From: Rhodothermales bacterium | GTDB taxonomy: Bacteria; Bacteroidota; Rhodothermia; Rhodothermales; Bin80 | DNA length: 34,089 bases | Reading direction: 5' to 3' | NCBI GenBank assembly: GCA_022821875.1 | Contig: JAJECV010000059.1 | Coordinates: 1 to 34,089 of the forward strand | Shown: piece by piece, positions 1 through 34,089 of the stretch | Position numbering within the stretch: the first letter of the stretch is position 1 | Layout of the letters: every line of letters begins with the position of its first letter | The notes under the pieces: model-generated | Seen by the model: only the letters and a program-made list of their open reading frames with translations | What the model was told of the DNA's origin: nothing | Databases searched by the model: none | Program-made: the position numbers and the translations under genes

Positions 1-324
1 ATCACGATCACCGATGCAGGCGAACGGACCTCCATTGAATCATTGGAGGCTGCGATTCCAACCGACTTCTCGCTGGAGCAGAATTATCCGAACCCCTTCA
101 ATCCGTCCACGGCCATTGAGTTTTCGATTACGAAGACACAACATGTCACACTCACGGTGTATGACCTGTTGGGGCAGAAAGTGCGGACGCTTCTGGATGG
201 TGTACAGCCGGCCGGGCGACATAATGTGTTGTTCAGCGGGATGGGGCTTGCCAGTGACACCTATCTCTATATCCTCCAAACGGAGGAGCACCGGGCCGTG
301 AAGATGATGACACTGCTGAAATGA
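1..324 (+). CDS. Secreted protein C-terminus with type IX secretion sorting domain (partial)
   Basis: The frame is open from the first base, so this is the 3' end of a longer gene; the TTG at 43 is unlikely to be the true start. The visible 107 residues contain the box NYPNPFNPST followed by an Ig-like beta domain (VTLTVYDLLGQKV, then PAGRHNVLF, then YLYIL) and end in MTLLK. This is the usual C-terminal sorting domain (TIGR04183 type) of proteins exported by the type IX secretion system, which is cleaved at the outer membrane. The passenger domain lies outside the window, so its function is unknown. The domain is the best taxonomic clue here, pointing to the FCB group. Confidence 0.9.
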   Translation: MTITDAGERTSIESLEAAIPTDFSLEQNYPNPFNPSTAIEFSITKTQHVTLTVYDLLGQKVRTLLDGVQPAGRHNVLFSGMGLASDTYLYILQTEEHRAVKMMTLLK

Positions 325-680
325 TCGTTTTTCCGTCCGATAAAGAAGTTTGATAACCTCTGGGGATCCGTCTGTCTCTGCAAACCAATTTCCACCATGT
401 CCCTATTGCGAAGCACTAAACGAATCGCTGTTAGCAGATACTGGATATGCGCTCTGGCTTCGAGCGAAAACGTTTTCATTCGGAACGAGAGAATCTGAAA
501 CATCACTTCGTGGGGATTCTTTGGATCTATGAAGATTCCAACCACAGACTCATCGGAATTCAGGAACGGAATCGGCCTGCCTGATCTGGAAAAGGTCAGC
601 GGGCATGCTTACAGATCCCCACATGTGCGATGCCGTTCCATTATTGGGCATACAGTCCGGATTTTGTGATCTAAAACGGC
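325..680. other. Intergenic region between convergent genes, no gene seen
   Basis: This stretch separates the end of the secreted protein from the end of the ferredoxin gene on the other strand. Only short open frames are present and none resembles a known protein. A 12-base perfect palindrome, GAAAACGTTTTC, lies at 466-477. No hairpin followed by a T-run was found for either convergent gene. Confidence 0.5.
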
Positions 681-1022
681 TCAATCCCCTGCGCCGGGAT
701 TGGGGCTGAAATACTCCTCAAACTTATCCGTCTTAAGTGCAAACTCTTTGTGGTCTGGCGCAGGCTCTTTCATGCGGGTGACATTCGGCCAGACCCTGGA
801 ATACTTTGCATTGATCTTCAACCATTTTGAATCCGGTTCATCCTCAATTTCCGGTTTGATCGCCTCCACTGGGCATTCAGGTTCGCAGGCGGCACAATCA
901 ATGCATTCATCTGGATGAATAACGAGCATATTTTCGCCCTCATAAAAACAATCGACCGGACACACTTCCACACAATCCATGTGTTTGCATCGAATGCAAG
1001 AATCCATTACAATAAAGGTCAT
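681..1022 (-). CDS. fdxA: 7Fe-type ferredoxin (FdxA family)
   Basis: A 113-residue soluble electron carrier closely resembling Azotobacter ferredoxin I. The first cysteine set is C9, C12, C17 and C21-P, with an extra C25 in [10 protein letters not shown]; the second is in [14 protein letters not shown]. This pattern is that of a ferredoxin with one [3Fe-4S] and one [4Fe-4S] cluster. The C-terminal part ([16 protein letters not shown]) is the typical extension of this family, so the length is normal (about 106-113 residues). It transfers electrons in the cytoplasm; its partner is not evident. It reads in the same direction as the metH operon upstream but is separated from it by 210 bases and probably has its own promoter. 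Confidence 0.93.
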
Positions 1023-1232
1023 GGGTATGATGAGTTGGGGGCTTGGTTGGTTTCTGCTGGAATGGCCCGTGTACTCGGCGATGGATTAAGGGTTACCTGC
1101 AAATCGCAAATATTTGGGGAGATCAAATCCATGGATACAGGCCGAGTGTGACGGGTGCACGGAATTTGCACCATACCTGGAACACCATGCCTTTTTTCAT
1201 GAACGATAGATGTTACCCTACGTCGACTAGTC

Positions 1233-3863
1233 CTAATCTCGTACATTTTCCGTGACCTCTGGATCGTAATTGAGTATGGGACCCAGCCAGCGTTCAGCAA
1301 TTCGGAGCTCCATCTCCTTCCGCTTCGCATAATCCTTCACCTGATCACGATCAATCCGGCCAACCACAAAGTAGGCACTCTCTGGATGTGCCAAATACAG
1401 TCCAGATACCGAGGCCGCTGGCCGCATCGCATAACTGGATGTCAGCGTCATCCCGATTCGACTTGCTTCAAGAAGGCGGAAGATGGTCTTCTTCTCCGTA
1501 TGATCCGGCTGACAGGGGTAGCCGGGCGCAGGACGGATACCGGTATAGGCCTCTTTGATCAATAACTCATTATCAAAATTCTCATCCGAGGCATATCCCC
1601 ACAATTCTTTACGTACACGCTCATGCATATACTCGGCCATCGCCTCTGCGAACCGGTCCGCAAGGGATTTGACCATGATTGCGGAATAATCATCGGCTTC
1701 CGCCTCAAACACTTCCGCAATTCGCTCTGCCTCAGCCCCCGAGGTGACCGCAAACGCGCCGATATGATCTTCTGCCTCCGCCACAAAATCAGCCAGCGCA
1801 AAATTGGCCCGCTGATTATTTTTAACCACCTGCTGACGCAGGGTAAAGAAGGTATCCCCGGTATCAAGCCGGATATCGTCTCCATTCCGTGAAGCACCCC
1901 AAAATCCAATAACCGCTCTGGGGGTGAACCAATTCTGATCAAGAATTTTCTCCATCATTGCCTGGGTATCATTCCACAAATCTTGCGCCGCTTTGCCAAT
2001 CACTTCATCTTCCAGGATTTTGGGGTAGCGCCCGGCCAGATTCCATGTAATGAAATAAGGGGTCCAGTCAATGTATTCTGCGAGTTTTTCAAGATCTATA
2101 TCCTCAAATACTTTTGTACCGGTAAAGCTTGGGGCCTGTGGTACAGGCGCAGTTAACTTGTACGCGTGTTGCCGGGCCATTTCAATGGAATGGCGGGGCC
2201 TTGACGGGCCGCCGGATCGGCGGTCACGCATCCGCTGATACCTGGACTTTATGGTATCCACAAATAATGGACGCTCCTCCTCCGAGAGCAGAGAGGAAAC
2301 TACTCCAATTGCCCGACTCGCATCACGCACATGGATCGCCGGCCCATTACTGCGGACCGGATCAATCTTTACGGCCGTATGCGCAGGGGATGTCGTCGCT
2401 CCCCCAATAAGCAAGGGCTGTTTCATGCCCAGGCGTTGCATTTCGCGTGCAACATAGACCATCTCATCCAAACTTGGCGTGATCAGCCCGGAGAGACCAA
2501 TAATATCCGCATTCTTTTTTCTGGCTTCTGTGAGGATCGCCTCACAGGGAACCATAACCCCTAGGTCAACGATCTCATAGCCATTGCATGCGAGTACGAC
2601 ACCGACGATATTTTTACCAATATCATGCACATCTCCCTTAACAGTCGCCATAAGCACCTTTCCATTGGAAACATCGACCGTACCTAGTTCTTCTTTTTCG
2701 GCCTGCATGAACGGGTCCAGATAAGCCACCGCCGCTTTCATGACACGGGCGGACTTCACAACCTGAGGCAGAAACATTTTTCCCGAGCCAAACAGATCCC
2801 CGACAACATTCATTCCATCCATGAGCGGCCCTTCAATCACATGTAACGGGCGATCTGCGGCGGCTCGCGCCTCCTCAGTATCCTCAACAATAAATTCAGT
2901 GATGCCGTTTACAAGTGCATACTCAAGTCGTTTTCCAACAGGAAGGGTACGCCAGGAAAGATCTTTCTTTATGGATTTTCCTTTTTGTCCCCGGAACTGC
3001 TCCGCATAATCAACCAATGCCTCCGTTGCATTCTCATTCCGGTTCAGAATTACATCCTCCACCAGTTCGCGCAGTTTTAACTCAATCTCGTCATAGATAT
3101 CAAGTTGACCGGCATTCACAATTCCCATATCCATCCCCGCGGGGATTGCATGATACAGAAAGACCGAATGCATTGCCCTACGAACCGTTTCATTACCCCG
3201 AAAACTGAACGACACATTTGAGAGACCTCCCGATATATGACAGCCGGGGCATGTCTTGCGGATGACTCTTGCCGCTTCAATAAAATCAACCGCGTAATTA
3301 TTATGCTCTCGAATTCCCGTTGCAACGGCAAAAATATTCGGATCAAAAATGATGTCTTCGGCGGGGAAGCCAATTTCTTCGGTCAGAATTTTGAAGGCTC
3401 GCTGACATATCTCAATCTTACGCGGGGCAGTATCTGCCTGTCCTGCCTCATCAAACGCCATCACGATAACGGCTGTACCATAAGACAGGCAGATGCGTGC
3501 CTGTTGACAAAATTGCTCCTCTCCCTCTTTCAGAGAAATCGAATTAACGATGGCTTTTCCCTGCACACATTTGAGCCCTGCCTCAATCACTTCCCATTTT
3601 GAACTGTCAATCATGACAGGCACCCGGGCAATATCAGGCTCGGCAGCAATCAGATTAAGAAAGGTTTGCATGGCCTTGCTCCCATCCAACATTCCCTCAT
3701 CCATGTTCACATCAATGATCTGTGCACCATTCTCAACCTGCTGACGGGCAATATCTACGGCGGTGGCATACTCCCCATTCTTGATCAGTCTCCGAAACTT
3801 CGCCGAGCCTGTTACATTGGTCCGTTCACCAACGTTTATAAATGTCTGGGCAGCAGTACTCAT
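1233..3863 (-). CDS. metH: Cobalamin-dependent methionine synthase, C-terminal portion (pterin, B12 and activation domains)
   Basis: An 876-residue protein collinear with residues from about 350 to the end of E. coli MetH. The methyltetrahydrofolate-binding TIM barrel spans about 1-290 ([34 protein letters not shown]). The cobalamin cap and Rossmann domains span about 310-535, with the His ligand H413 in [12 protein letters not shown]. The AdoMet reactivation domain (about 555-876) has RPAPGYP followed by PDHTEK. It moves methyl groups from methyl-THF through cobalamin to homocysteine. The homocysteine-binding, zinc-containing domain is missing here but is encoded by the gene 84 bases upstream, so the two products must act together. 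The start at MSTAAQTF puts the conserved [13 protein letters not shown] stretch a few residues in. Split MetH is known in Bacteroidota relatives. Confidence 0.95.
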
Positions 3864-3947
3864 TCTCTGCCCCGATCTTTACAAGTCCAGAGACACCTGA
3901 GATAGCGATCATAACTGGTTACCCTATTTGCCATATCAATCCTTAAT

Positions 3948-5021
3948 TTAACTGGCCAATTCAAAGGGTTCCAGACCTGCAAGCCTCAATGTAGTCCTAC
4001 TCGGAACTGGACTTCTAGGCGGTGATCCCGCAATTGCGTGCGCAATTGCGCGGATATGATCTGGCGTAGTGCCACAGCATCCTCCCAGAAAATTTACAAT
4101 TCCATCCCGTGCCCATTGCCCAACCTGATCTGCGAGTTCCTGTGGGGACTGATCATATTCACCCATCTCATTCGGCAATCCGGCATTGGGATAGGCACCT
4201 ATCAGTGTATCTGCAACCCGGGAAATGGCAGCAATATGCGGACGCATCAGATCGGCACCCAGCGCACAATTAAATCCTACTGCAAAGGGTTTGGCATGAC
4301 GTACCGAATACCAGAACGCTTCTGCGGTTTGCCCCGACAGGGTACGCCCTGACCTGTCTGTAATGGTTCCAGATATCCAAATTGGAAGTTTTTCGAGGCC
4401 TTCGGCTTCCAGATCTATGATTGCCTTGATTGCTGCTTTACAGTTCAATGTATCGGTAATCGTCTCAATCAAGTAGAGGTGAACTCCACCTTGATTCAGG
4501 GCCTTGATCTGTTCACGATAGGCTTGATAAACCGCATCAAACGTCACTTCCCGTGCACCTGGATCATTTACATCTGAACTCATAGAGAGCATCTTATTCA
4601 GCGGCCCGATAGATCCCGCGGCAAAACGTGGTTTGTGCGGTTCTTTTTTTGTCCACTGATCTGCTGATGCACAAGCAAGTTTAGCCCCTTGATAATTGAT
4701 ATCAATTACAGATTGATGATCCAACTCATAGTCCGCCTGTACTATCGTTGTTGCAGAGAATGTATTTGTCTCCGAAATATCCGCCCCGGCCTCAAAATAA
4801 GCGTCATGTAACTCTGTCACTCGTTCCGGCCTTGTTAAGCACAGAATATCATTATTGCCTTTCATGTCCACTGGATACCCCTCCCTGGAGAACCGTGAAC
4901 CGCGATAGTCATCTTCTTCAAGTCCCATCCGCTGAAACATGACTCCCCACGAGCCGTCCAGAAGCAGGACGCGCTCTCTGGCGACTGAATAGAGTTGCTC
5001 AATGCGATGTTGGCGCTCCAT
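3948..5021 (-). CDS. Homocysteine S-methyltransferase domain protein (N-terminal half of split MetH)
   Basis: A 357-residue protein matching the first domain of MetH. It has the start LLDGSWGVMFQRMGL, the ETNTFSATT motif, and the zinc-binding cysteines in VGFNCALG and in GGCCGTTP. It binds and activates homocysteine for methyl transfer from cobalamin. The C-terminus LRLAGLEPFELAS corresponds to the SGLEPL linker of full-length MetH, after which the polypeptide stops; the partner half begins 84 bases downstream. I chose the ATG at 5021, not the in-frame ATG at 5105, because MERQHRIEQLYSV aligns with the family start and because this ATG overlaps the stop of the preceding small ORF (TAATG), a classical translational-coupling arrangement. 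Confidence 0.92.
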   Translation of the reverse strand: MERQHRIEQLYSVARERVLLLDGSWGVMFQRMGLEEDDYRGSRFSREGYPVDMKGNNDILCLTRPERVTELHDAYFEAGADISETNTFSATTIVQADYELDHQSVIDINYQGAKLACASADQWTKKEPHKPRFAAGSIGPLNKMLSMSSDVNDPGAREVTFDAVYQAYREQIKALNQGGVHLYLIETITDTLNCKAAIKAIIDLEAEGLEKLPIWISGTITDRSGRTLSGQTAEAFWYSVRHAKPFAVGFNCALGADLMRPHIAAISRVADTLIGAYPNAGLPNEMGEYDQSPQELADQVGQWARDGIVNFLGGCCGTTPDHIRAIAHAIAGSPPRSPVPSRTTLRLAGLEPFELAS

Positions 5022-5248
5022 TATCCAGCCTCGTCCATGTTTTGTTGATAAACCTGCCCACAAGGGTTGTATCCAACCACAAGCAAGCCACCATAAAGCC
5101 CCCAATACATGTATTCGAAATTACGCAGGGATTGCGGGGGAATCCACGCTGATATCTTTTGAGCGTATATGAAACGCACCGGACCGCATTCAGCGGCAGA
5201 TGCCGCGCACGAATATGTTGCCCCCAGATATGTACAAGAACCCTCCAT
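5021..5248 (-). CDS. Small ORF in the methionine operon, unknown function
   Basis: A 75-residue frame starting 7 bases after the metF-fusion stop and ending in a TAATG overlap with the homocysteine methyltransferase start. It fills the operon gap exactly, and this tight packing is the main argument that it is real. The product has four cysteines (C4, C14, C21, C63), many aromatic residues and a mildly hydrophobic C-terminal half (YWGLYGGLLVVGY). I recognise no family. It has no clear signal peptide and no lipobox. It could be a chance frame in a long leader, so confidence is moderate. Confidence 0.45.
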   Translation of the reverse strand: MEGSCTYLGATYSCAASAAECGPVRFIYAQKISAWIPPQSLRNFEYMYWGLYGGLLVVGYNPCGQVYQQNMDEAG

Positions 5249-5255
5249 GATCTGA

Positions 5256-7139
5256 TTACACGACCGCCTGCGGCTTCAATCCAAGCAAGCGACAGGTAGA
5301 CAACGCCAGACTTGCCCGATTGAGCGTATAGAAATGAAAGTCATTCACCCCCTGATCCGATAACTTATGACAAAGTTCAGCTGCGACGTTCGCCGTGATG
5401 AACTCACAGGTCACCGTATCTTCATCGGTTCCCTGATACACCTCATGTAACCAGTCCGGCAACCTGACCTGACAAAGGTCCGCCATACGCTTCATTCCCT
5501 TAAAATTCGGTTGCAGCATGATCCCGGGCACAATCGGCATTGTTACGCCCCCTGCGCGTGCACGATCAAGAAAACTGAAATAGATCTCCGGCTCGAAGAA
5601 AAATTGGGTGATTGCACGGTCCGCACCGGCATCCTGCTTCGCTCGCAGGAATGCAATGTCCCGATCCCATCCCCGACTGTGGGGATGCTGCTCCGGGTAA
5701 CAGGAAACGCTGATTTCAAATCTTGCTCCAGGCTCAACGTCGTAGTTCCGAATCCCCTCAATGAGTTCAATACTATCACGGAAACCACCTGGATACTGTT
5801 CAAATTTTGCACTGATACCTTCGGGCGGATCCCCACGAAGTGCCACAATATGTCGTATGCCTGCTTTCCATAGGTCGGTAGCAACCTCCAGTACTTCCTC
5901 CTTCGTTGCGTTCACACAGGTGAGATGCGCAGCCGGCAATAATGGGGTATCCTGTGCAATTTTGGTCACAATCCGCTGTGTTCGGTTACGCGTAGAGCCG
6001 CCGGCCCCATAGGTCACCGATACAAAGCGTGGTGCCATCGGGGTCAGCCTTGCAACCGATTCCCACAACTTTGCCTCCATGCTATCGGATTTTGGAGGAA
6101 AAAATTCAAAAGAGACATTGGGAGAAGGCTTGGACTGCTTCTCCGCAACAGAGAGTCTGCTTATACTGGAATCTGCCGGATGACAGACGCGCCATGCCGC
6201 CTTCCAGATGAGCACACTGATACCTTTCTCCAGCGTCACCGGCGGTTCAAACCTTTTAGGCGGCTGCATGGAAAACCCGGCATTCTCCATCCACTGCATC
6301 ATATCATCTTCCTGAATGCCCAGCCGGTAATGTCCTTGGGATTCACGCAGGAACTCAAGTTCATGGGGCGCAAAATCCACGACAATCAACTGCCCGCCCG
6401 GTTTAAGAATCCGTGCTGCCTCTGTGATTACGTCCCCGGGTTTTTCGAGATAATGCAGCACCTGATGTATGATCACCAAATCCGCACTGTCACTCTCGAA
6501 AGGGGTGTTCGTTACATCTCCCTGCCGTACTCTTGCGTTCCCGATACCGGAACGATTGAGATTTGCCCGGGCTACCGTCAGCATATGATGGGATAGATCA
6601 AGTCCCTCGGCCTCCTCCGTATACGGTGCAAGCAGGATCAGCATCCGCCCCGTACCGGTTCCAAGATCTATGATCCGCTCAAACTGATGACGTTCAACCT
6701 GTTCAAGAATCGCACGCTCAATGGCTACATCAGGGTAATGCAATGCCCGTAGCCGATCCCAATCTTCGGCAATCTCCGAAAAATAGGAGGAAGCCGATTG
6801 TGCACGATCAGTACGTACACGCTGCAGAAAATTAAAATCCGTCGTGAACGGGTCGCTGTTGATCTCTAATTTTGAGAAGATCCCCTTCAACAGCCTGCCG
6901 GCCCACCCTCTATACTGGATTCGGTAAAATACCCATGCCCCTTCAGGCAGCCGTTCAACTAGACCCGCTTGGGTCAGTATTTTTAGATGATGCGAGAGTC
7001 GGGGTTGACTTTGATTGAGAATGCGCACCAGCTCCCCAACGGCAAGGTCGCCATAGCGCAACAACACGAGGATACGCAACCGGGTTGGCTCGCCCGCAGC
7101 TTTCAAACCACCAATCAGTAATCTCTGACAAACGTTCAT
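5256..7139 (-). CDS. metF: Fusion protein: ArsR-family HTH - SAM methyltransferase - methylenetetrahydrofolate reductase (MetF)
   Basis: A single 627-residue frame with three parts. Residues 1-95 are an ArsR/SmtB winged helix (GEPTRLRILVLL; QSQPRLSHHLKILTQAGLV). Residues 110-315 are a class I SAM-dependent methyltransferase fold (motif I IIDLGTGTGRM at 156-166, later HQVLHYLEKPGD and LKPGGQLIVVD). Residues 340-627 are a complete MetF, beginning NVSFEFFPPK with the catalytic Glu at 345 and containing YGAGGSTR and ALRGDPP. MetF makes 5-methyl-THF for the MetH proteins encoded next in the operon. ArsR-methyltransferase proteins encoded beside metF/metH are known as methionine-cycle (SAH-responsive, SahR-type) regulators in Proteobacteria. 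Here no in-frame ATG, GTG or TTG occurs in the linker at 310-340, so a separate MetF product is unlikely. An AT-rich repeat region lies just upstream. Confidence 0.93.
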   Translation of the reverse strand: MNVCQRLLIGGLKAAGEPTRLRILVLLRYGDLAVGELVRILNQSQPRLSHHLKILTQAGLVERLPEGAWVFYRIQYRGWAGRLLKGIFSKLEINSDPFTTDFNFLQRVRTDRAQSASSYFSEIAEDWDRLRALHYPDVAIERAILEQVERHQFERIIDLGTGTGRMLILLAPYTEEAEGLDLSHHMLTVARANLNRSGIGNARVRQGDVTNTPFESDSADLVIIHQVLHYLEKPGDVITEAARILKPGGQLIVVDFAPHELEFLRESQGHYRLGIQEDDMMQWMENAGFSMQPPKRFEPPVTLEKGISVLIWKAAWRVCHPADSSISRLSVAEKQSKPSPNVSFEFFPPKSDSMEAKLWESVARLTPMAPRFVSVTYGAGGSTRNRTQRIVTKIAQDTPLLPAAHLTCVNATKEEVLEVATDLWKAGIRHIVALRGDPPEGISAKFEQYPGGFRDSIELIEGIRNYDVEPGARFEISVSCYPEQHPHSRGWDRDIAFLRAKQDAGADRAITQFFFEPEIYFSFLDRARAGGVTMPIVPGIMLQPNFKGMKRMADLCQVRLPDWLHEVYQGTDEDTVTCEFITANVAAELCHKLSDQGVNDFHFYTLNRASLALSTCRLLGLKPQAVV

Positions 7140-7150
7140 GAGACTCCATC

Positions 7151-7183
7151 ATAAAGACTTATTTATATAAACTTATCTTTTAA
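7151..7183 (-). promoter_or_regulatory. AT-rich repeat region upstream of the metF fusion, candidate promoter/ArsR operator
   Basis: Lying 12-44 bases upstream of the start codon, it has imperfect inverted arms ATAAAGA (7151-7157) and TCTTTTA (7176-7182) and two direct copies of ACTTAT (7157-7162 and 7171-7176). ArsR-family operators are typically AT-rich inverted repeats overlapping the promoter, and the fusion protein itself carries the matching DNA-binding domain, so autoregulation is plausible but not shown. Confidence 0.35.
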
Positions 7184-7447
7184 TGGAAAGGTTCAGATTC
7201 GGGAAATCTTTAACATCTTCTGGGGGGAGCTGATGCGGGGGATTTGGGCCGGATTAGATGGGCAATCCAGAAGTGTCTAGGCACAGGAGCCTCGAATCGG
7301 CAGGTGGTGATCTATACTACGTAACCGCAGGCACAGGAGTGATACCGTTACCGCCATGGGGGCCTGTCAACTAGACTGGTGCGGCATGTATGGTTCAGGG
7401 AAATTCCTGAATGCTCTCCCATGAATTATAAATCTCATCTTCATTGC
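7184..7447. other. Intergenic region, no gene seen
   Basis: Together with the operator region this is a gap of about 300 bases between the DUF4411 gene end and the metF fusion start. It contains a repeated AGGCACAGGAG (at about 7278 and 7328) and a short inverted repeat TTCAGG/CCTGAA at 7394-7411, just after the DUF4411 stop on the minus strand, without a T-run. Confidence 0.4.
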
Positions 7448-7914
7448 TCAGGAAGAGAAGACCCATCCCTCCGATCTAATCAACTCCAAAAAACTCAATG
7501 ACTTCACCCCCATGGCATCACAGACATCTGGAATTTTCGGCCGCGTAAGACTGCCACTTTTGTGCTCGCCAGTTACCACAGCACATTTATGGACACTGGC
7601 AAGCGCAATGACAAAAGGGTCTGCACCTGAACGATTTTTTCGGGTATCAATCAAACGGGGATGTTCTTTCAAAATCTCCGAAACGACGCGCTGAATCGAA
7701 TCATCCAATGGCACATATAAATCATCAAATTTATTCCCCCAGGCATAGAGGGCATCATTTTTTTGGCCAGTTCAAATTTAACTTCCTCCGACGCACACAG
7801 GCCTCCATTTCGGATTAATCCCGCCAGATTTTTCCAAAGCCCTGGAAAGACATCTTTTGGATAATAGCGTTGCCACCCATCAAGCAGGGCGCATGTATCA
7901 ATACTGTACTTCAT
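7448..7914 (-). pseudogene. DUF4411 family (PIN-like toxin) gene with a one-base frameshift in an A-run
   Basis: Two overlapping frames make one protein. The upstream frame starts at 7914 with MKYSIDTCALLDGWQRYYP, the usual DUF4411 beginning with an early Asp as in PIN-like nucleases. The downstream frame supplies the C-terminal half (RSGADPFVIALA, IPDVCDAMG, LELIRSEGW). The family reading would run AKK-NDALYAWGNKFDDLYVPLDD. The minus strand has seven A where eight are needed (around 7757-7763), so the frame slips. The remainder is intact, arguing for a recent mutation, a sequencing error, or slippage that still yields some full product. The gene lies 12 bases after the XRE-ImmA/IrrE gene, the usual arrangement of this predicted toxin-antitoxin pair. 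Confidence 0.82.
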
Positions 7915-7926
7915 GCATCTGGGAAA

Positions 7927-9114
7927 TCAAAATATCTGAGAGGATCCCATAACCTCTCGCTCAATCTTTCCCAGATGCTTGAACTTAACCCCCAAATACT
8001 CGGCAACATCACTGGTACTGATTTTTTCTTGGTAACAGGACACCAGGACTAGCCGGATGAATTCCCGGCCAAGTTGACTAAGCGCCTTGGAAGAAGGGGG
8101 TGCAAAGCCTCCCTTTCTGGTACTAGGCTTCTGCAGATATTCTCTATGGATCGACTTGATATGGCTCTTATAGCCTGAGTACGAAATCATTTCGGAATCC
8201 AAAAGTCTTCGCAGTACCACTTCTCTGGAAACCGAAAAATCCTTCGCCAGTTGTTTTAGCTGCGCTTCATTCCAGTTCGTCCTTGAGTCATGTTGAGTTA
8301 CAATTTGGGACTGTAAGAGGGCCACTGTTGGAATCAACGTTTCTCCCGCAACTGCATTGCAAAACGCCTCTATCTGGCTTTTCTCGGATTGAAATTGAGA
8401 ATTTGGCAAATCACAAATCTCGCTTTTCCGGAGGAGAAGGTGACAGAACTCGTGGATAAGTGTGAGCACCCGGCCATTCGGAGCATCCTTCACATTCAGC
8501 ATGATTACTGGCATCAGGATTTCCGACAATGAGAATCCGCACATCTCTTCTATTTCAACTCCAGGAACCTGAAACACCAATACTCCATGCTTTTCAATCG
8601 CTTCTCGCCATGCATTAAGCGCATCATATCTTCCCCGCCAATTACCCTGTTCTTTGAGAGTGATCCCCAGAAAATCCCTGATACGCCAGGCTACATCAAC
8701 CACGGGCTCGGCAATCAGGGCGCCAATGGAAAGTCTCTCAGGTGTTTCGTGAAGTTCTTCTGCGAGTTCCAGTGCAATTTGCCGCCTCTCAGCCGCAAGT
8801 CGAATTGCAAGTCGAAGTTCAGGCGAGGGGTCGGAGATAAATCCTCCGGGAAATCGGCGAAAATCCTTGAGTGCACTAAACTTCCGTGGCGGTTCGTCAA
8901 GATAGAAGATCGCCAGAGGACGTTTCGCAGCATTGCTAAACAGACGGAGTTGGCGTATTGTCGGCTTCGCAATTCCATCCTCCCATTTCCGAACTGTAGT
9001 TTCCTTAGTCCCCGTTTTACGTGCGACATCTTCAATTGATAGTCCTGCATCCTCGCGGACCCATCGAATCAACTCCGGCTTTACGAGTGCACGCACCGCT
9101 GTTTTCCTGCCCAT
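7927..9114 (-). CDS. XRE-family HTH and ImmA/IrrE metallopeptidase protein (antitoxin-like)
   Basis: A 395-residue protein. Residues 12-65 form an XRE-type helix-turn-helix (LSIEDVARKTGTKETTVRKWEDG). The COG2856/ImmA-IrrE zinc protease domain follows, with HEFCH at 221-225 and the probable third ligand Glu249 in QIEAFCNAVAGETLIP. The C-terminal 130 residues contain a second HTH-like stretch (LAKDFSVSREVVLRRLLD). Such proteins repress their own operon and are partners of several toxins, including DUF4411; the peptidase may cleave a repressor, as ImmA does. The ATG at 9114 is supported by the HTH beginning near residue 12. A perfect short palindrome lies 35 bases upstream. Confidence 0.9.
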   Translation of the reverse strand: MGRKTAVRALVKPELIRWVREDAGLSIEDVARKTGTKETTVRKWEDGIAKPTIRQLRLFSNAAKRPLAIFYLDEPPRKFSALKDFRRFPGGFISDPSPELRLAIRLAAERRQIALELAEELHETPERLSIGALIAEPVVDVAWRIRDFLGITLKEQGNWRGRYDALNAWREAIEKHGVLVFQVPGVEIEEMCGFSLSEILMPVIMLNVKDAPNGRVLTLIHEFCHLLLRKSEICDLPNSQFQSEKSQIEAFCNAVAGETLIPTVALLQSQIVTQHDSRTNWNEAQLKQLAKDFSVSREVVLRRLLDSEMISYSGYKSHIKSIHREYLQKPSTRKGGFAPPSSKALSQLGREFIRLVLVSCYQEKISTSDVAEYLGVKFKHLGKIEREVMGSSQIF

Positions 9115-9149
9115 CTATCCTGACCTTTGATTCTGAATGAACCAATTGC

Positions 9150-9162
9150 GGAATACTATTCC
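9150..9162. promoter_or_regulatory. Palindrome upstream of the XRE-ImmA/IrrE gene, candidate operator
   Basis: GGAATA-C-TATTCC is a perfect 6-1-6 palindrome centred about 42 bases upstream of the start codon. XRE-type antitoxins usually bind such short palindromes in their own promoter. There is no experimental support. Confidence 0.4.
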
Positions 9163-9601
9163 AAGTGGAACTTGCCCCAAATCATTCATTGATACAAATC
9201 TCGTTCTCTTGGCGGATTCCAAAAGGATCAATACCTAAAACGTACTGACATACGCTGGTTCGTGTTAAATCACTGAACTGTGTAGGTCTAAGTTTTACTG
9301 GAACCGGGGACAATATAGCGATTACGTCTCTGAATTACACTCATGCTCAAGGGAAAGTAATGATACCAAGGTACCCGCAGTCCATATTTTTGCTTAGCTA
9401 TCAAGGATTTTTTTGATCACTGAACAACTGATCAACCACCGTAATTGCGAAATCCTGCCCGATGGATAAACGAGATTATCCCGCCGCCTGAATTGCACAA
9501 TTACCCCGATTCATTGGGCTGACCACAAACCTGCCATCCCTAATCACGGGTGCATTCAGCCATCTCCTGACCGATGGTTCTTTGTGGGAAAATGATACCT
9601 G
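9163..9601. other. Intergenic region between recA and the toxin-antitoxin pair
   Basis: No gene is recognised. An inverted repeat TTGATCA / TGATCAA with a 9-base spacer lies at 9413-9435, beside a run of seven T on the plus strand. It is downstream of recA on the minus strand, but there it is followed by A residues, so it is not a standard terminator. Confidence 0.4.
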
Positions 9602-10618
9602 CTACGCACTCTCTGCGGGAGAACTGAGCCCCAAACTTTCCCGTACAGCAATTTTGATGGAGTTGTGCTCGTCAGGATTTTCTCGCAGCCAGTTTTTCGC
9701 ATTATCCCGTCCCTGCCCAATCCGTGCATCCCCATAACCATACCAGGAACCGCTTTTGGTAATGAGACCAATATTTACCGCTAAGTCAACCAACTCCCCT
9801 ACAGAGGAAATCCCCTCTCCGTAAATAATGTCAAATTCTGCATTACGGAATGGAGGGGCCACTTTGTTCTTGATCACTTTGACGCGTGTCCGGTTGCCAA
9901 TCACTTCGGTGGCATTCTTAATGGCACCAATCCGGCGAATATCCAGTCTCACCGAACTGTAAAACTTCAATGCTTTGCCGCCAGGTGTCGTCTCGGGATT
10001 CCCGAACATGACCCCGATTTTTTCACGGAGCTGGTTGATGAAAATGACAACCACATTGGAACGGTTGATAATACCTGCCAACTTTCTCAGGGCTTGACTC
10101 ATAAGGCGGGCCTGCAAACCGACATGGCTATCTCCCATGTCTCCCTGGATTTCTGCGGCTGGCACCAAAGCTGCCACGGAGTCAACGACAATGAGGTCAA
10201 TTGCAGCACTTCGTACGAGGGTTTCGCAGATATTCAGGGCCTGTTCGCCGGTATCGGGCTGAGATATGAGCAACTGATCGATATCTACGCCCAATTGGTC
10301 TGCATAAGATGGATCAAACGCGTGTTCGGCATCGATAAATGCACATTGTCCGCCCAGCTTCTGTGCTTCGGCAAGGCAGTGTGTAGCCAGTGTGGTCTTG
10401 CCTGAGGATTCCGGGCCAAAGATCTCAACGATACGTCCACGGGGAATTCCCCCCACCCCTAGCGCAGCATCTAATGCAATGGATCCTGTGGGGATGGCTT
10501 CCACCTGCACAGGTGGCGCATCCCCCATCCTCATGATGGCCCCTTTGCCATGTTGTTTCTCAATCTCTTTGATTGCGAGATCAAGGGCCCGCATTTTGGC
10601 ATTTTCTTTTGCACTCAT
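9602..10618 (-). CDS. recA: Recombinase RecA
   Basis: A 338-residue protein of normal RecA length. Walker A is GPESSGKT at 68-75. Other signatures are [54 protein letters not shown] (central part) and the C-terminal KNWLRENP. It forms the ATP-dependent filament on single-stranded DNA, performs strand exchange and stimulates LexA cleavage in the cytoplasm. The start at ATG 10618 gives [21 protein letters not shown], typical of the N-terminal helix. I found no convincing LexA box upstream. It is a housekeeping gene and marks the left border of the accessory island. Confidence 0.98.
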
Positions 10619-11053
10619 GATCTGAATTTGGATTTAGGAGCAAGTGAATCTAACCATTCAACGAGGTTATCGCCCCTTGCTGGCTTCTATTTTGTGACGG
10701 ATTTAGAAAAGTTCAACGCTATGCATCAAGTTCCCCCTATAAACGCATCGACCCCCACGAAAGCCACATAATCTCTGATCTGACAAGCAAGATCGTCATC
10801 TAGCTTAAGGAATATCATGGACGACAAATAGCCCAACCGCATGACAGGGATTGACAAGTTTTTTTAACGCGGATCGCTCAAGCGGGCTTCGGTAAACAAC
10901 GATTTGAACATTTCCATACTGTTGCTTCGTACAACTCTGTGGTACCGTTGTTCAATAAATGTATATCTCCATCCGCCTTCGGCCTACCAGGTTGCGTGCT
11001 AAGGAAGATTCAAATGTATTGTTGGCGGCAGTCTCCTTTTACACTGATCCCCG
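10619..11053. other. Divergent intergenic region between recA and the ParB-like gene
   Basis: About 475 bases (to 11093) separate two divergent starts, so both promoters should lie here. I recognise no coding sequence and no RNA gene. A TTGACA occurs at 10851-10856 without a good -10 partner. A palindrome immediately before the ParB-like gene is listed separately. Confidence 0.4.
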
Positions 11054-11072
11054 TCTAATCCTTAAATTAGAC
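11053..11072. promoter_or_regulatory. Inverted repeat before the ParB-like gene, candidate operator
   Basis: GTCTAAT (11053-11059) and ATTAGAC (11066-11072) form a perfect 7-base inverted repeat with a 6-base spacer, 21 bases before the start codon. The position fits an autoregulatory operator for the DNA-binding protein encoded next, or a small hairpin in its leader. Confidence 0.4.
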
Positions 11073-11093
11073 TTCTAAACTTTAACCCCGACC

Positions 11094-12251
11094 ATGTCTA
11101 AACGTGATATCCCCGCAAAGTTTGCAGAGCAGGTACCCTTAAATATCTCCACCCAGGTTCCGGTTGATTGGCTGAATCTTGATCCTCGCAATCCGCGTTT
11201 AGTCGATGCCAATATCGGAACATCTGATGAAGCCATTATTGCGCATCTCTTCCGAGCGGAAGACCTCAGTGAATTACTCCAATCAGTCGCAGCAAACGGA
11301 TATATGGATATTGAACCCCTTGTCGTATTTGAGGAGGAAAACGGCTTTACCGTACTTGAAGGTAATCGCCGGCTTGCTGCGATTCTTCTTCTCAGCAATC
11401 CTGGATTGAGCGACAAAGTCTTCCAAGCGGCAAAAACCAAGATTCATGTACCCGAAATAACCCAGCAATGCAGAGACACATTTGAAAGGATTTCCGTATA
11501 CCGGGTCGGCAATCGTGAGGATGCTGATGCATTTACCGGATTCAAACATATCAATGGTGCAGTCCGGTGGAGTGCTTATGCTAAAGCACAATTCGCCGTG
11601 CGCTGGCAGAGGGCCAGTAAACTGTCCCTTTCAGAAATAGCCAATCAAATTGGAGATCGTAATACTACGATAAAACGGATGGTCCACTCGATCCATGTAT
11701 TGGAACAGGCGGAAGAAAAGGCACTTTTTGATATAGAAGATTGCTGGAATCCAGATTTCAGCATCTTTAATCTATATGTTGCATTACCAAGGCAAAGCTA
11801 CAGAAATTTTCTTGGACTTGACCCGAATTGGGCAAGTTATGAGCCGAAACCAAACCCTGTCCCTGAAGAGAATGAAAAACTTTTGACTGAACTCCTAACA
11901 TGGATCTATGGATCTAGCAAGGACGAAATTGCTCCGGTGATAAAATTTTCGAACCCTGATATAACACGCTTGGGGGAAGTGTTAGACTGCAGTGAAGCGC
12001 TGGCAACGCTAAGGGCCGGTAAATCCTTAGACCAAGCTCACGAGAGAACGCTGTCCGCCGAACAAAAATTAAGAGAGTCATTGCTACTGACACGTGCAAA
12101 GATCCACGAAGCATTTCATAATGTGCGAGGTTTCGATATCCAAGATATTTCTCTGATCGCAATTGCCGACGAGATTTCGGAGGCAGCGCAGGCGATACAT
12201 CATCAGATGAAAACGAAGAGGGAAAAATTTTGCAAAGATACCTACGGATGA
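11094..12251 (+). CDS. ParB-like N-terminal domain protein of an accessory island
   Basis: A 385-residue protein. Residues 20-110 form a ParB/Srx-type domain with LDPRNPRL and the signature EGNRRLAAI at 89-97, comparable to the nucleotide-binding GxRR box of ParB. A helix-turn-helix-like segment follows (LSLSEIANQIGDRNTTIKRM, about 175-195). The C-terminal half is alpha-helical with no recognised family. True chromosomal ParB proteins are shorter and sit beside ParA; no parA or parS is seen here, so this is probably one of the solitary ParB-domain proteins found with restriction and defence genes. It is convergent with the AlbA_2 gene of the neighbouring cassette and divergent from recA. Its function is unknown. 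Confidence 0.8.
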   Translation: MSKRDIPAKFAEQVPLNISTQVPVDWLNLDPRNPRLVDANIGTSDEAIIAHLFRAEDLSELLQSVAANGYMDIEPLVVFEEENGFTVLEGNRRLAAILLLSNPGLSDKVFQAAKTKIHVPEITQQCRDTFERISVYRVGNREDADAFTGFKHINGAVRWSAYAKAQFAVRWQRASKLSLSEIANQIGDRNTTIKRMVHSIHVLEQAEEKALFDIEDCWNPDFSIFNLYVALPRQSYRNFLGLDPNWASYEPKPNPVPEENEKLLTELLTWIYGSSKDEIAPVIKFSNPDITRLGEVLDCSEALATLRAGKSLDQAHERTLSAEQKLRESLLLTRAKIHEAFHNVRGFDIQDISLIAIADEISEAAQAIHHQMKTKREKFCKDTYG

Positions 12252-12260
12252 CGGCGATTA

Positions 12261-12275
12261 GGATTTCTAAAATCC
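12261..12275. terminator. Small hairpin between convergent genes
   Basis: GGATTT-CTA-AAATCC forms a 6-bp stem 10 bases after the ParB-like stop codon. There is no long T-run, so it is only a weak terminator candidate. Confidence 0.25.
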
Positions 12276-12407
12276 CAATCCACAACTGCAATGATTAATT
12301 ACCTACCCATATCATTCAAACATGTCCATTAACTGATTGCAGACTCTAGTTGCCGTCCATTGTATAGGAATATGACTGGGAAGAAATTTGCAATGGGATG
12401 GTCAAAG

Positions 12408-14168
12408 TCATTTATCAAAAGAGTAATCAAAAATGCAGGAAGCCCCGATCATCTCCCGAAACCATAAAGTGACGCAGGTTCCATTGATATCTCTAAGGTC
12501 AACGGGCCCGTTCAGTTCAAACTGAACAGGTTGTGACTGCCCTTCATTGATCATTACGCTGTCCGCGTAGAGGTACATTCGATCATAGTTATCTAGAATT
12601 GGGTGAAGTCGTGCCTGCAGGCCAGATAGGTGCCCTGACTGATTGGCGATTATGTGTGATCCCCCCTCCTGTGCTGGTTGCATAGAAACATTCAACTGCC
12701 TATCAGGAAGATAACCGTGTTCCACATGAGACCAATACCCCTCAGCAGCACACATTACAGTCATCGGCAGTCTTGAGTGCATTACAAACTCAGCCATCCC
12801 CTCAACATCAGTCTGTTCCTCAAGGTATGTCTTGTTCGGATAGAGCATCAATATCTTCACGCCCTGTAGAGGCGTGGTATTGTCACTTCGGGATACAACG
12901 ACCCGCGCAAGAACCCCTTCCGGTTCGGGTGGTTTTGCCGCAGGTAAAGTAAGTCTCAATTCTCGTCCGCCGATTAACTCAAAAACTGGTCGCTGTCCCG
13001 AAAAAGCAAAGGTCTCATCTTCTATCACTGAAACTCCCTCCCCACGTCCTTCAATGAAGTATTCATGATCACCAGATCCTGGAAGGTCACCCACACGACA
13101 CTGCCCCAGCCGCGAAGCCAGCAATTCATTGCGCGTAAACTGGCTCGTACGCAGATCATCCACCGTCATTGAATTACTCAGACCACCAGGTGAATAAAGT
13201 TCCAGCCGATCTTCAAAAAGAAATAGACGAATCCGGGAACCACGCACCGAATAGTCACGATGCACGACTGCATTTACTACGGCCTCAAAGACTGCATGCA
13301 TGCTGAACTGCGGAAGTTCAATACGCGCGGGATCTTTGTACGCTGCCACACGCTGATTGGCCGCTACGAAGCGTATCGCCCCTCGGATCTGTTCATCAAG
13401 AGGCCCCCTAATGTCTCGGGCATCAATTTGATACTTAGCACCTAATGTGTCCCCTCGATAACATACAGCCTGAATCCAGGCATTCGGCAACCATTTGCTC
13501 GGATCTTTGGATGACAACAGTATACCTCCTATCGTGGCCTGCAAATTCCCCTGCGAGTCATTCTTTGCAAATTTCAATCTCGTGAGCACCATTTCATCTG
13601 AATCACGTCTGCGGGAACTCACATATTTCTGCCATACCTCCCTTTGAAGATTATTGATGCCAGTCTCCCTGACAATTCGGGTGTCAAATGAACTGAGATC
13701 CGACTGTCCACGCGCCTGTGATAATCGATTCACCTCGGCCATCTCCATAACGCGTTTACTATCTATCTTCCGACGGAAATACCCCCCAGGTGAGCGATGC
13801 ACCGCCACACTCTCAGGAATTTCAATTAAAAGTGCTCCTCCCTCTCCCGACTGTACTGGAATTCGTGAAACGTGACATTCCAGTTCTGGCTTGATACTTT
13901 CGGTGCAAATTTCGCGCACAAACGTAACGAGAGCATCAAGTTTTGCTGGCGTAAGAGATTGCGGTTGCCGATCATCGGTCACACCTAAGATTAGCCGTCC
14001 TCCGCTCCCGTTCCCAAACGCCGCAATCTCGTCTGCAAGCGAATCTCTTCGAGGTGCGGAGACTTTATCCCCGCGGAACTGAACGGACTTCAGTTCAAGG
14101 GTTGAATCCTCGCCTAAAGCAATCTGCTGCCACAACCTTTCAAGATTAACCAACGACATATCCATCAA
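12408..14168 (-). CDS. AlbA_2 (Schlafen-like) domain and ATPase-fold protein, intact copy
   Basis: A 586-residue protein. Residues 12-130 are an AlbA_2/Schlafen-type domain (LELKSVQFRGDKVSAPRR, FGNGSGGRLILGVTDD). Residues about 280-370 resemble the HATPase_c_4/COG2865 part (VFEAVVNAVVHRDYSVRG, LELYSPGGL). Residues about 415-500 look like a carboxypeptidase-regulatory-type beta domain (MLYPNKTYLEEQTDVEG), followed by a conserved C-terminal domain (YDRMYLYADSVMINEGQ). AlbA_2 proteins often accompany type I restriction loci; some Schlafen relatives cleave RNA, but no activity can be assigned from sequence. It is the last gene of the hsdM-led cluster, 69 bases after the tandem nucleotidyltransferase. 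A close paralogue lies at 19576-21329. Confidence 0.88.
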   Translation of the reverse strand: MMDMSLVNLERLWQQIALGEDSTLELKSVQFRGDKVSAPRRDSLADEIAAFGNGSGGRLILGVTDDRQPQSLTPAKLDALVTFVREICTESIKPELECHVSRIPVQSGEGGALLIEIPESVAVHRSPGGYFRRKIDSKRVMEMAEVNRLSQARGQSDLSSFDTRIVRETGINNLQREVWQKYVSSRRRDSDEMVLTRLKFAKNDSQGNLQATIGGILLSSKDPSKWLPNAWIQAVCYRGDTLGAKYQIDARDIRGPLDEQIRGAIRFVAANQRVAAYKDPARIELPQFSMHAVFEAVVNAVVHRDYSVRGSRIRLFLFEDRLELYSPGGLSNSMTVDDLRTSQFTRNELLASRLGQCRVGDLPGSGDHEYFIEGRGEGVSVIEDETFAFSGQRPVFELIGGRELRLTLPAAKPPEPEGVLARVVVSRSDNTTPLQGVKILMLYPNKTYLEEQTDVEGMAEFVMHSRLPMTVMCAAEGYWSHVEHGYLPDRQLNVSMQPAQEGGSHIIANQSGHLSGLQARLHPILDNYDRMYLYADSVMINEGQSQPVQFELNGPVDLRDINGTCVTLWFREMIGASCIFDYSFDK

Positions 14169-14237
14169 CCCTCAAAAATAAAAACACATCATCACACATC
14201 CTCAATCTATGTACTAACAGTAATCGCATCTTCTCAC

Positions 14238-14960
14238 TCATTGCGTATCTAGGGGATGCATCATCAGGTTATTCCCTTTTTCCAACTTATTATGCCCAGT
14301 AACTACCTTCAAACGTTTCGCTCCGATTTTTAATGATTCTGCCATATTTTTCCACACAAACACATCTATCTTAAATGACAACTCATTCTCATTCAGCACC
14401 TCCCGCAAGTCACTGATCGCTTGCTTCTGCTCAGAAGACGAAAACACAACAAGGATGAATTCCGCCTCTGAAATAGATGCGTGCTTTCCCCTTAAATCAT
14501 AAATCCAGGCATCTGTATCCGGAAGATACTGCTCCAGTAACTCCTGAATGATCTTGAGTTCTTCCGCAGGAATATCAATCCCTGAACATTCTGAATTCAG
14601 AGGCACGAACTCTGTTCTATCTGAAGAGCAGATGGCATGACCGTTATCTGTAACTGCTGGACGTGCAAACCACTCAATACCGTGCCTCCGAATATGACTC
14701 TCTAATTCCTTGTTTCGTATTGAGTCATACAAAACTAGGTCAACCGTCTGCGCCATCGGAATCTCTTCCAGTGCAGCAGCAAGGCGAACTTGATCTGTTC
14801 GTGTTAACCGATTCCCGAATAAAGCGATATCCACATCGGAAGTGACCGTATTCGTACCGGTTGCTCTAGACCCAAACAATACGGCCCGCTCTACACGATC
14901 ATTGGCCGCAATTTCGGCGATTATCGCCTCTTGATGAATGTCTTTGATGCCGCCTGTCAT
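14238..14960 (-). CDS. Tandem nucleotidyltransferase protein, second domain degenerate
   Basis: A 240-residue protein. The first domain (about 8-100) is an MNT-type nucleotidyltransferase with GSRATGTNTVTSDVDIAL (G30-S31, D42, D44) and a third acidic residue D74 in TVDLVLYD. A second domain (about 132-220) follows the same fold order (ELKIIQELLEQYLPD... then FKIDVFVWKNMAESL), close to the domain fused to HsdS next door. However, its GSR is replaced by YDLRGK and SDLDL by EAEFIL, so it should be catalytically dead. MNT proteins neutralise HEPN toxins, in known cases by adding AMP residues to a tyrosine of the toxin. Its ATG overlaps the preceding HEPN stop by 4 bases. Confidence 0.8.
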   Translation of the reverse strand: MTGGIKDIHQEAIIAEIAANDRVERAVLFGSRATGTNTVTSDVDIALFGNRLTRTDQVRLAAALEEIPMAQTVDLVLYDSIRNKELESHIRRHGIEWFARPAVTDNGHAICSSDRTEFVPLNSECSGIDIPAEELKIIQELLEQYLPDTDAWIYDLRGKHASISEAEFILVVFSSSEQKQAISDLREVLNENELSFKIDVFVWKNMAESLKIGAKRLKVVTGHNKLEKGNNLMMHPLDTQ

Positions 14961-15370
14961 AGTGACTGTCTAGCCTCCAAAGTTAGGCGGAGCCGTAGAA
15001 GAACAGGATGATAATCCTCTTTGATGATCAATTTGGCTTCCTGTGCAAGATCTCCGTCGTAGGTGCGACTCAACAGATTACGCCTTTGCAGAGCATCTAA
15101 TAAGGTTTCACAGTCGCTCTCGTCAATGTACCCAGCCTCAAAACCCTTACGGATCACTGCTCTTGGTGTCTTTTCATTAAATCCTTCATAGAAGAGTAGA
15201 TCCTTAAGAACCTTCCACGACAATTCAAAGCAATTCTCGAATCTCTTAATCAGCCCGGCAAGTTCCAGATCACTATATTCTTCGAGTTCGCAAGCCTCCG
15301 TCAATCGCGCAAGTGCCGCTTTATAATTATCCAGTCGCTGCTTCCAGCGTAGTTCATCTGAATTACTCAT
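14957..15370 (-). CDS. HEPN (HI0074-type) protein with altered catalytic motif
   Basis: A 137-residue all-helical protein of the nucleotidyltransferase substrate-binding (HI0074/HEPN) family, recognised by FENCFELSWKVLKDLL, TPRAVIRKGFEAG and QRRNLLSRTYD. The active HEPN RNase signature is RX4HXY. Here it reads R97-NLLS-R102-T-Y104, so the catalytic His is Arg (codon CGC, one change from CAC). The protein is therefore probably inactive as an RNase but may still bind the nucleotidyltransferase. It overlaps the HsdS gene by 8 bases upstream and the tandem nucleotidyltransferase by 4 bases downstream, so it is firmly inside the operon. Confidence 0.88.
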   Translation of the reverse strand: MSNSDELRWKQRLDNYKAALARLTEACELEEYSDLELAGLIKRFENCFELSWKVLKDLLFYEGFNEKTPRAVIRKGFEAGYIDESDCETLLDALQRRNLLSRTYDGDLAQEAKLIIKEDYHPVLLRLRLTLEARQSL

Positions 15371-17204
15371 TTCCCGCCCCCGCCCAAAATAGCCCGCTCA
15401 AATTCGTCTGAATCGCAAGTTCAAGTCTACTTGCTTCCATCAATTGCTCACGAAGTTCATCTGCAAGCCGCTTCATTGTCCACGTATACGAATCATCCTG
15501 GTGGTCTCGTGATGGTCGCCCAGCACATTCCTCTGCTATCGAAATATACTCTTGGTTGTAGATATGGCCCTGAGACTCCCCGCCATCGGTCAGGGCTTTG
15601 GGGATCCCCCCAATGTCTATTTTCCCAGAAACAAGATCCGGCAGAAGACTGTCCCGAATATTGGCTAAAGCATGGTTTTCTGAGACATTGTTCCTAATGC
15701 GCTGATCCAGCGGAGTAATCACAGATTCCCAGAGAGCAATGACTCGTAGTGATGGTTCAATCACTTGGAGTGCCTGAAGGAATTCACCATCTATTTTCCT
15801 TTTGACTAGGCTGCGATGCCTATGTCGCCTTAATTCCTGCTGGAGAGACAGTACCGAGTAATAGGTGAAAGAGGCGGACCCTGATTTATGGCGTAATGCT
15901 GTGAGCCCGCCTCCAATGCAGCATTCGTCCCATACCATATTAATGTCACCCATAGGGGCTTGCCTGCTTACAAGTGTGTCCCCCGGCTTTGCTATACTGA
16001 TTGGTGCTGAACAGTACTCTCTTTTCTTAGGATACCTGAATCCAAAATCTGTGCTATCTCGGAAGAATGGTATACCTTCAACATACTCGTCACAGGAATT
16101 CGCCAATGGAGATTTCCCCGCCGTGAGAAAAAAGCTCTCACCAATAGTACCATTCCTCCATCCTGCTGGTATGCCATCAGGCCCAATATAATGGGGGATC
16201 GCATCATCTGCCTTGCCAGCCAATCCTTTATCCCGGCCCTCCATTTTAGCCCGCACCGGATCGAAATCAACAAACCACGATTTGAACAATGCCTGCCCCA
16301 TTGACTCTAGAGTCGCATTCATCCGCCGGTTGACCTCAATCTTGTCATCAATTGCGCCAAGGACATGGGCTATCACTTTTTGCTCAGAGATATTCTCTGG
16401 CAAATTAATTCGCATACACTCCAAAGCTGACCAAGATAGTTCATCGAAGACTACCCCTGCCGAGTACTTTTCTAATTCATGAGTATTGGCCTTTAGCCAG
16501 TAATACAGAAAATCAGAATGATAACCGGGGTCAGGGATAAGGCTGAGTAACTCCTCATTCGTTGCTACAGGATTTGCTGCTACAGCCACAGAGCCAATTG
16601 ACTTACGGCTTGCAATCAGAAGTGTGCCTGTGGGCACAATTCTCGCAGAGCAGGCATTTAGCCCTTCTTGTGAGAGACTTTGAATTCCATGCTGAATATG
16701 ACGATCATGATTCCTGGACAGATCACGAAGTGTTAACCACGGAATATCGCCGTCAAAACAGGAAGCATCCTCTTTAAAGGGGGTGCCGCCAACTACGATT
16801 TCCCCAATCTTGCCAATCCGGTGGGTAACCCAGCCTACCGGGCATGAAGATGGTTCTTTTCGGGATGAATGATCATTTTTGATCATAACCGGACTTTGTA
16901 ACGTCACCGCATGCTCGTGGATGATCTTGCGAAAATAGTCCTTCGTTCGTGCCCAATCCACAATATCTACACGAAAAGGAAGTCTTGATTCAACAAATTC
17001 ATCATACAATGCTAAATGTGTAGGCCAAGGCAAGGGCTTCTCTCCCATGACTGCAAGATCAAGGTCAGAGTAATCCCTAGCCGTCCAAGTGGCGCGGGAC
17101 CCAAATGCCAGTACCTTTCTATCTGGAATATGCCGCCGGATCGCATCAAAGACAATTTCCAAATGATCTGGACGTAAATCAATAACTGGATGAATCGTAC
17201 TCAT
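15363..17204 (-). CDS. hsdS: Nucleotidyltransferase fused to type I restriction specificity subunit (NTase-HsdS)
   Basis: A 613-residue protein. Residues 10-105 are a nucleotidyltransferase domain (FGSRATWTARDYSDLDLAVMG with G35-S36, D47, D49, and D80 in FRVDIVDW), all catalytic positions kept. From about 122 it is a complete HsdS: target-recognition domain 1 (PVGWVTHRIGKIGEIVVGG onward), the central helix (VIAHVLGAIDDKIEVNRRM, ALFKSWFVDFDPVRAK), recognition domain 2 (PAGWRNGTIGESF onward) and the second helix (PLDQRIRNNVSENHAL, DSLLPDLVSGKID). A tail at 577-606 (MKRLADELREQ, RLELAIQTNL) resembles the end of HsdM. HsdS directs the methyltransferase to its DNA site. It sits 17 bases after the intact HEPN gene, giving that HEPN a fused nucleotidyltransferase partner. 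Confidence 0.93.
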   Translation of the reverse strand: MSTIHPVIDLRPDHLEIVFDAIRRHIPDRKVLAFGSRATWTARDYSDLDLAVMGEKPLPWPTHLALYDEFVESRLPFRVDIVDWARTKDYFRKIIHEHAVTLQSPVMIKNDHSSRKEPSSCPVGWVTHRIGKIGEIVVGGTPFKEDASCFDGDIPWLTLRDLSRNHDRHIQHGIQSLSQEGLNACSARIVPTGTLLIASRKSIGSVAVAANPVATNEELLSLIPDPGYHSDFLYYWLKANTHELEKYSAGVVFDELSWSALECMRINLPENISEQKVIAHVLGAIDDKIEVNRRMNATLESMGQALFKSWFVDFDPVRAKMEGRDKGLAGKADDAIPHYIGPDGIPAGWRNGTIGESFFLTAGKSPLANSCDEYVEGIPFFRDSTDFGFRYPKKREYCSAPISIAKPGDTLVSRQAPMGDINMVWDECCIGGGLTALRHKSGSASFTYYSVLSLQQELRRHRHRSLVKRKIDGEFLQALQVIEPSLRVIALWESVITPLDQRIRNNVSENHALANIRDSLLPDLVSGKIDIGGIPKALTDGGESQGHIYNQEYISIAEECAGRPSRDHQDDSYTWTMKRLADELREQLMEASRLELAIQTNLSGLFWAGAGNE

Positions 17205-17221
17205 CTAAACATAGTGGATAC

Positions 17222-17647
17222 TCACTTCATTTCTCCTCTTTCCAGTTCATTTAACAAAGCACTGGCATCAGGTATAAATTCCACTATCATGTCATAGACC
17301 TCATCTGCTATTTCAGAATCGTAAACGTGTGTCGTGTGGTTTCGATTGTTATGATACCCAATCCAGATCTCAAAATCATGGATCAAATGATTCTCGGCGG
17401 CGAGACGGAAGAAATGGTTTTCAGATATACCGCGCACATCTTGAGGAGACATATTCTCTTTGAGCCGGCGCTCTATGAGTTTCCAACAGAGTTCATAGGT
17501 CATCTCAAAGTGCTTAATCACACCTGCTCGAATGGCGATCTGCTGATACTTAGAAAGTTGATTCATCGAATCCTCATCTTCACTGACCTCGTGAACCTTG
17601 GTAAGCGTATCAAGTGCATTACTTAAATGTCCTAAGACTATTGGCAT
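17222..17647 (-). CDS. HEPN (HI0074-type) protein with intact RX4HXY motif, candidate toxin
   Basis: A 141-residue helical protein of the nucleotidyltransferase substrate-binding family (FEMTYELCWKLIERRL, MSPQDVRGISENHFFRLA, FEIWIGYHNNRNHTTHVYD). The HEPN RNase signature is complete: R102-NHTT-H107-V-Y109. In characterised HEPN/MNT pairs this motif cuts RNA and the MNT partner silences it by modifying the Tyr. The gene lies between hsdM (67 bases upstream) and the nucleotidyltransferase-HsdS fusion (17 bases downstream), so it would be co-expressed with both. Toxicity is inferred from family knowledge only. Confidence 0.9.
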   Translation of the reverse strand: MPIVLGHLSNALDTLTKVHEVSEDEDSMNQLSKYQQIAIRAGVIKHFEMTYELCWKLIERRLKENMSPQDVRGISENHFFRLAAENHLIHDFEIWIGYHNNRNHTTHVYDSEIADEVYDMIVEFIPDASALLNELERGEMK

Positions 17648-17714
17648 GATTTTTTCCCAAAACTTAACTGCCAGGAATCAGTGATAGAATCGCTCAACCC
17701 TGCCGGTCACAGAA

Positions 17715-19349
17715 TCAATCCATTTCCCGGTTATTCTCGTCTATCCCAATATCATACGTTTTTTCTCCCAGCGAAAACCCAAGCATGTCGAGATTCGCTC
17801 TAATCTCGACATCCAGCCGCCTTCCTTCCTGCTGCTGCTCTTTCAACTCAGATACCAGATGCTTCATTTTGTCCTCAAACAATTCATCATCCTCTTCTTC
17901 CGGTTCCACCCCAACATATCGGCCTGGAGTCAATACATGGCCGTGCTTGCGAATCTCTTCCAGCGTAGCACTCTTGCAAAAGCCTAAAACATCCTCGTAG
18001 TCCGATGCCTTCCGTCCCTTTTGCCACGAATGATAAGTCCTCGTGATGCGAATAATCTCATCCCCGGTCAGTTCGCGATGGGCTCTGCTCACCATCCTGC
18101 CGAACTTACGCGCATCAATGAATAAAACCTCTTCAGGTCGTTTACGCTCCCGGGATAGGAACCATAAGCAGGCGGGGATTTGGGTTGAATAGAAAAGCTG
18201 CCCAGGAAGTGCAACCATACAATCAACCAAACCATTTTCGATGAGATTCTTTCGGATATCTGCCTCATTCTTCTGGCCCGATGACATGGATCCATTCGCC
18301 AATACAAAACCAGCCGTACCACCAGGAGATAAATGATGTACGATGTGCTGAACCCAGGCAAAGTTAGCATTACTCGCCGGCGGTACTCCGTATTTCCAGC
18401 GCTTATCCTCAATTAGACGCTCACCTCCCCAATTTGAAATATTAAACGGCGGATTCGCCAGAATAAAATCGGCCTTGAGATCTGGATGCTGGTCATTGTG
18501 AAAACTGTCCCCCTGTGCGATTTGCCCCTCAATACCGCGGATGGCAAGATTCATCTTGGCCAGACGCAAAGTCGTAGGATTTGATTCCTGACCATAAATT
18601 GAAATATTATCCCTCGCCTTGCCTCCATTCCCGTTACCCGTAGCATGTGCATCAATAAATTCTATGGACTGCACAAACATCCCCGATGAGCCGCAGCACG
18701 GATCATACACACGACCTTGATAGGGCTCCAGCATCTCAACCAAAATCTGAACAATACTGCGCGGAGTATAGAACTCCCCTCCTCTTTTGCCCTCAGCACT
18801 GGCAAATTGGGATAAAAAATACTCATACACACGGCCAAGAATATCTCTTGAGCGAGCCTCTTCACCACCTACACGAATATTGCTGATCACATCTATGAGT
18901 TGTCCAAGTCGCTTCTTATTAAGACCGGAACGGCCGTAGTTTTTGGGAAGGGTTCCCTGCAAACTCTTATTTTCTCGCTCGATTGCAATCATCGCATCGT
19001 CCACATTCTGACCGATAGTAGGCTGGCGGGCATTTGCACTCAGATGTGCCCAACGCGCATCAGAAGGCACCCAGAAAATATTTTCCCCGCGGTACTCATC
19101 CGGATCCTCTGGGTCGGCACCTTCATCAAGTTCACTTTCGAGTACCTCACGACGCTCCTCAAATGCATCCGAAATATACTTGAGAAAAAGTAGCCCCAGA
19201 ACTACATGCTTATATTCGGCAGCATCCATGGAGCCACGTAACGCATTGGCCATCTGCCAAAGCTTTACCTGATATTCCGACATCATTTCCTGATCTCCGG
19301 CCACCTTAGCGTTCCCTGCTTTCGCCGCATCTCGCAGTTTCGTTGACAT
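17715..19349 (-). CDS. hsdM: Type I restriction-modification N6-adenine methyltransferase (HsdM)
   Basis: A 544-residue protein of normal HsdM length. The N-terminal HsdM helical domain is at about 25-160 ([32 protein letters not shown]). The methyltransferase domain has motif [12 protein letters not shown], motif [13 protein letters not shown] (214-225) and motif IV NPPF at 299-302. The C-terminal helix at 495-524 ([21 protein letters not shown]) normally contacts HsdS. It methylates adenine at sites chosen by HsdS, using SAM. It is the first gene of the cluster; no hsdR is found in the window, so whether any restriction activity accompanies it is open. The [10 protein letters not shown] start is the first ATG before the HsdM_N domain. 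Confidence 0.96.
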
Positions 19350-19379
19350 GGATTCTTTTGCTGTGGTAGTGTTTTGAAA

Positions 19380-19502
19380 TTACAGGCCAGGGAAAGCCTC
19401 AAAATATTCCCGTTCAGGTACTGAATACCCTGTAGAAGTTACAAGCTCCCGTTGCCCAGGGGCAGGTTCGACATTAAAATTGATCTTTGGAGATTCCATC
19501 AT
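19380..19502 (-). CDS. Possible 40-residue leader ORF before hsdM
   Basis: A short frame starting MMESPKINFNVEPAPG and ending 30 bases before the hsdM start. It lies in the gap between the broken AlbA_2 copy and hsdM, where the hsdM promoter is also expected. I recognise no family and the length is close to chance, so this is a low-confidence entry. Confidence 0.2.
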   Translation of the reverse strand: MMESPKINFNVEPAPGQRELVTSTGYSVPEREYFEAFPGL

Positions 19503-19575
19503 GATAGCAGCCCATATACGATTAAGTCCCCGCACAGGAAGCGGAGCGCAAGTACCTGAAAAGTGCCCAGTTACA

Positions 19576-21329
19576 TTAGTCCATCTCATAGGAGTAGTCA
19601 AAGATACACGAAGTTCCAACCATCTCACGAAACCAAAGTGTCGCACTGTTGCCTTCTGTATCCAGTAGATGTATTGGCTCATTCAGTATAAATTGAACTG
19701 GCTGAGATTGGCCCTCGTTGATAAGGATACTGTCTGCATAGAGATAGGGGCGATCCAGGTCATCTAACATCGGATTCAGATACCCTTGTATTCCAGAGAG
19801 TGAACCTGAACGGTTCGGTATGATCTGGGAACCACCTCCCTGAACAGGCTGCAGGGTAACATGAAGAGGAGCATCCGGCATATAATTCCTTTCCACATGT
19901 GCCTTGAAACCCTCGGCCGCACACATCACGGTCATCGGGAGCCTGGAATATAGAACAAAATCAGCATGACCGTACGCATTCGTGTGCGCTTCATATATGT
20001 TTTGTCTGGATAGAGAATCAACACATGCACATTTGGGTGCGGCGCTTGGGTATCCTCATATTTAACTGAGATGCGGGCCACGATTCCGCCGGCTACGGGG
20101 GGCTGTGCTGCAGGTAAACGAACCCGTAGTTCGCGCTGACCAATTAACTCAAAATTTGCTCGCTGTCCCGATAAAGCAAATGTTCTGTCTTGAATGAGAC
20201 GTACCCCCTCACCTCTTGCTTCAACAAAGTACCTGCGCCCGCCAACATCCTGAAGATCACCGACACGACATTGATGCAATCTTGAGACCAGCAGTTCGTT
20301 ACGTGTAAACTGACTTGTTCGCAAATCGTCTACCGTCATGGAATTGCATAGACCGCCGGGAGAGTACAGTTCCAGTTTATTTCTAAACATGAATAGACGA
20401 ATCCGAGATCCACGCACCGCATAGTCCCGGTGTACAACTGCATTAACAACAGCCTCAAAAACTGCCCGCATGCTAAATTGGGGCACATCCGCCCGTGCAG
20501 GATCTTTATATGCTGCTACGCGCAAATTGGATTTTACAAAGCGTACGGCCTTTCGTATGTGATCATCCAAAGGGCCTGTGATATTGCGAGCGTCAATTTG
20601 ATGATCCGCATTAAGTTGATCCCCGCTATAACATACTGCTTGTATCCATGCATTCGGAAACCATTCGCGCGGGTCGTTTGTCGCCAGTAATAAACCCGCT
20701 GCCGTCGCCCGCAAATGACCGTCAGGGCCATGCTTGACAAATCTCAATTTTCTAAGTTCCACATCATCGGAATCAAGTTCTCGTGACACTGCATATCTGC
20801 GCCATAAATCCCGTTGAAGAGTATTAATCCCGGCATTTCTTACAATTTGTGAGTCAAACGAATTCATATCAGATTGCCCACGTATCCGGGATAATCGGTT
20901 TACATCATCTATTTCCATAGCACGTTTACTATCCAGCAAACGATCAAAATATCCGCTGGGAGAACGATGTACGGTTGCCCCCTCAGGAATTTCAACTAAA
21001 ACTACATCCCCTTCACTGGACTCTATGGGAATTCGCAGAACTTTGACGTTGGGTACCGGCTTAATACTTTCGGTACAGATTTCACGCACATATCTGACTA
21101 GGACATCAAGTTTTGATGATGTCAGGGGCTGTGGTTGCCGATCATCGGTCACACCTAAGATTAACCGTCCACCGCTTGCATTGGCAAATGCTGCAATCTC
21201 ATCTGCGAGCGAATCCCGCCGAGGTGCAGAAACCCTGTCCCCACGGAATCTGACAGATTTCAACTCAAGTTCCGAATCCTCGCCTGAAATGATCTGCCTC
21301 CACAACTTTTTGTGATTCACCGAGGTCAT
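19576..21329 (-). pseudogene. AlbA_2 (Schlafen-like) ATPase-fold gene, second copy, frameshifted
   Basis: A paralogue of the gene at 12408-14168 with the same domain order: AlbA_2 (LELKSVRFRGDRVSAPRR, ASGGRLILGVTDD), HATPase_c_4-like (VFEAVVNAVVHRDYAVRG, LELYSPGGL), regulatory beta domain and C-terminal domain (RPYLYADSILINEGQ). After LILYPDKTYM the frame is lost by one missing base near 19988-19994 (minus-strand ATGAAGCGC). In the restored frame the protein continues AHTNAYGHADFVLYSRLPM, matching the intact copy, and joins the downstream frame at MTVMCAAEG. Full length would be about 585 residues. All the rest is intact, so the lesion is recent, or a sequencing error. It lies 226 bases upstream of hsdM in the same direction. 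Confidence 0.85.
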
Positions 21330-21443
21330 TGAGTCAGAAATATGGCTCCCATTGGGATTGTCCGCGCATCAAAACGACATAAAGTTAAAATCCGAGAATT
21401 CATTTGAAACTGGAATATTCGAAATCCCCCAAAATGCGGAATC

Positions 21444-21478
21444 TGAGGCTCATTCAATCTGATAGATTCGTCGCCTCA
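21444..21478 (-). terminator. Two-step hairpin downstream of nadA
   Basis: TGAGGC (21444-21449) pairs with GCCTCA (21473-21478), enclosing a second stem AATCT-GAT-AGATT (21456-21468). It lies about 75 bases beyond the nadA stop codon and before the AlbA_2 copy. There is no strong T-run, so it is a terminator or RNA-stabilising hairpin candidate only. Confidence 0.35.
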
Positions 21479-21553
21479 TTTTCCCCTGGACCCGGTTGAT
21501 TACTATCTAACACGGGAGCCCGTCCATTGCAGCACAATCTGGTCCGGTTCGGA

Positions 21554-22558
21554 TCATGACACACCTTCGCTCATTTCAATCATACGCTCAATGGGCTTGA
21601 GTGCACGCTTGCGGATAGATTCCTCCATGCGGATTTCCGGCAACTCGTGATGCATACAGGTGTAGAGTTTCTCAAGGGTGTTCAGCCGCATATGGGGACA
21701 CTGACTGCAGTTACACCCGCTTTCAGGGGGAGCGGGAATAAAATGCTTACCGGGGGAGTCTTTACGCATTTGATGTAGAATCCCCTCTTCCGTTGCAATA
21801 ATAAAAGAGTCTCCCGTATCTTCACGGGCAAACCGGCGGATTGCACTGGTTGAACCGACAAAATCGGCGTGCAGGAGGACCGCTTCCTCACACTCCGGAT
21901 GGGCCAATACCCTGGCCGCAGGGAATTCAACCTTCAATGCAAGCAACTTCCGTTCGCTGAACGTCTCGTGAACAATACATACCCCATCCCAGATCTTTAA
22001 CTTGCGGCCGGTCTTGCGTTCAAGCCATCGGCCCAGATTCCGGTCAGGCGCAAAGATCACCGGTTGTGATTCGGGGATCATCCGCAGCAAGTGCTCCGCA
22101 TTGGTTGAGGTGCAGATGATATCACTCCTTGCCTTTACCGCAGCAGAGCAGTTGATATAGGACATCACCAAGTGATCGGGGTGCTGATCACAAAAAACCT
22201 GAAATTCATCCGCCGGACAGGTATCTGCCAGAGAACAGCCCGCATTTAAGTCGGGAAGCAGGACCTTCTTTTCCGGACTTAGAATTTTGGCGGTCTCGGC
22301 CATAAAATGAACTCCGGCAAATACAATAATATCCGCCGATGTTGCCGCCGCCTGCCGGGAAAGGCCCAGTGAATCTCCAATAAAGTCGGCCACATCCTGG
22401 ATGGCAGGCTCCTGGTAATAGTGCGCAAGCAGAATCGCATTTTTCTTCTTCTTGAGGATCTCAATCTCCTCGTAGAGATCCAGTGTCAGATCCACAGGAT
22501 CATCAATGAATCCGATCTGCTCCAATCGGCTGTTCCAAATATCTTGTGCTACAGGCAT
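21554..22558 (-). CDS. nadA: Quinolinate synthase NadA
   Basis: A 334-residue protein, the usual short NadA form. The motifs are [66 protein letters not shown] and [20 protein letters not shown]. Cluster cysteines are C108 (NAGCSLAD), C194 (DGVCIVH) and one in GCNCSQCP at 281-288. It condenses iminoaspartate with dihydroxyacetone phosphate to quinolinate, the precursor of NAD, using a [4Fe-4S] cluster as Lewis acid. nadB and nadC are not in the window. It forms the right border of the restriction-like island and follows a degraded lolD end. Confidence 0.97.
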
Positions 22559-22572
22559 AACTCAATCAATTA

Positions 22573-22602
22573 GGACGGAGCCGACATCTGCGGCTCCAGT
22601 CC
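22573..22602 (-). terminator. Strong hairpin just upstream of nadA
   Basis: GGAGCCG (22577-22583) and CGGCTCC (22591-22597) form a perfect 7-bp stem with a 7-base loop, extended by GGAC/GTCC (22573-22576 and 22599-22602) across a one-base bulge. It ends 14 bases before the nadA start and begins about 28 bases beyond the degraded lolD 3' end. It may be the original terminator of the lolD operon, or a leader structure for nadA. Confidence 0.45.
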
Positions 22603-22629
22603 GATTAACGGTACAAGCGTGTTACTATG

Positions 22630-22935
22630 TAAAATACAACGCAACAGTAAAAATATCCCTGCCGTAGCCCTGGAGACTATTTCTCACCGTCCTGTAACCC
22701 CGAAGCATCATGACTTAATTCGTTCAGATCCGGGTTGTGGGTGCAATTACAAAAGCCCGGCTATCGGTCCAGTTCAAATTGAGCAATTCCTCACGGAGTG
22801 CACCGGCAGTCCATGTGCGCAACCTGCCGGCAGGTTCGTCGGCGGTGATGAACAGGGACTGATTCACTTGTACACATGTAACCGGAACGTACTGCCTTCG
22901 CCCCCGAAAGTTCTGATGTGCAGTGCTCAAGTTGG
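22630..22935 (-). pseudogene. Degenerate duplicate of the lolD 3' end
   Basis: The segment aligns by eye with about 24270-24585, covering the last third of lolD and about 45 bases after its stop. On the minus strand the remnant still encodes ADEPAGRLRTWTAGALREELL and AFVIAPT, matching ADEPTGSLDTRTAGALHEELL and AFVIATH of the intact gene. Several indels break the frame. It contains the region from just after the signature motif to the C-terminus but no Walker A, so it cannot make an ATPase. The adenine methylase gene lies between the two copies. Confidence 0.85.
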
Positions 22936-22984
22936 ATTTTCTGCATTACAGATGGAAAAGAGATGAACGGCCCCTACCCTGCAT

Positions 22985-24228
22985 TCACCCCTTATGGATA
23001 AGAAACAGGTACTCGCAATTTGGCGAATCAGCACCATTCAACCACTCATTGGTCCACCTCATGTTTGCCATTACATTACGTTTGTAGTTTACTTTGACAA
23101 ATTCCACCACCTGACCGCAATTCCGGATCATTGAATCAATTTCGGCGGCGGTAGTGCGTCCTCCAGAACTGTAGGACAGGATAATCCATTTCGCACGGGT
23201 TGAGGTAATCAATCGCTCAAGCGCCTCCACGGCCATATATCTGCCCGTGGATGGATTTTTTCTGAACTCTTCAAATATAGAGGCCGAGACCTTGTCGGAA
23301 GAATCTACCCGGCGTTTTGCCTTACCAAAGAGTTCCGGTTTGTCATTCATGCAAATACTGGTCCATACATGATAATAGGCCGTGTATCTGACTCGGGATG
23401 GTGGCATTTTCTCATTATTGGAGCCGTAAGGGGGATCGTAGTAGGCAAGATCAACCTCCATATCTGAAACATCAAAAATATCTCTTTGCAATACTTCATT
23501 CTCCTCTCTGGAAATAAATAACCTGGGGACTTCCAACTGAAGCATTTTGTAGGAGCGCTTCGACCATTCTCTCAAGTAAGAGGCAAAGTGTCCAATCGTG
23601 CTGTCCACACGGTCTAATCCCATAATAAGACTGGTGAGTGCGACCGCCTCCTCAATGGGAGAAAGGCCCATACGCTCTATCTCTGACCGAATCCCGTCTA
23701 ACTTGCGTGTGTTGTGAATCTGCCAGGGTTTCTTGAGACCATCATGCTGCTCTGACGGTTGACCATTGGCAGGTGCGATCCCGCCATAGTGTTCTGTGAA
23801 CCACCCATTTTCGGGCGAAACCGAATTTAGATGATTGATGATCCCCTCGTAGTGCATTCTGGGCGCTCGGTTCATCAGGTAACAGATCCCAAACACCCTG
23901 GACCATGCAGATATATCGTTGCAAAAAACCTTAGAGCCTCTTGCAAAACCCTTGATCTTGAGGGTTTTTGCTCACCTGAGTGCACCCGGGAGCGCTTTTT
24001 AGCCTAGATTGTTCGTTTTGCAAGAACCTCCTTATATCCCGACTGTGAAAGTGCCTGCGAGACACGGGTTGTACCAGAAAATCCGTCCAACACGCTCTTT
24101 GCCCCGGTCTGATGTGCAAGGCGCAAAATATGGGGCAGTAATTTGAGTTTTGAGCCAGCATATTTGATTCCTTCTGTTGCAGGAACCTTCACGACAGGTG
24201 CGCCAAATAATGTATAATTCACGGACAT
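22985..24228 (-). pseudogene. D12-class DNA adenine methylase gene interrupted by a 97-bp element
   Basis: The first part (from ATG 24228) has YAGSKLKLLPHIL and VLDGFSGTTRVSQAL, the motif X and motif I regions of D12-class N6-adenine methylases. The second part has NDISAWSRVFGICYLMN and the catalytic YYDPPYG. Between them lies a 97-bp element with a 4-base target duplication. Removing the element and one CTTA restores an uninterrupted frame of 381 codons, reading SGYK-VFCNDIS across the junction. As it stands, the protein stops soon after the element begins; a downstream ATG at 23896 could only give a fragment lacking motif I. No restriction endonuclease is nearby, so it was probably a solitary methylase. 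The gene sits between two copies of the lolD 3' end. Confidence 0.9.
23934..24030. mobile_element. 97-bp MITE-like element with terminal inverted repeats and CTTA target duplication
   Basis: Terminal repeats are GAGCCTCTTGCAAAAC (23934-23949) and, read inward from the other end, GAGGTTCTTGCAAAAC (24030-24015), matching at 14 of 16 positions. The flanks are CTTA at 23930-23933 and CTTA at 24031-24034. It encodes no protein. Inside, CAAAACCCT and AGGGTTTTTG (about 23943-23970) form a further hairpin. Size, ends and duplication fit a non-autonomous insertion element mobilised by a transposase encoded elsewhere; a 4-base duplication occurs in parts of the IS5 superfamily, but the parent family is not certain. 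Confidence 0.85.
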
Positions 24229-24315
24229 TACCTGCCTCGTATTGATTATTCGGGTTCTACCGGCATGGTGAAATACAACGCAATCATGAAAATATTCCTG
24301 CTGTGGCCCTGGAAA

Positions 24316-24996
24316 CTATTTTTCCTGGAGTTTACCGCCCTGTAAGACCAGAACGCGATCACACAATTCGCTCAGAGCCGGGTTGTGGGTAGCAATTACA
24401 AAAGCCTGGTTATAGGTCCGGCTCAGGCTGAGCAGTTCCTCATGGAGTGCGCCGGCAGTTCGTGTATCGAGACTGCCGGTGGGTTCGTCTGCAAGGACGA
24501 GTGCGGGCTGGTTCATCAATGCGCGTGCAACTGCGACACGCTGCTGCTCGCCCCCCGAAAGCTCGGACGGGCGATGCTCAAGACGGGCCTCAAGTCCTAA
24601 TTGCGCAAGAAGCGCGGTTGCCCGCTGCTGCGCCCTGCGCAATGCCTTACCACCAATCAGGGCAGGCATGGCTACATTTTCCAGAGCGCTGAACTCCGGC
24701 AGCAGATGATGGAATTGAAAAATGAACCCAATCGAACGATTACGCCAGCGGCTCAGCGAATCATCATTCTGCTGAAAAATGTCCTTCCCGTCATACGAAA
24801 CTGTCCCCCGATCCGGACGATCCAGTGCACCCAGTAAATGAAGCAGTGTTGTTTTACCGGTTCCGCTGTCTCCAATGATCGCAACGACTTCGCCGGCATT
24901 CACCGTCAGAGATACGCCCTCCAATACCTCCAGCCTTCCCCCTGAACCCGTCTGAAATCCTTTATGCAGATCCTCTGCAATCAGTTGGGATGACAT
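24316..24996 (-). CDS. lolD: LolD-type ABC transporter ATP-binding protein (lipoprotein export)
   Basis: A 226-residue ATPase. Walker A is GDSGTGKTT at 42-50; the Q-loop FIFQFHHLLPEFSALENVAM is characteristic of the LolD/MacB group; the signature LSGGEQQRVAVARAL starts at 146; Walker B is ALVLADEP and the H-loop ATHN is at 202-205. LolD powers the LolCDE complex, which releases lipoproteins from the inner membrane. lolC/E are not in the window. The start codon shares one base with the stop of the upstream outer-membrane-like gene, so the two are co-translated. Its 3' end is duplicated in degraded form at 22630-22935. Confidence 0.93.
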   Translation of the reverse strand: MSSQLIAEDLHKGFQTGSGGRLEVLEGVSLTVNAGEVVAIIGDSGTGKTTLLHLLGALDRPDRGTVSYDGKDIFQQNDDSLSRWRNRSIGFIFQFHHLLPEFSALENVAMPALIGGKALRRAQQRATALLAQLGLEARLEHRPSELSGGEQQRVAVARALMNQPALVLADEPTGSLDTRTAGALHEELLSLSRTYNQAFVIATHNPALSELCDRVLVLQGGKLQEK

Positions 24997-26243
24997 CAGA
25001 ATCGAGTGTTCACGACATTGGCAAACTTTGAGCCAAATGTGTACGAAAATGCAATACTGGTGCTGGCATAGTAGTCCGTTGCAAGTTCACGCTGCTGCAG
25101 GAGAATGTCTTCCAGCAGCAGCTCGCCTCCAGGCAGAGAGAGCTGGTCCCGAATCATCTCAAAACTTCCCTCAAGCTCCAGAGAAAATCCCTGAAACAGA
25201 CGCACCGAAATGCTGGCAAAAAATTCCGCCCGCTGTTTTGAAGGGTCATGTAGAAATTGCGCCCCCTCCAGTCCACTGAAAATATCTCCCCAGGGGCGAC
25301 GAATCGCAACGGTTGCGTCGAGCTCATGACGGGGCAGCCACTGCTCCGTCTCCCCGAAAATTGTTGTCTCAAAGTAATCCGCATACTGCATACCGATCCG
25401 GTATACAAACGTAATGGCCCGCCTCGTTGCCACTTCATAGGGAAACAAACTGTATTCCACCCCCGGCTCAAAGGAGATCCAATGCTTTAGATTCCGATCA
25501 TCACGCGTCACATAGTCGACAAAGAACCCCGCTGACCAGTGAGATCCCAGACTCCTGATTAAGTAGCTGTCTAACCCATGCCGGGTAATACTTCTGCGGA
25601 CCGTTGCTCTGCCGTCCCGCTGGATTCGTACCAGATCATAGTTAAAATAGGGCCGAATTCGCGCCTTCCACGCTTCACTTCGGTGATCGGCAAAGACTCC
25701 CCAGCGCGAATCAAAGACCGTACGATTGGATTCCATGTCCAATTCAAAGTCCCCGCCATACAGATTGAAGACCCAGTGCCTCCATGGATCCCGGCTTAAC
25801 AATTCTTCTGCCTCAGATTCTTCCCGCTCTATATAGGCAAGTGAAAAAATATCAGTCTCCTCCTCACGCCCCAGAAAGGGCGCCAGCCCCAGGCGAAGTG
25901 CCTCATTGATCGCCGCCCGCCTCTCTTCACCGGATGCTTCCTGATCCACGACCCGGACCAGGTTCAATTCTGATCCTTCCAAAGATCCAAGTCCGATAAA
26001 GGATAAGTCATACTGACGGCCACTGAGAACCGTGAAGCTGATGGTCACGAATACATGCACGTCGGCCTGGTTTGGATCCCGAACGTAATTGACAAAATCT
26101 AACTCCGTGCGAATATGCGACTCGTCACACGAGTCACAATCAAGAAACACATTCAGCCTCTGGCTGACACCAACCTGAGCCGCAACTTCAATCGGTATGA
26201 ATATCACGCATCCGAGCAGGATGTGCAAAAAAAATTTAGGCAT
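24996..26243 (-). CDS. Predicted outer-membrane beta-barrel protein with signal peptide
   Basis: A 415-residue protein with an N-terminal signal peptide (FFLHILLGCVIFIPIEVAAQ). A periplasmic-type N-terminal region contains CDSCDE and a VHVFVTISFTVLSGRQYDLSFIG stretch. From about 155 to the end come repeated amphipathic beta strands (HWVFNLYGGDFELDM, WKARIRPYFNYDLVRI, SAGFFVDYVTRD) and a final strand ending in Phe, as in outer-membrane proteins. I recognise no named family. It overlaps the NtrC-type gene by 8 bases and lolD by one base, so it is part of an envelope-related operon. Barrel location is inferred from strand pattern and the terminal residue. Confidence 0.72.
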   Translation of the reverse strand: MPKFFLHILLGCVIFIPIEVAAQVGVSQRLNVFLDCDSCDESHIRTELDFVNYVRDPNQADVHVFVTISFTVLSGRQYDLSFIGLGSLEGSELNLVRVVDQEASGEERRAAINEALRLGLAPFLGREEETDIFSLAYIEREESEAEELLSRDPWRHWVFNLYGGDFELDMESNRTVFDSRWGVFADHRSEAWKARIRPYFNYDLVRIQRDGRATVRRSITRHGLDSYLIRSLGSHWSAGFFVDYVTRDDRNLKHWISFEPGVEYSLFPYEVATRRAITFVYRIGMQYADYFETTIFGETEQWLPRHELDATVAIRRPWGDIFSGLEGAQFLHDPSKQRAEFFASISVRLFQGFSLELEGSFEMIRDQLSLPGGELLLEDILLQQRELATDYYASTSIAFSYTFGSKFANVVNTRF

Positions 26244-27621
26244 TCCGTTCCAGATTATACCGCTTTATCCTTGTATGAAGATGGGAGCGCTGGATTCCAA
26301 TTTTCTCCGCTGTCTGGCTCACGTTCCAATTATTCTCATCCAGCTTCTGTCGCAGAAACAGGCGCTCCGCATGTTCACGGAAATCTGCCAGACTGCTATA
26401 TTGCTCTGTCATGGTATGGAATTGTCCCTTCGCTGAAGATGCGGGCATGACCAGACGCTCCACGTCCAATAAAGTGACTGTATTTGTTTCGCTCAAAATC
26501 ATCATCCGTTCAACCACATTGCTGATCTCCCGAACATTGCCGCTCCACGGCAATGAGGAAAGTTTGCTCATTGCCTCATTGGTGAAGATTTTGGGCAGAA
26601 GACCGTTTCGTTTGGAAAGCCGAGCCGCAAAATGCTCAATGAGCATTGGGACATCCCCGTTACGCTCTCTCACCGGAGGCATACTCAGAAGGATTACACT
26701 CAGCCTGTGATAGAGGTCCTCACGAAATTCCCCATCCTCAATTGCAGCCCGCAGATCCTTATTTGTTGCAGCGACCACGCGCACATCCACCTTAATCGTG
26801 CGCTCCCCGCCTACTCTGGTCAGTTTATTTTCCTGAAGAACCCGGAGAACTTTGGCCTGTGCAGGAAGGCTCATATCCCCGATTTCATCCAGAAACAATG
26901 TACCGCCATGCGCCTGTTCAAATTTCCCGACCCGCTGACGATTCGCACCGGTAAATGAGCCTTTTTCATGCCCAAACAACTCACTCTCAATGAGTTCGGA
27001 GGGGATTGCCGCACAATTCACTTCAACCATTGGCCCCTCGTTACGGAGACTTTGCGTATGGATCCAGCGTGCGGCCAGTTCTTTTCCTGTACCTGGCTCT
27101 CCTGTAATGAGGACGCGGGCCTCGGTAGGGCCTACACGCTTGATTAACTGCTTCACCGCCTGCATTGCCTGGCTGTCCCCCAACATGGGAACCAGAGCAT
27201 TCCCGTGTTTTTGCTTTAATGCCTGCCGCAAACGCCGATTCTCAATCACCAGTTTTCCCCGTTCAAGTGCCGAGCGAACGGTAACCAGGAGATGCTGCAA
27301 ATCCGGTGGTTTTTCAATGAAATGGAACGCCCCGGACTGTGTGGCTTCAACTGCGGTCTTGATGTCTGCATGCCCGCTGATCATGATCACGGGAAGTTCC
27401 GGCCAGGCTTCAACACAGGCAGTCAAAACCTGTAATCCATCCTGCCTGGGCATTTTGATGTCCAGAAGAACTACATCAAAGGTGGATTTCTGGAGTTTCC
27501 CCAGCGCTTCCTCCCCATTCGTGGCCTCTTCAACCACAAGATCTTCGTACTCCAGAATCTCCCGGAGCGTCCTTCGGATGCTTACCTCATCATCCACGAC
27601 CAGCACACGGGGTGCAGACAT
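26236..27621 (-). CDS. NtrC-family sigma-54-dependent response regulator
   Basis: A 461-residue regulator. The receiver domain (1-120) has acidic D10-D11, phospho-acceptor D54 (LLDIKMP) and K104 (FIEKP). The AAA+ domain (about 145-385) has Walker A GEPGTGK at 174-180, the sigma-54 contact loop GSFTGA at 221-226 and Walker B GGTLFLDEIGD. A FIS-type helix-turn-helix is at about 430-458 (NVSQTAEKIGIQRSHLHTRI). It activates sigma-54 promoters when phosphorylated; NtrX-like members have this layout. No sensor kinase is adjacent. It follows the TPR gene by 2 bases and overlaps the next gene, so it is mid-operon. Confidence 0.94.
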   Translation of the reverse strand: MSAPRVLVVDDEVSIRRTLREILEYEDLVVEEATNGEEALGKLQKSTFDVVLLDIKMPRQDGLQVLTACVEAWPELPVIMISGHADIKTAVEATQSGAFHFIEKPPDLQHLLVTVRSALERGKLVIENRRLRQALKQKHGNALVPMLGDSQAMQAVKQLIKRVGPTEARVLITGEPGTGKELAARWIHTQSLRNEGPMVEVNCAAIPSELIESELFGHEKGSFTGANRQRVGKFEQAHGGTLFLDEIGDMSLPAQAKVLRVLQENKLTRVGGERTIKVDVRVVAATNKDLRAAIEDGEFREDLYHRLSVILLSMPPVRERNGDVPMLIEHFAARLSKRNGLLPKIFTNEAMSKLSSLPWSGNVREISNVVERMMILSETNTVTLLDVERLVMPASSAKGQFHTMTEQYSSLADFREHAERLFLRQKLDENNWNVSQTAEKIGIQRSHLHTRIKRYNLERNA

Positions 27622-27623
27622 GC

Positions 27624-28325
27624 TTACTGCAAGGCTAGTACGAGACCCAGCATGTAGTCAAATTCATCTGCCAGATCCGTTTCCGGGTAGTCCTCTTTGG
27701 CTTCAAGGATGACTTCTTCGGCAACATCTAATTCGCCGGCTTCCACATAAGCCCGCGCAGCTGAGCGTAGATAATACGGACTCTGCACCTCATTATCATC
27801 CATCTCCGCGGCACGTTTGAACAGATCCGCTGCAATTGAAAACTCCCCCTGCATCTCATGGATCGCAGCACGGCCGGCCGTTGCGCTGGCACCAAGAAAA
27901 TCATCGCCTGCGTTAAAATCTTCAAACTGTGCCAGCGCCTGATCGTATTCTTGTAGTTCAAAAAGTGCGTTGCCCGCATAAAATCTAGCCGTATTCCCGG
28001 CAGGCGTGCTTCCATAACGGTCAATAATATCCAGAAGCCCCAGGGTTTCGCCGCTACCGTCTAGCGCTATGCGGTAGTCGCCTCTTTCGTATTCAAGAAT
28101 AACGGCTCCCAGGAATTCCTGAGCCTGCGCATCACGCTCTCCCTGGATGTAATTAAAGCCGAATATGCCGGCAATCACTAGGAGCACACCGATTGCGGCA
28201 CCCGTGAAGACACGCCGATTTCCATAATAGGCCGCTAGTATAGGCTCATACCAGCGTCTACCTGATTCCGCCCGCTGGCTGCCTCTCTGTCCCATCACTC
28301 CCTTCGGAGCTTTTATTTTTGACAT
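27624..28325 (-). CDS. Membrane-anchored tetratricopeptide-repeat protein
   Basis: A 233-residue protein. A basic N-terminus is followed by one membrane helix (VFTGAAIGVLLVIAGIFGF, about 39-58), then TPR-like helical pairs (AGNTARFYAGNALFELQEYD, GRAAIHEMQGEFSIAADLF, YLRSAARAYVEAGELDVAEE), facing the periplasm if the helix is a signal anchor. The layout recalls YfgM-like tetratricopeptide proteins, but identity is not secure. I prefer the ATG at 28325 (MSKIKAPKGVMG) over 28367 because the extra 14 residues look non-native. It is the first gene of the TPR - NtrC - outer-membrane - lolD operon, divergent from gap. Confidence 0.82.
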   Translation of the reverse strand: MSKIKAPKGVMGQRGSQRAESGRRWYEPILAAYYGNRRVFTGAAIGVLLVIAGIFGFNYIQGERDAQAQEFLGAVILEYERGDYRIALDGSGETLGLLDIIDRYGSTPAGNTARFYAGNALFELQEYDQALAQFEDFNAGDDFLGASATAGRAAIHEMQGEFSIAADLFKRAAEMDDNEVQSPYYLRSAARAYVEAGELDVAEEVILEAKEDYPETDLADEFDYMLGLVLALQ

Positions 28326-28820
28326 TCTAAAAATCTTCCATTTGAGTGAGTCAATCCAGGGAAACACCTTCCTGCGAAAAACATCATGGGATCCATCCTC
28401 CGTGAGGCTTTATCATCATTCGGTATCTGCCGTAAGACTGACTGCAGTTCCTGCTTAATTCTGTCCATTCAATCAAGCGAATTTATTCTCATCCTTAATC
28501 AGACGTTGATGGTTTCGCGAAACCATCCCTCATAAATTTCAGGAGTTTCCAAGGTACCTGTAACGGTCATTCGAAAGATCTTCGTTAAATTTCATGCTGA
28601 TCAAGTCTTCTACGGTTCTGACGGGGTTCGTTCAATCTCAAGACTGAGTTTGAAACCTGATCCCATGCAATCATTTTCCGCACTTGCTCGTTTTACTCTC
28701 TTCTATGGAAAATGCTCAATCTGAAAGCCACGGCTCGGATCTACCCAGACGAAAGGGATAGATTTGCCGGCTTTCTTGTTCAACGTAACTCTATTCAATA
28801 ACTTAATCAATCAACTTTAA
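28326..28820. other. Divergent promoter region between the TPR operon and gap-pgk
   Basis: About 495 bases without a recognisable gene. It must hold the promoters of both divergent operons. A 20-base perfect palindrome at 28508-28527 is listed separately. I could not assign -35/-10 or -33/-7 boxes with confidence. Confidence 0.5.
28508..28527. promoter_or_regulatory. 20-base perfect palindrome, candidate operator
   Basis: GATGGTTTCG followed directly by CGAAACCATC is a perfect 20-base palindrome with no spacer. It lies about 293 bases before gap and about 180 bases before the TPR gene. An even, spacer-free palindrome with a central CG step is typical of LacI-family operators, and glycolytic genes are frequent targets of such repressors. 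No regulator gene is adjacent, so the protein that binds it is unknown. Confidence 0.5.
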
Positions 28821-29831
28821 ATGGCTTACAAACTTGCAATCAACGGTTTTGGTCGTATTGGCCGACTTGCACTTCGTTCAATTTTAGAGCGCAATATCAC
28901 GGCATTTGATGTCGTTGCGGTCAATGACTTAACGGATGCAGCGACACTTGCACACTTATTCAAGTACGACTCTGTGCATGGAAAATACCCGGGTAATGTT
29001 TCGGTTGAAGGCAGCAACATTTCTATTGATGGCCACACGATTCCCGTTCTCAGTGAACGTGATCCCGTGAATCTGCCCTGGTCTGACCTCGGCTGTGATA
29101 TTGTCATTGAATCAACCGGGTTTTTTCGGAGCCGTGCGGCGGCGGCTAAACATCTTGGAGCCGGTGCGAAGAAAGTCGTTATTTCCGCCCCCGCCAAGGA
29201 TCAAGTCGATGCGACGGTTGTGCTCGGCGTGAATGACGATGTGCTTACTGGACAGGAGGAGATCATCTCCAATGCCAGTTGCACGACCAATTGCATTGCC
29301 CCAATGATCAAGGTCCTGGATGATTCCTTTGGGATTCAAAGCGGATTAATGACAACGGTGCATGCGTATACAGGTGGTCAGAAAATTCTGGATGCCCCGC
29401 ATAGTGATTTAAGACGTGCACGGGCTGCCGCCTACTCCATTGTTCCAACCACCACCGGTGCCGCCAAGGCGGTGGGACTGGTTCTTCCACATATGAAAGG
29501 GAAGCTTGATGGAATGGCGCTCCGGGTCCCAATCCCAAGTGGCTCACTGACCGATCTTACGGTGGAGGTCAATGCGACCCCAAGTAAGGAGGATGTAAAT
29601 GCTGCGTTTCAGGCTGCGGCCCATGGGGCCATGGATGGAGTCATGGAATTCTGCACGGATCCAATCGTGTCCATTGACATCGTCCACAATCCACATTCGG
29701 TGATCTTTGACAGTCTGGCCACCATGGTTCAGGGCAATACAGTCAAAATACTGGGCTGGTATGATAATGAGTGGGGATACGCAAATCGGGCTGCCGATAT
29801 TGCCGCCTTGCTGATGAAAAAAGCTGGCTGA
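28821..29831 (+). CDS. gap: Glyceraldehyde-3-phosphate dehydrogenase, type I
   Basis: A 336-residue protein of normal length. The NAD-binding start is INGFGRIGRLALR (8-20) with the NAD-preferring Asp in AVNDLTD. The catalytic Cys154 is in NASCTTNCIAP and His181 in TTVHAYTGGQ. Other motifs are GAAKAVGLVLP, LDGMALRVPIPSGSLTDL and GWYDNEWGYANR. It oxidises glyceraldehyde 3-phosphate to 1,3-bisphosphoglycerate in glycolysis. It is followed 17 bases later by pgk, the next enzyme in the pathway, forming a two-gene operon. Confidence 0.97.
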   Translation: MAYKLAINGFGRIGRLALRSILERNITAFDVVAVNDLTDAATLAHLFKYDSVHGKYPGNVSVEGSNISIDGHTIPVLSERDPVNLPWSDLGCDIVIESTGFFRSRAAAAKHLGAGAKKVVISAPAKDQVDATVVLGVNDDVLTGQEEIISNASCTTNCIAPMIKVLDDSFGIQSGLMTTVHAYTGGQKILDAPHSDLRRARAAAYSIVPTTTGAAKAVGLVLPHMKGKLDGMALRVPIPSGSLTDLTVEVNATPSKEDVNAAFQAAAHGAMDGVMEFCTDPIVSIDIVHNPHSVIFDSLATMVQGNTVKILGWYDNEWGYANRAADIAALLMKKAG

Positions 29832-29848
29832 GGTCAGCATCCTCACTG

Positions 29849-31051
29849 ATGGGAAAACTCACCCTCAAAGATTTAGATCTACAGGGAAAATGCGCACTGG
29901 TGCGCGTAGACTTCAATGTACCTTTGCAGTTGTCTGAGAAAACCAATTGTTATGAAGTCGTTGATGATACGCGTATCCGTGCGGCCCTGCCGACCATCCG
30001 GACGATCACAGAGGCCGGGGGAAAAGCGGTGCTTTTAAGTCATTTGGGCCGCCCCAAGGGGCAGCCTGACCCGCAGTACAGTCTGGCACCGGTTGCCGAT
30101 TATTTAAGTGGGCTGCTGGGCACAAATTTGCGATTTTCGAGCGAAACCATCGGAAGTGTCGTTCAGAAAACTGTCCGCACCATGCCCGGTGGCAGTGTGA
30201 TCCTGCTTGAAAATACCCGCTACTTTCCTGAAGAAACAAAAAACGATCCAGACTTCGCAGCAGAACTGGCAAAACTTGGCGACATCTTCGTGAATGATGC
30301 CTTCGGCACGGCCCACAGGGCGCATGCCTCGAATGTCGGGGTTGCGAATCACTTCTCTCTGGCTGCCGCCGGACATTTGTTGGAAAACGAACTGGGGCAG
30401 CTTGGGAATGCCCTGCAGTCCCCAACCCCGCCTACGGTTGCCCTTTTAGGAGGGGCAAAAGTATCTGACAAAATTGGAGTGATCACCAACCTGCTGGAGA
30501 TTGTGGATCATATTCTGATTGGCGGTGCAATGGCGTATACATTCCTGAAGACAAAGGGAATCCCCATCGGCAACTCACTTGTAGAGGAGGATCGTCTAGG
30601 GGATGCACAGGAAATGCTGGACAAAGCGCAAGGAAAAATTCTTCTCCCCGGTGATCACATTGTCAGTACGGATCTGAATGTACCCAATACATCAAAAACT
30701 GTGTCTGGAAGTATTGAGAACGGATTCATGGGATTGGATATTGGCCAGGAAACCGTTGAGATGTACACTCAGAAAATTATGGACGCAAACACCTGCATCT
30801 GGAATGGCCCAATGGGGGTGTTTGAGATCCCGGAGTTTGCATCTGGAACCAGAGCCATGGCGCAGGCAATGGCTTCGACAACCCGCAAAGGTGCGGTAAC
30901 GATCATTGGTGGAGGGGATTCTGTTGCCGCCATCAAGCAATCCAATCTACACACTGAAGTGACGCATGTATCTACCGGTGGCGGCGCAATGCTGCAATTT
31001 CTTGAAGGGAAATCCCTCCCAGGTCTGGATGCACTGACCGATCACCCCTAG
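29849..31051 (+). CDS. pgk: Phosphoglycerate kinase
   Basis: A 400-residue protein. It starts MGKLTLKDLDLQGKCALVRVDFNVPL, followed by DDTRIRAALPTI, LLSHLGRPKG, FVNDAFGTAHRAHAS, LLGGAKVSDKIGVI, WNGPMGVFE and the C-terminal VTIIGGGDSVAA and STGGGAMLQFLEGK. It transfers the acyl phosphate of 1,3-bisphosphoglycerate to ADP. The ATG at 29849 is chosen because it gives the normal N-terminus; the frame is open further upstream but would overlap gap. It directly follows gap in the operon. Confidence 0.97.
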   Translation: MGKLTLKDLDLQGKCALVRVDFNVPLQLSEKTNCYEVVDDTRIRAALPTIRTITEAGGKAVLLSHLGRPKGQPDPQYSLAPVADYLSGLLGTNLRFSSETIGSVVQKTVRTMPGGSVILLENTRYFPEETKNDPDFAAELAKLGDIFVNDAFGTAHRAHASNVGVANHFSLAAAGHLLENELGQLGNALQSPTPPTVALLGGAKVSDKIGVITNLLEIVDHILIGGAMAYTFLKTKGIPIGNSLVEEDRLGDAQEMLDKAQGKILLPGDHIVSTDLNVPNTSKTVSGSIENGFMGLDIGQETVEMYTQKIMDANTCIWNGPMGVFEIPEFASGTRAMAQAMASTTRKGAVTIIGGGDSVAAIKQSNLHTEVTHVSTGGGAMLQFLEGKSLPGLDALTDHP

Positions 31052-31479
31052 TCCGTGCTGCAGTGATTTTTATGCATTTCCATAACCACAGGGAGCACAT
31101 TTTGTCCAGACCATGGTTGATTCCTGATGACACAAGTCAAGACTTCACTGCACCTGTGAAGTCTTGCGGAACTGCTGAGTTCCACATATCTTACCCGGAG
31201 GTTTAGATACGAGGACATGCCACCGGTTGCAGATAATATCTGAAAATTTCGTATAGCGATATAGGAAACCGGCAAAATATCCAGTTATGCTGTTACCTTT
31301 CCTTAGATTGCCTGATCCTTAACAGTATCGTAATATTTTGGACTTATCGGGCAACATTGGGTTACTCCAATGGGAACATCTCTTATCCAACAAAGTTATC
31401 TTATGCCGGCATCTCATATTCAGCATTGATGGACTTGTATGCCCTATGGAGTATAGGTTCATGACCAAATGACAAAGCA
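31052..31479. other. Intergenic region after pgk
   Basis: 428 bases with no gene recognised. It holds the hairpin at 31138-31166 and should contain the promoter of the coiled-coil gene. Confidence 0.45.
31138..31166 (+). terminator. Perfect 11-bp hairpin downstream of pgk
   Basis: CAAGACTTCAC (31138-31148) pairs perfectly with GTGAAGTCTTG (31156-31166) around the 7-base loop TGCACCT, about 87 bases after the pgk stop. The stem is strong but no T-run follows, so it may be a factor-dependent end, an RNA 3' stabiliser or a protein-binding palindrome. Confidence 0.45.
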
Positions 31480-31812
31480 ATGGAACTTGATCTTACGAAC
31501 ACCCTTACCTTGGTTGGAATTCTTGTGGCTGCGGCCATAGCATTTTGGCGGATAGGTATTTCAAATACCAAGCGTATTGATCGTCTCCTTACCGAACACC
31601 GCAATGAAATTCGTCACGAGGTGAATGAAAAAATAGAGGTGCTCCGTGGTAACGTACACGAACTCCGTGGTGATGTACACGAACTCCGTGGTGACGTACA
31701 CGAACTCCGCAGTGAAGTTCATGGTCTTGATCGCAGACTATCACGTTTGGAAGGCATCCTGCAGGCGTTATCTGCCTTTGTCCCCCTCCTGAGCGATACG
31801 GATCAGACTTAA
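31480..31812 (+). CDS. Small membrane-anchored coiled-coil protein with heptad repeats
   Basis: A 110-residue protein. An N-terminal membrane helix (LTLVGILVAAAIAFWRIGI, 10-28) is followed by a long helix rich in charged residues. Residues about 55-82 repeat the heptad LRGDVHE three times plus a weaker LRSEVHG, then LDRRLSRLEGILQAL. The repeat is also exact at DNA level (21-bp units). This is a parallel coiled-coil stalk anchored in the membrane. I recognise no characterised family; the layout recalls small Bdr-like or DUF1640-like proteins, but this is only a resemblance. It stands alone between non-related genes. Confidence 0.7.
   Translation: MELDLTNTLTLVGILVAAAIAFWRIGISNTKRIDRLLTEHRNEIRHEVNEKIEVLRGNVHELRGDVHELRGDVHELRSEVHGLDRRLSRLEGILQALSAFVPLLSDTDQT
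31642..31725 (+). repeat. 21-bp coding tandem repeat, three near-identical copies and one diverged
   Basis: Units are at 31642-31662, 31663-31683, 31684-31704 (differing at two positions only) and a diverged fourth at 31705-31725. The unit begins CTCCGTGGT and encodes one heptad of the coiled coil, so copy-number change lengthens or shortens the stalk without shifting the frame. Confidence 0.9.
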
Positions 31813-32310
31813 GTTTCAATGCATGAACGCTACTGGATTGCCATTTTCTCTCGCAGAGGAATGGGACTTATCCGCCCAGCCTGACCACACCATTGGGGTA
31901 CACTTTCAACCGATGTTGTGCGGAAGTCTCGTGATTGAATTATTCTTGCTGCACACAATTTGGCAAAAATTGAATGTCCTCGTGCATTGTTTCTTTCTTT
32001 GTGATCATCCGTTACGATCCATCTGATAAAATCATGCACCATCAACACTTCAGGGACGGAAGTACACAATCAAAATCCTGAGAGACCAACAATTGCGAAC
32101 TTCCAGTTTGCAAATTTGTTTTGGATCACAAGGCACCGATGAATCATTTTGTCTGTCTCAGATCCAAATAGGATTGGGAATTATAATTCTAGATGCCATA
32201 TCCTATCAACGAATTTTTGAGCGCAAACGTTAAGACCTAAGTTTCATGCCGGGATCACAATCACTACGGCATCCGTTTTCTCCAAGGGATTGGGATAAGG
32301 GGATACGCGA
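31813..32310. other. Intergenic region, no gene seen
   Basis: 498 bases between the coiled-coil gene and the oxidoreductase. A 67-codon frame at 31823-32026 has no family resemblance and is not annotated. An imperfect inverted repeat AATTGCGAAC / GTTTGCAAATT lies near 32091-32116. Otherwise nothing is recognised. Confidence 0.45.
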
Positions 32311-33597
32311 ATGAATCGCAGGGAGTTCGTCCGAAAGGCAGCACTGGTTTCCGCAGTTGGCCCGTTTATACGCACCTCCCATCGGATTCAACGATACCGG
32401 GTCGGATTAATTGGATCTGGCTGGTGGGGGATGAATATCCTCCGTACAGCGATTTCCACTGGCACCACAGATACCGTAGCACTCTGTGATGTTGACGATG
32501 CGCATTTACAACCGGCGGCAGATGAAATTGAACTGATCACAGGAAAACGCCCTGCGATCTACCGAGACTATGAAGAATTGTTTTCGGAGCAGAATTGTGA
32601 CATCGCCATCATTGCCACCCCAGATCATTGGCATGCACTGCCCACCATTGCTGCTATCAATGCCGGAGCACATGTATACCTCGAAAAACCCGTCAGTCAC
32701 ACGATTGATGAAGGAAAAGCCATCCTGAGAGCGGCCCGGCTACAGGATCGGATTGTACAGGTTGGTACGCATCGCCGCGTTTCGCCGCATAATATATCCG
32801 CCCGGGAATTCATCAAGACCGGCAAGGTTGGGGACATTGGAATGGTTCGAGCTTTCGTGCATTACGGCGGAAACCGGGGAGAGTTTACCCCCGACAGCGT
32901 AACCCCTGAAGGGCTGGACTGGGATCGCTGGATTGGCCCGGCCCCCTACCGTCCGTTTAACCCATCCATTCACCCACGCGGTTTCCGGCAATATCTAGAT
33001 TTTGCGAACGGACAATTGGGGGATTGGGGAATCCACTGGCTTGATCAAATCCTCTGGATGATGGATGAAGAACCGTTCCCCCACACGATTACCTCTACCG
33101 GAGGTAGGCATATTCGTGAAGACTCAACGGATGCCCCAGATACACAGGTAGCCACATTTGCATTTGAGAAGTACACTGCGACCTGGGAGCATCGTCTCTA
33201 TGGTGCAAATAATTCAGAGAAATCCAGTATCGGCTGCTATTTCTATGGCACCCGTGGTGTCCTGCACCTCGGATGGCTGGACGGCTGGACATTTTACCCC
33301 GGCAATTCCCGTGATTCAACGATCCATGAAAAAGCATCTCTGGATCAACCGGACAGCCAGAATATTCGTGCACTGTGGGATGACTTTATCCATTCTATCG
33401 AATCATCCAGCATGCCTGCATGCGACATTGAGTCTGGACATCGGGCCACAAATATGTGTCTTGCGGCAATGATTGCCCTCAAGGTTAATCGCACAATCCA
33501 CTGGGATAGAGATCAGGATACAGTACTTGGAGATCCTGCCGCACAGACACTCATGCGTCGCCCCTACCGGGTACCATGGGCCTATCCGTCGCTGTAG
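32311..33597 (+). CDS. Tat-exported Gfo/Idh/MocA-family oxidoreductase
   Basis: A 428-residue protein. The N-terminus MNRREFVRKAALVSAVG carries a twin-arginine export motif followed by a short hydrophobic stretch. The Rossmann fold starts at YRVGLIGSGWWG (about 29-41); DWHAL-type ATPDHWHALPT and the family EKPVSH motif follow, and the substrate domain has GGNRGEF, LDWDRWIGPAP and FANGQLGDWGIHWLDQ. Members are NAD(P)-dependent dehydrogenases of sugars and inositol-like compounds; the exported form with WIGPAP is common in FCB and planctomycete genomes and is thought to act on carbohydrates outside the cytoplasm. The exact substrate is not deducible. It is monocistronic here. Confidence 0.93.
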   Translation: MNRREFVRKAALVSAVGPFIRTSHRIQRYRVGLIGSGWWGMNILRTAISTGTTDTVALCDVDDAHLQPAADEIELITGKRPAIYRDYEELFSEQNCDIAIIATPDHWHALPTIAAINAGAHVYLEKPVSHTIDEGKAILRAARLQDRIVQVGTHRRVSPHNISAREFIKTGKVGDIGMVRAFVHYGGNRGEFTPDSVTPEGLDWDRWIGPAPYRPFNPSIHPRGFRQYLDFANGQLGDWGIHWLDQILWMMDEEPFPHTITSTGGRHIREDSTDAPDTQVATFAFEKYTATWEHRLYGANNSEKSSIGCYFYGTRGVLHLGWLDGWTFYPGNSRDSTIHEKASLDQPDSQNIRALWDDFIHSIESSSMPACDIESGHRATNMCLAAMIALKVNRTIHWDRDQDTVLGDPAAQTLMRRPYRVPWAYPSL

Positions 33598-33924
33598 AGG
33601 ACTCAGAGACTAACCCGAACAATATGACTGAACTTACCCCCTAAAATTTTCAAATTCGTGGATTTGAGCGGGTATTCCCCCCTGATTTCCTAAAAATCAG
33701 GCTCCATTTCCGTCTGATTTCTGACTTTTTGGCCGGAATTCCCTCTGTTTTCGGCCTTTTTGACCGGTTTTCTGCAAAATTCCAGATCCAGTGTGGATAA
33801 ATACACTTGTCCATGTTGATTTTTGATATTTTCTCAAAATTTTTTGTCCATAATTGCAACTTAAAGCACTTTATTCCGTATATTTCTCCTTTCAGACATT
33901 CCCTTAATCATTATATACTAGTCC
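33598..33924. other. Region upstream of the transposase, probably containing the IS left end
   Basis: The stretch is AT-rich and contains the hairpin CCTGATTT-CCTAA-AAATCAGG (33681-33701). Composition changes near 33640, so the left end of the insertion sequence probably lies between about 33640 and 33700, but its terminal repeat cannot be confirmed without the right end. Confidence 0.4.
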
Positions 33925-34089
33925 ATGTTTGTCGACGTCGTCAAAAACCGCCGATGGTCCCCGACCATCCTCATCCGTGAATCCAAATGGATCGACGGAA
34001 AATCCAAAAAAATCACCCTCGCAAATCTCACCAAACTCCCCCAGCCCGTCATTGACGGAATCCGGATCCTCCTCAAAGGCGGAACCGCC
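33925..34089 (+). CDS. IS1634-like transposase, N-terminal fragment (window ends)
   Basis: The first 55 residues are visible: MFVDVVKNRRWSPTILIRES, then DGKSKKITLANLTKLP and IDGIRILLKGG. The start FVxVVxNR.SP..LLRES followed by K.TLANL.KLP.xVIxGLRxLLKGG is typical of IS1634-family (IS4-group DDE) transposases. The catalytic residues lie beyond the window. Its presence shows that an insertion sequence begins here. Confidence 0.82.
   Translation, partial: MFVDVVKNRRWSPTILIRESKWIDGKSKKITLANLTKLPQPVIDGIRILLKGGTA

Follow-up and report, generated by a model that had tools for sequence, protein, structure and literature searches.

In the window, by which we mean the whole analysed stretch of 34,089 nucleotides from the draft genome of a marine Rhodothermales bacterium (3.68 Mb in 147 contigs, 95.75% complete), an adenine methylase gene is split by 97 bp of noncoding DNA. 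This locus raises the questions of what the inserted element is, what may have moved it there, and whether the methylase could be switched on again by its excision. The answer that we favour, with a probability of about 0.93, is that a MITE derived from an IS1182-family insertion sequence was moved in trans into the gene, and that it recently inactivated an orphan methylase whose nuclease had been lost earlier.

The split methylase gene and its empty counterparts

The features of the insertion are given in Table 1.

Table 1. Coordinates of the element, its target duplication and the two methylase fragments in the window.
Feature	Position	Strand	Remarks
MITE, 97 bp, nonautonomous, without coding capacity	23934..24030	+	~40 copies in own genome, ~38 in sister species
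Target-site duplication CTTA, left copy	23930..23933	.	Single TAAG/CTTA at orthologous empty site in G004
Target-site duplication CTTA, right copy	24031..24034	.	
Left terminal inverted repeat GAGCCTCTTGCAAAAC	23934..23949	+	Identical to end of autonomous IS1182-like element
Right terminal inverted repeat GAGGTTCTTGCAAAAC (outside-in)	24015..24030	-	14/16 match to left repeat
Methylase N-terminal fragment, residues 1-66, SAM-binding DGFSGTTR	24031..24228	-	In-silico element removal, G004 orthologue
Methylase C-terminal fragment, catalytic DPPY	22985..23933	-	Pfam MethyltransfD12; PADLOC MTase_II via 96% identical orthologue

The whole methylase gene spans 22985-24228 on the minus strand, and the element cuts it after residue 66. 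With the element in place no reading frame crosses the insertion site, and the frames of the gene run into stops inside the 97 bp. Deletion of 101 bp (23930-24030) results in a single open frame of 390 codons; translation from the ATG gives a protein of 380 aa, or 381 codons when the stop is counted. The sequence-only reading had described terminal repeats matching at 14 of 16 positions with CTTA on both sides, and a 381-codon D12 methylase reading SGYK-VFCNDISAWS across the junction once 101 bases are removed. An inverted-arm search (16-nt arms, 88% complementary) and direct reading gave the same ends and duplication, and the restored frame was reproduced by script. The uninterrupted orthologue matches PF02086 (2.1e-19) and PADLOC MTase_II (9.5e-148) and contains both an FSGT motif I and a DPPY motif; on these matches the interrupted gene is classified as a type II N6-adenine methylase of the D12 class. 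As judged from the D12 family, neither fragment should be active when motif I and DPPY are separated. The separation of the SAM-binding motif from the DPPY half supports the proposed loss of the methylase, and it is plausible that methylation is altered at the motif of this enzyme. The type I methylase encoded nearby (17715-19349) belongs to a separate system.

In the sister species (genome G004) the locus is colinear, with an ABC-transporter gene, the methylase gene and nadA at 95-97% DNA identity, and it lacks these 101 bp. The methylase of the sister species is an uninterrupted protein of 380 aa, 96% identical, that reads CAGTCGGGATATAAGGTTTTTTGCAACGAT across the site, where a single TAAG is present. 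The methylase homologues of the congeners G006 (83%) and G005 (61%) are likewise uninterrupted. Presence of the 97 bases in every methylase homologue had been named beforehand as evidence that would speak against an insertion; they are absent from all three congeneric homologues. Two more pairs of filled and empty sites, each differing by 97+4 bp, were found. One consists of copy L010 (duplication TTGT), nested inside an older copy, and its counterpart L139 in the sister species, and the other of copy L100 (ACGG) and its counterpart on contig C16 of the window's own genome (G000). Since about 40 copies are present in the same genome and the gene is uninterrupted in the sister species, the insertion is not due to chance.

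The interruption could also be an artefact of assembly or binning, given the draft state of the genome (147 contigs) and the assignment of L100, another contig carrying the MITE, to a differently labelled MAG. The exact duplication, however, flanks the insert within one 34-kb contig, and the flanks are colinear with the sister species at 95-97% identity. Because a chimera would not create a 4-bp target duplication, we give an artefact next to no chance. L100 itself (JAJEFJ010000105.1, labelled Candidatus Latescibacterota), which is colinear with contig C16, looks like a misbinned Rhodothermales contig.

A MITE family and its candidate mobiliser

About 40 copies, 70-100% identical, were found when the window's own genome was searched, as the sequence-only reading had proposed, and about 38 are present in the sister species. 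Perfect 4-bp duplications flank 16 of the 41 scored copies, against 0.16 expected; a 5-bp duplication flanks one copy, and duplications of 2, 3 or 6-9 bp flank none. The duplicated sequences are varied (for instance AGAC, GGCA, TTCG, TGAA and GTTG) and have no obvious motif in common. A MITE of the IS5 subgroup (YTAR target) or of IS630 (TA target) is ruled out by these varied 4-bp duplications. The element is a MITE: it is short and noncoding, has inverted repeats and a duplication of fixed length, is present in many copies, has empty sites, and shares its ends with an insertion sequence. The earlier view of a clean transposon insertion is thus borne out by the empty orthologous site, the other copies and the autonomous relative described below. 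The family is new and of a kind already known. Bacterial MITEs include the Correia elements in Neisseria and RUP in Streptococcus pneumoniae, with an IS630 parent and TA as target. The window element resembles these in its length of about 100 bp, its inverted repeats and target duplications, its many diverged noncoding copies and its ends, which are like those of an autonomous insertion sequence, but it has another end sequence and, probably, another parent family (IS1182 with a 4-bp duplication, not IS630 with TA).

The history of the family was studied on 23 copies outside the own genome, 22 from the sister species and L100. Ten or so of these share flanks with a copy in the own genome, and for eight the match is clear at either side (pairs L097/L019, L098/L010, L103/L021, L141/L028, L146/L012, L149/L027, L151/L017 and L152/L020). 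The perfect duplication has been lost in most shared-site copies and is kept in about half of the unshared ones; therefore, the family was active both before and after the split of the two species. The closest other copy in the own genome, L002, is 99% identical to the window element, and its flanks have no colinear match in the sister species. No full copy is present in other members of the genus; G001 and G006 contain different short elements bearing the same ends. Named records with the MITE belong to the Rhodothermales MAG jk18x9bins.87, which, as the positions coincide, is G004 itself or something very close to it, and a search of plasmid DNA with the 97-bp sequence gave no match. At L039 (~244-289), two left ends of the MITE form a near-perfect palindrome of 46 bp, possibly a smaller MITE derivative. 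A second short repeat family, with several matches in the sister species, adjoins the MITE copy at L002 (~1400-1475).

The internal palindromes of the element, its predicted RNA fold (z -3.66) and the location of most copies outside long reading frames would also be in line with a functional structured repeat of the REP/BIME kind, acting as RNA or by binding protein, instead of a transposon. The target duplications and the three empty sites, however, show transposition, and a bias towards intergenic positions would be expected from purifying selection. Moreover, no Rfam family was matched, and covariation is weak: 3 pairs have two-sided changes, 52 of 500 shuffles attain the covariation score, and relatedness could suffice for this. 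We consider a structured repeat of this kind highly improbable, although secondary co-option of single MITE copies is possible.

A search for an autonomous relative, also proposed from the sequence, revealed an intact insertion sequence with the same ends in the congener G006. This element (L070, 1159-2804; 1646 bp) has perfect 17-bp ends GAGCCTCTTGCAAAACC, is flanked by a duplicated ATTA and encodes an intact transposase of 395 aa, and the sequence that it has in common with the MITE is limited to the terminal 16-19 bp. The best NCBIfam match of the transposase is IS1182, at 85 bits and hence below the 270-bit cut-off. Transposases annotated as IS1182 on proteobacterial plasmids (of Comamonas, Aeromonas with ISUnCu17, and Acinetobacter) share 38-42% identity with it, and their elements have ends GAGGCTCTTGCAGAAC / GAGCCTCTTGCAAAAG / GAGGCACTTGCAAAAC and 4-bp duplications TGGT, ATGA and TTAG; one further Acinetobacter copy has unequal flanks. 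The IS1182 elements with GAGSCWCTTGCAAAAC-like ends (ISUnCu17 on an Aeromonas caviae plasmid and the insertion sequence on Comamonas pBHB), the transposases of which are related to that of the G006 element, thus resemble the window element in their ends and 4-bp duplications, but the latter has no transposase gene and the ends alone are in common. ISPse1, an IS1182-family element captured in Paracoccus, is 1653 bp long, its ends match at 16/16 positions and its target duplication is 4 bp (PMC3281130); it resembles the G006 element in length, ends and duplication as far as its description, not its sequence, goes. IS1272 of Staphylococcus, of the same nominal family, targets hairpins and makes no target duplication (PMC4923244), whereas the elements studied here duplicate 4 bp of varied sequence; the family is therefore mixed in this respect.

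In the window's own draft genome, an end-pattern search and analysis of the DDE_Tnp_1 loci detected no intact IS1182-like element or transposase with GAGCMTCTTGCAAAAC ends. An IS1182-like transposase remnant with stops is present at C129:30903-31400 (35% identical). None of the 13 other DDE_Tnp_1 loci has matching ends, and no transposase adjoins the unpaired ends at C39:6351, C91:20411 and C19:1467 in the stretches read. Repeats often drop out of incomplete draft assemblies. From the shared ends and duplication length we infer that the IS1182 type is the likely mobiliser. The MITE would be a short noncoding descendant of an IS1182-family insertion sequence, in which nothing of the parent but the terminal inverted repeats is retained; a DDE transposase of this family would move it in trans, and a staggered cut would give the 4-bp duplication of a target of any sequence. 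The copies would then define an IS1182-type MITE family in a Rhodothermales lineage.

The orphan methylase and the question of a switch

In G006 the methylase gene adjoins a gene matching the PADLOC REase_II model PDLC03568 (7e-125), and in G005 it adjoins a broken relative. No relative was found in the window's own genome or in that of the sister species. This is most simply explained if the common ancestor of the pair already had the methylase as an orphan; loss of the methylase would then leave no cognate nuclease to cut the genome. The window branch has 13 synonymous and 6 nonsynonymous substitutions and the branch of the sister species 11 and 8, all of them small numbers. The lack of extra gene decay, with similar substitutions on both branches, together with the copy that is 99% identical, argues that the methylase was hit recently. 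Among the ~30 copies with long enough flanks, the methylase insertion is the sole clear split of a known gene; copy L017 may split a 158-codon frame, which is doubtful, and copy L018 lies at a gene junction. This rarity is expected if selection usually removes such hits. In the mechanism that we propose, the cognate restriction enzyme would have gone before the split from the sister species, and the MITE would recently have entered the orphan gene, parting motif I (DGFSGT) from the DPPY half; loss of the methylase without risk of self-cutting would be tolerated, and the event was presumably close to neutral. The genomes would thus present a clean stepwise loss of a restriction-modification system, from congeners with an intact or broken nuclease, through a sister pair without it, to a methylase lost to a MITE. 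As a separate observation, the L018 copy (1501-1598) is an older one located exactly between apparent mcrB and mcrC genes, where the upstream gene takes its final codons from it.

The sequence-only reading had raised the possibility of an on/off switch by excision. Precise excision of the MITE at a useful rate, and its re-insertion, driven by a transposase absent from the draft assembly, would then restore the orphan methylase in part of the population and make it, with part of the methylome, reversible (phase-variable). It is true that deletion of the element and one duplication gives back the exact open frame, that the methylase gene has no other accumulated lesion, and that the ends can form a hairpin (z -1.84; z -3.66), favouring replication slippage, but the same features are expected from any recent insertion. 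Only the filled state was assembled and the duplication is merely 4 bp. In addition, the eight pairs of copies that the two species have at the same site stay in place and decay, mostly without perfect duplications, searches of the own draft genome turned up no intact transposase with MITE ends, and with the restriction partner gone there is no restriction-modification function to toggle. The idea of a switch is thus unsupported, and we regard it as very unlikely. Phase-variable methylases (phasevarions) switch at high rate by simple repeats or invertible DNA. The locus is like these in that the methylase gene is off in the sequenced genome, and differs in that a transposon insertion without sign of reversal is responsible. 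A switch, if true, would be a transposon-based way to vary the methylome; nothing found points there. Among the titles and abstracts listed for MITEs of Rhodothermales or sponge symbionts, for precise MITE excision and for methylases switched by MITEs, none was pertinent.

Other features of the window

A type I specificity subunit (Methylase_S) with an N-terminal nucleotidyltransferase fusion (Polbeta/NTP_transf_2) is encoded at 15363-17204 on the minus strand. Two NTase_sub_bind genes and another nucleotidyltransferase gene flank it (14238-15370 and 17222-17647). Together they resemble an MNT/HEPN pair that is interleaved with the type I hsdM/hsdS genes; no hsdR was recognised within the window. 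Two genes that are ~70% identical (12408-14168 and 19932-21329, minus strand) flank the type I hsdM/hsdS genes like a long direct repeat, and a single gene of the sister species aligns to both; the gene at 12408-14168 has Schlafen/AlbA_2 and HATPase_c_4 domains. Finally, a 627-aa frame at 5256-7139 (minus strand) joins an ArsR-type HTH, a SAM methyltransferase and a methylenetetrahydrofolate reductase, and adjoins an apparent methionine synthase that is divided between two frames.
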